A stretch of DNA of 64,000 bases from assembly GCA_029066845.1 (NCBI GenBank), contig JAIEFR010000017.1:120805-184804 (forward strand). The letters run 5' to 3'. The translations under genes and the position numbers were made by a program. Below the pieces are notes generated by a model that ran no database searches, was not told the origin of the DNA, and saw nothing but the letters and a program-made list of their open reading frames with translations. Each line of letters opens with the position of its first letter. Within the stretch, counting starts at the first letter, position 1. This DNA comes from Clostridia bacterium. Its GTDB lineage: Bacteria > Bacillota > Clostridia > Christensenellales > Borkfalkiaceae. This document shows, piece by piece, positions 1-64,000 of this stretch.

Positions 1-27
1 CAGAAAAAAACGACAAGGAGACCAAAA

Positions 28-1065
28 ATGGATAATAGCGTAGTAATATCCACTCCTCCTCACGTTAAATCCAAACGGACGACCAAGGGCATTATGCTGG
101 ACGTTATAATCGCGCTTATTCCCGCGGCGGTTATGGCAATAGTGTTCTTCCGATTGAACGCGTTCGTGTTGGAGATAACCTCCGTTCTTGCGGCGGTGGC
201 TACCGAGTTCGTATACTTCTTTATTGCGAATAAGGGCTTTTCCGACAAGTGCAAGCACGCGGGCGAGGTGTGCAAGAAATGGTGGAAGCAGTTTGACTAC
301 ACCTCTATCGTGACGGGACTTATCCTTGCGCTTATACTTCCCCCCACCGCAAAGTGGTACCAGGTGCTTATAGGCGCGATATTCTCGATAGCTATCGTAA
401 AGATGGTGTTCGGCGGCACGGGCAAAAACCTTGTAAACCCCGCGGCTACGGGAAGAATCTTTATGTTTATAAGCTTCTCGATTACCGTTTACGCGGCGTG
501 CGCTTACGAGCCTATAAGTCTTGACAGTCACCTCTTCACAGACGCAACCCACCTTTCGGGCTGGCTGCTTGGCGGCAACGAGGCGGGCAAGATGACGTTG
601 ATCGATTTGTTCATAGGCACGGGCGTTGCGGGCTGCATAGGCGAAACCTGCAAGATTGCGCTGATTATCGGCTATATCTATCTGGTTGTGCGCAAGGTCA
701 TCAAATGGTGGCAGCCGCTCCTGTATATAATTGTTGCGTGCTTCCTCTCCGTCTGCCTTGCGGCAATCGGCAGCAAGACCTTCGAGATAAAGCTGTTCCT
801 CGACTATATGCTTTCGGGCGGTCTGATGTTCGGCGCGATATTTATGGCGACCGACTACGTAACCTCGCCCAAGGGCATATACGGACAGATAGTTTACTAC
901 GTGGCCCTGGGCGTGCTGACGGCGGTACTCAGATACCTGACCAAAATCGAGGTTGTATCCTTCGTCATTATGCTTATGAACCTGCTGGTGCCCCTCATCG
1001 ATACGTACATCGTGAGAAAGCCTTTCGGCTACAAAAAAGTAAAAAAGCAAAAGGAGGGCAAGTGA
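28..1065 (+). CDS. rnfD: Rnf electron transport complex subunit D
   Basis: Membrane subunit of the Rnf complex, which moves electrons from reduced ferredoxin to NAD+ while pumping Na+ or H+. The 345-residue protein is mostly hydrophobic helices and starts behind a GGAG ribosome site. RnfD proteins carry a covalent FMN on a Thr in an SGAT-like motif; the counterpart here appears to be TDAT (Thr171-Thr174), with Asp where Gly is usual. It is the first complete gene of the rnfD-G-E-A-B run, and its stop lies one base before the rnfG start. rnfC is expected left of the window. Family and operon context are clear; the flavin site is inferred. Confidence 0.95.
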   Translation: MDNSVVISTPPHVKSKRTTKGIMLDVIIALIPAAVMAIVFFRLNAFVLEITSVLAAVATEFVYFFIANKGFSDKCKHAGEVCKKWWKQFDYTSIVTGLILALILPPTAKWYQVLIGAIFSIAIVKMVFGGTGKNLVNPAATGRIFMFISFSITVYAACAYEPISLDSHLFTDATHLSGWLLGGNEAGKMTLIDLFIGTGVAGCIGETCKIALIIGYIYLVVRKVIKWWQPLLYIIVACFLSVCLAAIGSKTFEIKLFLDYMLSGGLMFGAIFMATDYVTSPKGIYGQIVYYVALGVLTAVLRYLTKIEVVSFVIMLMNLLVPLIDTYIVRKPFGYKKVKKQKEGK

Positions 1066-1066
1066 T

Positions 1067-2071
1067 ATGACGGCTAAACAGTTCTTCAAGAGCACGGCGT
1101 TCAAGTGTATTGCGGTTTTGCTTTCCATAGTTCTGGTGTGCGGAATACTGCTTACCATATGCAACTCCCTCTTCTACGTTTCGGCGGAAGAGAGGCTTGA
1201 CAGGGCAATATCCAAGATATACGGCGAAGAGGTTGCATACGAGATTGACAGCGTTGACGGCGACGTTGCGCTGACCTCGGCAACAATTTCCGAAGTTTAT
1301 AAGATTACCACCTACGAAGGCGACTATCTTTTAAAGGTGACGGGCGGCGACGGTTTCAGCGGCGGCACGGTTACCTGCTGGGTGCGCGTGAACGCGTCCG
1401 CGGAAGGCGCAATAGTAAAGAAGATTTCAATTGACAGCAACGTTGGTCAGTCCTATATCTCCAAGATAAGCGGCGGAGCGCTGGACAGCCTGGTTGCAAA
1501 ACAGGATAACGAAGATTTTACCAGCTTCAACACCGAGGGAATCAAGACGGGCGCAACCTTCTCTATGGGTGCGATATCCAACGCGGCGAACGGCGCAAGG
1601 GCTTACGTTTCGGCAAAGTATCTCGGCTCTGTTTCCAAATTCGACGGCTATCAGTACGGCGGTTGCATCGACGAAGCGACTACGGTTTCCGTGAGCGGAA
1701 CGGAAGTTACCTACAATATTGTAACGACATCCAACGGACCTGCGCAGGCGTTCGAAATAACCGTTAAAGTAAACGTGGAAAACGCAACTCCCGTAATCAC
1801 CTATTACGCTATAACCAAAAACGGCTCCTCCCCCGCTTCCTATGCGGATAAGATGTCGCCCGAAGCCAAAAACCTTGAAGGCAAAAATCTTGCTGATATA
1901 GAAGCTTTGATTTCACCGTTTACCGCCAACGACGGATACAATCCGGACGGCGAGCTGAAAACCGGCGCGACGGCGGCAAGATCTAACTACCTCTGCTATA
2001 TGGCGGGAGCGTTTGCAACCGCGAACTACGACAAGGCATACGGACAATACGCACAGGGAGGTAACGAGTGA
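1067..2071 (+). CDS. rnfG: Rnf complex subunit G, with two FMN-attachment motifs
   Basis: Flavoprotein subunit of Rnf anchored by one N-terminal membrane helix (about residues 12-35), with the rest outside the membrane. RnfG carries FMN covalently on the last Thr of an S/T-G-A-T motif, attached by ApbE. At 334 residues it is much longer than the usual roughly 180-220, and two such motifs are visible: TGAT at 161-164 and TGAT at 299-302. This suggests tandem FMN_bind-like domains (about 55-180 and 205-325). The gene starts one base after rnfD and its last codon overlaps the rnfE start (ATGA), so translation is coupled. Identity is firm; dual flavinylation is inference. Confidence 0.93.
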   Translation: MTAKQFFKSTAFKCIAVLLSIVLVCGILLTICNSLFYVSAEERLDRAISKIYGEEVAYEIDSVDGDVALTSATISEVYKITTYEGDYLLKVTGGDGFSGGTVTCWVRVNASAEGAIVKKISIDSNVGQSYISKISGGALDSLVAKQDNEDFTSFNTEGIKTGATFSMGAISNAANGARAYVSAKYLGSVSKFDGYQYGGCIDEATTVSVSGTEVTYNIVTTSNGPAQAFEITVKVNVENATPVITYYAITKNGSSPASYADKMSPEAKNLEGKNLADIEALISPFTANDGYNPDGELKTGATAARSNYLCYMAGAFATANYDKAYGQYAQGGNE

Positions 2072-2766
2072 TGAAAAACAAGTACGGCAAAATTACTCTT
2101 GACGGTCTGATTTTCTCCAACCCCACCTTTATGCTTGTTCTGGGTACCTGCCCTACCCTGGGACTTATATCCTCGGCAACGAGCGCGGCGGGTATGGGAC
2201 TTACCGTAGTAGTCATTTTAACTCTGAGCAATATGCTCATATCGCTGCTTCGCAAAATCGTTCCCAACGAAGTGCGCATACCCTGCTATATCGTAATTAT
2301 AGCAACGCTTGTTACGCTTGCGAGAATGATACTCGAAAAGTTCGTGCCCGACCTGTACGACAGTCTGGGCGGCTTCCTTGCCCTGATAGTCGTCAACTGT
2401 ATTATACTGGGCAGAGCGGAAGCGTTCGCAAACAAGCACACCGTTTTGGAAAGCGCGGTTGACGGACTTGCAAACGGCTTCGGATTCACCCTTGCTCTTA
2501 CGGTAATGGGCATCATATGCGAGTTCCTCGGAAGCGGTTCCATATTCGGACTTAAAATAATGTCCTTCACCATCGGTATGTTCGCAACCCCCGCTGGTTC
2601 GTTCATCGTGTACGGTTTAAGCATTGCGGTATTCACCTATATCATCGACACCTTCCAGAGGGCGCGCAGAGTTAAGGCAAACGTTTTAACGCGCGAGAGC
2701 CTTGCAAACAACGCACCCGAAACAAAGGCGGACGTTCAGGACGGCGCAAAGGAGGCTAACGTATGA
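2068..2766 (+). CDS. rnfE: Rnf complex subunit E
   Basis: Polytopic membrane subunit of Rnf/Nqr type (RnfE/NqrD), 232 residues with about six hydrophobic helices. RnfE and RnfA are homologous, oppositely oriented proteins that form the ion and electron path across the membrane. Family marks include the N-terminal NPTFMLVLGTCPTLG segment, which holds the Cys common to this family, and the GRAEAFA stretch. It overlaps rnfG by four bases at its start and rnfA by four at its end, so the three are translationally coupled. The short hydrophilic C-terminal tail (after about residue 205) is not diagnostic. Confidence 0.95.
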   Translation: MMKNKYGKITLDGLIFSNPTFMLVLGTCPTLGLISSATSAAGMGLTVVVILTLSNMLISLLRKIVPNEVRIPCYIVIIATLVTLARMILEKFVPDLYDSLGGFLALIVVNCIILGRAEAFANKHTVLESAVDGLANGFGFTLALTVMGIICEFLGSGSIFGLKIMSFTIGMFATPAGSFIVYGLSIAVFTYIIDTFQRARRVKANVLTRESLANNAPETKADVQDGAKEANV

Positions 2767-3368
2767 GTACTTTTATTGCGATTATTTTAGCGGCGGTTCT
2801 GACCAACAACTTTATAACCGTTAAGACATACGGTATCTGCCCCTTCCTGGGCGTTTCCAAAAAGACTTCGTCCGCGCTGGGTATGGGCGTGGCGGTAACG
2901 CTGGTTATGGTTATTGCAACCGCAGTCACCTACCCCCTTTACAACTACGTTATGAAGACGGCCTGGTGGGACTTCCAGTTCCTTGAAATTATTCTGTTCA
3001 TATTCATAATAGCGTCGCTCGTGCAGATGCTGGAAAAGATTATACAGAAGGTTTCCCCCTCGCTCTACAAGGCAATGGGCATTTACCTGCCCCTGATTAC
3101 CACCAACTGCGCCGTGCTTGGCGTGTGCGAACTGGTTATAGGCGATATGTCCACCATACTCAAGGGCGCGGCTATGAACACGGGCTGGGCGATTTTATAC
3201 GCACTGTTCGCAGGCATCGGCTTCACACTCGTTATGGTTATAATGAGCGGTCTGAGAGAAAAGCTCCAGTGTGTGAAAGTTTCCAAGTCGCTTGCGGGCT
3301 TCCCTATCTCGATGATTACGGCGGCGTTTATCTGTATGGCGTTCACCGTATTCACCTATATAGTTTAA
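2763..3368 (+). CDS. rnfA: Rnf complex subunit A
   Basis: Small polytopic membrane subunit of the Rnf pump (RnfA/NqrE), 201 residues with about six helices. The N-terminal segment containing NNFITVKTYGICPFLGVS is typical, including the membrane Cys thought to help bind an intramembrane Fe-S centre shared with RnfE. The middle motif TTNCAVLGVC is also family-typical. The start codon overlaps the rnfE stop, and rnfB follows 10 bases after the stop behind its own GGAGG site. No oddity seen. Confidence 0.95.
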   Translation: MSTFIAIILAAVLTNNFITVKTYGICPFLGVSKKTSSALGMGVAVTLVMVIATAVTYPLYNYVMKTAWWDFQFLEIILFIFIIASLVQMLEKIIQKVSPSLYKAMGIYLPLITTNCAVLGVCELVIGDMSTILKGAAMNTGWAILYALFAGIGFTLVMVIMSGLREKLQCVKVSKSLAGFPISMITAAFICMAFTVFTYIV

Positions 3369-3378
3369 GGAGGAAGAT

Positions 3379-4287
3379 ATGACGAATTTACTCGTTCAAC
3401 TCGGCAAAGTGAACGCCGAAACGTGGAAGACGGTCGGCATTGTCGTAGGAATATTTGCAGCGATTGCAATAGTTATAGTTGCGGCTATACTCATCGTGGG
3501 TAAGGTCTTTAAAGTGAATATGGACGAAAAGGTGACCAAGATTTTGGAAAACCTTGCGGGCGCAAACTGCGGCGGTTGCGGATGCAGCGGCTGCGCGGGC
3601 TTTGCCGATAAGCTTGCAAAGGGCGAAGGCGAGCTTACCGCTTGCCACGTCACCTCCCCCGAAAAAAAGGCGGAAATTGCCGCGCTTCTGGGAATAGAGC
3701 TCAAAGACGAGGAACGCACGGTTGCCGTGGTTAAATGCAACGGCGGACTTGCCAACGCGCCCGAAGCTTTCGAGTACGTGGGCAACCCCACCTGCGCCGC
3801 AAACGCGTCGCTGCTCGGCGGCAACAAGGTGTGCAAGTACGGCTGCCTCGGCTGCGGCGACTGCAAAAACGTATGCCCCGAAAGCGCAATTAAAATTTCC
3901 GATAAGCTTTCGGAAGTTGACCCCGACAGGTGCATAAGCTGCGGCGCGTGCATTACTACGTGCCCCAAGCACATTATAGAGCGCATCCCCGCCTCCGCCC
4001 CCGTTTACGTAGCCTGCTCCTCCAAGTGCAAGGGCAAGGACGTTATGAACGCGTGCAAGGTTGGCTGCATAGGCTGTACGATGTGCGCGAAGAAATGCCC
4101 TCACGGCGCGATTACAATGGTTGACAACCTGCCCGTATTCGACTACACCAAGTGCACTGGCTGCAAGACCTGCGTAGCCGTATGCCCCCGTCACATAATA
4201 ATCGACAGGGAACCCAAAGCGGATATGACCGTGGAAACCAAGGAAGAGAGAAAGGTGGAAATCGCCAAGGAAGAAAAGAAAGACTAA
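3379..4287 (+). CDS. rnfB: Rnf complex subunit B, polyferredoxin
   Basis: Iron-sulfur subunit that takes electrons from ferredoxin into the Rnf complex. One N-terminal membrane helix (about residues 15-40) is followed by a Cys-rich 4Fe-4S domain (CGGCGCSGC motif) and then four CxxCxxCxxxCP-type clusters, e.g. CKYGCLGCGDCKNVCP, CISCGACITTCP, CIGCTMCAKKCP and CTGCKTCVAVCP. The tail is rich in Glu and Lys. It is last in the operon and is followed by a strong hairpin terminator. The 302-residue length fits clostridial RnfB. Confidence 0.95.
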   Translation: MTNLLVQLGKVNAETWKTVGIVVGIFAAIAIVIVAAILIVGKVFKVNMDEKVTKILENLAGANCGGCGCSGCAGFADKLAKGEGELTACHVTSPEKKAEIAALLGIELKDEERTVAVVKCNGGLANAPEAFEYVGNPTCAANASLLGGNKVCKYGCLGCGDCKNVCPESAIKISDKLSEVDPDRCISCGACITTCPKHIIERIPASAPVYVACSSKCKGKDVMNACKVGCIGCTMCAKKCPHGAITMVDNLPVFDYTKCTGCKTCVAVCPRHIIIDREPKADMTVETKEERKVEIAKEEKKD

Positions 4288-4303
4288 AATTTTTAAAAAG
4301 CAA

Positions 4304-4336
4304 AAACGCGCGGCGATTTTTAATCGCCGCGCGTTT
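4304..4336. terminator. Bidirectional terminator between rnfB and the NusG-II gene
   Basis: Perfect GC-rich inverted repeat (AAACGCGCGGCGAT arm, short T/A loop) flanked by A-rich and T-rich tracts on either side. It lies between two convergent operons and can stop transcription from both. Confidence 0.85.
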
Positions 4337-4348
4337 ATTATTTTGTAT

Positions 4349-4822
4349 TTATATAATTCCGTCGTCGTCGAAGGTAAGCGGACAAACCGAAAGCGAATGC
4401 GGAGTGCAGATAATGGGCGTTGAAGAATTGCTTGTCAGAGCCGGCGTATAAACGCAGTCCTTGTGCGCCGAACAGTTGCTTTCGGTAACGCTCACGCTCC
4501 TCTTGTTCAGGTCAACCGAAATATCGTTGTAGCCCTTTTTGCCGTCCGTATAGAAGCGCAGAGTCAATCCGTCCTTATTCTCGCTGAGCACCTCTATATT
4601 GTCCTCCGAAAGCACGGCGGAGTGCCCGTCCCTGAAATCGTAGGAATACACCTGAACGCCCTTATATGAAACGTAGAAGCCGTCCAGAGCGGACTTGTCC
4701 CTGCCGACGGTGAACGCGATAATGAGCGCCACGGAGGTGAGTATCACCGCGCCGAACGCTATCATATCCCATATGGAGAACCACTTTGAGTTCTTTACCT
4801 GTTCAATCTTTTTCAGCGACAT
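4349..4822 (-). CDS. NusG domain II-like membrane-anchored protein
   Basis: 157-residue protein with one membrane helix near residues 15-40 and a small exported domain. The C-terminal part contains NCSAHKDC followed by PIICTPHSLSV, the pattern of the NusG_II-type domain often found beside Rnf and ApbE genes in Firmicutes. It starts one base after the apbE stop, with no clear ribosome site of its own, so it is probably translated by coupling to apbE. Function is unknown; position suggests a role in assembling or flavinylating the Rnf complex (inference). Confidence 0.75.
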   Translation of the reverse strand: MSLKKIEQVKNSKWFSIWDMIAFGAVILTSVALIIAFTVGRDKSALDGFYVSYKGVQVYSYDFRDGHSAVLSEDNIEVLSENKDGLTLRFYTDGKKGYNDISVDLNKRSVSVTESNCSAHKDCVYTPALTSNSSTPIICTPHSLSVCPLTFDDDGII

Positions 4823-4823
4823 T

Positions 4824-6011
4824 TCAGTTGAGCACTATCTTGCCGTCCACGACCGTATTTATAACGACGTAGTTCTTATTGTGTATCTCTATATCCTGCG
4901 GACAGTTGGTAATTATTTTGCCCGCGCCGTCCTCGAACACAAGCATAACCACCTTTTGGTCGGTCGTCTTTTCGTTGATATATTCCACCGCCTTCTGCTT
5001 GCCCATTGCGGCAAGCGCAGTCGTGAGCGCGTCAGCCTCCGCCGCAGAGCCGCCGTACACCGTTACCGAAGCGACGCCCGTCCTTATGGGCGCGCCCGTC
5101 GTGGGGTCGATTATATGGCAATAACGCACGCCGTCAACAACGAAGTACTGCATATTGTCGCCGCTGGTTGAAAGCGCGGTATCCTGCACGGAACGGGTAA
5201 CGTAATCGGCACCGCTGTTGCGCGGGTCGCCCGACGAAACGGTGTAGTCGCCCGTATCGTTATAGGCGTACTTTTTCAGGCTCATACTCGACATACCGAA
5301 ATTGAAATAGCCGTAGGATATGCCCGCCTCGTCCATCATTTCGTTCACTCTGTCGGCGCACCAGCCCTTGGCAATGCCGCCGAAGTCCACCCTCAGCGAG
5401 TACTCGTTGTCGTCACCTTCCACCTTTACGGTAAAATCGGGCTTGACGGCGTAATATCTGCCCTCCTCCTCAGTTAAAACCACTTCGCCGAAGTGTGAGG
5501 CAAGTTCACAGAAAGCAGTCACGTATTTTTCGTCGGGAAGAGTGCCGAAGCCGTCGAGAGCGCCCTCCCTGTCGTATGGCATCTTCTCGCGTAAATCCAC
5601 CGAAGAAATGCCGTAGGCAAAGCCGAACAGATCCTCGCAATACCAAACGGCGGGATTGAAATAGCCGTCCGTATCCGCGTAGATTTGCTTTGCCAGAGTG
5701 AAAAGGCTGTAACTCGTCTGGTCGATTTCAACCGTCGCGCCCGCCTCCGCCGCATTGAATTTTGCAACGTAGGACTGAGCAACGGTAGCGCTTACCGAAC
5801 GCTCGGTTGCGGCAAGAAAGTCGCCCACCCTTGCGGCAAGGTCGTCGAAAGTTTCCTTTTCGGTCTTTGCCGCCACAAGATAGGTTGCCTCCGTACCCAT
5901 AGCGTAGTAATTCTTTCCGTACACGGTTCTGTCCTGCGCACACGCGGCAAGCGGAACGCACGCGGCGCATACCGCAAACGCGGCGCCGCACTTAACTAGC
6001 CTTTTAAACAT
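4824..6011 (-). CDS. apbE: FAD:protein FMN transferase (ApbE), lipoprotein
   Basis: Transfers FMN from FAD onto Thr residues of flavoproteins such as RnfG and RnfD, outside the membrane and with Mg2+. The N-terminus has a signal sequence with a lipobox (VPLAAC). The body has ApbE hallmarks: MGTEATY near the start, VDFGGIAKGWCADRV, CHIIDPTTGAPI and ADALTTALAAMG. The start chosen is the ATG at 6011, six residues inside the longest frame, because a TTGCAA-17-TATAAT promoter ends exactly 6 nt upstream, so the longer start would lie inside the -10 box. This implies a leaderless mRNA. The NusG-II-like gene follows directly. Confidence 0.93.
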   Translation of the reverse strand: MFKRLVKCGAAFAVCAACVPLAACAQDRTVYGKNYYAMGTEATYLVAAKTEKETFDDLAARVGDFLAATERSVSATVAQSYVAKFNAAEAGATVEIDQTSYSLFTLAKQIYADTDGYFNPAVWYCEDLFGFAYGISSVDLREKMPYDREGALDGFGTLPDEKYVTAFCELASHFGEVVLTEEEGRYYAVKPDFTVKVEGDDNEYSLRVDFGGIAKGWCADRVNEMMDEAGISYGYFNFGMSSMSLKKYAYNDTGDYTVSSGDPRNSGADYVTRSVQDTALSTSGDNMQYFVVDGVRYCHIIDPTTGAPIRTGVASVTVYGGSAAEADALTTALAAMGKQKAVEYINEKTTDQKVVMLVFEDGAGKIITNCPQDIEIHNKNYVVINTVVDGKIVLN

Positions 6012-6017
6012 ATTTAC

Positions 6018-6046
6018 ATTATAACCCAAAAAGACTTTTATTGCAA
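6018..6046 (-). promoter_or_regulatory. apbE promoter, leaderless type
   Basis: On the minus strand: TTGCAA, 17-nt spacer, TATAAT, then 6 nt, then the apbE ATG. A start point 7 nt after the -10 box would fall on the A of ATG. Confidence 0.7.
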
Positions 6047-6049
6047 TAT

Positions 6050-6085
6050 AAAACGGCGCCTGCTTTCAAATTGCCGCAAGCGCCG
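6050..6085 (-). terminator. Terminator after the FMN-binding lipoprotein gene
   Basis: Minus-strand hairpin with a 10-bp stem (CGGCGCTTGC arm with one G-U pair) followed by TTTT. It separates the FMN-binding gene from the apbE promoter just beyond it. Confidence 0.7.
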
Positions 6086-6099
6086 CTTTTAATTTTATT

Positions 6100-6576
6100 T
6101 TAAAGTTTGGAAAGCGCGTCCTGCACGGCTAAAAGCAGTCTTGCAGAGCCGAGCGTGGCGTCCGTGATTATATACTCGCCGCCGAAATTGTTGAAGCCCG
6201 CGTCGCCCGTTGTAAGGGGCGCGCCCGAGCTGCCCGTTGCGACGTCAAGCGCAAGTATATCGGCAACGTATGCACCTCGGTATGCGGTTAAAAGCGTTTG
6301 CAGATTATCTTCCCAGACCTTGGGGTCCCAGCCGTTCATTGCGGGAGAAGCCTCCACGTAGTCGCTTTCCACTACGGTGAGCTTTCTTATCCTGTCGCCC
6401 TTCTTATCGTTCTGCACAACCACTTCCACTTTAATGCCGTATTCCGTGCCCCACGAATTGTAGTGCATTTCGCCGCTTACGGTCTTTGTCTTTAAACAGC
6501 CGCCCAAAGCCGAAGCCGAGGCTATGCAAGCCGCCGAAGCCAGCGCGCAGGTTAAAAGTTTAAAACGCTTTTTCAT
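6100..6576 (-). CDS. FMN-binding domain lipoprotein
   Basis: 158-residue exported protein with a lipoprotein signal (SALGGC, lipid Cys27) and an FMN_bind-like fold. The likely flavin site is TDAT at 138-141 (context ITDATLGSARLL). It has Asp in place of the usual Gly, the same variant as in RnfD in this window. A GGAGA ribosome site precedes the ATG. It lies 44 bases after the ABC transporter, so may be read from that promoter, and just upstream of apbE, its probable modifying enzyme. It may be an extracytoplasmic electron carrier tied to Rnf (inference). Confidence 0.75.
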   Translation of the reverse strand: MKKRFKLLTCALASAACIASASALGGCLKTKTVSGEMHYNSWGTEYGIKVEVVVQNDKKGDRIRKLTVVESDYVEASPAMNGWDPKVWEDNLQTLLTAYRGAYVADILALDVATGSSGAPLTTGDAGFNNFGGEYIITDATLGSARLLLAVQDALSKL

Positions 6577-6620
6577 TTAAATTCTCCTTACAGAGAAATT
6601 ATATCCAAAACGGGTTGCAG

Positions 6621-9584
6621 TTATTCGGTGCGGAGCGCAACCACGGGGTCCTTCTTTGCAGCGGCTGCCGCGGGGATAAGTCCCGAAATGAGCGTAAGTC
6701 CTACGCTTATCAGCACCATAATAATTGCCTGCCACCAGGGCAACGCCGCAATTCCCCATATGCCCGCCAGCGCCACGACTATGACGTTTATGACCAGCGA
6801 GAGAAGGTAAGTAACCAGTATGCCGAACAAGCCAGCGACCAGACCGATAATAAACGTTTCCGCGTTGAAAAGCCTCTTTATATCCTTCTTTCTTGCACCG
6901 ACGGCGCGCAGAATACCTATTTCCTTTACCCTCTCGACGACGGACACGTAGGTTATAATTCCTATCATTACCGTGGACACGACTAGCGACAGCGCGGTGA
7001 ACGCGACCAGCGCAATGGTAATCATCTGAATCATTGTGTTAATCATATTGATTATCATTCCCACCGCGTCGGTATAGGTGATTTTCATACTTGAATTCAG
7101 CGCATATTCGGTGGCGCTTACAAGTCCGCTTCCGTCATCGTTTTCTACGGTTTCGATCACACAGTAGCCGTCGCCGTTTTCGCACATTTCGTTCCACTTG
7201 TCGAGATATTCGCACACCGCGTTTTTGGCGTCGAAGTCCGTGGGATATATGTATATTGCCGAGGGAAGCTTGCCGCCGCCCATAAACGCCGCCGTAACGT
7301 GCAGCAAGTCGCTGCTGCCCGTGCTACTCAAACCCGATGCCATAAGGTGCATAAAGTTGCCGCCTTCGTAAATGGCGCTCGTTCCCTTTTTCTCCGTCAA
7401 TACGGTATTGCCGTCAACCTTATCGTACGCGGTGTAGTAGAACGAATAGGGCAGTATGTCGAGATAACCTTTTTCCGAAGCCTCTATGTCTTTAACAATC
7501 CGGCTCTCCCTGCTGCTCTCCAGCATATGCTTTGTGAGCGCGTTTGTATAGTAGAACCCGGGCTCTAAGCAGCTGTACGATATGCCCGACTTCTTCTGAA
7601 GAATGAGCTTTACGTCAAGCTGCAAACCCTTATCCTTATCGAGGTCGGAATCTTCGGGGAAGGGTATTTCCATTGCGGGATAAGGCACACCGTTCTGTTC
7701 ACCCGCAGCCCTGTATAAGAAGTTGTTTTCAAGGTAAGGCATATGGTAGTACTGACTGCCCATCGGGGTGGTGTACTTGTAATACACTTCGTCGTTGGGA
7801 TACCAGGTGAACTTTTTGGAATCGGGACCGATAAAGCCGGTTATTGCAAGACCGTTTTCGGGGTCGGCTTCACCGTTGGTGATACCGCTGCCCACAAGTC
7901 CTAGCTGTTCGTTATAGCTTTCGTTGGTGCCGTCGTCATCCCTTATTGCGTCAAACGCGTAGTTTAAGAATTCTTCCTGCGTAAAGTAGCCGTACTGACC
8001 GAGCGCAATGTCGGTTATCATACTGTCGTCAACAACCATTATGAGCGACTGCTTGTCGGCAAAGATTGCTTTCTGCTGTTCAACGGAAAGCTGCTTTGCG
8101 TCGTAGACAACGCCCGAAGATGTTTCAGCCGCAATGATGTCGTACTGGCTTAAAACGTATTCGTAGTTATCGGGAACTTCGGAGAAGGTCGATATGCTTG
8201 CTACCGTACCCGCAAAGTTGGAATACGCGGGCTGTTCGCTTAAAATCTGCTGATACATTCCGCGGATAGCCGCAACCGACGTTACTTGCGAAGCGGAATA
8301 ATCGCCCTCGTTTTTGACCTTAAAGTTTGTATATATGTTGTTGGCAAGCGAGAAGCCGTAGTCGTACTGCACGACGTGCGTGAGCTCCGCGTCCATATGT
8401 TCGATATAGTCGATATACTGCGTGGTTATCTCGTTTGTCTTTGTTACGTCCTTTGCAAGTCCGCCCAGCGTTTCCATCAGCGACTGAACGTATAGCTTGT
8501 CGTTGAGCTTAGTGATATTTACTTTGGGTTTGGAGGAGTTGGACATATCCATAAGCGACGAGAAGTCGATTGCCGAACGCGTTATCGCCACGGGGTTGCC
8601 CGAAAGCATATCCTCCTCCATATTCCTTATGTAGCTCTGCACGCCCGAGGAAATCGCAAGCACGAGCGACACGCCTATTATGCCGATTGAGCCCGCAACC
8701 GAAACCATTGCCGTACGCTTGGACTTGGAAAGCAGGTTTTTCAGACTCAAAGACAACGCCATACCTATGGACATCGACGTCTTTTTCTTGTTGCCCTTGT
8801 TGGTCTTTGCACCGCCCTCTACACTTTGCGTTTCAACGCCTTCGGGCTGTGCCGCCGCCTCCGCAGTCTGTTCCGCAACGGGTTCGGCAGGCTTTTCGTC
8901 CGCGCCGTCGTAGGGCATCGTGTCGTCCACCACCTCGCCGTCCAGAAGTCTTACGATACGCGTAGAGTACTGTTCGGCAAGCTCTGGGTTGTGCGTGACC
9001 ATAATGATGAGCCTGTCTTTGGAAATCTCCTTCAACAGCTCCATTATCTGCACGCTGGTAGTCGAGTCGAGCGCACCCGTCGGTTCGTCCGCAAGCACTA
9101 TTTCGGGGTCGTTAATAAGCGCGCGGGCAATTGCAACCCTCTGCGCCTGACCGCCCGAAAGCTGGTTTGGACGGTTGTTGATTTTGTCTTTCAGTCCAAC
9201 CTTTTCGAGAGCTTCCAGCGCCCTCTGTCTGCGTTCCTGCTTGGATACGCCCGAAATCATAAGCGCAAGCTCTACGTTTTGCAGAATGGTCTGGTGGGGA
9301 ATCAAGTGGTAGCTCTGGAATATGAAGCCTATGGAATGGTTTCTGTAAGTATCCCAGTCCCTGTCGCCGTACTGCTTGGTGCTGGTGCCCTCGATAACGA
9401 GGTCGCCCGAGGTGTACTTGTCAAGACCGCCTATAATATTCAAAAGCGTTGTCTTACCGCAGCCCGACGGACCGAGGATAGACACGAATTCGCTCTTCCT
9501 GAATTTTAAGCTTATGCCTTTAAGCGCTTGTACGGTTTCGCCCGCGACGTAGTAGTCCTTTTTTATGTCGTTTAATTCCAACAT
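6621..9584 (-). CDS. ABC transporter, fused ATPase and FtsX-type permease
   Basis: 987-residue fusion. Residues 1-230 are an ABC ATPase with Walker A GPSGCGKTT, signature LSGGQAQRVAIARA and Walker B ADEPTG. A Glu/Ala/Pro-rich linker (about 230-265) leads to a MacB/FtsX-like permease with one membrane helix near residue 300, a large outer domain of about 500 residues, and three helices in the last 140 residues including the conserved VVERVKEIGILRAVGA stretch. Such MacB-like pumps handle peptides, lipoproteins or antibiotics; the substrate is not readable here. AAAGG ribosome site; own promoter at 9617-9645. Confidence 0.88.
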   Translation of the reverse strand: MLELNDIKKDYYVAGETVQALKGISLKFRKSEFVSILGPSGCGKTTLLNIIGGLDKYTSGDLVIEGTSTKQYGDRDWDTYRNHSIGFIFQSYHLIPHQTILQNVELALMISGVSKQERRQRALEALEKVGLKDKINNRPNQLSGGQAQRVAIARALINDPEIVLADEPTGALDSTTSVQIMELLKEISKDRLIIMVTHNPELAEQYSTRIVRLLDGEVVDDTMPYDGADEKPAEPVAEQTAEAAAQPEGVETQSVEGGAKTNKGNKKKTSMSIGMALSLSLKNLLSKSKRTAMVSVAGSIGIIGVSLVLAISSGVQSYIRNMEEDMLSGNPVAITRSAIDFSSLMDMSNSSKPKVNITKLNDKLYVQSLMETLGGLAKDVTKTNEITTQYIDYIEHMDAELTHVVQYDYGFSLANNIYTNFKVKNEGDYSASQVTSVAAIRGMYQQILSEQPAYSNFAGTVASISTFSEVPDNYEYVLSQYDIIAAETSSGVVYDAKQLSVEQQKAIFADKQSLIMVVDDSMITDIALGQYGYFTQEEFLNYAFDAIRDDDGTNESYNEQLGLVGSGITNGEADPENGLAITGFIGPDSKKFTWYPNDEVYYKYTTPMGSQYYHMPYLENNFLYRAAGEQNGVPYPAMEIPFPEDSDLDKDKGLQLDVKLILQKKSGISYSCLEPGFYYTNALTKHMLESSRESRIVKDIEASEKGYLDILPYSFYYTAYDKVDGNTVLTEKKGTSAIYEGGNFMHLMASGLSSTGSSDLLHVTAAFMGGGKLPSAIYIYPTDFDAKNAVCEYLDKWNEMCENGDGYCVIETVENDDGSGLVSATEYALNSSMKITYTDAVGMIINMINTMIQMITIALVAFTALSLVVSTVMIGIITYVSVVERVKEIGILRAVGARKKDIKRLFNAETFIIGLVAGLFGILVTYLLSLVINVIVVALAGIWGIAALPWWQAIIMVLISVGLTLISGLIPAAAAAKKDPVVALRTE

Positions 9585-9616
9585 AGCTTTAACCTTTTAT
9601 AAATTTATTTTTGATT

Positions 9617-9645
9617 ATGATATTATTCAAAACTTAAGATGTCAA
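9617..9645 (-). promoter_or_regulatory. Promoter of the ABC transporter gene
   Basis: Minus strand TTGACA, 17-nt spacer, TATCAT. Just upstream (9657-9668) is a perfect 12-bp palindrome, GCGCACGTGCGC. Confidence 0.65.
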
Positions 9646-9683
9646 CCTTTATGTGTGCGCACGTGCGCGTATTCACAAAAATT

Positions 9684-11327
9684 TCATCTCTTGCCCGCGT
9701 TCAGTCTTGCAAGCGTGCGGCTCTTTCCGAGTATGCCCATCACGGTGCACAGGTCGGGGGAGTTTGGCATTCCCGTTACGGCAATTCGCAAAATCTCCGC
9801 AACGTCGGCAACGCTTCCCTTATAGCTTTCGGGGTTGGCTTTGTAGTCGCTCATTTCTGCGGCAAAGCCGTTGTCCGCGGCGATCTGCTTGACCTTTGCA
9901 AACCACGCGGAATTGTCGTCCGCCTCGTCATATACCGCGGCAAAACCTTCTATTACGGCGTTCACCGTCGCGTTATCGAAGCGGTAGCAATAGTCGGGCG
10001 CAAACGTATCGTCGAAGAAGTAGTCAATCATTCTGACGCCGCTTTCCGCACGCACTATATCCTTGCGCCTCTTCTTGCCGCCTATGCCGCAAATTAAATT
10101 CAATATCTTTATTATATACTGCTTGTCGGCAAAATGTTGCCTGTCCTTATCCGTGCCGAATTCCTGCACCCAACCGTTTAAAAAGTCGTAGGTCTGCTCC
10201 GCCGACAGCGTGGAAAGCTCCGCCTTGGAAATGTCGTTCAGCTTGTCTATGTCGAACAGCGCGCCGCTCTTGCCCATCTTGCTTATAGAGAACTTGAAGT
10301 CGCGGTAGTCAGCCTGCGGATTTTTTCTTTCCCACTCCTCGAAATTGGAGTTTAAAATAGTCATAAGATATTTGACCACCGCCTTGGGATAGTAGCCCGC
10401 GCTTCTGTAATAGTCGAGGGACAGTTCGGGGTCCTTGCGCTTGGAAAGCTTGCGCTTTACGCCGTTATCCACCTTCATTAAAGAACAGGTGTGTCCGTAC
10501 TTGGGAAGCGCGAATCCGAGCACCTTGAAAAGCTCCAGATGAATGGGCAGCGACGACAGCCACTCCTCGCCGCGGATGACCAGCGTGGTGTGCATAAAAT
10601 GGTCGTCTATGGCGTGAGCAAAGTGATAGGTGGGAATGCCGTCCGACTTTAAGATTACGACGTCCTGATCGTTTTCGGTTACGGTTATATCGCCTTTAAT
10701 TGCGTCGCGGAAGGTGATTTTGTTGCTCGTGTCGCCCTGCGATTTAAGCCTTATTACGAAGGGCTTGCCAGCCTTTAAGTTGGCGTATATCTGCTCCTCG
10801 GAAAGGTTGCGGCACTTTGCGTACTTGCCGTAGTAGCCCGTGATTTCCTTGCCCGCTGTCTGCTCCTCCCTAACGGCGTTTAGCTCGTCCTCCGTGCAGA
10901 AGCAAGGGTAAGCCAGTCCGCGCTCGATAAGGTCCTTCGCGTAAGCGCGGTATATATCCGCGCGCTGACGCTGATAGTAGGGACCGTACTTGTTGAGCGG
11001 CGAATCTATCTCCGCGCCCTCGTCGAAGTTTACTCCGAAATAGTTGAGTGAGCGGATAACGCTTTCTACCGCGCCGTCCACCTTTCTCTTTAAGTCGGTG
11101 TCCTCTATGCGCAGATAGAAAATGCCGCCCGTGGTGTGCGCTATGCGCTCGTCGGCAAGCGCGCTGTACAGGTTGCCCAGGTGTATAAAGCCCGTGGGCG
11201 ACGGCGCAAGTCTTGTGACCTCCGCACCCTTTTCCAGCTGTCTTTCGGGATACGCCTTTTCGTACTCCTCCAAGGGGAGCAGATTATCGTCGGGAATTAA
11301 AGTTGACGCAAGTTTTTTCAAATCCAT
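9684..11327 (-). CDS. gltX: Glutamate-tRNA ligase
   Basis: Class I aminoacyl-tRNA synthetase charging tRNA-Glu. The nucleotide-binding signature is IHLGN (near residues 48-52) and the KMSKS loop is KLSKRKDPE (near 305). RLAPSPTGFIHLGNL is typical of the GluRS/GlnRS family. 547 residues is somewhat longer than the usual 480-500, with an N-terminal extension of about 35 residues before the Rossmann fold. A GGAAG ribosome site precedes the ATG, 11 bases after thrE, so it is third in a regulator-thrE-gltX operon. A separate GlnRS gene is at 58-59.7 kb. Confidence 0.92.
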   Translation of the reverse strand: MDLKKLASTLIPDDNLLPLEEYEKAYPERQLEKGAEVTRLAPSPTGFIHLGNLYSALADERIAHTTGGIFYLRIEDTDLKRKVDGAVESVIRSLNYFGVNFDEGAEIDSPLNKYGPYYQRQRADIYRAYAKDLIERGLAYPCFCTEDELNAVREEQTAGKEITGYYGKYAKCRNLSEEQIYANLKAGKPFVIRLKSQGDTSNKITFRDAIKGDITVTENDQDVVILKSDGIPTYHFAHAIDDHFMHTTLVIRGEEWLSSLPIHLELFKVLGFALPKYGHTCSLMKVDNGVKRKLSKRKDPELSLDYYRSAGYYPKAVVKYLMTILNSNFEEWERKNPQADYRDFKFSISKMGKSGALFDIDKLNDISKAELSTLSAEQTYDFLNGWVQEFGTDKDRQHFADKQYIIKILNLICGIGGKKRRKDIVRAESGVRMIDYFFDDTFAPDYCYRFDNATVNAVIEGFAAVYDEADDNSAWFAKVKQIAADNGFAAEMSDYKANPESYKGSVADVAEILRIAVTGMPNSPDLCTVMGILGKSRTLARLNAGKR

Positions 11328-11338
11328 AGTTGTCTTCC

Positions 11339-12772
11339 TTAATCTTTCTTATCTTGATTTTCCTGTTCTGTCTGATTGTTTTCTTCCGTTTGAGCCTTTG
11401 CAAATTTTTCGGCTTTTTTGAGGAACGCGATTTTATTCTTTTTGTAGAATTTGAGTTTGACGGGCAAAAACAGATGGAACAGCACGGCTACCGTACAAAT
11501 TCCAACCGCTATGCTCAGAAGTGTTAAAAGGCATATCGCTCCCCACTCCATAGCGGACATAGTAGCCATCTGCGGTGTAACGATAGCTTCCATCGTATAA
11601 TAGAGCGAGCTGCCCGGCACAACCGCAATAATGGCGGGCACCAAAATAATAGTCGCGGGAATTTTAATCTTCCTCGCCATAAACTCCGATAAAATCGCCG
11701 CAAACAGCGTTGGAACGAGCACGATTAAAAACACGTAGTCGTTGTTGTAATGGAAAGCTTCCAGCATACCGACGTACACGCCCAAAGAAAGAACGCTTGC
11801 CAGCAGCGCCCAACCTATGCGCTTTAAGTTAAGGTTAAAGAACAGGCACACCGCACCGGCGCCCAACGTGCCGGATATCATAAGCATAAGCGCTCTGAAC
11901 CACGTAGTATTTTCGATTAAGTAGTACCACCCTGTAAACGTACCTTTTGTAAAGTCGGCAATGGGCCTCAACGCAAATATGGATACGCCGTAACCTGCCG
12001 CAATGACGACTGCAAGCAGCACTCCGTTTAATAGCTGGAACGTGCCGCTCATCAAATCGCCCGTAAACATATCGCGCACGGCGTTAGTCGTCAATAGCCC
12101 CGGGATAAGTATCATTATCGTACCTATCATAACGTAAGAGCATTGGCAAGGAAGCCCTATCAAATTTAAAAGCTTGCACAGCGATACGCTTAAAACGCCG
12201 CCAACCAAAGACAATAAAAACGTGGTTGCGTATGCGTTCAACGAACGTTTGGACAACACTTCGTTCAGCAAAGACATAACAAACGCAACTAAAAGTGCGG
12301 GTAGAACGTCGGCTATGGTGCCGCCGAAAAATATAGAATATATTCCCGAAACCAGTGACGCACCCGCTATCGTTACCCACTTGTTGCGCGTTTTGGAATG
12401 AGCTAACTCGAAGCACATTTTAAGCGCCTGCTCCACGGGGTATTTATTGGAGCATATATCGCGCGAAAGCTGATTGTACTTTTCCAGCCGCGCGAGGTTG
12501 TTCGAAGTCGAATACACCCTTTTCATATAGGAGTGTTCGTGACCGTCCGCGGTGCGCGCGCTTGCGATTATCATAGAAGGGAACGCCGCAACGTTTGCCT
12601 CCTCGGCACCGTAGGCACGGCAGATTCTGTCCACCGCCGTCTCCACGCGCGAAACCGAGCCGCCGCACGAAAGAATACCCACGCCTATTTCCAGCGCGAG
12701 TTCCAGCACCCTTTCGTAATCTACCTTTACGGTATTATTGGAATTTTCAGAAAGCGTAATTTGTTCTTCCAT
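11339..12772 (-). CDS. Threonine/serine exporter family protein
   Basis: 477-residue protein combining both ThrE halves: an N-terminal cytosolic region (DUF1212-type; SCGGSVSRVETAVDRICRA resembles the family signature) and about ten membrane helices. In Corynebacterium ThrE exports threonine and serine; the substrate here is inferred from family only. It starts 8 bases after the regulator gene with no visible Shine-Dalgarno, suggesting translational coupling. The final 30 residues are polar and Gln/Glu-rich. Confidence 0.82.
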   Translation of the reverse strand: MEEQITLSENSNNTVKVDYERVLELALEIGVGILSCGGSVSRVETAVDRICRAYGAEEANVAAFPSMIIASARTADGHEHSYMKRVYSTSNNLARLEKYNQLSRDICSNKYPVEQALKMCFELAHSKTRNKWVTIAGASLVSGIYSIFFGGTIADVLPALLVAFVMSLLNEVLSKRSLNAYATTFLLSLVGGVLSVSLCKLLNLIGLPCQCSYVMIGTIMILIPGLLTTNAVRDMFTGDLMSGTFQLLNGVLLAVVIAAGYGVSIFALRPIADFTKGTFTGWYYLIENTTWFRALMLMISGTLGAGAVCLFFNLNLKRIGWALLASVLSLGVYVGMLEAFHYNNDYVFLIVLVPTLFAAILSEFMARKIKIPATIILVPAIIAVVPGSSLYYTMEAIVTPQMATMSAMEWGAICLLTLLSIAVGICTVAVLFHLFLPVKLKFYKKNKIAFLKKAEKFAKAQTEENNQTEQENQDKKD

Positions 12773-12780
12773 AGATTTTT

Positions 12781-13398
12781 TTAAAGCTTATGTCTGCGGT
12801 TGGGCTTGTAGAGCTTGCGCAGCAAAAACCAGCCCACAACCAGAATCTGCACGCCTACCGCAACTATATAGAACGGCCAGATGGGCACGCCCTCTGCGAA
12901 CAGCGCGACGAACACGTGAACTATGAGAGCTATCGACCAGATTACCGCCGAAGCCGCCAGCGTTGTGGTAAGCCGCCTGCCCCAAATCGAGGAAAAGACC
13001 ACCAGAACGACAGCGGATATGAACGGCGCGACTACAAACGTTAAATGCGCCTGCGAGCGCACCGACGTAATGTAGTACAGAATCATAAATATCCCCGTCG
13101 CCACAACCCACACAAGTCCGACCGAAAGCAGCGTTATAAGCAGATGCTTTTTTTCGAGGTTGAGCTTGGGCTTGACGACTTTTTCGGGCTGCTCCTTAAC
13201 TATATCGTCGAGCGTTATATGGTATATTTCCGCAAGCTGAATGAGCACGCGCAGGTCGGGGACGGACTCTCCGCGCTCCCACTTGGATACGGCTTTATCG
13301 GAATAGTTTAACATATCCGCAAGCTGTAGCTGGGTGAGCCCCGCCTGTTGCCTCAATCTCGTCAGATTTGCGGCGATTATCTCTTTTAAATCCGTCAT
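12781..13398 (-). CDS. XRE-family transcriptional regulator with membrane domain
   Basis: N-terminal helix-turn-helix of XRE/Cro type (about residues 5-60; QQAGLTQLQLADMLNYSDKAVSKWERG), then a charged linker and about four membrane helices in the last 110 residues. The start chosen is the Met before TDLKE (13398), 12 residues into the longest frame, because a TATACT -10 box ends 6 nt upstream and the longer start would sit at or upstream of the promoter. It heads the regulator-thrE-gltX operon. The dyad at 13444-13466 just upstream of its -35 is a candidate autoregulatory site. Confidence 0.8.
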   Translation of the reverse strand: MTDLKEIIAANLTRLRQQAGLTQLQLADMLNYSDKAVSKWERGESVPDLRVLIQLAEIYHITLDDIVKEQPEKVVKPKLNLEKKHLLITLLSVGLVWVVATGIFMILYYITSVRSQAHLTFVVAPFISAVVLVVFSSIWGRRLTTTLAASAVIWSIALIVHVFVALFAEGVPIWPFYIVAVGVQILVVGWFLLRKLYKPNRRHKL

Positions 13399-13404
13399 AC
13401 CAAA

Positions 13405-13434
13405 AGTATAGCACAGAAAAAGGGTAAATAGCAA
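13405..13434 (-). promoter_or_regulatory. Promoter of regulator-thrE-gltX operon, leaderless type
   Basis: Minus strand TTGCTA, 18-nt spacer, TATACT, then 6 nt to ATG. Confidence 0.6.
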
Positions 13435-13443
13435 ATAATTTGG

Positions 13444-13466
13444 ACACTCTACCGACAGTAGAGTGT
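13444..13466. promoter_or_regulatory. Candidate operator dyad near the XRE regulator
   Basis: Perfect 9-bp inverted repeat ACACTCTAC-5 nt-GTAGAGTGT, ten bases upstream of the regulator's -35 box. Half-site copies follow: GTAGAGT at 13479-13485, and TAGACCG at both 13503-13509 and 13522-13528. The array lies between the divergent regulator and degV promoters. Binding by the XRE protein is inferred from position. Confidence 0.5.
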
Positions 13467-13546
13467 GAAATTTTTGCGGTAGAGTCGTGAAATTTTGCCG
13501 TTTAGACCGACTTTGAAAGTGTAGACCGTTAAAGTGCCTGACGAGG

Positions 13547-13575
13547 TTGTAAAAACTTTTTGCGTTGGTTATAAT
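13547..13575 (+). promoter_or_regulatory. degV promoter
   Basis: TTGTAA, 17-nt spacer, TATAAT. This gives a normal leader of about 60 nt with GGAGG before the degV ATG. Confidence 0.65.
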
Positions 13576-13642
13576 ATTAGTACATCAAAATTTACCCAAA
13601 ACCGTGAAAGGGTTTACCTTTTTCACCTTAATGGAGGCAAAA

Positions 13643-14581
13643 ATGAGAAATTTCGATATATTCGTCGATTCGGCGGCAAACCTTACCGACGAGATTATTA
13701 AAGAAAACGAAATAAAAGTTATTTCGTATACCTGTCTTATTAACGGCAAGGAAATAAACTGCTATGAGGACGGCGTTCCCTTTGCGGAAACGGCAAAGAA
13801 GTTTTACGCCGCTATGCGCGATGGCGCGGACACCAAGACGACGCTTGTAAACGCCGATAAGATTATGACCGCGGTTACCCCCTCTCTGGAAGCCGGGCGC
13901 GACGCGCTTATAATCACCATTGCAGAGGGAATAAGCGGCACGTACAATCAGGCGGTTGAAGCGGCGAAAGAGCTGAAAGAAAAATATCCCGAAAGAAAAA
14001 TACTCGTTTCGCAGAGCGCGAACGCATCGCTGGGCGAGGGACTTGTAGCTCTGTATGCCGCGCGGCTTGCCAACGACGGCGACGATATAGAAAGCTGCCA
14101 TAAGTGGATTGAGAGCAACAAATTCAATATTCACGGCGTGTGTACCGTCGATTCGCTTAAATACTTAAAACGCGGCGGCAGAGTTTCCACCGCGCTTGCG
14201 ATTGCGGGCACGATACTGAACATCAAACCCGTACTGCACGGTGACGAAAACAGTAAGCTGACCGTTTTCTGTAACGAGCGCGGCAGAAAGAAATCCATTG
14301 CCAAGCTTATTGAAACATTTAAGGAAAACGTTATAGACCCCGAAAACCAGACGGTTGCAATCGCCCACGCGGACTGCGAGGAAGAGGCTTTGGAGCTTGC
14401 AGAGCGTATTAAGGCACTGGGTGCAAAGGATATAGTTATGAACTACTACGACCTCTGCACGGGCGCGCACGCAGGTCCCGGCACAATTGCGCTGTTCTTT
14501 AAAGGCACCTCCCGCCTTAAGCCCGCCGCCGCAGAAAAGACTGCTGGCGCAAGAGTCGGCGTCAAGGCAAAACAAAGCTGA
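13643..14581 (+). CDS. DegV family fatty acid-binding protein
   Basis: DegV/FakB-type protein that binds a fatty acid; in Firmicutes FakB presents exogenous fatty acids to the FakA kinase. FVDSAANLTDEII at the N-terminus, the ISGTYNQAVEAA segment and the LKYLKRGGRVS motif are family marks. The ATG at 13643 is chosen over the longer frame because GGAGG lies just upstream, giving 312 residues. A promoter at 13547-13575 and a terminator directly after make it monocistronic. No fakA is visible in the window. Confidence 0.88.
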   Translation: MRNFDIFVDSAANLTDEIIKENEIKVISYTCLINGKEINCYEDGVPFAETAKKFYAAMRDGADTKTTLVNADKIMTAVTPSLEAGRDALIITIAEGISGTYNQAVEAAKELKEKYPERKILVSQSANASLGEGLVALYAARLANDGDDIESCHKWIESNKFNIHGVCTVDSLKYLKRGGRVSTALAIAGTILNIKPVLHGDENSKLTVFCNERGRKKSIAKLIETFKENVIDPENQTVAIAHADCEEEALELAERIKALGAKDIVMNYYDLCTGAHAGPGTIALFFKGTSRLKPAAAEKTAGARVGVKAKQS

Positions 14582-14601
14582 TATAAAGATTGTAATAAAA
14601 G

Positions 14602-14633
14602 AAGCCTGCGCGGAAATTCTTCCGCGCAGGCTT
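14602..14633. terminator. Terminator between degV and the HIT gene
   Basis: Perfect hairpin with AAGCCTGCGCGGAA arms and a 4-nt loop, followed by T-rich sequence, between convergent genes. Confidence 0.85.
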
Positions 14634-14647
14634 TAATTTTATTTACC

Positions 14648-14989
14648 TTACAAATCGCCCAGAGGCTGACCACCGAGTATATGGATATGCAGATGAAAAA
14701 CCGTCTGCCCCGCGTCGTCGCCCTGGTTTATTATCAGGCGGTAACCGTTCTCACAGCCGTTCTCCGCGGCGATGTCGGGAATTTTGGTCAGCATATATTT
14801 TAAAATTTCCGCGTCCTCTTCCCCCGCTTCCGACAGAAGCTTGAAGTGCGACTTGGGCACGGCGAGAAGGTGCACCTTCGCCTTGGGCTCCAAGTCCTTG
14901 AAAACACACATTCTGTCGTCCTCGTAAACCTTAGCTGCGGGAATTTCCCCCTTGATTATTCTGCAAAAGACGCATTTTCCGTCGAGCAT
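14648..14989 (-). CDS. HIT family nucleotide-binding protein
   Basis: 113-residue Hint-type HIT protein, a nucleotide phosphoramidase or hydrolase. The catalytic triad motif HLHIHILGG is near the C-terminus; CVFCRI near the N-terminus is the zinc-site part seen in many bacterial HIT proteins. The ATG at 14989 has GGAGG 10 nt upstream, so it is preferred over the upstream TTG. The start overlaps the 3' end of the prsW-like gene by 34 bases, making it the last gene of the prmA-rsmE-mtaB-prsW-HIT operon. Confidence 0.9.
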   Translation of the reverse strand: MLDGKCVFCRIIKGEIPAAKVYEDDRMCVFKDLEPKAKVHLLAVPKSHFKLLSEAGEEDAEILKYMLTKIPDIAAENGCENGYRLIINQGDDAGQTVFHLHIHILGGQPLGDL

Positions 14990-16635
14990 AATTTTTTGAC
15001 CCTCCAACTTTTAATGAATAATGAAATATAGCACACGGCAGATATGCCGAATAACCCCGCAAACGTACAGAACAGTGACAGATATTTCCAATCGCTCAAA
15101 TCGCGCACGAACGCAGGATTGTAGATGAACACTTCCACGTCGCCGTTGCGACGGAAGTTGTAACCGGTAACGCTACCGTTTACGCGGAAAAACGAGGCGT
15201 AAAGTTTTCCGTCGTTGTATACATCCTCTTTATAATAAACATTTGCATTTCCTTCTTTGTAATATTCACTATCTTCACCAACAATTGCCCAAACCGTTAC
15301 CGGGAAATAGTAATATTTTTGACTGTAATCATCACGATTTTTCGTATAAATATAACGATACTCTATACCGTCATTATATTCGATTTGAAAAACTCTATCT
15401 GCTATTTCGGGATCTGAAATCGTCGTTGCACTATCGTCGTACTGGCGATTATCGTTATAATTAAACTCTATACCTTCTTGCATAAAGATTCTGAATTCTT
15501 CCGAGTTGGTAAACACCTCGCTTCCATATGTTTCGCGGAAGGGAATAGAGCAATAGCAAATGGCTATGATAGCCATCAGGAACATACCCAGCGCAACCGA
15601 TAAATGCCCCCAGTGCTTCCAGTACAGCGGATCGTTTTTGCTGAGCGACTTTACCGCCAGGTCCTCCTGCTCCGCCTGCTCGAACATTTCGCGCACGGCG
15701 GCGACGTTTTTATAGAGCTCCTCCATCGGCAGTTTACTCTGACTGTAAACCTTCTTCCTTTCGAAACAGAGAATGAGCACGCACTCCACGCTTATCACCA
15801 GCGCACAGCCCGCATACACGAAGCCGAGCGCGATATTTCCGAGCGGCAAATCCCAGCAGATATGCAGTCCGCACGAAAGAATGGTAACAAGATAAAACGC
15901 AATGTTGGCAAGGTGCCTTTTGAAGTGGCAGTACGCCCAGCCGACGGCAGCCGTCCACAGCGTGTGCGTGCACACCGCCGAAGCTCCGCGCGCCACGGAA
16001 ACCTCGATTATGGTGGTAAGGTTCATAACGGGCATCTCGTTTGCCTGTATGAAAATGTAGCCCATATCCTCCACTATGGAGAAGCCGCACCCCACCGCCG
16101 CGCCCAGCAAAAAGCCTGCAAGCGGCGAGTTTTTACGCGACGTGACTATAACCACTATAACGGCAACCGCTTTTGGCAGTTCCTCGAAAAAGCCCGAATA
16201 TACCGCCCTCAGCCACGGGTTGCTCGACGGGAATATATTGAATAGTATCTGCGAAATTATGTTTGCCATCGCGCCGCCCAGAAGCATTGCAAGGCAGACA
16301 GACATAAACGATAGATCCCTGCACGGATACAGCTCGTATAAAAACAGCAGGAACGAGAGGTTGATGCAACACGAAGCCAGAACGTCTATCGTGGGTATGA
16401 ACAATTCGTTTGAAGTGAAGCGCACTATCAAAAGAAAGACGGCGTACAGAATGAGCATAAGCGTAAACAATCTGATATACGCCCAGGGGTACTTCTTGTT
16501 GACTCCGCCGTCGCCGCGCATACCGCGGGTAAGCAGTTCGGAATACTCCTCGCCCGAATGCCTCCTGAAAGTCTGTCTGAAAAAGACCGCTATTACGTTT
16601 TTGCCCCTCACGGGTTTGCGTTCGCTTTTTTCCAT
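14956..16635 (-). CDS. PrsW-family intramembrane metalloprotease
   Basis: 559-residue polytopic membrane protein with PrsW marks: FFEELPKA (EExxK), GFSIVEDMGY, a membrane His in CTHTLWTAAVGW, and LHICWD (HxxxD). PrsW in Bacillus cleaves the anti-sigma factor RsiW. Unlike compact PrsW, this protein adds a C-terminal module after about residue 300: a soluble stretch, a helix near 345-365, an Asn/Tyr-rich outer domain of about 150 residues and a last helix near 525-545. That extra region is unrecognised. It lies fourth in the operon, 15 bases after mtaB. Confidence 0.82.
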   Translation of the reverse strand: MEKSERKPVRGKNVIAVFFRQTFRRHSGEEYSELLTRGMRGDGGVNKKYPWAYIRLFTLMLILYAVFLLIVRFTSNELFIPTIDVLASCCINLSFLLFLYELYPCRDLSFMSVCLAMLLGGAMANIISQILFNIFPSSNPWLRAVYSGFFEELPKAVAVIVVIVTSRKNSPLAGFLLGAAVGCGFSIVEDMGYIFIQANEMPVMNLTTIIEVSVARGASAVCTHTLWTAAVGWAYCHFKRHLANIAFYLVTILSCGLHICWDLPLGNIALGFVYAGCALVISVECVLILCFERKKVYSQSKLPMEELYKNVAAVREMFEQAEQEDLAVKSLSKNDPLYWKHWGHLSVALGMFLMAIIAICYCSIPFRETYGSEVFTNSEEFRIFMQEGIEFNYNDNRQYDDSATTISDPEIADRVFQIEYNDGIEYRYIYTKNRDDYSQKYYYFPVTVWAIVGEDSEYYKEGNANVYYKEDVYNDGKLYASFFRVNGSVTGYNFRRNGDVEVFIYNPAFVRDLSDWKYLSLFCTFAGLFGISAVCYISLFIKSWRVKKLCSTENASFAE

Positions 16636-16650
16636 TTAAAGTTCCCGTTA

Positions 16651-17865
16651 TTATTTATTGACCGTTGCCGCCGCGCCGTCGCGGAAGAGCTTTTCAAGCC
16701 GCACTTCAAGCCTGCCCGTATGCTCACCCTCAACGTAAACCTTTATATATCCCTCGGTGTAGCCGCAGGTGTATTCGCCGTCGTACTCCTCGCAGATAAC
16801 GCAATACTGCCGCCCCAACCGCTCTTTTACGTACTTTTCTTCCGCCGCCTTGCCCGCCTGTATGAGCGCGTGTAAACGTTCGGATTTTACGCTTTTGGGA
16901 AGGTCGGGAAGGGTAAACGCGCGCGTGCCCTCCCTGGGCGAAAACGCAAAGGCGTGCACCCTTGCGAAGCCCGCTTCATCTATTATAGAAAGGCTGTCCT
17001 CAAAGTCCTTTTCACTCTCGCCGCAAAAGCCCGCTATTATGTCGGTGGTTATCGCCGCGTCGGGAAAGTGCGAGTAGATGAGCGCGCATTTTTCAAGATA
17101 TTCGGCACGCGTGTAGTGTCTGTTCATTGCGCGTAACACGGCGTCCGAACCGCTCTGCAACGACAGATGAAACTGCGGCGCAAAGTCCTTTAAGCCTTTG
17201 AGCGCAGTCATTAAATTTTCGTCTATAACGTTGCACTCTATCGACCCCAGCCTTATGCGCTTGTCGGTAAAATGCAGAGCGTTTATAAGTCCCGCAAGCC
17301 CTTGTCCGTCGCCGTCGTAAGCCGAAATATTTATGCCCGTAAGCACTATTTCGGGGGCGGGGCACGCCCTGACTTCTTCTACTATATCCTGCACCGCGCG
17401 CGACGTTACGCGACCGCGCAGATAGGGTATTACGCAGTACGAACAGAAGTTGTTGCAGCCGTCCTCTATCTTGATAAAGGCGCGCGTTTTGACCTGCTTG
17501 GGAAAGCCCAGCTTTTCGCACCCACAACCGCCGAAATCGTTGGCTATTGCCGAAACGACTTGCTGCTTTTCTCGTGCACCGAAAATTGCGCGCACGCCCT
17601 CTTTTTCAAACTGACCGCCGTCCTTCTGGGAAGCGCAGCCGCAAACGTATAGCGGCGCGTTCGGGTTGAATTTGCGCACGCGCGCAATGAGCTGTCTGCT
17701 CTTTCTTTCCGCTTCCTTAGTGACCGCGCAGGTATTTAAAACGTATATATCCGCGTATGAAAGCTCGTCCGAAACTTCCCAGCCGCGGTTTTCCAGCTCC
17801 GCCATAATAGCGGCGCTTTCCACCTCGTTTACCTTACAGCCGAGAGTGAATACGACCGCTTTCAT
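16651..17865 (-). CDS. mtaB: tRNA t6A37 methylthiotransferase MtaB
   Basis: Radical-SAM methylthiotransferase that converts t6A to ms2t6A at position 37 of ANN-decoding tRNAs. It has an N-terminal UPF0004 domain with TLGCKVNEVES and LNTCAVT, the radical SAM triad CNNFCSYC (residues near 140), and a C-terminal TRAM-like end. Starting at the ATG at 17865 gives 404 residues and a 4-base ATGA overlap with rsmE, the usual arrangement in Firmicutes; the longer frame adds 12 residues with no better signal. Neighbours rsmE and prmA also modify the translation apparatus. Confidence 0.93.
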   Translation of the reverse strand: MKAVVFTLGCKVNEVESAAIMAELENRGWEVSDELSYADIYVLNTCAVTKEAERKSRQLIARVRKFNPNAPLYVCGCASQKDGGQFEKEGVRAIFGAREKQQVVSAIANDFGGCGCEKLGFPKQVKTRAFIKIEDGCNNFCSYCVIPYLRGRVTSRAVQDIVEEVRACPAPEIVLTGINISAYDGDGQGLAGLINALHFTDKRIRLGSIECNVIDENLMTALKGLKDFAPQFHLSLQSGSDAVLRAMNRHYTRAEYLEKCALIYSHFPDAAITTDIIAGFCGESEKDFEDSLSIIDEAGFARVHAFAFSPREGTRAFTLPDLPKSVKSERLHALIQAGKAAEEKYVKERLGRQYCVICEEYDGEYTCGYTEGYIKVYVEGEHTGRLEVRLEKLFRDGAAATVNK

Positions 17866-18593
17866 TCCAGCTCTCCCAGCGAGAAAGCCGCAAGCGCGCA
17901 CACCGCAACCGCCGCGGTTTCTGCACGCAATATGCGCTTGCCGAGGCTCATTCCCGCAAAGCCGTAGGAATTCTTCGCAAGGGCGAATTCCTCGTCCGCA
18001 AAGCCGCCCTCACTGCCGACGACAAGTGCGGTAGAACCGCTGACCGATTTCAGATCGACGTCCGAGCCGTTTGCAAATTCGCAGAAGAAAAGCTTGTTGT
18101 TATACTCCTCCGCAGAAGCCAACGCGCTTTCGAAATTTTCAAAATATTCAACCTCTGGCGCAACAGAACGCAGGCATTGCTTTGCCGCCTCCCTTGCCAC
18201 CTTGTTCAGTCTTTCGAGCTTGTTGCCGTTCATATAAGCCGAGCAGTAGCGAGAATTGAATACGCCTATTTTCGCAACGCCCAGCTCTGTTGCCTTCTGC
18301 ACAACCAGCTCGGTCTTGTCGCCCTTCAACGCGCCGACCAACAGATAAATGGGTGTCTTTGCCTCCCTGTCGCCACGGTTTACGCCCGTAATATGCGCCG
18401 TCAAACGCTGTTTTTCCACCTTGGTGACGATTGCCGCGTACTCGTTGCCCGCGTTGTCCAGAAGGGTAATCTCCGTTCCCTCTGTCACTCTGAGCACAGT
18501 TTTGGCGTGAACGAATTCCTCGCCGTCGAGTACAGTTTCCGTATCTTCGGGGTAGTTTATCAAGTTGCAGAAAAACCTTTTAGGCGCGCTCAT
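17862..18593 (-). CDS. rsmE: 16S rRNA (uracil1498-N3)-methyltransferase
   Basis: SPOUT-fold methyltransferase acting on U1498 of 16S rRNA. 243 residues with the family's N-terminal PUA-like part, KTELVVQKATELGV, and the C-terminal SAM-knot motifs VVGSEGGFADEE and LGKRILRAETA. AAAGG precedes the ATG, which directly abuts the prmA stop; the end overlaps mtaB by four bases. The prmA-rsmE-mtaB order is common in clostridia. Confidence 0.93.
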   Translation of the reverse strand: MSAPKRFFCNLINYPEDTETVLDGEEFVHAKTVLRVTEGTEITLLDNAGNEYAAIVTKVEKQRLTAHITGVNRGDREAKTPIYLLVGALKGDKTELVVQKATELGVAKIGVFNSRYCSAYMNGNKLERLNKVAREAAKQCLRSVAPEVEYFENFESALASAEEYNNKLFFCEFANGSDVDLKSVSGSTALVVGSEGGFADEEFALAKNSYGFAGMSLGKRILRAETAAVAVCALAAFSLGELE

Positions 18594-19535
18594 TCAACCT
18601 TTGAACGCAAGCGCGTTCCACTCCCCTTTCTTTACTTTCTTTATAAGCTGCAAGCCCTGCGCGGAGTACACCTCCACGACGCGGTCCAGCTTTTCGTCAA
18701 TAATTCCGCTTAGTATCAGATTGCCGCCCTTCTTTAAATTTTTGGGTATAGACGGCGCAAGATTTTCCAAGATGTCCGCGGTTATGTTGGCAAGCATAAT
18801 ATCGCCCTTCAACGCGCTGTCGTCCAGAAGATTGGAACGCGCAACCACGACCTTATCGGTTACGCCGTTAAGCTCGCAGTTATGCTTTGCGCTCTCCACA
18901 GCAACCGCGTCAATATCGGTAAGATACGCCTGCTTTGCGCCCAGCTTGACGGCGGAAATGCCGAGTATGCCGCTTCCGCAACCGACGTCGATACATACGC
19001 TGTCGGGCGTGATATATTCCTGCAAAAGCTCCACGCACATAGAGGTCGTTTCGTGCTCGCCCGTGCCGAACGCCATATTATTGTCCAGCTTGACTACCTG
19101 CTCGTCCTCTGCCTTTTCGTACTCTATCCATTCTGGTACGACGACCACTTTGCCCAGATGTATGGGGCGGAAATGAGTGCGCCAGATTTCTATCCAGTCG
19201 TCGCCCTCGATTTCACGGTTTGTTGTTTCAAGCGTGCCCAAAGGCAACGCGCCGCCGCAGTTTGCGACAATCTCTTCGATGTCGCGCCTGATTTCTGGAA
19301 TGACCTTCTGCGCGTCGGAAAGCGCGATAAACGCTTTGACGAGAACGTCGCCCGAAGCGTTTGCCACAAGGTCGTCGTCCATATAGTCCCAGTAGGCGGA
19401 TTTATCCCTTTGCAGAGCGATTACGTCCTTTACGTCCGAAATGGCAACGCCGTAGGAAGTATATCGCCACATTACGTCGGCGATGAGCTCGCTGCCCTCG
19501 GAAGTGGTATGCACGGTAAGTTCGATAAATTTCAT
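18594..19535 (-). CDS. prmA: Ribosomal protein L11 methyltransferase
   Basis: SAM-dependent methyltransferase that modifies ribosomal protein L11. The Rossmann motif is DVGCGSGILGISAVKLGA and the acceptor motif is NITADILENL, matching PrmA; 313 residues is the normal length. It heads the minus-strand operon prmA-rsmE-mtaB-prsW-HIT. No Shine-Dalgarno precedes the ATG; instead TTGCTA-17-TAGAAT ends exactly 6 nt before it, suggesting a leaderless mRNA. Confidence 0.92.
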   Translation of the reverse strand: MKFIELTVHTTSEGSELIADVMWRYTSYGVAISDVKDVIALQRDKSAYWDYMDDDLVANASGDVLVKAFIALSDAQKVIPEIRRDIEEIVANCGGALPLGTLETTNREIEGDDWIEIWRTHFRPIHLGKVVVVPEWIEYEKAEDEQVVKLDNNMAFGTGEHETTSMCVELLQEYITPDSVCIDVGCGSGILGISAVKLGAKQAYLTDIDAVAVESAKHNCELNGVTDKVVVARSNLLDDSALKGDIMLANITADILENLAPSIPKNLKKGGNLILSGIIDEKLDRVVEVYSAQGLQLIKKVKKGEWNALAFKG

Positions 19536-19541
19536 AGGTCT

Positions 19542-19570
19542 ATTCTATCACACGCAAAACAAAATAGCAA
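19542..19570 (-). promoter_or_regulatory. prmA operon promoter, leaderless type
   Basis: Minus strand TTGCTA, 17-nt spacer, TAGAAT, then 6 nt to the prmA ATG. Confidence 0.65.
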
Positions 19571-19579
19571 GTATAATGC

Positions 19580-19612
19580 AAAAGCGCCGCGGCAATGCCG
19601 CGGCGCTTTTTT
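19580..19612 (-). terminator. Terminator after the hydrogenase-like gene
   Basis: Perfect hairpin with AAAAGCGCCGCGGCA arms; on the minus strand it lies directly downstream of the hydrogenase-like stop. The prmA promoter starts after it. Confidence 0.8.
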
Positions 19613-19618
19613 TTACTC

Positions 19619-21136
19619 TTACTTCATTTTAGTTAGTCTTTCCGCATATTCCAGCCATTCCGATTCGGGAATCTGGTTTTCGCTGTTCTTGGAGAACATT
19701 TCAACCAGCACCTTGGCCTTTTCGGGAGGAATAATCGTACCTACGCCCGCGACGCAGCCGCCGGGGCAACCCATACCCTCTATAAGACAGCCTTTGAGTT
19801 TGCCAGCCTTTGCAAGCATTAAAATCTTTTTGCAGTCGGCAAGCCCTTCGGCGTGCTCTATTTTAACCTCGGTATCGGGATAGTACTGCTTTACGGTGCG
19901 CTCTATTGCCGCAGCAACTCCGCCCGCAACGGCGTACCCTCTGCCCGCGCCCGTGGTGTGCGTTATGCGCAGGGGGCTTTCCTCAAGCACCGCGGGGTCA
20001 ATATTGCGCGACGCGAACATACCCGCAAGCTCCTCGAACGTGAGCACGAAATCAACGAAGCTGCGGAGCGATTTTCTGGAAGCTTCAAGCTTTTTGGCGG
20101 CGCACGGTCCTATAAACACGACGCGCGCTTCGGGATCCCTTTCCTTGATTTTACGCGCGGTTGCAACCATTGGCGTAAGCTCCTGCGAAACCTCCTCCAC
20201 GAAGTCGGGGAACTGCGTTTTGGCGAGCACCGCCCACGCGGGGCAGCAGCTTGTCAGAAGGAAGGGAAGCTTGCCCGTAGCCACCTCGTTCACGTAGTGG
20301 TTGGCTTCGGCAATACAGCCGAGGTCGGCGCCCTCCGCCACCTCGTACATATCCGCAAAGCCGAGCTTTAACAGCGCGGTTTTAATCTTTGCGAGAGTGG
20401 TTTTAGGTCCGTACTGTCCCGCGATTGCGGGCGCGACTGCGGCGATAACTCTGTCGCCCTTCTTTATGGACTGTATGAGCTGGAATATCTGCGACTTGTC
20501 GGCTATCGCGCCGAAGGGGCACGCGGACATACACTGACCGCACGCCACGCAGATACTGTTGTCTATCTTGGCTCTGCCGTATTCGTCCGTGGATATTGCC
20601 TTGATACCGCAAGCCTGCGCGCAGGGACGCACCCTGTGGCTTATTGCGTCGTAAGGGCACGCAGCCTTGCACCTGCCGCACTTTATGCACTTGGACTGGT
20701 CGATGAACGACTTGCCGTTGACTATGGAAATTGCGCCCTTGGGACAAGCCTTTATGCACGCGTGCGAAACGCAGTTGCGGCACATATTGGTGACCTCGTA
20801 AACGTTGTCGGGACACTTGTCGCACGCCGAGGGAATGACCTGCATTAGGGGCGGCTCGTAATACTTATCCGAAATATTACTGCCGTCTATTCCCGCGGTG
20901 ATATGTACGGGCTTGTTGGCGGGGCGGAGAGAAAGTCCCATTGCAAGGCGCACGCGCTCTGCCGCTATCTGCCTTTCCCTGTAAATATTTTCTCTGTACC
21001 TGGGCTCTTCGTCGGGAGTGATTTTATAGGGTATTGCCTCGATGTCGTCCGCCACGTTATCCGAGTCGTATGCGACGCTCGCCACTTCCGCAAAGACCTG
21101 TCTGCGTAAATCGGTTACTACACTCTGTTCTTTCAT
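19619..21136 (-). CDS. Monomeric [FeFe]-hydrogenase-like iron-sulfur protein
   Basis: 505 residues. Residues 100-215 hold at least three 4Fe-4S sites (CPDNVYEVTNMCRNC; CIKCGRCKAACP; CVACGQCMSACP). The C-terminal half is the iron-only hydrogenase large-subunit domain with H-cluster motifs TSCCPAW (295-301), GPCAAKK (343-349) and GMGCPGGC (454-461). The last two differ from the classical MPCxxKxxE and MACxGGCxxGGG, so this fits the less studied group-B-like monomeric forms; H2 turnover is likely but unproven. GAGGAAG ribosome site and own promoter at 21175-21203. No HydEFG maturases are in the window. Confidence 0.85.
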   Translation of the reverse strand: MKEQSVVTDLRRQVFAEVASVAYDSDNVADDIEAIPYKITPDEEPRYRENIYRERQIAAERVRLAMGLSLRPANKPVHITAGIDGSNISDKYYEPPLMQVIPSACDKCPDNVYEVTNMCRNCVSHACIKACPKGAISIVNGKSFIDQSKCIKCGRCKAACPYDAISHRVRPCAQACGIKAISTDEYGRAKIDNSICVACGQCMSACPFGAIADKSQIFQLIQSIKKGDRVIAAVAPAIAGQYGPKTTLAKIKTALLKLGFADMYEVAEGADLGCIAEANHYVNEVATGKLPFLLTSCCPAWAVLAKTQFPDFVEEVSQELTPMVATARKIKERDPEARVVFIGPCAAKKLEASRKSLRSFVDFVLTFEELAGMFASRNIDPAVLEESPLRITHTTGAGRGYAVAGGVAAAIERTVKQYYPDTEVKIEHAEGLADCKKILMLAKAGKLKGCLIEGMGCPGGCVAGVGTIIPPEKAKVLVEMFSKNSENQIPESEWLEYAERLTKMK

Positions 21137-21174
21137 AAAACTTCCTCAAATAAGTATATATTTATTACGAAAAT

Positions 21175-21203
21175 ATTATATCACTAGTCGGGGCGTAAAT
21201 CAA
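21175..21203 (-). promoter_or_regulatory. Promoter of the hydrogenase-like gene
   Basis: Minus strand TTGATT, 17-nt spacer, TATAAT, overlapping the last codon of the upstream DUF1461 gene. Leader about 35-40 nt with a GAGGAAG site. Confidence 0.6.
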
Positions 21204-21928
21204 CCCTCAACCGAATTATTTTCGTTAGCAGCCTTTTCCAGAGCCGCACGCTTTTTATCCTTTAGCGTAAGCACCACGTCCGCAATGATAAGCGCAACCG
21301 CAAACGCAATTAACCCGACGCCTATAATTATGGCGCAGTTCATAAAGAATTCCTCGGGCATAACCTCGATTATCTGTTCCGTGCGCGGGTCAAAGGTCCA
21401 GTTGTCCTTGCCGGGGAAGAATATTGCGTGGAATACCATAAACGCCCTGTCGAAATCCGTTGCCGCAAGCGCGCCGATTATCACGGGCAAGGCAACCGCC
21501 ACCACCGCGGAAATAAGATACGGGCGGTGCCCTTTAATGCGCGCAAGCTCTATAATTTTAAACCTGTTTAAAAGTATGAGCGTAAGGCATACCGCGCCCG
21601 AAATTATAAACACCGACAGGTTGAGGTTGAACAGCACCCTGCAGTCGGCAAAGTGCGCCGCCTCGCTTTCCGTCCACGCAAGTTCGCCAGTGCCGAACGG
21701 ACGACCCGGCAGCGTTAAATAATTAAGCACCTCGTCGTAAGCCCCTTTTATGGTCTGATACGACCAGCCAGTCGCCTCCTCCATTTTCAGCGTTTTAATC
21801 TGAATGTAGTAAAAGAAGCGGCAATATATCGGCAAGCCGATGGCAAAGGTGAGTATGAAGAGCGTAAGCGCCGTTATAAACAGCACCGTAAGCGCTATAT
21901 TAAGCGGTTTTTTGTATTTCACGTTCAT
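21200..21928 (-). CDS. TIGR01906/DUF1461 family integral membrane protein
   Basis: 242-residue protein with an N-terminal helix, an outer loop, three further helices and a charged C-terminal tail. The loop FHAIFFPGKDNWTFDP followed by IEVMPEEFFMNCA is the signature of the TIGR01906/DUF1461 family found mainly in Firmicutes. Function unknown. Its start overlaps the upstream membrane-protein gene by 29 bases with GGAAG just ahead, so the two are coupled. Confidence 0.8.
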   Translation of the reverse strand: MNVKYKKPLNIALTVLFITALTLFILTFAIGLPIYCRFFYYIQIKTLKMEEATGWSYQTIKGAYDEVLNYLTLPGRPFGTGELAWTESEAAHFADCRVLFNLNLSVFIISGAVCLTLILLNRFKIIELARIKGHRPYLISAVVAVALPVIIGALAATDFDRAFMVFHAIFFPGKDNWTFDPRTEQIIEVMPEEFFMNCAIIIGVGLIAFAVALIIADVVLTLKDKKRAALEKAANENNSVEG

Positions 21929-22640
21929 CTTCCGTTACCTTGCCGCATATTCCGCCGCGGTTGACTGTGAGTGTGATAAGCACCTGCGAGGGCATATAGA
22001 ATATCCATATCAACGACTGTATGGTATTCGCCGTTTTCGCAGGCAAATCTATGCCTATCATACCGCCCTGGTAAAGCCCTATGCAGATGTCGCAGCACAG
22101 AAGCAGCACCAGCCCGACGGCAAACAATATATTCTTTATTCCGCGTTTAGAAAGCAGGAAAGCGTCCACGCAGTTGGCAACAAGCATTACGATATAGATG
22201 GTCACTTCGGCTATCAGCAGGTTGACCGTAGCCAGCCCCGCCAGCAAGCTTATGACTACTACGAAAACCACGGCGCGGGCGACTAGCGTTATCCAGATTT
22301 TTTTCAGTCTGTCGGCGTACAGCCTGTACAAATAGACGAACTGCACGATTATAAACGTAGCCACGCCTATTTCCAGCAGATCGTCCAGAACAAGCAAGAA
22401 CATATCCGAAACGACAGTAAAGAAAAACGCGCAGGTTAAAACTACCGCGTCCCTGTCCCTGTAAAACCAAATCATTACGGCGGACACGACCAGGCACAGT
22501 ATTACGCCCGCGTACTTGACGTAGACGGGGTCGTCCGGGTGTACTGCCGCAAGGATATTAAATATTACGTATATGATAATTTCAGCCGCAACGAATACGG
22601 ATAAAACTATATTTTTGGGAGTTAATGCGATTTTCTTCAT
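21900..22640 (-). CDS. Polytopic membrane protein, possibly YhhN/TMEM86-like
   Basis: 246 residues with about eight hydrophobic helices. FFFTVVSDMFLL, VLLLCCDICIGLY and WIFYMPSQVLI resemble the spaced motifs of the YhhN/TMEM86 (lysoplasmalogenase) superfamily, but by eye this is only suggestive. A GAGGAC ribosome site precedes the ATG, and a TTGCAA-17-TAAAAT promoter lies just upstream. It overlaps the DUF1461 gene. If TMEM86-like it would act on ether lipids; otherwise function is unknown. Confidence 0.6.
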   Translation of the reverse strand: MKKIALTPKNIVLSVFVAAEIIIYVIFNILAAVHPDDPVYVKYAGVILCLVVSAVMIWFYRDRDAVVLTCAFFFTVVSDMFLLVLDDLLEIGVATFIIVQFVYLYRLYADRLKKIWITLVARAVVFVVVISLLAGLATVNLLIAEVTIYIVMLVANCVDAFLLSKRGIKNILFAVGLVLLLCCDICIGLYQGGMIGIDLPAKTANTIQSLIWIFYMPSQVLITLTVNRGGICGKVTEDEREIQKTA

Positions 22641-22658
22641 TGCGTCCTCACGGTCTTT

Positions 22659-22687
22659 ATTTTAATATATTGCCGCGCGTATTGCAA
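22659..22687 (-). promoter_or_regulatory. Promoter for the two membrane-protein genes
   Basis: Minus strand TTGCAA, 17-nt spacer, TAAAAT, upstream of a GAGGAC-preceded ATG at 22640. Confidence 0.6.
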
Positions 22688-22717
22688 GTCATTTCCCGCA
22701 AGATTTTAGGCGCATAC

Positions 22718-22748
22718 AAAAAGCACCCGCAAATGCGGATGCTTTTTG
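22718..22748 (-). terminator. Terminator after the chain-length determinant gene
   Basis: AAAAAGCA-CCCGC, 4-nt loop, GCGGA-TGCTTTTT hairpin directly downstream of the Wzz-like stop on the minus strand; nearly symmetric, so possibly active both ways. Confidence 0.75.
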
Positions 22749-22766
22749 TGATTTATTTTGTCACAT

Positions 22767-24089
22767 TCAGTCGTTTTTGCTCTTGTCTTCTTTTTCAACA
22801 CCTTCAGCCGTTTCGGGTTCGGGCTTTGCTTCGGGTTCCGTAGCGCCCGCACCTGCAAGCTTGCGCTTCTTGTACTTGGGCAAATCGATAATGCATACGA
22901 CAACCGCAGAAACGAGCAGTCCCGCTACCGCGCCTATCAATGCCGAAACTATAGTACCCGTGCCGCCCTGCCTTTTTATTTTATTGGTTGCGAATATCAC
23001 GCGCGAATTGTCACCGTATATCGTCTTGCTTACAGCTTTAAGCGCTTCGGTTGCGGTTGAAAGGTCGGTGCGGTATTTTTCAAGCTGAGCGTCGAACGCC
23101 TGCTTTGCTTTATATTCGTCCGTGCCTTCCTGCGTGTATTTTTCTATAGCCGTTTTGGTTTCACCTATCGCCAGTATTTCGTTCTCTATTTCGGCATTCT
23201 TGCGAACGAGATCTGCGATAATCTGGTCGTAAGGATTGGTGTTTGCTTCATTAGGATTGCTATCGCCACGCTTATTTACTTCTTCTTTAATTATATTACT
23301 ATTGTCTTCCTGTTGTGCTCTAAGTGCTTTCTCTCGCGTATCCGCGTTCGCCTTATAGCTTTCGGTATCGTACACGTAGTAGTTAGCAGTTATATTATCC
23401 GTAAGCGCCTGCTGTTGTTCGGCAGTAAAAATGTTGTGCAGGGATGCAAGGTTGACTTCCACCGTGCTGCCGTAATTATTGAGCTTGGTATACTCGCTTT
23501 CGAGATAGGTCTTCTGCGAAAGAAGCGCTTCCATTTTTGCGTCGTAGGATTTCGCGTCCTCGTACACGGAGAAATACAGTCCGTATTCCTTGGTGTCGAT
23601 TATAGAGTTAACGCGCTTTACGGGGTATGCGGCTACCGTGCGGATAAACGAAACGGCTTGCGCGTCGCTCGTAAAATATTTTGCCGAAACGGTGAGCTTG
23701 TACGTCCTCTTTATTCCGCCGCCCGCAGTCTGCGTTATCTCCTCGGAGATAGATATATCGTCTTCGGTGAGCATCTCTTCCACGTCGATACTCTTGAATT
23801 CTTCTGCGTCCTCGGTTGAATATGCGCCGTCCCTTATTGCCGTAAGCATAGTCAACGAAATCGCATCGGAAGCAAGCAGGTCGCTGCCGTCGGGATATTT
23901 GCCGTTTGCGCTGTCGGGGTAAACTATTTCGTAATTGACCTCAAAGAACTGCACGCGCTTGTTGTACCAGAGCTGCGTTACGAGCACGGCAATTAAAAGG
24001 CCCACCGCCGTTGCGCCAAGTACCCACCAGATTCTCTTAAAGATGACTTTGAGAATTTCCATAAAAGATAAGCCGTTATCTTCTTCCAT
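22767..24089 (-). CDS. Wzz-like polysaccharide chain-length regulator
   Basis: 440-residue protein with the Wzz/CapA layout: a helix near residues 18-40, a long outer domain with coiled-coil stretches (about 170-345), and a second helix near 380-405 followed by a Lys-rich cytosolic tail. No tyrosine-kinase domain is fused. Such proteins set the length of surface polysaccharide. GGAGG precedes the ATG. The O-antigen ligase/polymerase-like gene just upstream supports a role in exopolysaccharide export. The C-terminal 45 residues are Glu/Pro/Ala-rich and may contact a partner kinase (inference). Confidence 0.78.
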   Translation of the reverse strand: MEEDNGLSFMEILKVIFKRIWWVLGATAVGLLIAVLVTQLWYNKRVQFFEVNYEIVYPDSANGKYPDGSDLLASDAISLTMLTAIRDGAYSTEDAEEFKSIDVEEMLTEDDISISEEITQTAGGGIKRTYKLTVSAKYFTSDAQAVSFIRTVAAYPVKRVNSIIDTKEYGLYFSVYEDAKSYDAKMEALLSQKTYLESEYTKLNNYGSTVEVNLASLHNIFTAEQQQALTDNITANYYVYDTESYKANADTREKALRAQQEDNSNIIKEEVNKRGDSNPNEANTNPYDQIIADLVRKNAEIENEILAIGETKTAIEKYTQEGTDEYKAKQAFDAQLEKYRTDLSTATEALKAVSKTIYGDNSRVIFATNKIKRQGGTGTIVSALIGAVAGLLVSAVVVCIIDLPKYKKRKLAGAGATEPEAKPEPETAEGVEKEDKSKND

Positions 24090-24144
24090 TGTGACCTCCG
24101 TTGATTAAACTGCAAATTTATATCGTTTCCGTTCCCTTGCGCCT

Positions 24145-25566
24145 TTACACCTTTTTTTCGGTGACCGATAGCAGCGCAACGAGCACGGCATAAACAATAG
24201 TCGGTAAAAAATAGAAAATATGGTTGTCCAAAAGGCATACCAGCAACAGTGCGGCAAGCGTCATTGCGATAAATACCCTTTCGTGAGTAATATTATTTAT
24301 AAACGAAATGACAGTCTGCGTTCTGTGTATGACGTATGTAATCAGCCCGACAAGCCCGCACGCGCTGACGATTTGCAAGACCGTGTTGTGACACATACGC
24401 GGTATGGAATAGGAAAGATTACCGCTGAAATATCCCACGTCGCCGTACTCCGCCGCGGGGTTGTAAAAGCCCACACCGAACACCGGTTTTGTGAGGAAAT
24501 TCCTGAGCCCGTCCCTCCATATGGCTATTCTGCCGCTGCCCGTTTCCAGCGCGTCCCAGAACGACGAAAAGAAATATGAAACGTCCTTATGCTTGACACC
24601 AAGAATTATTGCGGCAATAACGAGTATGCCCGCCATAACCGATGCGTTTATAATTCTCTTCCTGCCTTTGTCCCATATCAGCAGCCAAACGGCGCACGCC
24701 GCGAATATGACCGAGCCCATAAGCATTGCCTGACGGGAGAAACACAGATAGCACGCAAGCAGATTTAAAAGCGCGCCCACCAAATAAGCGGTGCCGTACT
24801 TGTCCTTGCCCGCAAGATAGAACCAGGCGGGAAGGGTCAGCGTCAAAATCATTCCCATCTGATTATACGTGCCCCAGCCGAAAAAGAGCAAGCTTCTCAC
24901 CACCTTGCCGTTCACAATCAGCCCGTCGTAGGTGCAGTATGCAATCAGCAATTCGAATGCAACCGTCGCAAACAGTGCGACCAGATAGAAAGCAATTCTT
25001 ATAAAGGTTTTTTCGTCAATCTGTATATTGCCGCAAACGAAAGTAAAAATACCCAGAAGTGTTGCGGAAAGCGCCAGACCGTACATTAAATTGAGCGGCG
25101 TATAGCGCGTTGAGAACAGTCCGCTGAGTGCAAATGCAACGCACAGCGCAACCATACCGAAAAACATAGGGGTAAGCTTGAAACGGCGGCTGACGATGCC
25201 CGTGACCAGGCGGAATATAACCGAGCCGGCAAAGAACGCCACCGCGACTATTTCCTGTCCCAGTATGGCGGGGCGCACAAAATAATCCGAAGCCGCACCC
25301 ATATAAGCGGGGCTGTGTTTGAGCGATACTAAAATATTAAGAAAAAGGAATATGCAGATTACTGGCGTAACGTCCTTGCAGCAGACCATTATCGCAGTGC
25401 CGCATATGCACATATACCAAATCGTGACTATGTCCCAGCCAAGGTAATAGCAGGCAAGGGAAACGCAAGCCGTTACCAGAGGAAAAAAGTATGAAGAAAG
25501 AGCGCGCCTTAAAATATGCGTGACTTTACTTTTTTCGACGTATTCGCCGATAGCTTTAAGCCCCAT
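24145..25566 (-). CDS. O-antigen ligase/polymerase-like membrane protein
   Basis: 473-residue membrane protein with about eleven helices and the large loop typical of the Wzy/WaaL (O-antigen ligase) superfamily; the region containing GSGRIAIWRDGLRNFLTKPVFGVGF is the usual signature, with RxxxW-type and G-G-F residues. It probably polymerises or ligates a surface polysaccharide. The ATG at 25566 is chosen because GAGAGGAC lies 6 nt upstream; the longer frame begins inside the leader. It is followed by the Wzz-like gene in the same operon. Confidence 0.8.
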   Translation of the reverse strand: MGLKAIGEYVEKSKVTHILRRALSSYFFPLVTACVSLACYYLGWDIVTIWYMCICGTAIMVCCKDVTPVICIFLFLNILVSLKHSPAYMGAASDYFVRPAILGQEIVAVAFFAGSVIFRLVTGIVSRRFKLTPMFFGMVALCVAFALSGLFSTRYTPLNLMYGLALSATLLGIFTFVCGNIQIDEKTFIRIAFYLVALFATVAFELLIAYCTYDGLIVNGKVVRSLLFFGWGTYNQMGMILTLTLPAWFYLAGKDKYGTAYLVGALLNLLACYLCFSRQAMLMGSVIFAACAVWLLIWDKGRKRIINASVMAGILVIAAIILGVKHKDVSYFFSSFWDALETGSGRIAIWRDGLRNFLTKPVFGVGFYNPAAEYGDVGYFSGNLSYSIPRMCHNTVLQIVSACGLVGLITYVIHRTQTVISFINNITHERVFIAMTLAALLLVCLLDNHIFYFLPTIVYAVLVALLSVTEKKV

Positions 25567-25596
25567 ATCAGTCCTCTCACAACGATACTGCAAGTT

Positions 25597-25626
25597 ATTA
25601 TACTACCCATTCGTCCGATAAGTCAA
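25597..25626 (-). promoter_or_regulatory. Polysaccharide operon promoter
   Basis: Minus strand TTGACT, 18-nt spacer, TATAAT, about 30 nt upstream of the ligase-like ATG. Confidence 0.65.
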
Positions 25627-25649
25627 GTGAATTGACGTGCGCCGACAAA

Positions 25650-25913
25650 TCACGGCACTATGCGCAGAATTTCGCGCGTGCGGTTGACGGGAAACGGAGC
25701 GGTCTGCGCGGTCACGTTTTCCACCCTGAGCACGGTGGCGAAAGCCGTTTTTGTGCCGCACTCCACTTCTACCCTGTCGCCGACCTTTATCAAAACGAAC
25801 GGGGATATATACCACCGCTTGACGCCTTTGTCCAAGCCGTCCTCTATCTGCACGAAAACGTATATAAGATTTTCGTATTCGCGTATCACGCCGCCGCCCA
25901 TAGAATGTATCAT
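25650..25913 (-). CDS. Small hypothetical protein (87 aa)
   Basis: Not recognised. From the ATG at 25913 it gives 87 residues with a beta-rich look: YENLIYVFVQ, then VGDRVEVECG and a C-terminal TREILRIV. The GDRVEVECG segment resembles small barrel domains such as the PriA N-terminus, but this is weak. No Shine-Dalgarno is seen; a TATTAT box ends 6 nt before the ATG, suggesting a leaderless mRNA. The frame could start nine codons earlier, but that start would lie in the promoter spacer. It sits alone between the polysaccharide operon and tRNA-Leu. Confidence 0.55.
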   Translation of the reverse strand: MIHSMGGGVIREYENLIYVFVQIEDGLDKGVKRWYISPFVLIKVGDRVEVECGTKTAFATVLRVENVTAQTAPFPVNRTREILRIVP

Positions 25914-25919
25914 ATAGTT

Positions 25920-25948
25920 ATAATACCACCGCGCGCGCATTTTTGAAA
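25920..25948 (-). promoter_or_regulatory. Promoter of the 87-aa gene, leaderless type
   Basis: Minus strand TTTCAA, 17-nt spacer, TATTAT, then 6 nt to ATG. The -35 match is poor. Confidence 0.4.
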
Positions 25949-25958
25949 GTGATTTACA

Positions 25959-25987
25959 TTGACTTTTTTCCGCTTATATTTTAAAAT
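25959..25987 (+). promoter_or_regulatory. tRNA-Leu promoter
   Basis: TTGACT, 17-nt spacer, TAAAAT, 25 bases before the tRNA 5' end. Confidence 0.75.
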
Positions 25988-26012
25988 AATTGAGCGGCGT
26001 TTGCCGCGACGA

Positions 26013-26095
26013 GCGGATATGGCGGAACTGGCAGACGCGCAGGACTTAGAATCCTGTGGGCAACCGTGCAGGTTCAAATCCTGTTATCCGCACCA
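26013..26095 (+). tRNA. tRNA-Leu (TAG anticodon)
   Basis: Type II tRNA with a perfect 7-bp acceptor stem (GCGGATA/TATCCGC), anticodon stem CAGGA/TCCTG around loop CTTAGAA (anticodon TAG, reads CUA), a long variable arm, T-arm with TTCAAAT and encoded CCA. It carries its own promoter and terminator and marks the left edge of the AT-rich island. Confidence 0.95.
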
Positions 26096-26096
26096 A

Positions 26097-26137
26097 AACA
26101 AAACGGGCGACAGCTTCCGCTGCCGCCTGGTTTTGTT
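26097..26137 (+). terminator. Terminator after tRNA-Leu
   Basis: Imperfect hairpin AACAAAAC-GGCG-CAGC / GCTG-CGCC-GTTTTGTT with a 4-nt loop, directly after the tRNA. Confidence 0.6.
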
Positions 26138-26169
26138 AGTGAACTATATTTTAAATATTCATTGTAATT

Positions 26170-26685
26170 TTAGTTATCAAATATATTCCCGGCATAATCG
26201 AATAAACCGTGCCAATTACACATAGTTGACCCACTATGTATCATATCGTTTTCAAATAATAATAAAAACATACCCGCCATACTGGAAATTGCGTTTTTTA
26301 ATGTGGCTTTATGGAAATTGATTTCCCCTGTATGTTTAATAAGATTATAATCTTCCCACCACGATATTTTTGTTTCTTCACTTTTAAAGTTTTCCCACGG
26401 CTGACATTTGAACCCCCTACAATAAACACAAGTATCTGTATTATATTTATTTTCAAGCAGATACTTTTTAAAGTCTGTTATATTGAGATTTTTTTTATTA
26501 ATGTCTGCTTCTCTACATAATTCGGAACAGAAACCATTTATAAGATTACAACAATCAAAAATTATACTTGCAAATTCTATGGAATATGTATTTATATTTT
26601 CTTTTTCAAAAGCTACAAACTTTTCTGTAGTTGCCAATCTATCTTCAAGCATTTTGAAGTACTTAACGTAATAATCAAAATTCAT
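26170..26685 (-). CDS. HEPN-like small protein partnered with the AIPR gene
   Basis: 171-residue, AT-rich gene whose ATG overlaps the AIPR stop (ATGA), so the pair is co-translated. The predicted protein is helical; the segment WWEDYNLIKHTGE followed by a helix (ATLKNAISSMAGMFLLL) resembles the YN.IKH helix pattern of HEPN-type proteins found in toxin and phage-defence loci. It also has a CVYCRGFKC cluster near residue 100. The HEPN call rests on pattern alone. Possible roles are RNase effector, or nucleic-acid or partner binding for the AIPR protein. Confidence 0.5.
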   Translation of the reverse strand: MNFDYYVKYFKMLEDRLATTEKFVAFEKENINTYSIEFASIIFDCCNLINGFCSELCREADINKKNLNITDFKKYLLENKYNTDTCVYCRGFKCQPWENFKSEETKISWWEDYNLIKHTGEINFHKATLKNAISSMAGMFLLLFENDMIHSGSTMCNWHGLFDYAGNIFDN

Positions 26686-28523
26686 AATACTATTAATTTA
26701 AAAATTTCTGTAATTTTACTAGATATACTGTCCCAATCAAACTTTAAAATAGCATAATAATTTTTATCTATTTTCAAAAAATTCGACTCATTTAAAGTAC
26801 TATCCAATTCTTTCTTAGTGCTATAATATCTTCTACCCGATAAAATAATAACTTCAAAAAGCTTATATAACACTTCGTCATATTTATCTTTATTATCGAA
26901 AAGCTTTTTGGGAAAGAGCATATTAAACCCATCTATATCTTTAAAAATATCATAGTAATAATCATCATAAGCTTTGTCTTTATTTATATGGTCAAATATA
27001 ATCTTTAAATCTGACAATTTTATATTTTTGCTATAATATCTAGCGGCAAAAGTCACAAAAGATATACATATAGTGCGCGCATTATGCGCGAAAGGAATAA
27101 CTTCGCTCGCAAATGGGGATTCTTCGTGCTCTTTATCAAAGCGTTGTATAAAGGATTTTCTGTAATATGTATCTATATAAAGTAGCTCTTTTATCAACGA
27201 ACAAATTTGCGCCTGATCCTCATTAAAAACAGGCGTATAATATTTCTCTAAGTAGAGTGAAGAAGGTTTAGATCTACTTGACCCAGGTAATTGAAATATT
27301 CCAGCCAAACACAATTTGCCCACTTCTACCAAATCCGTATTTTTATAATCTTCTTTATAGTCCTTTGGAATTACTTCTCCACGTTTTGTCTGATAGAATA
27401 CTCCCACATTCCTCATAGCATTTCCGAACCTTACTTGCTCGGGTGCATTAGCTTTCAAATCTATTTGTTTAATAGCTTTTTGAGAATTTGTAGCTTTAGC
27501 AATTTCTAAACTAAATAAATTCTTATCATCTTCCGTTTCACCTAATGTCCTAATTATTTTGCAGGGAAGATAAAAATCGTGCTCTTTATTTATTTCTTTG
27601 CTTTTATGTAATAATGAAGTTGTCTGTCCTCCATTAACTATTGAAAAATTTTTCAATTTAACTTCTCTACCGCTGACATCAAAGTCGTCGCAGATAATTG
27701 TCAAGCCATTGTTTTTAAACCAAAATGTTTCTGGGTATTTACTAATTGTTTCATTAATAGATGAATCAATATCTCGCTTTTTAACAAAATATCTTAAATT
27801 GCGTGATAACAAATTGGTACTATGCATTGCAAATAATTCTTTAATTGAAAATGCAGAAACATTAACAATAATAGCATCTTCATTATATTCTAGAAAATTA
27901 TTTGCCTTATCAATTGCTATTTTACCATTTTCAACAGTTGGTCTTCTTGATTCAGATTCCTTTATTTCGTCTACAACATCTTCTGCAAAATAAAGTTGAA
28001 TCTCATAATTTATAGTATCCAATCCGTGCTCTTGTAGTAATTTTTGTATACGATCCTCACGTATTCCACTTTTAGGCGCACTTGTATAAAATACAAAACA
28101 AACTTTTGATTCTTCACCTATTTCTGCATTCAGCGACAAAAATGCTCTTTGAACTTTAGTATTAACCTCTTCATACTCTCCGCGCATCATTGATTTATAA
28201 AATAGAATCATTTTTGCAACTGCATCACGAACCGCATCAAAAGTAATAGATTGGTAATATTTAGATTGACAAATAATCATATTATTCGTTTCCGAATTTG
28301 GATCAGCCAAAAGTGCATCGACACCACCGTCTTTTACTGAATCTACTAAAATATTCTCTATATCACTATCATTAAACGAAAGAGAGGGATTCTTAAAGAA
28401 ATTCGACTTAACACATAAAACAGTAAAAATGTGCTCATCGGATTCTTTCCTCAAGCTCGGGTAATTTTCTTTTAAAGACTTAATTTTAGAACTAATTGTT
28501 TCATAAAGTGCGTTTTTATCCAT
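26682..28523 (-). CDS. AIPR-family (abortive infection phage resistance) protein
   Basis: 613-residue protein of the AIPR family (PF10592 type), associated with abortive infection. The family-typical core NGGQTT is at 297-302, preceded by FWFKNNG. The N-terminal 120 residues look like a PD-(D/E)xK nuclease fold: DGGVD (Asp69) and QSK (Gln86, Lys88), with Glu30 upstream. The ATG at 28523 is chosen because AGAGG lies just upstream and a TTGCAA-17-TATAAT promoter precedes it; the longer frame runs through that promoter. Base composition is far more AT-rich than flanking genes, indicating horizontal transfer. It is coupled to the HEPN-like gene. Nuclease activity is inferred. Confidence 0.82.
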   Translation of the reverse strand: MDKNALYETISSKIKSLKENYPSLRKESDEHIFTVLCVKSNFFKNPSLSFNDSDIENILVDSVKDGGVDALLADPNSETNNMIICQSKYYQSITFDAVRDAVAKMILFYKSMMRGEYEEVNTKVQRAFLSLNAEIGEESKVCFVFYTSAPKSGIREDRIQKLLQEHGLDTINYEIQLYFAEDVVDEIKESESRRPTVENGKIAIDKANNFLEYNEDAIIVNVSAFSIKELFAMHSTNLLSRNLRYFVKKRDIDSSINETISKYPETFWFKNNGLTIICDDFDVSGREVKLKNFSIVNGGQTTSLLHKSKEINKEHDFYLPCKIIRTLGETEDDKNLFSLEIAKATNSQKAIKQIDLKANAPEQVRFGNAMRNVGVFYQTKRGEVIPKDYKEDYKNTDLVEVGKLCLAGIFQLPGSSRSKPSSLYLEKYYTPVFNEDQAQICSLIKELLYIDTYYRKSFIQRFDKEHEESPFASEVIPFAHNARTICISFVTFAARYYSKNIKLSDLKIIFDHINKDKAYDDYYYDIFKDIDGFNMLFPKKLFDNKDKYDEVLYKLFEVIILSGRRYYSTKKELDSTLNESNFLKIDKNYYAILKFDWDSISSKITEIFKLIVL

Positions 28524-28542
28524 AATTATACCTCTTTTACAA

Positions 28543-28571
28543 ATTATACCAATTTTAGACAAAAATTGCAA
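28543..28571 (-). promoter_or_regulatory. AIPR gene promoter
   Basis: Minus strand TTGCAA, 17-nt spacer, TATAAT, with AGAGGT ribosome site before the ATG at 28523. Confidence 0.7.
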
Positions 28572-28630
28572 GAGTAAAATGTAACAAATAATAAAAGATA
28601 AAAAACACAATTATCTCTGTATCAAACCCA

Positions 28631-28642
28631 CCCTACGGGAAT
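28631..28642. repeat. 12-bp copy of tRNA-Glu T-arm sequence at the island edge
   Basis: CCCTACGGGAAT is identical, and in the same orientation, to 28795-28806 inside the minus-strand tRNA-Glu gene. It marks the abrupt change from AT-rich island to GC-rich DNA and could be a remnant of an attachment site; 12 bp is short enough for chance. Confidence 0.4.
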
Positions 28643-28643
28643 A

Positions 28644-28706
28644 CTGCGCGCGCAAGCGTGCTCGTGCGATTGCAAAGCAATCTTCGAACCGAGCGGTTTT
28701 TCGCAG
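28644..28706. repeat. Nested fold-back element 1
   Basis: Three nested inverted repeats share one centre: CTGCG/CGCAG (28644-28648 with 28702-28706), GCTCG/CGAGC (28660-28664 with 28690-28694) and GATTGC-AAA-GCAATC (28668-28682). No coding frame of note. It lies between the AIPR promoter and the tRNA-Glu trailer. Confidence 0.5.
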
Positions 28707-28708
28707 CT

Positions 28709-28800
28709 GTAGGGGTCACCAACGGATTTACATTTTGGTAATAAAATGGTAAAGCGGCTAGCGCATAATGCGCTAGCCGCGTTCCGTTGGTGACCCCTAC
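28709..28800. repeat. Nested fold-back element 2, copying the tRNA-Glu 3' end
   Basis: Perfect 18-bp outer inverted repeat: GTAGGGGTCACCAACGGA at 28709-28726 and its complement at 28783-28800, the latter being the 3' end and CCA of tRNA-Glu plus flank. Between them are two consecutive 27-nt hairpins: 28727-28753 (TTTAC..ATTTT / AAAAT..GTAAA) and 28754-28780 (13-bp perfect). Together they can form a three-way junction. Confidence 0.65.
28754..28780 (-). terminator. Terminator of the tRNA-fMet/Met/Glu operon
   Basis: Perfect 13-bp palindromic hairpin GCGGCTAGCGCAT / ATGCGCTAGCCGC. On the minus strand it follows tRNA-Glu by seven bases and is followed by a T-rich stretch. Confidence 0.65.
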
Positions 28801-28862
28801 GGGAATCGAACCCATGTTACCACCGTGAAAGGGTGATGTCTTAACCGCTTGACCAAGGGGCC
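28788..28862 (-). tRNA. tRNA-Glu (TTC anticodon)
   Basis: 75 nt including encoded CCA. Acceptor GGCCCCT/AGGGGTC with one G-U pair, anticodon loop CTTTCAC (TTC), T-arm ATGGG-TTCGATT-CCCGT. It is last of three tRNA genes read from the promoter at 29125-29153. Confidence 0.95.
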
Positions 28863-28913
28863 TAAAATTAAGTTTTATGTATAAAAATCTGTTTTGCAGA
28901 ATTGTTATTTACG

Positions 28914-28991
28914 TGGTAGCGACGGGTGGATTCGAACCGCCGACCTGCCGGGTATGAACCGGCCGCTATAGACCAACTAAGCTACGTCGCC
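28914..28991 (-). tRNA. tRNA-Met, elongator (CAT anticodon)
   Basis: 78 nt including CCA. Acceptor GGCGACG/CGTCGCT with a terminal G-U, anticodon stem GCCGG/CCGGC around TTCATAC, T-loop TTCGAAT. Two flaws are visible: a T-T mismatch in the D-stem (GCTT/TAGC) and a C-A mismatch in the T-stem (GGCGG/CCACC). An elongator methionine identity fits better than tRNA-Ile2, but the lysidine-type alternative cannot be fully excluded by eye. Confidence 0.9.
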
Positions 28992-29016
28992 ATACAAAAG
29001 CGAAAGCGGAATAATG

Positions 29017-29094
<78 letters not shown>

Positions 29095-29124
29095 ATAAAG
29101 CTACCGCTTTCGCTAAGCTTTATT

Positions 29125-29153
29125 ATTCTATAAGATACCCCTACCTTTGTCAA
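29125..29153 (-). promoter_or_regulatory. tRNA operon promoter
   Basis: Minus strand TTGACA, 17-nt spacer, TAGAAT, about 30 bases before the initiator tRNA. Confidence 0.8.
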
Positions 29154-29192
29154 CCGTTTTTGCGCCCTTTTAAAAAATTAGTGCGAAAAATT

Positions 29193-30893
29193 TTAATTGT
29201 TTGCAGGGTTGCCGACGTACGATTTAACCGAGTTTGCGATATTGAACATATGGTCGCCGATACGCTCCATATTGACAGCAAGCTGCAGGAACACGGCGCC
29301 CGTTTCGGGATTGCACCTGCCCTCGTCCGTACGCCTGATATGCGACTGCTGCATCGTCTTGCACATTGCGTCCGTCGCTTCCTCTTCCTCTTCTATCTTG
29401 GACATATAGCGCAAATCGTGGTCGGCAAACGCAAGCTCCACGTTCTTATAAAGCTCAGTGAGGTGCATATCCATCTGCCTGATTTCCTCCACCGCGTGGT
29501 CTGAAAATTTGGCGTCGGTAACGGTAAGCCTTTCGGCGTACTCGGTGATATTTTCGGCATAGTCGCCAATTCTTTCCATATCCGAAGTCACGTGATAGAA
29601 GGACGAAACCTTCTTTTCGTCCGTTTCGGAAATTTCCTGCGAGGACAGCTTTATGAGGAACTGCGTGATCTGCTTGTTCATTTCGTTAATCTGTCGCTCG
29701 GTTTCGTCGAACTGTTCCTTGCCGTCCATCTTGCCAGAAAGCAGCATATCCAGCGACCTTTTATAATTGGTGAACGCAAGGTTGCCCATACGCAGTATTT
29801 CCCTGCGCGCCTGACCGACGGCGATTGCGGGGGTCTTTAACAGACGTTCGTCGAGGATATCCTGCGCACCCTCCTGCTTGCCCGTCTTCTTTTCGGGAAC
29901 AAGTATGCAGGCGAGCTTGACTATATACTTTATAAATCCTACGAGCAGAAGCGTCGTAGTTATGTTGAAAACCATATGGAAAACTGCGATTTCCCACTGT
30001 GTATTGCCTATCCCGCGGTTTAAGAAGTCCGCGATATAATTACCCGCAAAGGCAACAGGCCAGATAAATACGAAACAACCAGCTACGTTGAACAGAAGGT
30101 GAATCATAGCCGTTCGCTTTGCGTTAGTTGAAGCTCCCATCGAAGATATGAGCGAAGTTAAGCAGGTACCGACGTTTGCGCCCAGAATTATGCACATTGC
30201 CATCTGCAGAGAGATAAGTCCTCCGCCAGACAGGGATATAACCAAAGCGGTCAGCGCCGCCGACGACTGCATTGCCGCGGTCAGAACCGCACCGAGAATA
30301 AACAGTACGGGAATTTCCCAGGTAAGCGAGCTTTTACCGTTGCCGAGCGCTATAAACATTTTTGCAACGGCGTTGCCCACATCACTTGCCATAAGCTCTG
30401 CAACCGCACCGCTCATAACGTGCAAGCCGACGAATATAAGTCCTATACCCTCGAATATATTTCCTACGGTTTTGATTTTATTCTTTTTGCCTACGATGGT
30501 AAGCACGAAGCCTATAAACGCAATCAGAGCAAAGATTGACGCAACCTCTAAGTCCAGACCGCCCGCAGAGGAAAGAGCCATTATAAACGCCGAAATAGTC
30601 GTACCTATATTCGCGCCCATAATTACCGAAGCCGCCTGAGTCAAGGTCATAAAGCCGACGTTTACAAAGCCCACTATCATTACGGTGGTTGCGGCGGAAC
30701 TGTTTACGATAGCCGTTATCGCAGCGCCCGTACCGACGCCGGCAAAGCGGTTTCTCACCGCCTTACCCATAAGCTTTCGCATAGACTTACCCGCGGCAAT
30801 CTCCAAACTCTTACCCATCATATCCATACCTATCATAAAAACGGCTATGCCGCCGAGTATGAAAAACAGGCAATTTATTATAATCAAAGCCAT
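29193..30893 (-). CDS. Na/Pi cotransporter family protein with PhoU-like tail
   Basis: 566-residue protein: residues 1-330 are a polytopic NptA/PNaS-type transporter with the two inverted QSSAA-like signatures (NSSAATTVMIVG near residue 64; MQSSAALTALVISLSGG near 210), and residues 350-560 are a PhoU-like helical domain with ERIGDYAENI and ERIGDHMFNIA motifs. It likely imports phosphate with Na+, the PhoU part tuning activity. GGAGAAG ribosome site; strong promoter at 30943-30972; divergent from trmL. The sodium gradient could come from the Rnf pump (inference). Confidence 0.9.
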   Translation of the reverse strand: MALIIINCLFFILGGIAVFMIGMDMMGKSLEIAAGKSMRKLMGKAVRNRFAGVGTGAAITAIVNSSAATTVMIVGFVNVGFMTLTQAASVIMGANIGTTISAFIMALSSAGGLDLEVASIFALIAFIGFVLTIVGKKNKIKTVGNIFEGIGLIFVGLHVMSGAVAELMASDVGNAVAKMFIALGNGKSSLTWEIPVLFILGAVLTAAMQSSAALTALVISLSGGGLISLQMAMCIILGANVGTCLTSLISSMGASTNAKRTAMIHLLFNVAGCFVFIWPVAFAGNYIADFLNRGIGNTQWEIAVFHMVFNITTTLLLVGFIKYIVKLACILVPEKKTGKQEGAQDILDERLLKTPAIAVGQARREILRMGNLAFTNYKRSLDMLLSGKMDGKEQFDETERQINEMNKQITQFLIKLSSQEISETDEKKVSSFYHVTSDMERIGDYAENITEYAERLTVTDAKFSDHAVEEIRQMDMHLTELYKNVELAFADHDLRYMSKIEEEEEATDAMCKTMQQSHIRRTDEGRCNPETGAVFLQLAVNMERIGDHMFNIANSVKSYVGNPANN

Positions 30894-30942
30894 ATACTTC
30901 TCCGATGAGCCGTGGCAAGATTGCCATATCCGCTCATTTTAA

Positions 30943-30972
30943 ATTGTATCAACTATACGCGTATTTTGTCAA
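30943..30972 (-). promoter_or_regulatory. Na/Pi cotransporter promoter
   Basis: Minus strand TTGACA, 18-nt spacer, TACAAT; divergent from the trmL promoter 15 bases away. Confidence 0.7.
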
Positions 30973-30987
30973 ATGAAATAAAAAAGT

Positions 30988-31016
30988 TTTGCATACGCGC
31001 CGTTTTGTGATAAAAT
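30988..31016 (+). promoter_or_regulatory. trmL promoter
   Basis: TTTGCA, 17-nt spacer, TAAAAT, followed by AGAGG and the ATG at 31037. Confidence 0.6.
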
Positions 31017-31036
31017 ACGGCAAGAGGTTGATTTTT

Positions 31037-31528
31037 ATGTTTAATATCGTTTTGGTCGAGCCGGAAATTCCGCAGAACACTGGCAACATCGTGCGCACCT
31101 GCGCCGCTACGGGCTGCAAGCTCCACCTTGTAAAGCCGCTGGGCTTCGAGGTGAGCGACAAGTATTTAAAGCGCGCGGGGCTGGATTACTGGCAGTACGC
31201 CGACATCACGTACTGGAACAGCTTCGAAGAGCTTGCGAAAGCAAACGCGGACTCCACTTTCTACTTCTACACCACCAAGGGCAGAAAACGCCACTGCGAC
31301 GCGCAGTTCAAGGAGGGCGATTTTCTGGTGTTCGGCAAGGAAACCAAGGGACTGCCAGAGGAGCTTTTGATAAAGCACCCCGACCAATGCCTGCGCATAC
31401 CTATGATAGGCGACCTCCGCTCCTTAAACCTTTCCAACTCGGTTGCGATAGCCGTTTACGAGGCGTTGAGGCAGCTGGATTTTAAAAACTTTAACGTCAA
31501 AGGCGAACTGCACAACCTTAAATGGTAG
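31037..31528 (+). CDS. trmL: tRNA (cytidine/uridine-34-2'-O)-methyltransferase
   Basis: SPOUT methyltransferase that 2'-O-methylates the wobble base of tRNA-Leu isoacceptors. Family motifs: EPEIPQNTGNIVRTCAATG at the start, LVFGKETKGLPEE in the middle, and IPMIGDLRSLNLSNSVAIA at the knot. The ATG at 31037 is chosen since AGAGG lies 8-9 nt upstream and the longer frame begins inside the -35 box; this gives 163 residues, normal for TrmL. The stop is followed by a short GC hairpin and one copy of an 18-bp repeat. Confidence 0.93.
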   Translation: MFNIVLVEPEIPQNTGNIVRTCAATGCKLHLVKPLGFEVSDKYLKRAGLDYWQYADITYWNSFEELAKANADSTFYFYTTKGRKRHCDAQFKEGDFLVFGKETKGLPEELLIKHPDQCLRIPMIGDLRSLNLSNSVAIAVYEALRQLDFKNFNVKGELHNLKW

Positions 31529-31545
31529 CCGCGCGTCGCGGCAGC

Positions 31546-31563
31546 CAAGTCCTTTAATTGCTT
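31546..31563. repeat. 18-bp intergenic repeat, copy 1
   Basis: CAAGTCCTTTAATTGCTT, identical to 55859-55876. Each copy lies within about 20 bases of a stop codon, at the 3' end of a plus-strand gene. Confidence 0.6.
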
Positions 31564-31607
31564 AAACGTCAACCGACTCGGTATCAGCAAAACCAATCGT
31601 TTTACGC

Positions 31608-31636
31608 TTTACTTTTTGAAAACCGTATTATATAAT
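31608..31636 (+). promoter_or_regulatory. rdgB promoter, leaderless type
   Basis: TTTACT, 17-nt spacer, TATAAT, then 6 nt to the ATG at 31643. Confidence 0.6.
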
Positions 31637-31642
31637 ATGTTT

Positions 31643-32224
31643 ATGAATACCAACGGCTTACCCGAAAAGATTGTGGTTGCAAGCGGAAACGCGCATAAAA
31701 TCGAAGAAATTAAGCAAATTTTTAAGGGCGTTAAACTCGTGACTATGAAGGAAGCGGGCTTTGAAGGCGACGTGGAAGAAAACGGAAAGACCTTTAAAGA
31801 GAACGCCTATATCAAGGCGAAAGCCGTTTACGACAAGCTTAAATGCCCCGTGCTTGCCGACGATTCGGGGCTGTGCGTGGACGCGCTTGACGGCGCGCCC
31901 GGGGTTTATTCGGCACGCTTTTCCGGCGGCGGCTCCGCAGAGAACAGAGCGCTTTTATTGAAAAGGCTGGACGGCGTATCCCACCGCAACGCGCGCTTTG
32001 CCTGCTCGGTATGCTATATCGGCTTAGACGGCAGGGCGGTATTCGGCGAGGGCTATACCGAGGGGCGCATACTCTTTGAAGAGATAGGAGAGCGCGGCTT
32101 CGGATACGACAGTCTGTTCTTTTCAAGCGATTTGGGCAAGTCGTTCGGCGAAGCAACCGAGCAGGAGAAAAACTCCGTTTCCCACCGCTTCCGCGCGCTG
32201 AGCGATTTGAGGAGCAAGCTTTGA
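31643..32224 (+). CDS. rdgB: XTP/dITP diphosphatase (RdgB/HAM1)
   Basis: House-cleaning pyrophosphatase that removes ITP, dITP and XTP. Family motifs: VVASGNAHKIEEIKQIF, LADDSGLCVDALDGAPGVYS, GFGYDSLFF and SHRFRAL. The start is taken at 31643: no Shine-Dalgarno is present and a TATAAT box ends 6 nt upstream, pointing to a leaderless mRNA. An in-frame ATG at 31637 sits directly after the box and would be removed from the transcript. 193 residues, normal. The TGA overlaps the TTG start of the next gene. Confidence 0.93.
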   Translation: MNTNGLPEKIVVASGNAHKIEEIKQIFKGVKLVTMKEAGFEGDVEENGKTFKENAYIKAKAVYDKLKCPVLADDSGLCVDALDGAPGVYSARFSGGGSAENRALLLKRLDGVSHRNARFACSVCYIGLDGRAVFGEGYTEGRILFEEIGERGFGYDSLFFSSDLGKSFGEATEQEKNSVSHRFRALSDLRSKL

Positions 32225-32694
32225 AAACGGTTACGGTAATTTCGGATACGCACGGCAATATTGCCGCGATGGAAAAGCTTTTCCCCGTATTTGCCGAAAG
32301 CGACTTTATAATCCACCTGGGCGACACGTCGTCCGACGGACAGATTATACGCAGGGAATTTCCCGACAAAACCTACCTTTTAAACGGCAACTGCGACTTT
32401 ACAAGGCTGGGCGAAAACGAGCTTGTACTGAACGTTGAGGACGTAAAAATTTTTGCCTGCCACGGCGACAAATACGGCGTTAAAACGGGTTACGACCGAC
32501 TTGCGTACGCAGCCGAACAGGAAGGCTGCACCGTTGCATTGTTCGGGCACACCCACTCGCCGACGGAAAGAACGGTTGGCGGCGTTACGCTTTTCAACCC
32601 CGGCACGCTTAAACGGTATGCGGTAAACACCTACCTCTATCTTGTTATAAACGGCGACAAAGCCGTAGGAAAAATCTGCGAACTAAGACAATAA
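32221..32694 (+). CDS. YfcE/MJ0936-type metallophosphodiesterase
   Basis: 157-residue calcineurin-like phosphoesterase with ISDTHGN (metal site), HLGDTSSDG, LNGNCD, ACHGD and FGHTHSPTE, all metal ligands of the small phosphodiesterase family. Natural substrate unknown. The start is a TTG in a TTGA overlap with the rdgB stop, so expression is coupled to rdgB, a pairing common in Firmicutes. Confidence 0.9.
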   Translation: MKTVTVISDTHGNIAAMEKLFPVFAESDFIIHLGDTSSDGQIIRREFPDKTYLLNGNCDFTRLGENELVLNVEDVKIFACHGDKYGVKTGYDRLAYAAEQEGCTVALFGHTHSPTERTVGGVTLFNPGTLKRYAVNTYLYLVINGDKAVGKICELRQ

Positions 32695-32711
32695 ATCAGG
32701 ACTTACACACT

Positions 32712-33674
32712 ATGGAGTTTAAACACGCATTTCACGTATTCGTTGATAATTTCGCGACCACTTATAAGGTGCTCGTTTACAGACTTATAATAATTGCCGT
32801 ATGCGCGGGGCTCGGCTGTGCGGTGGTAATACCCACGATGAACAACATTCTGGGCACGGCGCAGTACGAACAGCTTAACACGACCTTTTCCCAGCTGTGG
32901 GCGGACGTCATCGAGCTGAACACCGACAAGCTGCACGACGGCTTGCAGGCGGTTTTGGAAGCCCTCCGTTCGTTCAGACACCTTATCGAAGAAAAGGCGT
33001 GGCTGGTGAGCATTGCGGGCGTGTGCATTGCCGTCGTTTACCTTATCTATAAATTCCTTGCAGCCGTCGGCGACTACGTTACGGGCGCACTCGTAAACGA
33101 CAGAATGGCGATGCACGCAAAATCGTATTTCACCGTAACGCTCTTCAAAAATCTGAAACAGTCGCTGCTGTACGCCGCAATTTACGCGCCCATCGCGTTT
33201 TTATACGATTTACTCTGCATAACCGTTATGTGGGCGGTGGTATTCGTGGGACTGAGCTTCGTGCCCGTACTCATCAAGATATTCCTGCTGGCGGTTCTGT
33301 TTATGGTATTTTCGGCGGTCAAATTCACGTTTACCGCGGACTGGCTGCCTTCGCTTATCCACGCTAAAACAACGCAGAGAAGCGCGATTGCCTACACCTT
33401 TTCCAGAAAGGGCAAAAACACGGGCTGCGTATTTTCCAACGCGCTTGTATTAAGACTTATAATAATCGCCCTGAACGTGGCGGCTACGATTTTCACCTTC
33501 GGTGCGGGACTGCTTCTGACTATGCCCGCAACCGCGCTCATCGTGATATGCTTCTGGTTCGTCAACTATTTCGACTGCAACAAGCTTAAATATTTCGTGG
33601 ACGAATATACCGTTATCGGTCCCAAAAAGGAAGCCGCCCCCACCTTAGAGCAGTTTTTTAAGGGCGACGAATAA
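32712..33674 (+). CDS. Polytopic membrane protein of unknown function
   Basis: 320 residues. Helices near 20-45, 98-118, 155-205 (two or three) and 250-295, with an amphipathic stretch at 60-95. No family is recognised with confidence; the layout resembles Firmicutes membrane proteins of unknown function with six helices. It follows the phosphodiesterase by 17 bases, with a weak AGGA site, and is the last gene of the rdgB operon before a strong terminator. Confidence 0.7.
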   Translation: MEFKHAFHVFVDNFATTYKVLVYRLIIIAVCAGLGCAVVIPTMNNILGTAQYEQLNTTFSQLWADVIELNTDKLHDGLQAVLEALRSFRHLIEEKAWLVSIAGVCIAVVYLIYKFLAAVGDYVTGALVNDRMAMHAKSYFTVTLFKNLKQSLLYAAIYAPIAFLYDLLCITVMWAVVFVGLSFVPVLIKIFLLAVLFMVFSAVKFTFTADWLPSLIHAKTTQRSAIAYTFSRKGKNTGCVFSNALVLRLIIIALNVAATIFTFGAGLLLTMPATALIVICFWFVNYFDCNKLKYFVDEYTVIGPKKEAAPTLEQFFKGDE

Positions 33675-33707
33675 AAAAATATACAATACTTGTATAAAAT
33701 TTTCCAT

Positions 33708-33736
33708 TTCCCCCTTTACAAAGGGGGGATTTTTTT
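33708..33736 (+). terminator. Terminator of the rdgB operon
   Basis: CCCCCTTT/AAAGGGGG hairpin with a very short loop, followed by a run of T. Confidence 0.8.
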
Positions 33737-33821
33737 ATATAATAAAAAAGACGAATTGTCATAATAAATTTTATTTTTGTATACGATTAAACGTATGCGG
33801 GGGATTTTCAGGAGGAATTTT

Positions 33822-35762
33822 ATGGATTTTGAAAAGGCTTACGAAAGCTGGATTGAGGACGAAAGACTCAACGAAGAAGGCAAGCGCGAACTCGCTTCTA
33901 TCAGAAATAACAGAGAAGAAATAGAATACAGCTTCGGCGCCGAGCTCGAATTCGGCACCGCGGGTATGCGCGGCATTATAGGCTACGGCACCAACAAGAT
34001 GAACGTTTACACCGTTGCCCGCGCCACGCAGGGCTTGAGCGAATTTATCAAGGGACTGGGCGAGGAAGCAAAGCTCAAGGGCGTAGTTATTTCCTACGAT
34101 ACGCGTCTGAAGAGCGACGTGTTTGCACAGACCGCCGCCGAGGTGCTTGCGGCAAACGGCATCAAGGCTTATCTGTTCGGCGACGTGCACCCCGTTCCTA
34201 TGCTTTCGTTTGCAGTGCGCGCACTCGGAACGGTTGCTGGCATTATGATTACCGCTTCGCACAACCCCAAGCAATACAACGGCTATAAGGTTTACGGTGC
34301 GGACGGCGCGCAGATGAGCCCCGAGGACACCAAGGTCGTCGTAGACAGCATAAACGCCATTACCGACTACCTTGCGGTAGCTACCCCCACCATTGCGCAG
34401 AGAAAGAAATACATAGTTCCCGTACCTGCAAAGGTTGACAAAAAGTATTATAAGGAGCTTCAAAAGCTCACCCTTTCCAAAAAGGCGGTCAAGACCTGCG
34501 GAAAGAGCCTGAAACTCGTTTACACCCCCGTACACGGCTCGGGATATATACCCGTCACCACAATACTCAAAAAGATAGGCATAAACGCAACCGTCGTTCA
34601 GGAGCAGATTAAAAAGGACACCGAATTTTCGACGGTAGCCGTGCCCAACCCCGAATTCAAGGAAACCCTTTCGATGGGCATTGCGCTTGCAAACAAGATA
34701 GGCGCAACCGTAGTATTCGGCACCGACCCCGACAGCGACAGACTGGGCGTTGCCGTAAAGAACGACGAGGGCGAGTTCGAAGCGCTTTCGGGCAACCAGG
34801 TCGGCATACTCCTTCTTGACTACATACTCACCAGACTCAAAGAAGACAAATCACTGCCCGCAAACGCGGCAGTTGTTAAGTCGTTCGTATCCACGGGTAT
34901 GGCAAAGGCGATCTGCCAGAGCTTCGGCGTAGAGCTGTTCGAAACGCCCGTCGGCTTCAAATTCATCGGCGAAAAAATCAAGCTTTGGGAGAGAGATAAC
35001 TCCCACACCTACGTGTTCGGCTTCGAGGAGAGCTGCGGATACTTACGCGGCACGCACGCAAGAGATAAGGACGCGGTAGTCGCTTCGATGCTGTGCGCCG
35101 AAATGGTTTGCTACTACACCTACAAGGGCACGACTGTGTTCGACAGACTGAACGAAATTTATAAGACCTACGGCTACGTGCTCGACTGCAACGTTTCCAT
35201 TCAGTACAAGGGACTGAACGCAATGAAGGAAATGAACGCCGTGGTAGACGCGCTTAAGGTCAACCCCGTCGAGAAGTTCGATATTTACGAAGTGGCTTGC
35301 TTCCGCGATTACTCCAAGGACGAGAAGTGCGATATGGCTACGGGCGAAAAGTCCCCCATCGGAAGCCCTAAGTGCAACTGCGTATATTACGAATTGAAGA
35401 ACGGCAGCTTCGTGTGCGTACGTCCCTCCGGCACCGAACCCAAGCTGAAGATTTATTACTCGGTAAAGGCGAACAACAAGCAGGACGCGGAAGCCGCGCT
35501 TGCCAAGTTGCAGGCGTCCGTCGGAGAGCTTTTGGATAAAGTAAACAAGCCCGAGGCTCCCGCTAAGGAACAGAAAGCCGAGGAAGAAGAAAAGCCCGCT
35601 AAGACTGAAAAAGCCGCAAAGGCTCCCGCAAAGAAGGCGGCTCCCAAAAAGGACACGGCTAAGGCGGCAACCAAGCCCGCTGCAAAGACGACGGCTAAGG
35701 CTGCGGCTCCCAAGAAGGAAGCTGCTAAGAAGCCCGCAGCTAAGAAGGAAAAGAAAGACTAA
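33822..35762 (+). CDS. pgcA: Phosphoglucomutase/phosphomannomutase with Lys/Ala-rich tail
   Basis: Alpha-D-phosphohexomutase interconverting glucose-1- and glucose-6-phosphate (or the mannose pair). Active-site loop TASHNPKQYNGYK, metal loop GTDPDSDRLG, sugar loop GFEESCGY and phosphate loop RPSGTEPKLKIYY all present. The ATG at 33822 follows AGGAGG. After the catalytic domain ends near residue 575 there is a tail of about 70 residues made almost only of Ala, Lys, Pro, Glu and Thr, like a histone-H1-type tail, unusual for this enzyme. The gene supplies sugar phosphates for surface polysaccharides. Confidence 0.9.
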   Translation: MDFEKAYESWIEDERLNEEGKRELASIRNNREEIEYSFGAELEFGTAGMRGIIGYGTNKMNVYTVARATQGLSEFIKGLGEEAKLKGVVISYDTRLKSDVFAQTAAEVLAANGIKAYLFGDVHPVPMLSFAVRALGTVAGIMITASHNPKQYNGYKVYGADGAQMSPEDTKVVVDSINAITDYLAVATPTIAQRKKYIVPVPAKVDKKYYKELQKLTLSKKAVKTCGKSLKLVYTPVHGSGYIPVTTILKKIGINATVVQEQIKKDTEFSTVAVPNPEFKETLSMGIALANKIGATVVFGTDPDSDRLGVAVKNDEGEFEALSGNQVGILLLDYILTRLKEDKSLPANAAVVKSFVSTGMAKAICQSFGVELFETPVGFKFIGEKIKLWERDNSHTYVFGFEESCGYLRGTHARDKDAVVASMLCAEMVCYYTYKGTTVFDRLNEIYKTYGYVLDCNVSIQYKGLNAMKEMNAVVDALKVNPVEKFDIYEVACFRDYSKDEKCDMATGEKSPIGSPKCNCVYYELKNGSFVCVRPSGTEPKLKIYYSVKANNKQDAEAALAKLQASVGELLDKVNKPEAPAKEQKAEEEEKPAKTEKAAKAPAKKAAPKKDTAKAATKPAAKTTAKAAAPKKEAAKKPAAKKEKKD

Positions 35763-35775
35763 GTTTAATATAGTA

Positions 35776-35807
35776 AAAAGCCCCGCGGCAAACGCCGCGG
35801 GGCTTTT
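35776..35807. terminator. Terminator between pgcA and the surface protein gene
   Basis: AAAAGCCCCGCGGC, 4-nt loop, GCCGCGGGGCTTTT; symmetric, between convergent genes. Confidence 0.85.
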
Positions 35808-35819
35808 GTTTTACTGCTC

Positions 35820-38800
35820 TTAATCTTTCCTGTCCTCGCCGCCGAGAACGTCGTCGATATTGTCGGTTACGGGATCTGCGGGAGTGTAGAAGCCGCCGAC
35901 GTCAAACACACGTCCGTCGTCCACGGGCATAGGCGCAACGTAGTTGCGTACTACAGTCCTCGTTGCAGGTGCGGGAGCCGCACTCTGAACAGGCTTCTTA
36001 GTCGTGTCTATCTTGGTGGTCGTGACGGTCGTCATAACCGCGTCGGGAGGCACCTGCGTTGCCGCAGCGTTATCTGTCTTAGCGGTCTGCGCCTCCGCCT
36101 TATCGTTCTTTGACAGTGCCTTCTGTACGGCTTTGTCAACCATCTCTTCCAGCCAGTTCATAGGCGCGCCGCCCTGAACGCTCTGCTCGCCGCCCATACG
36201 CGCAAGCAGGTTTGCAAACTGCAAATCTATTTTGGTCTGAGTAACCTGCTGTTCGGCTTTGAGTGCCGAAATATCCCTGAGTGACTGCTCAGCCCTGAGT
36301 GCGGAAATTTCCGCCTTGATTTCAGCCAGCTCGCTTGCACTGCCGCCGCCAGAAGGCATTGACTGCGCCTGTTGCATTTGCGGCATCTGCTGACCCATCA
36401 TCTGAGGCATCTGCATCATTTGAGGCATCATCTGCGGCATTTGCTGCTGATTCATACGCGCCATTCTCTCCTCGCGGTCTTCGCGACGACGCTGTTCTTC
36501 GCGCTCTCTGCGCTCCTCTTCCTTGCGCTCGCGCTCCTCTTTTTCTTCGAGTCTGCGCTGTTCGGCAAGCTCCTCGCGCTTACGCTTTCTCTTCTTCGCA
36601 CTTGCAATTATGCAGATAAGTATTATAAGGAATAACAGCACCAACGCCGCGATTACGAACCACAGCCAATTGGCTTTGGCAAAGCTGAGCGCGTTTCCAA
36701 AGAACGCCGCCGCGGCGCTTTGAGGCACCGTGTAATCCTTTCTTGCGGACACGCTCTTTATATCGTCAGTTCCGTCCACAAACTCGAAGTTGATTGCATC
36801 AGCACCTGTAAGATACGCTTCGACAATGTACTTTTCGCCGCCCTTCAATACAGGCTCTTCTAAAAGGTTGCCGTTGGTGTCGTAGTATCTGTAACCTATC
36901 GCAACGTCCAGTCCGTTTGCCGTTATCATATTCTGATAATCGGCAAGCGCGTTAAGGGTTGCGCCCTCCTTGCTCTTTAAATTCCAGCCGTCCGTCGAAA
37001 GCACTATCTTACTAATTGACCAGTCAAGGGTTGCGGTAAGCTCGGAGTTATTTATACTGATTTCGTTCTTAAACAACGCCTTTGCAAGCAACTTGCTGGC
37101 AGGTTCGGCGCTTGCAGGCTCAACCCACATATAGTTGCTACTCTTCAACTTAAACGTAACGGTATATGCGCCTGCATTTTTGTTGGTGTAGCCGCTGAGC
37201 ATACTCATAACGTTTGCATTATAGTTGCTGTCAAGGTAATCAACAAGATTGATATAATCGCCCTTGTATACTATATCCTTAGTAACCTGAGGAACTATAA
37301 TTTTTCTTATCAGAACTTCGAATTCAAACGTGCTTGCCGTAAGTACGTACGAAGCTTCGTTGCCCGATTTTAAACTTACGGTTATGGTATACTTACCAAC
37401 GTCTAAACCGTTTACGAATGCAACCAGTTCGGGAGCGTTTCCGTCAAAAGTTTTAGCCTCGGTAAGCGTTCCGCCCGCAACCTTAACTTCGACGCGCGCC
37501 CTTTCGTCCGCCGTTCCTCTTACAACGCTGAGTGCGAAATCAACTAAACCGTACTCCGCGCCGCTGCCCGTAACTTCAACGTTTATTGCCGTCTTTGGAG
37601 CACCCGTCGAGAACGGATATGAAGTCTGCTTGATATTGACTTCAGTCACGCCGCTCTTCATCTGTACGCGCACCGTACCGCTTACGGGCGTGGTTTCAGA
37701 CCAGTTATCCTTTATGTATTGTTTGAGGTCTTCAAGCGTGTAGTCCGTGCCGTTGACGGTATAAACGTAGTCGTAATACTGCGAATAATCCTTTCCGTCG
37801 TCAAACTTTACTGCGGGGAATTCGAATGCGTTGTTACCCACTTCCACCGCCTGCGTACCGCTCCAAGAGTAAGGCAAAGCACGCGCAGTAATTTCCCAAT
37901 TATAGGTTAACGTTACGTTGCCGACCTCATCCGCCGTCGTGTAGTTAGGATTGTTTACCGCGATATACACGTTAGTAGTGTTTGAACCCTGCTGTGTGTA
38001 AGTGTCCGAATTATTATAATTGGTTGTGTAATCTCCTGCCGCAAGGTCAAGCCCCAAACCCTTCATATAGTCGGGCGAAACACGTACGGATATAGGGTCG
38101 CCCGTATACGAGGGCTTATTCGTTGCCGTAATCTTCGTCCAGGTAGCGCCATTGTCTGACGAATACTCCCACTCCGCTTTCGAGAAGTCAAGCTTCTTGG
38201 GAACGATTTTTATCGTAAGCGTGAAAGGTCCGTCCGAACAGGAGTTCTGGTCGCTGTCCTTCGCCTTGATTGCAAAAGTTGCGGTATAAGTATCGACGTT
38301 TACGGCGTTTATAAACGTGCCCGTCAGATCGCCGTCCTGTTCAAGATACGCCGCGTCCGAAGCGCTGCTGAAATCAACCTTTACGTTAGTCAGATCCAGC
38401 GGCTTACCAGTGTACTCCATTGTGTATATGGCGCTTCCGTCGTCATAATCGTTGGCAATGTATGTATCACCGGCAATCGTCCATTTAATATCGTTGCTGC
38501 CGAGGCTGAGCCCCTGCGCGGTTATCTCAAAGTTGTGCGTAACGCTTCCCGAATAATTCTCGCCGTCCGCAACCTTTACGGTAAGCACATAGTTGCCCTT
38601 TGCAAAGCCCGTACCTATCGTTACCTTGCACGAAGTGCCGTTCACCGCAATATCTTTTGCATTTACCGACACGGGAGCACCGCCGTTCAGCGTATAGCTT
38701 ACTTCAAATTTAAGCGTTGTGTCGCTTCCGCACAGCGGCGTAGTCACGTTGAAGTCCAACTCGGTTTTGGTTTTCCTCTGCCACGAGGCCGCGTTTGTAC

Positions 38801-40706
38801 CGGCTGATACGATTACAACCGGCTTTGCGGTAATTTCAACCGCTCCGGGCGCCGTGCCGGAAAACGCGTAAAGCGTATCGTCTTTCAGCGTGAACACAGG
38901 CGTATACTTGCCTACGTTAGTCACCTTTAAGGTTGTGCCGTCAAAGCTGTCCGCACCCGTAGGAACGGCGGGCGTGTTCATAGTAGTGCCGTCGAATCCC
39001 GTAAAGGTAAATTCCTGCGAAGTGCCGTCGTACTCCTCGCTTGCGCTTCCGCTTATCGCAGGATACGCAACCTGCTTTTTGGAAAGATTGAACGCTTCCG
39101 TCGCGTCCACCTTATAGTTCGTTGCGCCGGTACCGTCAACCACTGCCATTGCAACCCAGTTGCCCGTACTGTTAGGACTGTCAACCGCGCTGTTGGGGTG
39201 CGCTCCGTCCTTGTAATACTTGGTTTTAAGTGTGAACGTAGGCTTGCCGGCATTATCCTTATCACACGAAAAGATTTCGCTTTCGTCGCTGAATTTCGCG
39301 ACCGGCAGTCCGTCTTTAGTTTCAAAAGCAATTGTCAGAGGCTGTCTGTTTACCTTGTAAGTAAACGTACGCGCGGCGGAAGAGTTGCTTGCCTTATCCG
39401 ACCAGACGTAATTATTGACCGCAACGATTGTTGCCGTAACCGTATATCCGTCTTCGTTTGCGTTAGTCACGCTCGCGGGCGATAAAGTCATTATTGTATT
39501 ATCGGTATATTTAAGGTTATCGTACCACGAAGGCACGGAATCGGCGTCGCTTATAGTCAACGCGCTTCCATTGTAGCCGGCTGTTATCTGGGCGCCCTGC
39601 GGCGTACTCAACTCTATGGGGTCAATCGTAAAGCTTACGGATTGCGTGTCCTGATCGTCGTCCTTAGAGGTATCCCACACCGCGCCGCAATTACTGTTTA
39701 TATCGAAATACAGCGTATATGTGCCTGCTTCCTTTGCCGTCATTACGTCGCTTGAATTGAGCGGGTTTATGCCGGTTGAAGCAGCTTTATCATAAATTGT
39801 AGTTTTAGTACCCGCCGTGTTGACATATTCCGCTTTGATCATACTCGCACGCACGTTATCGTAGGTGAAAGTAAAGTTATGGTTCTGTCCGTCATACGTG
39901 ATAGAGCTGACGTCCACCTCGGGAACGTCTATAGGCGTAGCCGAAATTTCCGTTGTCATCTGCGCCCAGTCGTTGTAAGTATAAGCGTACGACGAACCGG
40001 CTATAGTTCCCGTGAAAAAGCCGAAATATAACGTGTACTCTTTTTTGCTGCCCGTATTATTGGTCAAAGTATCCGCGTACACCTCGACGGGACTGTACGT
40101 TTTGTTAGAGCCTGCGACCGTAGACGTAATATTATGATGATAACGGTCTACGCCCGCGGGGTTGATATAAGCTGTTTCATTATAGCCGCTGGTACCGACG
40201 TATCCGAATTGCACGTCGGCAGACTTATCCGTATCACCGTAATAGTAAAAATCCGCCCAGGCGTGCGCTACTCCTACGCTATTATCAACTTTTGCGTTTA
40301 TGTACATCGTTTCCGAAATCGATATATCATATTCGGTATAGGCAGGCACGGTTATAACTGCCTTAAAGTGTATATAATTCACAACGTAGCATCGTGTTGC
40401 TACCTTAGTTTTTGTACCCGTTGCCTTTGCCGCGCTCGCGTCAAAGGAACTAACGCCGGCAGCCGCGTTAGGAGCGCCCATACCCAAAAGAGTAAGTCCT
40501 TCTCCCCAGCCGCTGTTAGTATTATAGTTTGTTTCATACTTCTGATAGTTACCTAACCCCGTCCATTCAACGGCGTCGCTTGGTTTAACCGCCGCTTCCG
40601 CGCTTACCGTATTTTTAGGCGAAAAGACCGCGCCGAAAGTAACCGCAGTGCACGCGCAGAGAACAGCTAATAACCCTCCCAAAAAAGTTTTACGTTTAAT
40701 TTTCAT
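35820..40706 (-). CDS. Giant Ig-repeat surface protein with transmembrane anchor and coiled cytosolic tail
   Basis: 1628 residues from the ATG at 40706 (AGGAG lies 8 nt upstream; the ATG six bases earlier is only 2 nt from it). A signal peptide occupies residues 1-39. Residues 40-1340 are beta-rich repeats of bacterial Ig/MBG type, with recurrent YDGQ, YNGS, YDGT, YTGK, YTGD motifs. A single helix near 1343-1369 is followed not by a sortase motif but by a 260-residue cytosolic tail: a KKRKRKR stop-transfer, an Arg/Glu-rich predicted coiled coil, MPQM-type repeats, another predicted coiled coil, then a Pro/Thr-rich end. Likely an adhesin or envelope scaffold linking outside to inside. Function unknown. 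Confidence 0.8.
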   Translation of the reverse strand: MKIKRKTFLGGLLAVLCACTAVTFGAVFSPKNTVSAEAAVKPSDAVEWTGLGNYQKYETNYNTNSGWGEGLTLLGMGAPNAAAGVSSFDASAAKATGTKTKVATRCYVVNYIHFKAVITVPAYTEYDISISETMYINAKVDNSVGVAHAWADFYYYGDTDKSADVQFGYVGTSGYNETAYINPAGVDRYHHNITSTVAGSNKTYSPVEVYADTLTNNTGSKKEYTLYFGFFTGTIAGSSYAYTYNDWAQMTTEISATPIDVPEVDVSSITYDGQNHNFTFTYDNVRASMIKAEYVNTAGTKTTIYDKAASTGINPLNSSDVMTAKEAGTYTLYFDINSNCGAVWDTSKDDDQDTQSVSFTIDPIELSTPQGAQITAGYNGSALTISDADSVPSWYDNLKYTDNTIMTLSPASVTNANEDGYTVTATIVAVNNYVWSDKASNSSAARTFTYKVNRQPLTIAFETKDGLPVAKFSDESEIFSCDKDNAGKPTFTLKTKYYKDGAHPNSAVDSPNSTGNWVAMAVVDGTGATNYKVDATEAFNLSKKQVAYPAISGSASEEYDGTSQEFTFTGFDGTTMNTPAVPTGADSFDGTTLKVTNVGKYTPVFTLKDDTLYAFSGTAPGAVEITAKPVVIVSAGTNAASWQRKTKTELDFNVTTPLCGSDTTLKFEVSYTLNGGAPVSVNAKDIAVNGTSCKVTIGTGFAKGNYVLTVKVADGENYSGSVTHNFEITAQGLSLGSNDIKWTIAGDTYIANDYDDGSAIYTMEYTGKPLDLTNVKVDFSSASDAAYLEQDGDLTGTFINAVNVDTYTATFAIKAKDSDQNSCSDGPFTLTIKIVPKKLDFSKAEWEYSSDNGATWTKITATNKPSYTGDPISVRVSPDYMKGLGLDLAAGDYTTNYNNSDTYTQQGSNTTNVYIAVNNPNYTTADEVGNVTLTYNWEITARALPYSWSGTQAVEVGNNAFEFPAVKFDDGKDYSQYYDYVYTVNGTDYTLEDLKQYIKDNWSETTPVSGTVRVQMKSGVTEVNIKQTSYPFSTGAPKTAINVEVTGSGAEYGLVDFALSVVRGTADERARVEVKVAGGTLTEAKTFDGNAPELVAFVNGLDVGKYTITVSLKSGNEASYVLTASTFEFEVLIRKIIVPQVTKDIVYKGDYINLVDYLDSNYNANVMSMLSGYTNKNAGAYTVTFKLKSSNYMWVEPASAEPASKLLAKALFKNEISINNSELTATLDWSISKIVLSTDGWNLKSKEGATLNALADYQNMITANGLDVAIGYRYYDTNGNLLEEPVLKGGEKYIVEAYLTGADAINFEFVDGTDDIKSVSARKDYTVPQSAAAAFFGNALSFAKANWLWFVIAALVLLFLIILICIIASAKKRKRKREELAEQRRLEEKEERERKEEERREREEQRRREDREERMARMNQQQMPQMMPQMMQMPQMMGQQMPQMQQAQSMPSGGGSASELAEIKAEISALRAEQSLRDISALKAEQQVTQTKIDLQFANLLARMGGEQSVQGGAPMNWLEEMVDKAVQKALSKNDKAEAQTAKTDNAAATQVPPDAVMTTVTTTKIDTTKKPVQSAAPAPATRTVVRNYVAPMPVDDGRVFDVGGFYTPADPVTDNIDDVLGGEDRKD

Positions 40707-40731
40707 AAACATTACTCCTTTGCGGGCAAAT

Positions 40732-40896
40732 AAAAAAGAGCGCTCCTATCAAGGAACGCCCGCTCAAATGTGCCCTTGATAGTTGCGCTACAATTTCCGA
40801 ATAACAAGACTTTCATCAGGAAAAGAAGGGTACACTTATGCCGTTGTAACCTGATGAAAAAATACAGAAAAATAGTGTTATTCAGTTGTAGCGCAC
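40732..40896 (-). promoter_or_regulatory. Structured 5' leader with terminator/antiterminator, candidate riboswitch
   Basis: In the leader of the surface-protein mRNA: P1 is a 10-bp stem (40886-40895 with 40784-40793) extended by 7 bp (40877-40883 with 40799-40805); inside it P2 is a 10-bp stem (40850-40859 with 40811-40820). Next comes CTATCAAGG pairing with CCTTGATAG (40774-40782 with 40746-40754). The latter competes with GAGCG..CGCTC (40761-40765 with 40738-40742), which is followed by six U at 40732-40737. That is the layout of a transcription attenuator. It matches no riboswitch class I can name. Confidence 0.6.
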
Positions 40897-40900
40897 TTAT

Positions 40901-40929
40901 ATTTTATCACGGGAGTTGTTTTTTTACAA
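40901..40929 (-). promoter_or_regulatory. Surface protein promoter
   Basis: Minus strand TTGTAA, 17-nt spacer, TAAAAT. Predicted start at about 40894, so the transcript begins at the base of leader stem P1. Confidence 0.65.
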
Positions 40930-41008
40930 TACTTTTCGACAAACTTTTCAATAATAGATAATTTTACTTTTTCTGCCACAATATGTTGTGGGTCGGGCGA
41001 CATTTTAT

Positions 41009-41037
41009 TTGCCAATCGCGAAAAAAATCTATATAAT
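41009..41037 (+). promoter_or_regulatory. gpmI promoter
   Basis: TTGCCA, 17-nt spacer, TATAAT, then a leader of about 30 nt with GGGAG before the ATG at 41074. The stretch 40930-41008 holds nothing else I recognise. Confidence 0.7.
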
Positions 41038-41073
41038 ACAGGTGAAAAACATATTTTGCGGGAGTAATTTATT

Positions 41074-42627
41074 ATGGCAAAAACACCTTATGCGATTATT
41101 ATTATGGACGGTTACGGACTTGCACAGGCGGGCGCGGGCAACGCGATTTCCTTAAACGGCAGCAAGAACGTTACCGCGCTTATGAACGAGTATCCCTCCG
41201 CCACCCTCGGCGCAAGCGGTATGAGCGTGGGTCTGCCCGACGGACAGATGGGCAACTCCGAAGTCGGTCACCTGAATATGGGTGCGGGGCGCATAGTTTA
41301 TCAGGATTTAACCAAAATAACCAAGGCGATTGCCGACGGCGATTTTTTTGAAAATCCCGCCCTTATCAAGGCGATGGACAACGCCGCGTTAAACGGCAAA
41401 AAGCTGCACCTTTACGGACTGTTATCGACGGGCGGCGTGCACAGCCACATCACCCACCTTTACGCGCTTTTGGAAATGGCGAAAAAGCGCGGCGTTAAGG
41501 AATGCTACGTGCACTGCTTTATGGACGGCAGGGACGTTTCCCCCACTTCGGGCGCGGGCTTTATCCGCGAGCTGCAGGAACATATAAATAAAATAGGTTG
41601 CGGAAAGATTGCCTCGGTTGCGGGCAGATATTACGCGATGGACAGGGACAACAACTGGGACAGAGTCGAGAAGGCTTACGATATGCTCACCCTCGGCGAG
41701 GGCGCGCCCTGCACGGACGCCGCAAAGGCGGTTGAAGAGAGCTATGCAAACGGTGTGACCGACGAGTTTATCAAGCCCATTAAGGTTTACGAAAACGGCA
41801 AGCCCGTCGGCATTATGGAAAAGGGCGACAGCGTTATCTGCTTCAACTTCCGCCCCGACCGCGCAAGGGAGATTACCCGCGCCGTTTCGCAGAAGGATTT
41901 CGTCGTTCCCAAGGGCGTTGCCTTCGAGAGAAAGACGGGATTCCTTGCTCCCGTATACGTTTGCTTTACCGTTTACGACGCGACGTTCGAAGGCGTGGAT
42001 ATTGCATTCCCCAAGACCTCTTTGGACAACACGCTGGGCGAATATCTTGCAAAGTGCGGCAGAAAGCAGCTGAGAATTGCCGAGACCGAGAAGTACGCGC
42101 ACGTTACTTTCTTTTTCAACGGCGGCGTGGAAGCGCCCAACGAAAACGAGGTGCGCGACCTCATCCCTTCGCCCAAGGTTGCAACCTACGACCTGCAGCC
42201 CGAAATGAGCGCGTACGACGTTACCGCCAAGGTTTTGGAAGAGCTGGACAGCGGCGAGTTCGACGTGATTATTTTAAACTTTGCAAACTGCGATATGGTT
42301 GGACACACGGGCGTGATTTCCGCCGCTATCAAGGCGGTGGGCACGGTTGACGAGTGCGTGAAAAAGGTTGTTGACAAAATTCTTGCAATGGGAGGCGCGG
42401 CGCTTTTAACCGCGGACCACGGCAACGCCGACAGGCTGTTATCCGACGACGGCTCGCCCTTCACCGCGCACACGACTAACCCCGTTCCCGTAGTGCTTAT
42501 TTCCGACAAGTACAAGGGCGCGACCCTGCGCAAGGACGGAATACTTGCGGACCTTGCCCCCACTTTGCTTACGGTTATGGGTCTGCCCGTTCCCGCGGAG
42601 ATGACGGGCAAAAGTCTTATTAAGTAA
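41074..42627 (+). CDS. gpmI: 2,3-bisphosphoglycerate-independent phosphoglycerate mutase
   Basis: Alkaline-phosphatase-fold, Mn-dependent mutase of glycolysis converting 3- to 2-phosphoglycerate. Motifs: IIMDGYG (metal), NSEVGHLNMGAGRIVYQ with the catalytic Ser near 62, NWDRVEKAY, RPDRAR, and the C-terminal TADHGNAD. 517 residues is the normal length. Own promoter at 41009-41037; the DMT exporter gene follows after 14 bases. Confidence 0.96.
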   Translation: MAKTPYAIIIMDGYGLAQAGAGNAISLNGSKNVTALMNEYPSATLGASGMSVGLPDGQMGNSEVGHLNMGAGRIVYQDLTKITKAIADGDFFENPALIKAMDNAALNGKKLHLYGLLSTGGVHSHITHLYALLEMAKKRGVKECYVHCFMDGRDVSPTSGAGFIRELQEHINKIGCGKIASVAGRYYAMDRDNNWDRVEKAYDMLTLGEGAPCTDAAKAVEESYANGVTDEFIKPIKVYENGKPVGIMEKGDSVICFNFRPDRAREITRAVSQKDFVVPKGVAFERKTGFLAPVYVCFTVYDATFEGVDIAFPKTSLDNTLGEYLAKCGRKQLRIAETEKYAHVTFFFNGGVEAPNENEVRDLIPSPKVATYDLQPEMSAYDVTAKVLEELDSGEFDVIILNFANCDMVGHTGVISAAIKAVGTVDECVKKVVDKILAMGGAALLTADHGNADRLLSDDGSPFTAHTTNPVPVVLISDKYKGATLRKDGILADLAPTLLTVMGLPVPAEMTGKSLIK

Positions 42628-42641
42628 ATATTATATATAAT

Positions 42642-43595
42642 ATGGATAAAAAATTTACGCCCGAGGAGTTTTTTACAAAGCCCTGGGTGGTTGCACTGTG
42701 CGCGATTTTCTGCTGCGTGCTGTGGGGAAGCGCTTTCCCGTGCGTTAAAATCGGATACGAGCTTTTTCATATCGACCGCCAAAGCGTGCCCTCCCTTATG
42801 CTGTTTGCAGGCGTGCGGTTTGCGCTTGCCGGGGTGCTGGTAATAATCTTCGGTTCGATACAAAAACGTGCCTTTTTAGTGCCTAAACCCCGTAATATAT
42901 GGCGGGTATTGCTTGTTGCGCTGTTCCAGACGGCTATGCAGTACACCTTTTTCTATATCGGGCTGTCGCGCGTTTCGGGCGTTAAATCTTCGGTATTGAA
43001 CGGGCTGGGCGTATTCTTTACCATACTTTGCGCGTGCTTTATTTTCCGCACGGAGAAGTTCAATCTTATCAAGCTTGCCGGCTGTATACTCGGCTTCGGC
43101 GGCGTTATTCTTATAAACTTAGGCGGCGACTTTTCCTTTACGTTTACGCTGACGGGCGAAGGCTTTCTGATTTTTTCTGGGCTGTCCTCCGCCGTTGCCG
43201 CGGGACTTGTCAAAATCTTTTCCAAGCACGAAAACACCACCGCGCTTTGCGGCTATCAGTTTTTAATCGGCGGCGTAGTCCTGGTTATAATCGGCGCAAG
43301 CTTCGGCGGCACGATTCCGCACATCAGCGTGGGCGCGGCGTTTATGCTTTTGTACCTCGGTTTTCTATCCGCCTGCGCGTTTACATTGCAGGGCTTTTTG
43401 CTGAGGTACAACCCCGTTTCCAAGGTCGCCGTTTACAAGAGCACCAACCCCCTTTTCGGCGCGGTGTTTTCCGCAATTATCTTACAGGAGAGCGAACAGC
43501 TTTTGAGTTTTTACACCCTGATTGCAATAGTTTTGGTGTGCCTGGGAATATTTATCATAAACAAATTCGGCGAGCGGCGTAAAAAACTTGAATAA
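42642..43595 (+). CDS. DMT superfamily (EamA) transporter
   Basis: 317 residues with ten predicted helices in two EamA repeats; NGLGVFFTILCACFIF in the first and STNPLFGAVFSAIILQE in the second are typical. Such proteins export amino acids or metabolites; the substrate is unknown. It follows gpmI closely and has no clear terminator after it; the secG promoter begins 27 bases downstream. Confidence 0.85.
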   Translation: MDKKFTPEEFFTKPWVVALCAIFCCVLWGSAFPCVKIGYELFHIDRQSVPSLMLFAGVRFALAGVLVIIFGSIQKRAFLVPKPRNIWRVLLVALFQTAMQYTFFYIGLSRVSGVKSSVLNGLGVFFTILCACFIFRTEKFNLIKLAGCILGFGGVILINLGGDFSFTFTLTGEGFLIFSGLSSAVAAGLVKIFSKHENTTALCGYQFLIGGVVLVIIGASFGGTIPHISVGAAFMLLYLGFLSACAFTLQGFLLRYNPVSKVAVYKSTNPLFGAVFSAIILQESEQLLSFYTLIAIVLVCLGIFIINKFGERRKKLE

Positions 43596-43621
43596 ATTTT
43601 TTAAAAAACGCGTGTTTTTCA

Positions 43622-43650
43622 TTGTCAAATAATTTGGGCTGTGTTATAAT
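43622..43650 (+). promoter_or_regulatory. secG promoter
   Basis: TTGTCA, 17-nt spacer, TATAAT, 36 bases before the secG ATG. Confidence 0.75.
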
Positions 43651-43686
43651 TTCTCGGTAAATAACGATTGAACGAGGTTGATTTTA

Positions 43687-43980
43687 ATGTATAATCTTCT
43701 TGTCGCTATGGGCGATCCGCAGTACATTACCTACGTCGTACTGACTACCATTGCTATCGTAGCAATGTTTCTGGCGTCGCTGGTTGCCATAATTTTAGTT
43801 CTTTTGCAACAGAGTAATTCGGAAGGTATTCAGGGTATTACGGGTTCGAGTGAAACGTTCTTCGGCAAAAACAAAGGACAGTCCATAGAGAGCAAGCTGA
43901 AGAAATGGACGTGGATTTGCCTGGGCGTGCTTTCGGTCATTGCCATTGCATTCTACGTAGTGACCCTTATCCTCAACTGA
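43687..43980 (+). CDS. secG: Protein translocase subunit SecG
   Basis: Small accessory subunit of the SecYEG channel. 97 residues: helix one near 15-37, a loop holding LLQQSNSEGIQGITGSSETFFGKN (Gly/Ser-rich, as in SecG), and helix two near 72-92. The ATG at 43687 has CGAGG 9 nt upstream; the TTG three codons earlier overlaps it. The secG-rnr-smpB order that follows is conserved in Firmicutes. Confidence 0.92.
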   Translation: MYNLLVAMGDPQYITYVVLTTIAIVAMFLASLVAIILVLLQQSNSEGIQGITGSSETFFGKNKGQSIESKLKKWTWICLGVLSVIAIAFYVVTLILN

Positions 43981-44000
43981 TATAAAAAAGAATTTCTACT

Positions 44001-44031
44001 GCGGCGGAACGGAAAGTTACCGCCGCTTTTA
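44001..44031 (+). terminator. Terminator after secG
   Basis: GCGGCGG, 12-nt loop, CCGCCGC, then TTTTAATTTTT. It ends only 10 bases before the rnr start codon. Confidence 0.75.
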
Positions 44032-44041
44032 ATTTTTACAT

Positions 44042-45988
44042 ATGCATAAAAGAAAATTTTCAAAACACAATCACGGCGGATATTCGGCGCGCGAACGGGC
44101 GGAAGCTTTTCAGGCGCGCGTTAAAGCAAATCCGCAGGGTTACGCCTTTTTGATTCCCGACGGCAAGGCGGAGCGTGAAAACGACTTCTTCGTGCCCAAA
44201 AAACGGCTTGGCGGCGCACTTGACGGCGACCGCGTTATTGCCGTACCCTTGAAGGGCACAAAGGACGAGGCAACGGTTATAAAGATAATCGAACGCGGAA
44301 GGAAGCTTATTGTCGGCAGACTGGTAATGAACAGGCGCGCCGGCTACGTCATTCCCGACGACCGCGCGTTTGACGCAGACGTATTTATCCCCCTCGACCT
44401 TTTAAACGGAGCGCGCGACGGCGACAAGGTGGTTGCCGAAATTCTGAGCTATCCCAAGGACAGAGCGCCGGGCGGAAAAATAGTTGAAGTGCTGGGCGAG
44501 GACGGCGATTTTTATACCGAGGAAGAAGCCATTATACGCAGCTACAATCTGCGCACGGACTTCCCCGTGTACGTTGAAGACACGTCGCAAAAGGTTGCCG
44601 AGGAAACCGTGGTTTTAAAGGGCAGGCGCGACCTGCGCGAGCTGTTGACCGTGACAATCGACGGCGTAGATACGCGCGATATAGACGACGCTGTTTCGCT
44701 TGAAATAACCGAGAGCGGCTACCGTCTGGGCGTGCATATCGCCGACGTAAGCCACTACGTTAAACCCAACGGTTGCATTGATAAAGAAGCCTATGCGCGC
44801 GGCACAAGCGTATACTTCCCCGACCGCGTTCTGCCTATGTTGCCCAAGGCTCTTTCCAACGGCGCGTGCAGTCTGAACGAGGGCGAAAACAGATATGCGC
44901 TGACCTGCTTTATGACCTTTGACCAAAGCGGAAAAAAGACGGGCGTAGAGCTGTGCGAAAGCGTTATCAGAAGCGATAAAAGAATGACCTACGACGAGGT
45001 CACTTCCATTCTCGAAAAGGGCGAAGCCGTCGACGGCGAGTACCCCGCTATCGCCCCTATGCTGAGGGATATGCAAAAGCTTTGCCTGCTGCTCGAAGAA
45101 AAGAGAACGGGCGCAGGCGAAGTGGCTCTGGACGTAAAAGAGGCGCATATATACCTTGACGAAGAGGGCGAAATAGTCATTCCCGAGTATAAAAGAGAGA
45201 TTTCCCACCGCATTATAGAGCAGTTTATGGTGTCCGCAAACGAGAGCGTTGCCGAGCTTGCGGAAAGCAAAAAGGCGCCCTTTTTGTACCGCATACACGA
45301 AAAGCCCGCCCCCGAAAAGGCAAGCATATTATACGGCTTTCTGCGCGATTTGGGCGTGAACGCCAAGGGCGATATAAACGACGCGCGCCCCGCCGATTAC
45401 CAGAAAATTTTGCAGGCGGTTGCGGACAAGCCCTACTCCTCCGTCGTCAACAAGGTTATGCTGCGCTCTATGCAGAAGGCGAGATATTCGGAGGATAACA
45501 AGGGGCACTTCGGTCTGGCAAGCGCGTGCTACTGTCACTTTACCTCACCCATAAGGCGGTATCCCGACCTGTTTATTCACCGCGTTTTAAAGGACATACT
45601 GCACGGCGAACTGGACAAGACGCGCGCAAAATATTCGGCGAGCGCAAAGGTTGCGGCAACAGACACGAGCGAGCGCGAAAGACAGGCGGACGCAGTCGAG
45701 CGCGACGTGGACGACCTCTATAAGCTGGCGTATATGTCCGAACGGTTGGGCGAGGAATTCGACGCCGTCATTTCGGGCGTTATCGAAAGCGGAATATTTG
45801 CCGAGCTTGCTAACACCGTAGAGGGTATGATTCGCTTTGAAAATCTGCCCGCAGACCGCTACGAATATATTCCCGAAAAGTTTGCGCTTAAGGGCACGCG
45901 CCACTCCTTCCGCATAGGCGACAAGATTAAAATAAAAGTTGCGGGTTGCGATTTGGGCACGCGCCGCGTGCAATTCACCCTCGTTTGA
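44042..45988 (+). CDS. rnr: Ribonuclease R
   Basis: 3'-5' exoribonuclease that degrades structured RNA and works with tmRNA/SmpB. Cold-shock domains occupy about residues 25-165 (NPQGYAFLIPD; GYVIPDD), the RNB catalytic domain about 200-530 with DTRDIDDAVSLE, and an S1 domain the last 80 residues (GVIESGIFAELANTVEGMI). 648 residues; the N-terminal helix-turn-helix of longer RNase R is absent. No Shine-Dalgarno is visible before the ATG, which follows the secG terminator by 10 bases. Confidence 0.93.
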   Translation: MHKRKFSKHNHGGYSARERAEAFQARVKANPQGYAFLIPDGKAERENDFFVPKKRLGGALDGDRVIAVPLKGTKDEATVIKIIERGRKLIVGRLVMNRRAGYVIPDDRAFDADVFIPLDLLNGARDGDKVVAEILSYPKDRAPGGKIVEVLGEDGDFYTEEEAIIRSYNLRTDFPVYVEDTSQKVAEETVVLKGRRDLRELLTVTIDGVDTRDIDDAVSLEITESGYRLGVHIADVSHYVKPNGCIDKEAYARGTSVYFPDRVLPMLPKALSNGACSLNEGENRYALTCFMTFDQSGKKTGVELCESVIRSDKRMTYDEVTSILEKGEAVDGEYPAIAPMLRDMQKLCLLLEEKRTGAGEVALDVKEAHIYLDEEGEIVIPEYKREISHRIIEQFMVSANESVAELAESKKAPFLYRIHEKPAPEKASILYGFLRDLGVNAKGDINDARPADYQKILQAVADKPYSSVVNKVMLRSMQKARYSEDNKGHFGLASACYCHFTSPIRRYPDLFIHRVLKDILHGELDKTRAKYSASAKVAATDTSERERQADAVERDVDDLYKLAYMSERLGEEFDAVISGVIESGIFAELANTVEGMIRFENLPADRYEYIPEKFALKGTRHSFRIGDKIKIKVAGCDLGTRRVQFTLV

Positions 45989-45989
45989 C

Positions 45990-46018
45990 TTTACAATATC
46001 ATCAAAGAGGTTTATAAT
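45990..46018 (+). promoter_or_regulatory. smpB promoter, leaderless type
   Basis: TTTACA, 17-nt spacer, TATAAT, then 6 nt to the smpB ATG. An AGAGG inside the spacer is 14 nt from the ATG and upstream of the predicted start point. Confidence 0.65.
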
Positions 46019-46024
46019 ATTTTT

Positions 46025-46471
46025 ATGAAACAGATTGCTTACAACAAGTCCGCTTCGTTCGAATATTTCATCGAACAGAAATACGAGGCGGGTATAGTTC
46101 TGGAGGGCGCGGAGGTCAAGTCGCTGAGAGCGGGCAACTGCAACCTTAAAGACAGCTTCTGTTTTATAAGGGACGGCGAAGTCACTCTTAAAAATATGCA
46201 CATACCCGTGTACGACAAGAGCGGCGCGTTCAACTCCAGGGACAGCAAACGCGACAGAAAGCTTTTGCTGCACAAGTACGAAATAGACAAAATCGTCGGT
46301 AAGATAAACGCCAAGGGAATGACCCTCGTGCCCATTGCGCTCTACTTTAAGGACAACCTTATTAAAGTTGAGGTTGCGCTGTGCCGCGGCAAACAGAACT
46401 ACGACAAGAAGCAGAGCATTAAAAAGCGCGATATAGAGCGCGATACCAAACGACAACTGAAAGATTATTAA
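46025..46471 (+). CDS. smpB: SsrA-binding protein SmpB
   Basis: Partner of tmRNA in rescue of stalled ribosomes. 148 residues with NKSASFEYFIEQKYEAGIVL, GAEVKSLRAGNCNLKDSF and LLHKYEIDKI, all SmpB hallmarks, and the basic C-terminal tail (KKRDIERDTKRQLKDY). The promoter geometry suggests a leaderless transcript. metY follows after 26 bases and may be co-transcribed. No ssrA gene is found nearby. Confidence 0.95.
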   Translation: MKQIAYNKSASFEYFIEQKYEAGIVLEGAEVKSLRAGNCNLKDSFCFIRDGEVTLKNMHIPVYDKSGAFNSRDSKRDRKLLLHKYEIDKIVGKINAKGMTLVPIALYFKDNLIKVEVALCRGKQNYDKKQSIKKRDIERDTKRQLKDY

Positions 46472-46497
46472 ACCCGATTTTAAGGAGCTTTACGATT

Positions 46498-47772
46498 ATG
46501 AAAAACTACAAACTGGATACGCTGTGCGTACAGGCGGGATACACACCCAAGACGGGCGAAAGCAGAATACCTTCCATTGCCCAGTCCACCACCTTTTTCT
46601 ACGGCGACACGCAGGCTATGGCTGACTGCTTCGATCTGAAGAGCGCGGATTATTTCTACTCGCGCCTTGCCAACCCCACGGTTGCGGCGTTCGAGGGAAA
46701 GGTTGCCGCACTCGAAGGCGGCGTTGCGGCGATAGGCTGTTCCTCGGGAATGTCCGCCACCACCCTTGCGGTTCTGACCGTTGCGGGCGCGGGCGACAAC
46801 GTAGTTTGCTCCCAGGCGGTATACGGCGGAACGTATAACCTGTTCACGGTGACTCTGCCCAAGCTCGGCATTGCGTGCAAGCTGTTCGACCCCGACGCGT
46901 CCGCCGAAGAAATCGAAAAGCTTATCGACGACAAGACCAAGATGGTATTCGTGGAAACGGTTGCAAACCCCGCAATATGCGTTATCGACTTTGACAAGGT
47001 TGCAACCATATGCAAAAAGCACGGCGTTATTCTTGCCGTTGACAACACGCTTGCAACCCCTGCGCTGTGCCGTCCCAAGGAGTTCGGCGCAAACGTAATT
47101 TTACACTCCTCCTCCAAATATCTGGACGGTCACGCTGCTGCGCTGGGCGGAGTTATAGTAGACCTGGGCAACTTCAATTTCAAGAACAACCCCAGATATG
47201 CGGCGTTCAACGAGCCCGACGAAAGCTATCACGGACTTGTGTATGCCGACCTTCCCGCGGCGGTATTCGCCACCAAATGCCGCGCGCAGATGATTAGGGA
47301 CATAGGCGCGATTATGTCGCCGCAGAACGCATTCTTATCCTACATAGGCAGCGACACGCTTGCGCTGAGAATGGAGAAGCATTCCTCCAATGCGGCTAAG
47401 GTTGCGCAGTACCTTAAAAAGCACCCCAAAATCGAGTGGGTAAGACACCCCTCCCTCGCCGACAACAAGTACCACGCACTTGCAATGAAGTATATGCCCA
47501 ACGGTCAGGGCGGAATGATGAGCTTCGGCATAAAGGGCGACGTCAAGACGTGCGCAAAATTTATGGAGAGCCTTAAGCTGATTACGCAGGAAACGCACGT
47601 TGCCGACGTGAGAAGCTGCGTTTTGCACCCCGCTTCCACCACCCACAGGCAGCTTGGAAAAGCCGACCTTGAAAAAGCGGGCGTACCCGAAAATCTTATA
47701 AGGCTTTCGGTGGGAATAGAAAACCCCGATGACATTATCGCCGATATAGAGCAGGCGCTTGAAAACATTTAA
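46498..47772 (+). CDS. metY: O-acetylhomoserine sulfhydrylase (MetY type)
   Basis: PLP enzyme of the Cys/Met-metabolism family that makes homocysteine from O-acetylhomoserine and sulfide. 424 residues matches MetY (longer than MetB/MetC). The PLP Lys lies in HSSSKYLDGHAAALGG, with YSRLANPT, SSGMSATTLAVL and YHGLVYADL as further family marks. AAGGAG ribosome site. The adjacent metA supplies the substrate. A methionine gamma-lyase role is less likely given length and neighbour. Confidence 0.9.
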   Translation: MKNYKLDTLCVQAGYTPKTGESRIPSIAQSTTFFYGDTQAMADCFDLKSADYFYSRLANPTVAAFEGKVAALEGGVAAIGCSSGMSATTLAVLTVAGAGDNVVCSQAVYGGTYNLFTVTLPKLGIACKLFDPDASAEEIEKLIDDKTKMVFVETVANPAICVIDFDKVATICKKHGVILAVDNTLATPALCRPKEFGANVILHSSSKYLDGHAAALGGVIVDLGNFNFKNNPRYAAFNEPDESYHGLVYADLPAAVFATKCRAQMIRDIGAIMSPQNAFLSYIGSDTLALRMEKHSSNAAKVAQYLKKHPKIEWVRHPSLADNKYHALAMKYMPNGQGGMMSFGIKGDVKTCAKFMESLKLITQETHVADVRSCVLHPASTTHRQLGKADLEKAGVPENLIRLSVGIENPDDIIADIEQALENI

Positions 47773-47814
47773 ATCAGCCATATTAGCTAACAAAATCACG
47801 CTAAGGAAAATCTT

Positions 47815-48723
47815 ATGCCGATAGTAATTGACAAGGACATACCCGCATACAAAATTCTGACGGGCGAAAAGATATTCGTTATGGACAGGGGGCGCGCGGA
47901 CGTTCAGGACATACGCCCTATTGAAATTGCCATACTCAACCTGATGCCCACCAAGGAAACGACGGAAACGCAGTTTATGCGCCTTTTATCCAATTCGCCG
48001 TTGCAGGTAAACGTGACGCTGGTGCGCACGCAGACCTACAATCCCACGCACGTGGAGGCGAAGTATCTTTCAAGATTTTATAAAAATTTCGAGGACGTGA
48101 AGGACAAGCGTTTTGACGGAATGATTATAACGGGCGCGCCCGTGGAAAATCTGGAATTTGAAGACGTTGCGTATTGGAAGGAGCTTGAAGAAATTCTAGA
48201 CTGGACGAAGACGAACGTCACCTCCACCCTGTTCATCTGCTGGGGAGCGCAGGCGGCGTTGCACTACTTTTACGGAATCAAAAAACATCCGCTTAAAGAA
48301 AAATGCTTCGGCATATTCGCCCACCAACGCATAAACGACGGCGAAGTGGAACCGCTTATGCGCGGCATTTCGGACGAATTCCATATGCCACACTCCCGCC
48401 ACACCATTATCTATGCCGACGACATAAAGAACGAGAAAAAGCTGAAAATTTTAGCGTATTCCAAGAAGGCGGGCGCGAGCATAATAAAGAGCCTGGACAA
48501 CCGCCAGGTCTTTGTGACGGGGCATATGGAGTATGACCGCGAAACGTTGAAGCGCGAATATGAGCGCGACAAAGCCAAGGGACTGCCCATTAAGCCGCCC
48601 GAAAATTATTTTGCGGACAAGGAGATGACCAAGGTAAAAATGAACTGGTCGTCCACCTCCAACCTGTTCTATATAAACTGGCTGAACTACTACGTATATC
48701 AGGTTACGCCGTATAAACTGTAA
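47815..48723 (+). CDS. metA: Homoserine O-acetyltransferase (MetA family)
   Basis: 302-residue HTS-type acyltransferase for the first step of methionine synthesis. The nucleophile is Cys142 in FICWGAQAALH, with the His/Glu pair in GHMEYD. Residue 111 is Glu (GAPVE); in this family Glu111 is known to favour acetyl-CoA and Gly111 succinyl-CoA, so an acetyltransferase is predicted, matching the MetY next door. AAGGAAAA ribosome site; a terminator follows. Confidence 0.93.
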   Translation: MPIVIDKDIPAYKILTGEKIFVMDRGRADVQDIRPIEIAILNLMPTKETTETQFMRLLSNSPLQVNVTLVRTQTYNPTHVEAKYLSRFYKNFEDVKDKRFDGMIITGAPVENLEFEDVAYWKELEEILDWTKTNVTSTLFICWGAQAALHYFYGIKKHPLKEKCFGIFAHQRINDGEVEPLMRGISDEFHMPHSRHTIIYADDIKNEKKLKILAYSKKAGASIIKSLDNRQVFVTGHMEYDRETLKREYERDKAKGLPIKPPENYFADKEMTKVKMNWSSTSNLFYINWLNYYVYQVTPYKL

Positions 48724-48728
48724 AATCA

Positions 48729-48757
48729 AAAGCCCTTGCGCGATGCGCAAGGGCTTT
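48729..48757. terminator. Terminator between metA and sdaA
   Basis: AAAGCCCTTGCGC/GCGCAAGGGCTTT hairpin with a 3-nt loop and a T-rich tail, between convergent genes. Confidence 0.85.
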
Positions 48758-48766
48758 ATTTATTTT

Positions 48767-49963
48767 TTATTTTTCTTCCTTATACAGCTTTGCAAGACCG
48801 CCTTCGCTAGTTTCGCGGTAGCGCCCCGACAAATCCCTGCCCGTTTCGTACATCGTGGTGATAATGGTATCCAGCGATACCTTGCGCGTGTACGTTAAAA
48901 AGTTTGCAATGTTGACGGCGTTGATTGCGCGCATTGCCGCAACGGCGTTGCGCTCTATACAGGGTATCTGCACCAGCCCGTTTACGGGGTCGCAGGTAAG
49001 ACCGAGGTGGTGCTCCATTGCAACCTCCGCGGCGTATTCAACCTGCTCTATATCCATATCGTAAAGCTCTGCAAGTCCCGCCGCAGCCATCGAACAGGCC
49101 GAACCTATTTCCGCCTGACAGCCGCACTCCGCACCGCTTATTGAGGCGTTGGTCTTGATAAGATTTCCCACAATGCCCGCCGCCGCAAGAGCGCGTACTA
49201 TCTGTTCGTCGGTGAACTTGCGCTGCTTTTTCATATAGTACATTACCGCGGGAAGAACTCCGCACGAACCGCAGGTGGGCGCGGTTACCACCGTACCGCC
49301 CGCCGCGTTCTGTTCGGCAACGGCAAACGCAAACGCGCATATCATACGGTTTTCCGCAATCTCCTCGGTTTCGCCGATGTGCTTGCTCTGCCACAGGTAT
49401 TTCGCCTTGCGCATAACGTGCAGTCCGCCGGGCAGCTCGCCGTCGGCGTTAAGCCCCTCTTTGAGCGTCGCCTTCATCTGCTCCCACACGGTCGTAAGGT
49501 ATTGCTCCATCTGGGGCTCCACCGAAAACACGTAGTCCGAAAGGCGCATATCCTCCTCTTTAAGGTAGCGCTTAATCTCCGTGAAGCTGTTGAGGGGATA
49601 GACCTCGGGCACCTCGGCAATGCTTTCGCCCTGAAAGACTATTCTGCCGCCGCCCACCGAAAGTATCGCGTGGGAAGCAATCTCCTTGCCGCCTTGCAAA
49701 ACAGTGACGAACATCGTGTTGGGATGGGGAAGATTTTCACGCGCGCAGTCGAAAGTGATTTCCGCACTTTCGCCCAGCACCTTTTTAAGTACGGCGTCCG
49801 TGCCGTGTCCCTTGCCCGTGAGAGCAAGCGAACCGCACAGCGTAATTTTAAACTGCGCGTCGGGATACAGATTTTTAAGCTTGACTGCCGCCGCTTCCGG
49901 CCCCATACTGTGCGAAGACGAAGGACCCGCACCTATGCGGTACAACTCTTTTAACGATTGCAT
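48767..49963 (-). CDS. sdaA: L-serine ammonia-lyase, iron-sulfur type, single chain
   Basis: Converts serine to pyruvate and ammonia with an oxygen-sensitive 4Fe-4S cluster. The beta-domain mark IGAGPSSSHSMGP is at the N-terminus; the alpha-domain cluster Cys lie in CGSCGVLP, SGAECGCQAEIGSACSMA and LTCDPVNGLVQIPCIERN. The 398 residues hold both domains in one chain, whereas many clostridia split them. AGAGAG site before the ATG, 23 bases after the protease gene in the UDPGP-protease-sdaA operon. Confidence 0.92.
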   Translation of the reverse strand: MQSLKELYRIGAGPSSSHSMGPEAAAVKLKNLYPDAQFKITLCGSLALTGKGHGTDAVLKKVLGESAEITFDCARENLPHPNTMFVTVLQGGKEIASHAILSVGGGRIVFQGESIAEVPEVYPLNSFTEIKRYLKEEDMRLSDYVFSVEPQMEQYLTTVWEQMKATLKEGLNADGELPGGLHVMRKAKYLWQSKHIGETEEIAENRMICAFAFAVAEQNAAGGTVVTAPTCGSCGVLPAVMYYMKKQRKFTDEQIVRALAAAGIVGNLIKTNASISGAECGCQAEIGSACSMAAAGLAELYDMDIEQVEYAAEVAMEHHLGLTCDPVNGLVQIPCIERNAVAAMRAINAVNIANFLTYTRKVSLDTIITTMYETGRDLSGRYRETSEGGLAKLYKEEK

Positions 49964-49986
49964 ATATCTCTCTTTTAAGTATAAAT

Positions 49987-51315
49987 TTAATCTGCCGTTT
50001 TGAACTCGTTTACAGTGAAATACACCGAAACGTGATAATTTCCGTAATTGCCCTTTACGGTAAATTCGACGCAGTCGTTCGGCATTACCGAAAGCATAAT
50101 ATCGTCTATATTGTGCATACGGTTAACCTCCACTTCGTCCACTACGGTGTTGCGACGGATTACCTTTATATGCTTTATCACGTCGCCGATGCCGAGCTTT
50201 CCCACCGCGCTGCTGAGCATTCCTACGCCAGACACGGTAATCTCCTCGCATATTTCCGCATCCCCGTGCTCGTTCAGCCCGGGCGAATAGCTGTCCGTTA
50301 CGGTAAATTCTATGCCGTGGTCTACAATAGATATTCCGCGTGTATTTTCGCCCGAATAGGAATTAAGCATCTTGTTAACCACGCGCCTGGTCGAGGCGGC
50401 GGTGATAGCATATCCTCTGTCGGCATACGTTTTGCTGCTGGCGGACACAAGACCTACAAGCTCGCCGTCGCCGTTGAAAAGTCCGCCGCCCGAATTGCCG
50501 GGGTTAATGGGCGCCGACGTGCGCACTGCGGGGTGCGAACGGTAGTCGGGCTTTTCCTCCGTGCCTGCGTTGACGGTTATTTTTTCCAGGTCCTTCGTGA
50601 TATATCCGACGGTCGCACTCATAGTTTCGCTGTTGGCGTTGCCTATCGCATACACCGTTTCGCCGACGTAGTTTTCCTCGCGCATACACCAGTTCATTTT
50701 TTCCGCTTTGGAAACCTTTACCTTCTGGCTGCCCGTAACCTTTAAAAGCGCGGCGTCGTAGGTTATGCTTGCGGCAATCAGCTGCGCCTTGATAGCGTTC
50801 TTATTGTTTACCTTGTAATTGCTGCATTCGGAGCCGTAAAGCCAAACCGATATGTCGTCGCTGTAACCGTCGCCCAAAACGTCATCGTCGGGCGAATATA
50901 CCACGTGGCAGTTGGTCAGCACCAGCATATCGCCGTTTTCCCTGTCGATATCGATAATGATGCCCGAGCCTGCGCTGCTGCTTACGTGATAGCGGTTAGT
51001 TGTGCCCTTTTTGATTCTTGAAATTACGGATACGCTTGCCATAAGCGATTTGTTTATGCAAGCCTCCAACGACGTAATGTGTTCGAGGTCGGCGGGCGAA
51101 TAGGAAAGATACTGCTTTAAAAATTCGTCCATAGTCATATCGGGATTGCCCGATTCTGCCTTTGCCGCCTCGTATATGTCGTATATATTCAGATCCTTGC
51201 CGTTTATACCTTCCCTTCCCGACGAGGCACAGCCGCCGAAAAGCGCCGAAAGCCCCACCGCGGAGGACAGGGCAACACCGGCAAATATTCTTTTAAAAGC
51301 TAAGCCTTTTTTCAT
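49987..51315 (-). CDS. HtrA/DegP-like trypsin-fold lipoprotein protease with PDZ
   Basis: 442 residues. Signal peptide with lipobox SALFGGC, then a trypsin-like domain with His in LTNCHVVY, Asp in TYDAALLKV and Ser in NPGNSGGGLF, and a C-terminal PDZ-like region (about 340-430, with GIGDVIKHIKVI). It likely handles damaged or signalling proteins outside the membrane. The His motif reads TNCHVV rather than the usual TNxHVI. AAGGTG site; 15 bases after the UDPGP gene. Confidence 0.87.
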   Translation of the reverse strand: MKKGLAFKRIFAGVALSSAVGLSALFGGCASSGREGINGKDLNIYDIYEAAKAESGNPDMTMDEFLKQYLSYSPADLEHITSLEACINKSLMASVSVISRIKKGTTNRYHVSSSAGSGIIIDIDRENGDMLVLTNCHVVYSPDDDVLGDGYSDDISVWLYGSECSNYKVNNKNAIKAQLIAASITYDAALLKVTGSQKVKVSKAEKMNWCMREENYVGETVYAIGNANSETMSATVGYITKDLEKITVNAGTEEKPDYRSHPAVRTSAPINPGNSGGGLFNGDGELVGLVSASSKTYADRGYAITAASTRRVVNKMLNSYSGENTRGISIVDHGIEFTVTDSYSPGLNEHGDAEICEEITVSGVGMLSSAVGKLGIGDVIKHIKVIRRNTVVDEVEVNRMHNIDDIMLSVMPNDCVEFTVKGNYGNYHVSVYFTVNEFKTAD

Positions 51316-51330
51316 ACTTCACCTTACGGC

Positions 51331-52551
51331 TCAGAGTTCCACGCCGTTCGCTTCAAGCAGCGCGCGCGCCGTTTCCACACTGTCTACGCCCGTCGCGTTC
51401 TTGACGGGTGCAAACTCCTTTTCCCTTACCACCTCGAAGCCGAGGCAGCTGCCCGCAAGCTTGACCAAATCGACGGTAAGCGTTTCCAGCTTGTAGCCGT
51501 TGGGCTGTTCGGGCACGACCTTTTTGCCGCCGACTATGCACGCCACCTTTTTATTCGCGAGGTGATAAGGCAGCTTGCTTTTGTAAATGCCGTTCAGCTT
51601 TTCCACGCCGAACAGATAGTTCAATATTACGCCGAAGCAGTATACAAGTCTGCCCCGACCGTCCGTTTCAGTCTTCTGTTTATCGGGCATTTCGTAATAT
51701 TCCACGATTGCGGGCAGGCTGTCCTCCTTGCAGAGCACGCCCACCTTTTCCTCGGGTGAAACCTTTCTTACCACCTTGCCCGAACAAGCCGCTCCGCTTG
51801 CAATGGTTGCGCCGACGAACACGGGGTCGCATATGCGCTGTAAAACGTTATCCACGCCGTAAACGTTCAGCCATTCGATATTCTCTTTGTCGAGTATTCT
51901 GCCGCACTCCGCTTCCTTTAAAGAGGAATACCAGCCGCCGTTGCCGTTGGGCGTAAGCACGGGCTTATACGTTTCCTCCATAAGAATTTTTCCGTCCGTG
52001 GAAATTGCGGGCGCGGTCTTTTGCACGTAGAAATGCACCTTGCCTTTGGGGTAGCCGAAGTAAGCGTTTTGCTCGAAGAACGCCACCGTCTGCGCGTTGT
52101 TTATGGTGCTGGTCATAATAAATAAGTGCGGATACGCCCCCGCCCTCTTAGCAACCGCAATGAGGTTGCGCATCTGACATTCGAATATCGAAAGGGTCTT
52201 GGTGACGCCGATATTAAACGTGCCTTTGGGCGCGTCTATACCGAGGCGCGTGCCCTGTCCGCCAGCAAGCAGTACGGCGGCGACTTTGCCGTTTGCGATT
52301 GCTTCCAGTCCGGTTTTTTCGTACTCGCCGCGCTTTGCTTCAATCTCCTCCAACGTGAGCGCGTCGGCAGGCGACAGAACGCCCAGGCTCCTCTCCTTTC
52401 CGAAGTCCAGATTTTCCAGAACGGAAAAATCTATTTCCGCTATAGCCGCAAGAAGCTGCTGCTTTTCCCCGTCGGAAAGTCTTTCGTAATATTCCAGCAG
52501 GTGCTCCTGATTATACCTTTTAAGCAGTGCCTGCGCTTCCTTTAAATTCAT
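51331..52551 (-). CDS. UDPGP-family nucleotidyltransferase (UTP-sugar pyrophosphorylase)
   Basis: 406-residue enzyme of the UDPGP family (PF01704 type), more like eukaryotic UAP/UGP than bacterial GalU/GlmU. Uridine-binding loop LLAGGQGTRLGIDAPKGTFNIG, then MTSTINN, a region containing GNGG (near 207-210) and NVYGVDNVLQRICDPVFVG. The product is UDP-GlcNAc, UDP-GalNAc or UDP-glucose; not decidable by eye. GGAGG ribosome site and a consensus promoter. With pgcA and the polysaccharide genes it supports envelope sugar synthesis. Confidence 0.85.
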   Translation of the reverse strand: MNLKEAQALLKRYNQEHLLEYYERLSDGEKQQLLAAIAEIDFSVLENLDFGKERSLGVLSPADALTLEEIEAKRGEYEKTGLEAIANGKVAAVLLAGGQGTRLGIDAPKGTFNIGVTKTLSIFECQMRNLIAVAKRAGAYPHLFIMTSTINNAQTVAFFEQNAYFGYPKGKVHFYVQKTAPAISTDGKILMEETYKPVLTPNGNGGWYSSLKEAECGRILDKENIEWLNVYGVDNVLQRICDPVFVGATIASGAACSGKVVRKVSPEEKVGVLCKEDSLPAIVEYYEMPDKQKTETDGRGRLVYCFGVILNYLFGVEKLNGIYKSKLPYHLANKKVACIVGGKKVVPEQPNGYKLETLTVDLVKLAGSCLGFEVVREKEFAPVKNATGVDSVETARALLEANGVEL

Positions 52552-52614
52552 AGTTAAGTGCCTCCGCGTACGTAATATGTACGCCTTATCCCTGTAATAG
52601 TAACGACGTACTTT

Positions 52615-52643
52615 ATTATATATTATAAGTAGAATTATGTCAA
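52615..52643 (-). promoter_or_regulatory. UDPGP-htrA-sdaA operon promoter
   Basis: Perfect consensus TTGACA, 17-nt spacer, TATAAT on the minus strand. The leader includes a small inverted repeat, GCGTAC..GTACGC. Confidence 0.8.
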
Positions 52644-52699
52644 ATTCATTTTAAAAAGTGAAAAATGCGTGCACGCCGCTTATTTTTAAAAAAGCGATA

Positions 52700-52728
52700 T
52701 TGACTTTTGACGGCGGCGGTATTATACT
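52700..52728 (+). promoter_or_regulatory. Nudix-lemA operon promoter
   Basis: TTGACT, 17-nt spacer, TATACT, with an AAGGGGGA ribosome site before the ATG at 52783. Confidence 0.65.
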
Positions 52729-52782
52729 TTATTTGTATGAATTTGCTTCCGCGCCTATTCGGGCACGGGCAAGGGGGAAAAT

Positions 52783-53283
52783 ATGTATTGTCCCGTATGC
52801 GGGGAAAAACTTGCGCTATACGTACACGACCAGGAAGGGCTTGTGCCTTTTTGCAAACACTGCGAACAGTTCCGCTTTCCGCAGTTTGCCACAGCCGTTT
52901 CTATGGTTGTAACAAACAGAACAAAGGATAAAATTCTGCTTGCAAAGCACAAAAATCAGGACGACTTTATTTTATTTGCCGGCTACGTTAAAAAAGGCGA
53001 AACGGCGGAAAAGACGGTCACTCGCGAATTCCGCGAGGAAACGAGGCTGAACGTAGTAAAATACAAGTATATGTCCAGCCGCTACCACGAGCCGCACAAC
53101 GTGCTGATGCTCAACTTTGTCGTCATTGCCGAAAACGGCGAAATCGCGCTGGACACTTCCGAGCTGGACGAAGCCGTCTGGTTCGATTTTGACGGCGCGC
53201 TGGAAGCTATCAGAAAAAATTCCGACGCGGAGGCGTTTTTGAAAAACGCAATCGCCGAGCTGAAAAAACCCAATTCGATTTAA
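52783..53283 (+). CDS. Nudix hydrolase with zinc ribbon
   Basis: 166 residues. An N-terminal zinc ribbon (Cys3, Cys6, Cys24, Cys27) precedes a Nudix domain with box GYVKKGETAEKTVTREFREE; the Gly near the box end is replaced (TRL), a mild departure. The layout resembles the C-terminal half of NudC NAD+ pyrophosphatase, but the substrate is unknown. The ATG at 52783 follows AAGGGGGA and is preferred over frames starting in the promoter. lemA follows after 19 bases. Confidence 0.85.
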   Translation: MYCPVCGEKLALYVHDQEGLVPFCKHCEQFRFPQFATAVSMVVTNRTKDKILLAKHKNQDDFILFAGYVKKGETAEKTVTREFREETRLNVVKYKYMSSRYHEPHNVLMLNFVVIAENGEIALDTSELDEAVWFDFDGALEAIRKNSDAEAFLKNAIAELKKPNSI

Positions 53284-53302
53284 AAAAACGGAGGAAATAA
53301 AA

Positions 53303-53899
53303 ATGAATTTACTTGCAACCTTAGGCACGGGCGTTATAGTGGCTATTGCGGTAATCGCGGTGCTGCTGCTCATTGCAGTGTTTATTATCTGCTGGTTCAT
53401 CGGCGCGAGAAACGGCTTCGTAAGGCTTAAAAACAACTGCGAGGAAGCTTTATCGACCATTGACGTCTATCTTAAAAAGAGATACGACCTCATACCCAAC
53501 GTAGTGGAAACCGTAAAGGGCTACGTCAAGCACGAGAGCGAAACGCTTGAAAATATAGTTAAAGCGCGCAACCAAGCCGTACACGCCACCACTCCCGACG
53601 AGAAAATCGCGGCGGACGCTTCGGTTACCCACGCTATAAGAAGCATAAACGTGGTTGCCGAGCAATACCCCGACCTTAAAGCCAACCCCTCTTTCCTGGA
53701 TTTGTCGGCACAGCTTAAATCGATCGAAAGCCAGCTTGCGGAACAGAGAAAGTACTACAACGCAATGGTCAAGAGGCTGAACACAGAAAAGGATATATTC
53801 CCCAAGTCCATAGCCGCAAGGTCTATGCACATCGAAAAGATGAATTACTTCCAGCTTGACAGCGAGGAAGAAAGAAAAAATATTACCGTTAAATTTTAA
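53303..53899 (+). CDS. lemA: LemA family protein
   Basis: 198-residue LemA protein: an N-terminal helix (about 8-33), then a long helical coiled domain with RLKNNCEEALSTIDVYLKKR, YDLIPNVVETVKGY and KSIAARSMH near the end. Function unsettled; LemA often pairs with a DUF2207/TPM membrane protein, as here. GGAGG site. A GC hairpin with four T lies between it and the next gene and may lower read-through. Confidence 0.9.
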   Translation: MNLLATLGTGVIVAIAVIAVLLLIAVFIICWFIGARNGFVRLKNNCEEALSTIDVYLKKRYDLIPNVVETVKGYVKHESETLENIVKARNQAVHATTPDEKIAADASVTHAIRSINVVAEQYPDLKANPSFLDLSAQLKSIESQLAEQRKYYNAMVKRLNTEKDIFPKSIAARSMHIEKMNYFQLDSEEERKNITVKF

Positions 53900-53914
53900 A
53901 AAAGGTAAACAGGC

Positions 53915-53944
53915 GGGCGGCATCGGTTTAACTGCCGCCCTTTT
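53915..53944 (+). terminator. Intra-operon hairpin after lemA
   Basis: GGGCGGCA, 10-nt loop, TGCCGCCC, then TTTT; probably a partial terminator, ending 16 bases before the next ATG. Confidence 0.5.
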
Positions 53945-53959
53945 ATGTAAGTGAGAAAA

Positions 53960-55846
53960 ATGATTAAAGCAATTAAAAAACTGCCGCTGATTATAGCCGC
54001 GCTTATACTCGTGTTTATCGCCGTAACGTGCATTGCGGTGAATGCAAACGGTGCGCAAAAGGTTTACGCCGCGGGCGCTTACGACTTCGAATTCACCTCC
54101 TTCAACGTCAACTACGATATACGCGCCGACCGCACTATGGACGTAACGCTTGACCTTGCCGTGCATTACCTCGGTTACGACAGCACGGGAATTATGCACG
54201 ACATTCCCGTAAACGCGGGCGACAGAGTGAGAAAAATTCAGGCTTACGAGCTGAGCGAAGACGGCGTTGAATTTCACCTTGACTACAAGGTAAAGCGCGA
54301 GTACGCGGGCTTTATCACCGTGGATATGGGCGACTATTCCAACAAGACGAACGAAACGCACTACTACCGTATCAAGTACGAATACGCCATAACCAAACCG
54401 AGAGGCGAAAACGCAATCTGGCTGAACGCGGTGGGCTTCGGGTCGGAGGGCGAAATCAACGACGTCAACGTCACGTTGAAGCTTCCCGACGGGCTCGATT
54501 ATGCAAAGCGCTACACCAACAAAGCGGGCGAAGGCGACGGCGTTTCCGTAACGCCCAAAAACGGCGTAATATCACTTCATTACGACTACCTTCCGTCCTA
54601 CGAGGGCGTTACCGTCGAGATGATTTTCAACGACGGCGTGCTTTCCACCAAGGCGGATATGACCCCCTACTATATAATAATTGCGGCTTGCGTAATACTC
54701 GGGCTGCTGTTTGCGGTTAAATTCTTAAAATTCAACAAGGACGGACTTACGCCTGTTTCGGACACCCAGCCGCCCGCGGGAATGGGTCCCCTGGTAATGG
54801 GCAAGCTCATTGACAACCGCGTGGACCAGAGCGACGTTACCTCGCTGATATTCTACTGGGCAAACAAGGGCTATATCAAAATCGATTTGCAGAACGAAAA
54901 CGATATAGAGCTTATAAGAATTATGCAGCACCTGCCCGAGAGCGCGCCCAAGCACCAGCACATTATGTACGAAGGGCTTTTCAAGAGCGGCGATATAGTA
55001 AAGATAAACGAGCTTTCGCAGTCCTTCTACCCCGTCGTAGAGGCAGTGACAAAGGAAGTAAACGCCGAAAACAGCAAGCTGTACGACGGCAAGAGTATGG
55101 GCGTGGCGGTGTTGTTCGCGCTTATGGGCGGACTGCTGATGTGCCTTACCCCCATCATTCTGGCAATGACGACCATTTCGATGAAGCTGTTCACCGTCGT
55201 GCCGCTGTTTATGATTATCCCCGCGTTCATCGTGTTTGCCCTGACGCAGTCGGTAAAGTACAACACGCTGAAATACAAAAAGAAAAAGATAACCCTTATG
55301 TATGCGGGCATAGTGCTTTTGTCGCTTGTGTGCACCGCGGTATATGCGCTGTTCATTCCCTCGTACGTAATCGAACTCGTACCCAAGCTGATACTGTGCG
55401 TAGTCGGCTTTGCGATAGTTATTCTTTCCACGACGATTATAAGCCGCACGGAAGCGTACACCGAAAAGCTCAACCATATAGTGGGTTTCCGCGACTTTAT
55501 TACGTACGCAGAAAAGGATAAGCTCGAAGCGCTGTTGGAGGGCAACCCCGAGTACTACTATCAGGTTTTGCCCTATGCGATAGTGCTGGGCGTTTCCGAC
55601 ATCTGGGAAAACAAGTTTGCCGCGCTCACCGTTCCACCTCCCGCGTGGACGACGAGCAGCTATTCCGACACGATGTTCAGCTTTGTCGTATTCAACTCGG
55701 TTATCCGCAGAGCTAATCTGAATATGGTAAACACCTTTACCTCCCGCCCTTCGTCGGGCAGTTATTCTGGCGGCGGTCACGGAGGCGGTCACTTCGGAGG
55801 ATTTTCGGGCGGCGGTCACGGAGGCGGCGGTTTCCGCGGGCGGTGA
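53960..55846 (+). CDS. DUF2207 domain membrane protein
   Basis: About 628 residues. Signal or anchor helix at 10-30, an outer DUF2207 domain (about 40-235), helices near 240-260 and in the 375-490 region, and a Gly/Ser/His-rich tail (repeats of GGGHGGG and GGF), the common ending of DUF2207 proteins. Usually beside LemA, as here. A GTG three codons earlier is an alternative start; the ATG at 53960 is slightly preferred, as neither has a strong ribosome site. Function unknown. Confidence 0.83.
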   Translation: MIKAIKKLPLIIAALILVFIAVTCIAVNANGAQKVYAAGAYDFEFTSFNVNYDIRADRTMDVTLDLAVHYLGYDSTGIMHDIPVNAGDRVRKIQAYELSEDGVEFHLDYKVKREYAGFITVDMGDYSNKTNETHYYRIKYEYAITKPRGENAIWLNAVGFGSEGEINDVNVTLKLPDGLDYAKRYTNKAGEGDGVSVTPKNGVISLHYDYLPSYEGVTVEMIFNDGVLSTKADMTPYYIIIAACVILGLLFAVKFLKFNKDGLTPVSDTQPPAGMGPLVMGKLIDNRVDQSDVTSLIFYWANKGYIKIDLQNENDIELIRIMQHLPESAPKHQHIMYEGLFKSGDIVKINELSQSFYPVVEAVTKEVNAENSKLYDGKSMGVAVLFALMGGLLMCLTPIILAMTTISMKLFTVVPLFMIIPAFIVFALTQSVKYNTLKYKKKKITLMYAGIVLLSLVCTAVYALFIPSYVIELVPKLILCVVGFAIVILSTTIISRTEAYTEKLNHIVGFRDFITYAEKDKLEALLEGNPEYYYQVLPYAIVLGVSDIWENKFAALTVPPPAWTTSSYSDTMFSFVVFNSVIRRANLNMVNTFTSRPSSGSYSGGGHGGGHFGGFSGGGHGGGGFRGR

Positions 55847-55858
55847 GCCACCTTGGGG

Positions 55859-55876
55859 CAAGTCCTTTAATTGCTT
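55859..55876. repeat. 18-bp intergenic repeat, copy 2
   Basis: Identical to 31546-31563; here flanked so that GCAAG and CTTGC pair around it as a small hairpin. Confidence 0.6.
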
Positions 55877-55913
55877 GCGCTAATTAAAATACGCTTTCAC
55901 AACAAAACAAAAT

Positions 55914-55946
55914 AAGGGGCGGCTTGATTTCAAGCCGCCCCTTTTA
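55914..55946. terminator. Terminator between the DUF2207 gene and rplI
   Basis: AAGGGGCGGCTTGA/TCAAGCCGCCCCTT hairpin followed by TT, between convergent genes. Confidence 0.85.
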
Positions 55947-55960
55947 ATTGCATTATAATT

Positions 55961-56407
55961 TTATTCCTCGCCGCGCACCTGCACGCTTATTTTGGCGCTT
56001 ACGCCCTCGGCAAGCTTCAAGGTGACGTCGTAGTCGCCCACCAGCTTTATGGGGTTTGCAAGCACGATTTTCTTCTTGTCTATATCGTAACCCGCCGCCT
56101 TTAAGCTGTCGGAAATATCCTGTGCGGTTACCGAGCCGAACACCTTGCCGTTCTGCCCCACCTTTATGTTGACGGGGAACGCCTTGCCCTTTATTTCGTC
56201 CGCAAGCGCCTTCATTGCTTTCAGCTCCTCGCGCTTGTGGTATTCGTCTGCGGTCTTCCTCTGGTTGAGTTCGTTTATCTTGGTCGCCGTAGCCGCCTCC
56301 GCAAGTCCCTTCTTGATGAGGAAGTTGCGCGCATAGCCCTCGTTGACGTCCAGCAAGTCGCCCTTTTTGCCCTGTCCCTTTACGTCCTGCAATAGAATAA
56401 TCTTCAT
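55961..56407 (-). CDS. rplI: Ribosomal protein bL9
   Basis: Large-subunit protein binding 23S rRNA. 148 residues from the ATG at 56407, which follows AAAGGAGAAG; the longer frame starts at the -10 region and lacks family support. MKIILLQDVKGQGKKGDLLDVNEGYARNFL is cut to the recognised parts: the L9 N-domain signature IILLQDVKGQGKKGD and YARNFLIKKGLA, the long Lys/Glu connecting helix, then the C-terminal domain. Confidence 0.95.
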   Translation of the reverse strand: MKIILLQDVKGQGKKGDLLDVNEGYARNFLIKKGLAEAATATKINELNQRKTADEYHKREELKAMKALADEIKGKAFPVNIKVGQNGKVFGSVTAQDISDSLKAAGYDIDKKKIVLANPIKLVGDYDVTLKLAEGVSAKISVQVRGEE

Positions 56408-56433
56408 ATGCTTCTCCTTTTCTGTTACCATAT

Positions 56434-56462
56434 ATTGTACAGACAAACGGCGCGTTTGTCAA
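56434..56462 (-). promoter_or_regulatory. rplI promoter
   Basis: Minus strand TTGACA, 17-nt spacer, TACAAT, with the imperfect dyad AAACGCGCCGTTT inside the spacer. Confidence 0.7.
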
Positions 56463-56519
56463 TAGCAGGGTATAATTTGGGCAATACCGCACACAATAAA
56501 TTTAACGGAGGTAAACTTA

Positions 56520-56672
56520 ATGGAAAGTATCAATTTCGGTATTGCTTGCGACGTTTCCAACTGCAAGTATAACCACAACGGATGCAACTGCACGCTTGAC
56601 AAGATTCACGTAGGCTGCACTTGCGAAAGCGATCACTGCACCTGCTGCGAAAGCTTCTCCGATAAGGTTTAA
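56520..56672 (+). CDS. DUF1540 Cys-rich mini-protein (50 aa)
   Basis: 50 residues with nine Cys (positions 10, 15, 22, 24, 33, 35, 40, 42, 43), matching the DUF1540 layout CxxxxC...CxC..KIHVGC..CTCCESF. These small proteins are common in clostridia and probably bind a metal; role unknown. AACGGAGG lies 8 nt before the ATG. A TATAAT at 56471-56476 could be its -10, but no good -35 is present. A strong terminator follows, so it is a one-gene unit. Confidence 0.85.
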   Translation: MESINFGIACDVSNCKYNHNGCNCTLDKIHVGCTCESDHCTCCESFSDKV

Positions 56673-56689
56673 GCAAGTTTACAAAAAGG

Positions 56690-56723
56690 TTACGGCGCGG
56701 ACGATTTTTCGTCCACGCCGTAA
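56690..56723. terminator. Terminator between DUF1540 and the CvpA-like gene
   Basis: TTACGGCG-GGACGA, T loop, TCGTCC-CGCCGTAA with T-rich flanks; between convergent genes. Confidence 0.8.
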
Positions 56724-56738
56724 TTTACTTATTGCATA

Positions 56739-58013
56739 TTATGCCGCCAAAGCCCTTATTGCCGCTTCCACGGGAGTTTCCTCGGGCGTGATTATGGGCT
56801 CGGTAGGAACCTCGGGCGTCGGGTTTACCGGAACCTCTGGCGTAGGATTGACAGGCTCTGAACCTGAGCCGAACCATCCGCGCAGAGGCAACGACTGGAA
56901 CGCGCCGTTCATTATATTGTGCGAATACATACAGTCGCCGATGTTGGAGTACGCCGCGTACGTATTGAATTTTTCCATAAACGCCAAATCGTTGAGCGTA
57001 TAGGCGATGCCGCCGAAAACCATTATTATTACCAGCAGGACAAGCGTAAGCACTACCGCGCCGAGCACGCCGTCCACCGCGCAGAAGATTTTATTCTCCC
57101 TGAACTTTGACGTGATTTTGGGAAGGCATATGCCGACCAGTATGACGAATATGAGCGACAGTAAAAAGATTATGCCCGCAATTATGAAGCGCGCTATGAC
57201 CGTGGCAGTATCGCCGAGCACTGCCGTAAGAGCGGAAAGCATACCGTTTTTAAGTCCTTCAACCGCGCCCGCGCACATACTGCTTGAAGCAATCGAGTAG
57301 GAACCGATGCCGCATCCTACGAGCATACCTATGATTACCACGAAAGAGAATACCGAGCTTATACCGCTCTTATATCCTATTCTTACCGTCATCGAAAGCA
57401 CGCAGATCAAAGGCAGGTCGAAAGCGAGCTTGGTGCCCAGTCCCGTCCAGCTGCCAGAGCCGAGCGATTTGGCAAATATAGAAGTCAATAAACTTATTTG
57501 CGACAAATCGACGAACAGAAGCAGGGCAAGTATTGCCGCGCCTAACCCCATAAGTACGTTGAAGCAACCGTTTACCGCGCCTATTACGCCGTCCACTATG
57601 CCCCAGACACCTGCGGAATCCTTAATCTTTTTGGCCTTTTTAAGCTGATTTTTGTACTCGCGTTTGTCACCCGTATCGACAGCGTTCAGAATGAGCGCCT
57701 CGTTTTCCTCGATGACGTCCACGTTCTTATAGTGCGAAATGCGCTTGCGCGATTCCACAACTTTGATAAGCAGCTTTTGTAAGATTAAAGCAACACCGTT
57801 GAACGCGAACAGAACGACCACCGTGGTGACCAGCACCGCAATGCCGAATCCGCCCGAGGTCTTTTTAACCGCCGCGCCTATCGCCATCTGGAACAGAAGC
57901 GTAAGCAACGCTGTTATTCCCCAGAACGACGATTTTGTAAACTTTTGAAAAAATCCTGCAACAGCCCCCGAGATTGCTCCCAGAATGACTGCAACTATTA
58001 ATATTGCGGACAT
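56739..58013 (-). CDS. CvpA-like polytopic membrane protein
   Basis: 424 residues with about ten helices in two similar halves. GIVDGVIGAVNGCFNVLMGLG and a later AVDGVLGAVVLTLVL resemble the helix of CvpA-like proteins, suggesting an internal duplication. The C-terminal 60 residues are outside any helix and carry NPTPEVP repeats. GGAGG site, 12 bases after glnS, so it ends the fhs-glnS operon. Function unknown; the CvpA link is by pattern only. Confidence 0.6.
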   Translation of the reverse strand: MSAILIVAVILGAISGAVAGFFQKFTKSSFWGITALLTLLFQMAIGAAVKKTSGGFGIAVLVTTVVVLFAFNGVALILQKLLIKVVESRKRISHYKNVDVIEENEALILNAVDTGDKREYKNQLKKAKKIKDSAGVWGIVDGVIGAVNGCFNVLMGLGAAILALLLFVDLSQISLLTSIFAKSLGSGSWTGLGTKLAFDLPLICVLSMTVRIGYKSGISSVFSFVVIIGMLVGCGIGSYSIASSSMCAGAVEGLKNGMLSALTAVLGDTATVIARFIIAGIIFLLSLIFVILVGICLPKITSKFRENKIFCAVDGVLGAVVLTLVLLVIIMVFGGIAYTLNDLAFMEKFNTYAAYSNIGDCMYSHNIMNGAFQSLPLRGWFGSGSEPVNPTPEVPVNPTPEVPTEPIITPEETPVEAAIRALAA

Positions 58014-58024
58014 ATATCCTCCGT

Positions 58025-59677
58025 TTATTTGTTGAAATTATCTTTGAGCGACACGATTTCGGATAGCTGTGCCTTGCCGTCCCTTGCCGCGCAAACCTTG
58101 TAATATCCCGTGCGCATCATCTGGAAGCACTTGCCCTCTCCGCTCTCGGCGGCGTAGGGTTCCACTTTACCGTTGCACGTTTTTATACTGTCGTAGTTGA
58201 GTCTTTCGGCGTAGTCCTGGTCGGGGTATTCCTCGTCCTTCAGAAGCTGGGAATAGCTTGTAAAGCACGCGTCCACGCCGTACTTGCAGTCCACCCACTG
58301 AATTACGCCCTTTGCCTTTATATCGCTCTTGACCTCGCTGCCCGAACGCGTTTCGGGGAAGTAGGTGCAGAGTATTTCCTCCACCTCTCCGTCCTTGCCG
58401 AGTTTAACGTCGTCGCAGCGCACGATATACGCCGCTTTGAGGCGCACGAAGCCGCCCTTGAACAACCTCTTGAATTTGGGCGGAGGCACGAGCGCGAAGT
58501 CGCTTCTGTCGATATATACGCTGCCCGAAAATTTTACGGTGCGGGTTGCGCCGCTTCCGTCGGTGGGGTTCTTTTCGAACTCCAACTCCTCCTCGCCGCT
58601 GTAATTGGTTATAGTCAGCTTGACGGGGTCGGTGACTGCCATTGCCCTTTCCGCCGTTACGTTGAGTTCGTCGCGGATACATTCGTCAAGCTGGGCGTTA
58701 TTTACCACGCCGTAGTTCTTGGCAACGCCCACCGCGGCGCAGAATTTTCTTAACGCCATAGGAGGCACGCCCCTGTTTTTAAGCCCCATCAAAGTGGGCA
58801 TACGCGGGTCGTCCCAACCGCTGACAACGCCCTCGTCCACAAGCTTTTTGAGGTACCTCTTGGACATAAGCGTGTTGGTTATGTTAAGACGCGCAAACTC
58901 TATCTGTCTGGGCACGGGCTGTGCAAAACCTGCCTTCTCTATAACCCAGTCGTAGAGCGGTCTGTGGTTTTCAAATTCAAGCGAACACAGCGAGTGCGTA
59001 ATGCCCTCGATTGCGTCCGACACGGGGTGCGCGAAGTCGTACATAGGATAGATGCACCACTTGTCGCCCTGGCGGTAGTGCGGAACGTGCGCTATCCTGT
59101 AAATTACGGGGTCGCGCATATTGAGGTTGGGCGAAGACATATCTATCTTTGCCCTTAAAACCTTTGCGCCGTCCGGATACTTGCCCGCCTTCATTTCGCG
59201 GAAGAGCTGCAAATTTTCCTCCACGCTCCTATTTCTGTAAGGGCTTTCTGTGCCCGGCTCGGTGAGCGTTCCGCGCGTTGCGGTAATCTCCTCGGCGGAC
59301 AAATCGCAGACGTACGCGTTGCCGTCTTTAATATACTTCTCCGCAATCTCGTAAAGCTTGTCGTAGTAGTCGGAAGCGTAAAAGAGGTTGTCGTATTCGA
59401 AGCCCAGCCACTTGACGGCGTCTATTATGGAATTGACGTATTCGTAATCTTCCTTGGCGGGGTTGGTGTCGTCCATACGCAGGTTGATTTTGCCCGCGTA
59501 CTTTTCCTTGACGCCGAAATTTATGCACAGCGCCTTTACGTGCCCTATGTGCAAATAGCCGTTGGGTTCGGGCGGAAAGCGCACCACGATTTGGTTGCCG
59601 CGCCCTTCGTACTTGCCGCTTGCAAGGTCCTCGTTTATATACTGTTCGATAAAGTTTGTTGCCTCGGGAAGTTCCAT
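58025..59677 (-). CDS. glnS: Glutamine-tRNA ligase
   Basis: Class I synthetase charging tRNA-Gln directly. HIGH motif at residues 43-46 (GYLHIGHVKA), KMSKS-like LMSKR near 270, RFPPEPNGYLHIGH and MDDTNP as GlnRS marks, plus the two beta-barrel anticodon domains in the last 200 residues. 550 residues is normal. AGGTG site, 11 bases after fhs. Many Gram-positive bacteria lack GlnRS and use GatCAB, so presence here suggests acquisition by transfer. Confidence 0.94.
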   Translation of the reverse strand: MELPEATNFIEQYINEDLASGKYEGRGNQIVVRFPPEPNGYLHIGHVKALCINFGVKEKYAGKINLRMDDTNPAKEDYEYVNSIIDAVKWLGFEYDNLFYASDYYDKLYEIAEKYIKDGNAYVCDLSAEEITATRGTLTEPGTESPYRNRSVEENLQLFREMKAGKYPDGAKVLRAKIDMSSPNLNMRDPVIYRIAHVPHYRQGDKWCIYPMYDFAHPVSDAIEGITHSLCSLEFENHRPLYDWVIEKAGFAQPVPRQIEFARLNITNTLMSKRYLKKLVDEGVVSGWDDPRMPTLMGLKNRGVPPMALRKFCAAVGVAKNYGVVNNAQLDECIRDELNVTAERAMAVTDPVKLTITNYSGEEELEFEKNPTDGSGATRTVKFSGSVYIDRSDFALVPPPKFKRLFKGGFVRLKAAYIVRCDDVKLGKDGEVEEILCTYFPETRSGSEVKSDIKAKGVIQWVDCKYGVDACFTSYSQLLKDEEYPDQDYAERLNYDSIKTCNGKVEPYAAESGEGKCFQMMRTGYYKVCAARDGKAQLSEIVSLKDNFNK

Positions 59678-59688
59678 TTTTTCACCTA

Positions 59689-61350
59689 TTAAGACAGTCC
59701 TGTAATCTTGCCGTCACTATCAATATCGATATGTTCCGCACCGGGAATTTTACCCAGACCGGGCATAAGCATAATCGCGCCAGCAATCGCCACTATAAAG
59801 CCCGCGCCGCCGCGGTACTCTATATCGCGCACGAAAATTTTAAAGCCCTTGGGAGCCGCCAGTAATGCGGGATTATCCGAAAGCGAATACTGCGTCTTGG
59901 CGATTATTACGGGCAAGCCCTTTACGCCGTTGCCTTCCAAGAGCGCGATTTTCTGCTCAGCCTCGGGCGAAAAATCCGCGCCGTCGCCGCCGTATACGTT
60001 TTTGACTATGTCGTTGATTTTTGTCTTTATGTCGTCGTTTAAATTATATGCAAAGTGCAGTTTACTCTCAACTTCGCACGCTTCTATAACGGCCTCGGCG
60101 AGCTCTTTGCCGCCCGCGCCGCCCTTTAAAAAGACGTCGGTAAACACCGCCTTTGCACCCGCCTCCGCGCAGGCGTTCATAACCGCTTCTATCTCCGCAG
60201 GGGTGTCCGTAAAGAACCTGTTCATTGCGACGACTACGGGCTTTTTGTACACCGTCTTCACGTTGTCAACGTGCTTTAAAAGATTGGGCAAGCCCGCCTT
60301 TAACGCCGCTATATTCTCGTCCGAAAGGGTATTTTTGTCCGCACCGCCGTGCAGCTTTAACGCCTTTACGGTTGCAACCACCACCACGCAATCGGGCTCT
60401 ATACCCGCGATTCTGCACTTGGCGTCAAGGAATTTTTCCGCACCGAGGTCGGCGCCGAAGCCCGCCTCCGTAACCGTGTAGTCCGAAAGAGTCATTGCCG
60501 CAAGCGTAGCCCTTACCGAGTTACAGCCGTGCGCTATATTTGCAAACGGACCGCCGTGAACAATTGCGGGAGTACCTTCCAGAGTCTGCACGAGGTTGGG
60601 GTTTATTGCGTCCTTTAAAAGGGTTGCCATTGCGCCCTCGGCTTTAAGCTCGCGCGCATACACGAAGCCTCCCTTCGAATTCTCGCCCACGACTATGTTG
60701 CCCAGGCGCGTCTTCAGATCGGCAATGTCCTTGGCAAGGCACAAAATCGCCATTACCTCGCTTGCCGCCGTAATCGAAAAGCTCTCCTTTCTCGAATAGC
60801 TTTCGCAGCCCTTCATATTGCCCGCGGGACAGTCGAGGGTAATGTCCCTCAGCGCGCGGTCGTTCATATCCATACAGCGGTGGAAATGCACCTTGGTTAT
60901 ATCGAGTGCGTTGCCGCGTAAGATGTGGTTGTCTATCATCGCGCACAGCAGATTGTTCGCCGCCGTTATCGCGTGCAGATCGCCCGTGAAATGTAAATTT
61001 ATATCCGCCATAGGCACGACCTGCGCGTATCCGCCGCCAGCCGCTCCGCCCTTTATGCCGAACACGGGACCGAGCGAGGGCTCCCTCAGCGCAAGGCAGA
61101 CCTTTTTGTTTAGCTTTGCCATACCGTCGGCAAGTCCTATGGAAACGGTGGTTTTGCCCTCTCCGCTTGCCGTGGGGTTGATTGCCGTGACTAAAACGAG
61201 TTTGGATTTGGGCTTGAAAGATTTCAAATTTATCTTTGCCTTATACTTTCCGTAAAGTTCGAGGTCGTCCTCTTCAAGTCCCAGTTTCTTTGCAATTTCG
61301 CGTACGTCTTTAAGCTTTGCGCTCTCCGCAATTTCGATATCGCTAAGCAA
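59689..61350 (-). CDS. fhs: Formate-tetrahydrofolate ligase
   Basis: ATP-dependent activation of formate to 10-formyl-THF, for purine synthesis, one-carbon flow and, where present, the Wood-Ljungdahl methyl branch. P-loop PTASGEGKTT at residues 59-68, REPSLGPVFGIKGGAAGGGYAQ is represented by EPSLGPVFGIKGGA, and MPGLGKIPGAEHID lies at the end. 553 residues, normal. The start is TTG, with AAGGAG 10 nt upstream. A TATAAT at 61383-61388 may be its -10, but the -35 is weak. First gene of fhs-glnS-cvpA-like. Confidence 0.95.
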   Translation of the reverse strand: MLSDIEIAESAKLKDVREIAKKLGLEEDDLELYGKYKAKINLKSFKPKSKLVLVTAINPTASGEGKTTVSIGLADGMAKLNKKVCLALREPSLGPVFGIKGGAAGGGYAQVVPMADINLHFTGDLHAITAANNLLCAMIDNHILRGNALDITKVHFHRCMDMNDRALRDITLDCPAGNMKGCESYSRKESFSITAASEVMAILCLAKDIADLKTRLGNIVVGENSKGGFVYARELKAEGAMATLLKDAINPNLVQTLEGTPAIVHGGPFANIAHGCNSVRATLAAMTLSDYTVTEAGFGADLGAEKFLDAKCRIAGIEPDCVVVVATVKALKLHGGADKNTLSDENIAALKAGLPNLLKHVDNVKTVYKKPVVVAMNRFFTDTPAEIEAVMNACAEAGAKAVFTDVFLKGGAGGKELAEAVIEACEVESKLHFAYNLNDDIKTKINDIVKNVYGGDGADFSPEAEQKIALLEGNGVKGLPVIIAKTQYSLSDNPALLAAPKGFKIFVRDIEYRGGAGFIVAIAGAIMLMPGLGKIPGAEHIDIDSDGKITGLS

Positions 61351-61504
61351 TTTTTCCGTTCTCCTTGGCGTTATTCAGGACTATTATACCACACCCGCGC
61401 GACAAAGTATATAATTTCAGGCATTAAATTTAAAAATTTAACGCAGTTAAAATACGGTTTAAACGGCAGGATATTACAAATTGGCGCGGCGGTTTGCAAT
61501 TTAC

Positions 61505-61533
61505 TTGACTTTTTGTCCGCGCAAGAATACACT
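61505..61533 (+). promoter_or_regulatory. glyS promoter
   Basis: TTGACT, 17-nt spacer, TACACT; leader about 50 nt, too short for a T-box. GAAGGAG before the ATG at 61591. Upstream at 61412-61504 nothing further is recognised. Confidence 0.6.
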
Positions 61534-61590
61534 TGATTTATATTTTTTTATGGGCGCATTATTGCCAAGTGCGCGCCGAAGGAGATTTTT

Positions 61591-62991
61591 ATGGCTGACA
61601 AGAGAAAGGTTACGCAGGAAAAGCTGGTAGCCCTTTGCAAGAACAGGGGCTTCATCTTCCCCGGAAGCGAAATTTACGGCGGACTTGCCAACACGTGGGA
61701 CTACGGCCCCCTCGGCGTTGAATTCAAGAACAACGTCAAAAAGGCTTGGTGGAAAAAGTTCGTGCAGGAAAACACGCTTAACACGGGACTCGACTGCGCT
61801 ATTTTAATGAACACCCGCACCTGGAAGGCGAGCGGTCACCTTGGCGGATTTTCCGACCCACTTATGGACTGCAAGAACTGCAAGACCCGCCACAGAGCGG
61901 ACAACTTAGTCGAAGCTTACTGCCAGAAACACGGACTGGACGTCAAAGTGGAATCTATGGACAACGACGCTTTGGAAGCGTTCATAAATGAAAAGTCCAT
62001 CGTTTGCCCCGCGTGCGGCAAGAGCGACTTTACACCTATCAGAAAATTCAACCTTATGTTCAAGACCTATCAGGGCGTAACCGAGGACAGCGTGAATACC
62101 GTTTACCTCCGCCCCGAAACGGCGCAGGGCATATTCGTCAACTTCAAGAACGTGCAGAGAGCAAGCCGTATGCGCGTGCCCTTCGGCATCGGTCAGATAG
62201 GCAAATCCTTCCGCAACGAAATCACCCCCGGCAACTTTATTTTCCGCGTGCGCGAATTCGAGCAGATGGAGCTTGAATTTTTCTGCAAGCCGGGCACCGA
62301 CCTCGAATGGTTCAACTACTGGAAAAATTACTGCAAGGACTTCCTCCTTTCGCTGGGTATGAAAGAGGAAAACCTGCGCCTTCGCGACCACTCGCCCGAA
62401 GAGCTTTGCTTCTACTCCAAGGCGACAACCGACTTCGAGTATAAGTTTGCATTCGGCTGGGGCGAGCTGTGGGGCGTTGCCGACAGAACGGATTACGACC
62501 TCACCCAGCACCAGACCGAGAGCGGCGAAAGTATGGAATACACCGACCCCGTTACAAACGAAAAGTACGTGCCTTTCGTTATCGAGCCGTCGCTTGGCGT
62601 GGAGCGTATGGTGCTTGCTTACCTTACCGACGCGTACGACGAGGAAGTGCTGGACGAAGCCAAGAACGACGTGCGCACCGTTTTAAGACTGCACCCCTTC
62701 CTTGCACCCTACAAAGCGGCTATTCTTCCTTTGCAGAAGGGACTTTCCGACAAGGCTGACGAGGTCTACAAAAAGCTTGCAAAGAAATTTGCCGTAACTT
62801 ACGACGTAACGGGCTCCATAGGAAAGCGTTACCGCCGTCAGGACGAAATAGGCACTCCCTACTGCATTACGGTTGACTTCGACACGCTTGAAAACGATAC
62901 CGTTACCGTGCGCGACCGCGACAGTATGCAGCAGATTCGTCTGCCCATATCCGAGCTTGAAACGTACATCGAAAAGAGTTTGGAGTTCTGA
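61591..62991 (+). CDS. glyS: Glycine-tRNA ligase, single-chain dimeric type
   Basis: Class II synthetase of the eukaryote/archaeal-like single-chain type. 466 residues. N-terminal [20 protein letters not shown], a zinc-type insertion ([19 protein letters not shown]), motif 2 region [17 protein letters not shown] and [10 protein letters not shown], motif 3 [11 protein letters not shown], then the anticodon domain. GAAGGAG site. No T-box leader. A hairpin terminator follows. Confidence 0.95.
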
Positions 62992-63010
62992 AAAACCACA
63001 TAAAATATAC

Positions 63011-63041
63011 AATTAGCCGCGGCATATACCGCGGCTAATTT
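63011..63041. terminator. Terminator between glyS and the right-edge gene
   Basis: AATTAGCCGCGG/CCGCGGCTAATT hairpin followed by T-rich sequence, between convergent genes. Confidence 0.8.
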
Positions 63042-63057
63042 GCTTTTTCTTTTACTT

Positions 63058-64000
63058 TTACTCTTCTTCGCCGAAAATGGAATTGATTATTCCCTGTCCG
63101 ACCTTCTTGGTCAAACGCTGTTTAAGCGTGGGCTTTTTCGCCTTCTTAGCTTTCTTCTTTTCCACTTCGATACTGCCTTCCAGATTCATTGCCCTGCACG
63201 GGTCAACTACTATATAGCCGCACTCCAAGGCGTAGCTGAAAACGTTTTTCAGAATACCCTCGACTACCGCTCTGTCCTCCTGCGGGGCGCGGTCAACTAC
63301 GGCGAAAATGTGGTTTGCGTTTATACTGCTCACCTTGCGCTTGCCGAGCACGGGAAGCAGATAGCCGTCCACGCATTTACTTATATCGTCCATATAAGTT
63401 TTGGAAACTCGCTGTATGGTTTTGGAGGTTGCGCTTTCGGACATTAAAAGCTGATACCATTCCAACACGACGAACGAGAACGTAAGCTTGACCTTGGTGG
63501 GCGACATAAGCCAGCGCGCAAGTCCCGCAAAGCCGCCGAATATGAGCGGCAGAATGGAGAAGATGACGAACACGATGGATATTATCAGCGCGACCGTATC
63601 CATTGCCACGGAGATAATGTCGCCAGTGCCAGAAACCATAGTCATTATGACCGCCGAGATACCCATTGCAAGCGACGCAACGCGCACGACGAAGCGGAAA
63701 ATTCTGAGCATCTGGTTCTTGCGCTTTACGTTCTTGGTAGTGGCGCTGGAGCCCCATACAAGGCTTATGGTTATGAGCGCGATTGTCAGCGCGATATGCA
63801 CGCCGATTATGGTATACGCAACCACCTGCGAAGCGTACGAGGCAATTTTCATTACGCCCGAAAAGACCATAAACATTACGTAAAGGAATGTGAATACCGC
63901 CGAAAGCACGGTACTGAACATATTCAGTCGCCTGATTATCTGCGCGCGGTTGGAATACACCGACTTGACAAGGCAACGCAAATCGAACACGTCCTTTGCG
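63058..64000 (-). CDS. Membrane protein of unknown function, 5' end outside the window
   Basis: Partial. The frame stays open to the window edge; the first GTG inside (63990) has a purine-rich AAAGGA only 1-2 nt ahead, so it may not be the true start. At least 310 residues: helices near 25-55, 62-82, 100-125 and 130-160, then a soluble region of about 140 residues and a Lys-rich tail (KKKAKKAKKPTLKQRLTKK). No family recognised. The region SKTIQRVSKTYMDDI and the repeated basic runs are all that stands out. Confidence 0.65.
   Translation of the reverse strand, partial: AKDVFDLRCLVKSVYSNRAQIIRRLNMFSTVLSAVFTFLYVMFMVFSGVMKIASYASQVVAYTIIGVHIALTIALITISLVWGSSATTKNVKRKNQMLRIFRFVVRVASLAMGISAVIMTMVSGTGDIISVAMDTVALIISIVFVIFSILPLIFGGFAGLARWLMSPTKVKLTFSFVVLEWYQLLMSESATSKTIQRVSKTYMDDISKCVDGYLLPVLGKRKVSSINANHIFAVVDRAPQEDRAVVEGILKNVFSYALECGYIVVDPCRAMNLEGSIEVEKKKAKKAKKPTLKQRLTKKVGQGIINSIFGEEE

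Follow-up and report, generated by a model that had tools for sequence, protein, structure and literature searches.

What kind of element lies between the promoter and the ribosome-binding site of a giant surface-protein gene, and how might it control that gene? The window analysed here is a 64,000-nt stretch of DNA from a Clostridia bacterium; all coordinates are positions within it, and the leader and its gene lie on the minus strand. The structured leader (40896-40732) is directly preceded by a promoter with a −35 hexamer TTGTAA (40924-40929), read from the sequence, and a −10 hexamer TAAAAT with a TG extension just before the first stem, P1 (40901-40906), placed by the sequence and by the −10 position in relatives. 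A terminator forms the end of the leader, and the gene starts 25 nt downstream, behind a ribosome-binding site AAGGAG (40715-40720). Its reading frame (35820-40712) encodes 1630 residues counted from 40712; the ATG at 40706 suits the ribosome site and the paralogues better as the start. By eye, the N-terminus of the protein is signal-peptide-like, and a charged tail follows the single C-terminal membrane segment; no Pfam match to the protein reaches a family cut-off. The first-pass annotation had proposed a structured leader before an envelope-protein gene. This picture stands, since promoter, terminator and frame are present and the leader RNA (40929-40713) folds with −71.1 kcal/mol (z = −6.0; 0/200 dinucleotide shuffles as stable), with a z of −5.6 for the sub-stretch 40905-40745.

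The leader consists of two enclosed stems, a small hairpin, a linker and a terminator. P1 is formed by TGCGCTACAACT (40884-40895; fold and covariation) and AATTGTAGCGCA (40784-40795; likewise fold and covariation), a helix paired in 97.6% of the cells of a 110-member alignment. It had been described as an interrupted stem of 17 bp; the one interruption is there, with 20 pairs in the fold of 40905-40745. P2, predicted by folding exactly as claimed, has 10 bp between TTTCATCAGG (40859-40850) and CCTGATGAAA (40820-40811) and a 29-nt loop. Within this loop, TACA (40845-40848) and TGTA (40831-40834) form a small hairpin, P3 (90.5% of cells paired, n = 110), around the loop ACGGCATAAG (40835-40844), which contains a conserved GGCA. 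The 3′ strand of P3, backed by covariation and partner swaps, is common to P3 and a pseudoknot in which the P3 loop and 3′ strand (GCATAAGTGTACCCTT, 40841-40826) pair with the linker behind P1 (AAGGGCACATTTGAGC, 40777-40762). The antiterminator 5′ strand CTATCAAGG (40782-40774) overlaps this linker, and its partner CCTTGATAG (40754-40746) overlaps the terminator. The terminator had been given as GAGCG/CGCTC with six U; the U run is at 40737-40732, and the stem is better written as GGGCGTTCC (40761-40753; covariation) with GGAGCGCTC (40746-40738; helix paired in 96.0% of cells, n = 110). Finally, GCGGGC in the antiterminator loop (40758-40763) is complementary to GCCCGC between the U run and the ribosome site (40722-40727), a possible extra pairing in the read-through RNA.

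The leader belongs to no named class of RNA in Rfam. At curated thresholds, Rfam 15 identified only four tRNAs in the whole window, none of them in the leader, and it had no match in 20 of the 26 class-level loci. Loose searches returned ten matches for the window leader (best E 0.49) and five for a distant relative, L200 (best E 0.27), all below gathering scores, which agrees with the failure of the first-pass annotation to name a class. No description of the family turned up in the literature searched, which included PMC8040213, PMC8632094 and PMC11109978; supplements, most subscription journals and preprints were outside this search, so a mention in a supplementary table is possible. As far as our searches reach, the family is apparently undescribed.

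The first-pass annotation had described the leader of one gene only. A second close copy is present in the genome of the window, and the element proved to be a multi-copy family of Clostridia. Covariance models were built from 13 leaders (R1), 69 members (R2) and 110 members (R3); the R3 alignment drew on 100 of 126 sources (left out were L011, L012, L030, L067, L079, L081, L082, L090, L091, L093, L097, L099, L103, L108, L116, L118, L121, L173, L219, L221, L222, L224, L225, L226, L229 and L230). Seven antisense matches of a palindromic hairpin, among one set of 80, were removed before counting. The leader was detected in 53/93 genomes of the genus (R1, E <= 0.01), 175/398 genomes and 13/18 genera of the family (R1, 1e-5), 78/396 genomes and 30/142 genera of the order (R2, 1e-5), and 53/391 genomes and 33/222 genera of the class (R2, 1e-4; 5 of the 53 from the window's own order). 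These samples overlap with each other and with that of the phylum, their thresholds differ and the E-values are rough. In the phylum sample (n = 398, some same-class genomes included), the sole match was the window's own genome (R3, 1e-4); this sample doubles as a specificity control.

The scans of family, order, class and phylum scored no more than 7-8 candidates in each genome and so give minimum copy numbers. Eleven chosen genomes were searched more deeply (R2, E <= 0.001): G194 had 12 copies, G190 11, G012 8, the window's genome 7, G013 6, G025 4, G132 3, G072 2 and G106 one, and G085 and G019 had none. Copy numbers from 0 to 12 thus indicate a patchy distribution even within the genus, where 40/93 genomes had no match, two of them also blank in the deeper search. 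A nucleotide search with the window leader matched 20/93 genomes. No plasmid matched the leader and no viral contig matched either of two exact patterns. Two unannotated phage records did match, one with chromosomal-looking frames by eye and the other with an integrase-like frame. One exact 22-base loop-pattern match in an unrelated proteobacterium (L137, a Billgrantia endophytica record) is probably due to chance. Five of the 26 matches listed by the nucleotide search (L024, L025, L026, L028 and L034) were rejected as members, being chance-like by eye; L026 resembles a T-box leader and has only the ribosome-site region in common with the window leader.

Covariation was the check by which the first-pass annotation had proposed to judge the structure. 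Compensatory changes keep P1, P3 and the terminator in the 110 leaders, and the structure is thus more than chance. Of the cells in these helices, 96.0% are paired, compared to 75.2% in shuffles, and 537 are double-changed, compared to 137.5 in shuffles (0/500 as high), counts that lean towards the three helices because the 110-member alignment was fitted to them. Sliding one partner by 1-3 columns reduces pairing to 29-55%. In a structure-free MAFFT alignment of the first 13 leaders, double changes occur in 10/22 predicted pairs of P1 and the terminator, and pairs of these two helices take the nine top places when column pairs of the 69-member alignment are tested unguided. Cognate and swapped strands were also compared in the 110 sequences (10000 permutations, a test made lenient by relatedness). 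The mean energies are −17.18 versus −8.54 kcal/mol for P1, −16.86 versus −10.04 kcal/mol for the terminator and −11.11 versus −7.38 kcal/mol for the antiterminator, with 0/10000 permutations as good in each case, and −7.44 versus −4.98 for P3; the proposed antiterminator switch stem is thereby backed across the family. The most conserved unpaired bases in the part enclosed by P1 are AAUA at the P1/P2 junction and GG[C/U]A in the P3 loop.

The promoter defines where this RNA should begin. The start had been placed at the base of P1, in agreement with the sigma-A-like promoter of the window (−10 at 40906-40901) and with the relatives: the best −10 match starts 10 or 11 nt upstream of P1 in 79/110, a TG extension is found in 75/110, and a −10 (at least 5 of 6) together with a −35 (at least 4 of 6) in 62/110, versus 2/109 stretches within downstream genes, a lenient control, since A+T content is usually lower in gene bodies than in leaders of this kind. 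With the promoter just before P1, the RNA should start about the foot of P1. This start bears on a ribosome-dependent attenuator with a leader peptide, which would share the overlapping-hairpin logic of trp-type attenuators. An RNA that starts at P1, as the promoter suggests, has no space for a preceding ribosome site, and a short frame with a ribosome site before it occurs in only 15/110 leaders by raw count; we regard a leader-peptide mechanism as very improbable.

A called gene follows the element in 104/110 cases and is lacking in six. The distance is 10-60 nt in 74, 61-150 nt in 12, farther in 17 (8 behind a tandem copy) and 0 nt in one, in a count that has no random control and uses a gene caller that prefers near and long frames. 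Eight pairs are tandem, with gaps below 150 nt, and in each of them the second copy has, judged by eye, a promoter-like sequence of its own. Such pairs, with a terminator for each copy and a loop/linker complementarity that could act between copies, would suit a small RNA acting in trans, in which case the terminated RNA of ~165 nt would be the main product. Against this stand the 74/110 3′ ends placed 10-60 nt ahead of a start codon and the better match, on average, of each member to its own linker than to those of others, and we think such a role improbable. In the tandem leaders (L071, L100, L107, L109, L114, L115, L206 and L210) the second copy lies about 50-100 nt downstream, and in six of the eight (not L206 and L210) its P3/linker type and terminator are unlike those of the first. 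Three loci from the order sample (L223, L224 and L225) have no clear gene nearby; both copies of L223 and that of L225 are alike past the terminator. These may be stand-alone RNAs or lie ahead of unrecognised genes.

The pseudoknot, overlooked in the first-pass annotation, is present in none of the alignment models. Its cognate strands average −17.95 kcal/mol in the 110 sequences, versus −13.86 for swapped strands and −14.86 for the best of 10000 permutations; the corresponding values for the 69-member version are −15.70, −13.20 and −14.52. The strands co-vary, as exemplified by UACCC/GGGUA, UAUCUC/GAGAUA, GUGUCC/GGGACAC and UAGUACCU/AGGUACUA. For the pseudoknot, the cognate strand ranks first or ties in only 7/110 rows (best tenth in 49), and for the antiterminator in 14/110 (best tenth in 65), since strands of related members cross-pair. 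Each of the two pairings beats all 40 shuffled linkers in only 44/110, and a column count of the pseudoknot in a hand-made register (65/69 rows, most off by ~1 position) gave no support. In the window the pseudoknot has an energy of −17.0 when restricted to the loop strand and −18.8 when unrestricted; such duplex energies ignore the remaining fold, and some duplexes include P2 bases.

The pairings compete with each other in nearly all members. At least 4 bases of the 12-nt core of the pseudoknot strand pair with the 5′ side of P3 in 109/110. By duplex prediction, 3 or more linker bases are common to pseudoknot and antiterminator in 110/110, and 4 or more bases to antiterminator and terminator in 107/110, in line with the attenuator logic of mutually exclusive stems described for the window leader. 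A further good pairing, between the linker end and the bases behind the U run, is found in 30/110 (−8 kcal/mol or better; GCGGGC/GCCCGC in the window), with a cognate mean of −6.35 compared to −6.05 for the lowest of 5000 permutations. Comparison of the relatives thus shows, at the level of sequence, the P1, P3 and terminator helices together with overlapping complementarities of the P3 loop and 3′ strand with the linker and of the linker with the 5′ strand and loop of the terminator. As the pseudoknot connects P3 with the antiterminator, the element can be read as a switch. We conclude that this is a real and widespread attenuator-type leader family in Clostridia.

Sequence comparison and duplex prediction place an exclusive terminator/antiterminator pair between promoter and gene, and the leader is likely to be a cis-acting transcription attenuator that works by strand exchange. 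Transcription would begin at the foot of P1, and P1-P2-P3 would fold first. The emerging linker would then be captured by the loop and 3′ strand of P3 to form the pseudoknot, no antiterminator could form, and the terminator would halt the polymerase about 165 nt from the start; this OFF state is probably the default. If P3 were held closed, the linker would pair with the 5′ part of the terminator, resulting in read-through and expression of the gene. In some members, the antiterminator loop may additionally pair with bases ahead of the ribosome site in this ON state. Whether P3 is closed or open would depend on some ligand, protein or physical cue.

One version of such a cue would dispense with a partner altogether, with temperature, ions or the speed of the polymerase tilting the balance between P3, pseudoknot and antiterminator. 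The estimated energies in the window are indeed close (−18.8 for the pseudoknot, −15.7 for the antiterminator and −16.8 for the terminator), and covariation keeps the complementarity more than it keeps particular letters. The conserved AAUA junction would be superfluous in a partnerless sensor, and we consider this version unlikely.

Strand-exchange attenuation can be compared with several known systems. Cyclic-di-GMP riboswitches of Clostridia control adhesins. Among the riboswitches and attenuators with intrinsic-terminator platforms, these (PMC6366702) too are 5′ leaders with exclusive antiterminator and terminator, found before several genes per genome. Surface-protein targets and tandem copies are further points of likeness; the present family differs in having no Rfam match and in that 4/6 carrier genomes tested have no GGDEF match. 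T-box leaders have a long first stem, followed by an antiterminator with an AAGGG-like sequence and a terminator. The present family resembles them in all three respects, but its targets are not amino-acid genes and the T-box covariance model matches neither the leader nor the 20 class loci, and a T-box identity was rejected. PyrR-type attenuators have three states, in which anti-antiterminator, antiterminator and terminator overlap. Three overlapping structures are also found here, but a pseudoknot takes the part of the anti-antiterminator, the hairpin that supplies its strand is a competitor too, and the targets have no pyrimidine theme. Processive antitermination elements (EAR, put and LoaP sites) affect distant terminators or involve the LoaP protein; with regard to these, the leader has no Rfam match. 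In the trpB motif RF04312 (PMC11109978), a hairpin with an antiterminator strand precedes a terminator, as in the present family. Its score with one class member (20.7 bits, E = 1) is at chance level and far under the cut-off of 59, and structure and targets are different.

The genes behind the leaders encode mainly proteins of the cell surface. By a crude heuristic, 77/103 distinct downstream proteins within 150 nt are lipoprotein-like (46), signal-peptide-like (18) or membrane proteins (13); the remaining 26, with none of these features, are mostly small proteins from genomes outside the family. Pfam and PHROGs scans covered the first 400 residues of 98 of the 103. Among the 25 commonest of 48 Pfam families are BspA-type leucine-rich repeats (14), Listeria-Bacteroides repeats (7), zinc ribbons (3) and LytTR response regulators (2), and single occurrences of, for example, subtilase, CotH, acyltransferase, AMP-binding and GDSL lipase. 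The top three among the 25 commonest of 114 PHROGs families have no assigned function, others being tail, tail-fibre and Ig-like; we did not accept these matches as proof of phage genes. Within those 98 proteins and 25 commonest Pfam families, no metabolic theme hints at a ligand. In the genome of the window, at least two further giant-type genes are under such a leader (L009 and L066). L009:286-5139 encodes a 1618-residue protein that is 37% identical to the giant protein over 1422 aligned positions, and the L066 protein starts with MKIKRKTF, as does the giant protein.

The expression logic is riboswitch-like; membership among riboswitches requires a ligand. In the strict form of this reading, P1-P2-P3 would be a small-molecule aptamer that fixes P3 and so sets the attenuator. 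The compact domain with its conserved unpaired AAUA and GG[C/U]A, the tandem copies and the terminator as expression platform are all consistent with it. The conserved unpaired bases are few, P3 loop and linker co-vary, the downstream genes lack a metabolic theme and cyclic-di-GMP fares poorly as a general ligand, and an aptamer is therefore a somewhat doubtful possibility. No GGDEF match was found in G013, G025, G190 and G194, which carry 4-12 copies of the element; G000 and G012 have both, and G085 and G019 have GGDEF and no copy. As GGDEF and the element do not track across genomes, cyclic-di-GMP is unlikely as a general ligand, and we rejected it as the general signal, bearing in mind that the genomes are drafts. 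The cyclic-di-AMP synthase domain DAC occurs in 8/8 genomes tested and discriminates nothing.

The same attenuator may instead be set by a protein or a trans RNA that binds every copy at its P1-J1/2 or P3 region and so switches a surface-protein regulon, an option that we rate about as likely as the aptamer, at less than even odds. One common RNA precedes many unrelated target genes, the letters ACAA..AAUA of P1/J1-2 are conserved, and single genomes carry many copies (the window's own 7, G190 11 and G194 12). Both the aptamer and the bound regulator are special cases of strand-exchange attenuation, and our confidence in the aptamer overlaps that in the attenuator.

A second, DNA-level layer was noticed around the promoter. 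A palindrome, CACAATATGTTGTG (40977-40990, no strand assigned), lies upstream of the promoter and also before other promoters in the genome of the window. The pattern CACAACATATTGTG, with at most one mismatch, has 24 distinct places in that genome, compared to one match for the backward control pattern; they include the window site, L009:13 and 5197, L066 and L239-L258. At 17/24 sites the palindrome is followed by one common promoter cassette, and three of the 17 cassettes (window, C10:13 and C15:130759) lead to an attenuator leader. The recurrence of palindrome and cassette, three times ahead of the leader, may mean that these genes answer to one DNA-binding regulator. In six cassette genes (L246, L250, L252, L253, L256 and L258), a tract of 9 to 12 G is found a few codons past the start. 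Five of these frames were read; two stay in frame up to a signal-peptide-like stretch and three meet a stop shortly past the tract, a pattern that resembles slipped-strand phase variation in a family of surface proteins. The L253 fragment has no similarity to the giant protein of the window. Contigs C1, C3, C6, C10, C15, C16, C18 and C21 start no more than about 150 bases from a palindrome/promoter site. Assembly breaks at near-identical cassettes would give this pattern, and the family probably has more genes than were counted.

Taken as a whole, the evidence leads us to propose, tentatively and with slightly more doubt than conviction, that the leader represents a class of sensory RNA that is common in Clostridia and has not been described before, a self-contained strand-exchange switch whose hairpin and downstream linker are rivals for one strand. 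It is unusual for a leader family to reach 12 copies in a genome (G194) and to covary strongly yet have no Rfam entry, and its 110 aligned members are a ready set for finding a new signal or regulator. If the proposal is true, one cellular signal would set the repertoire of large surface proteins genome-wide, beside a DNA-level, poly-G switch that acts on a promoter-sharing family of surface genes. In uncultured Clostridia, the leader family may account for the choice of large surface proteins on display.
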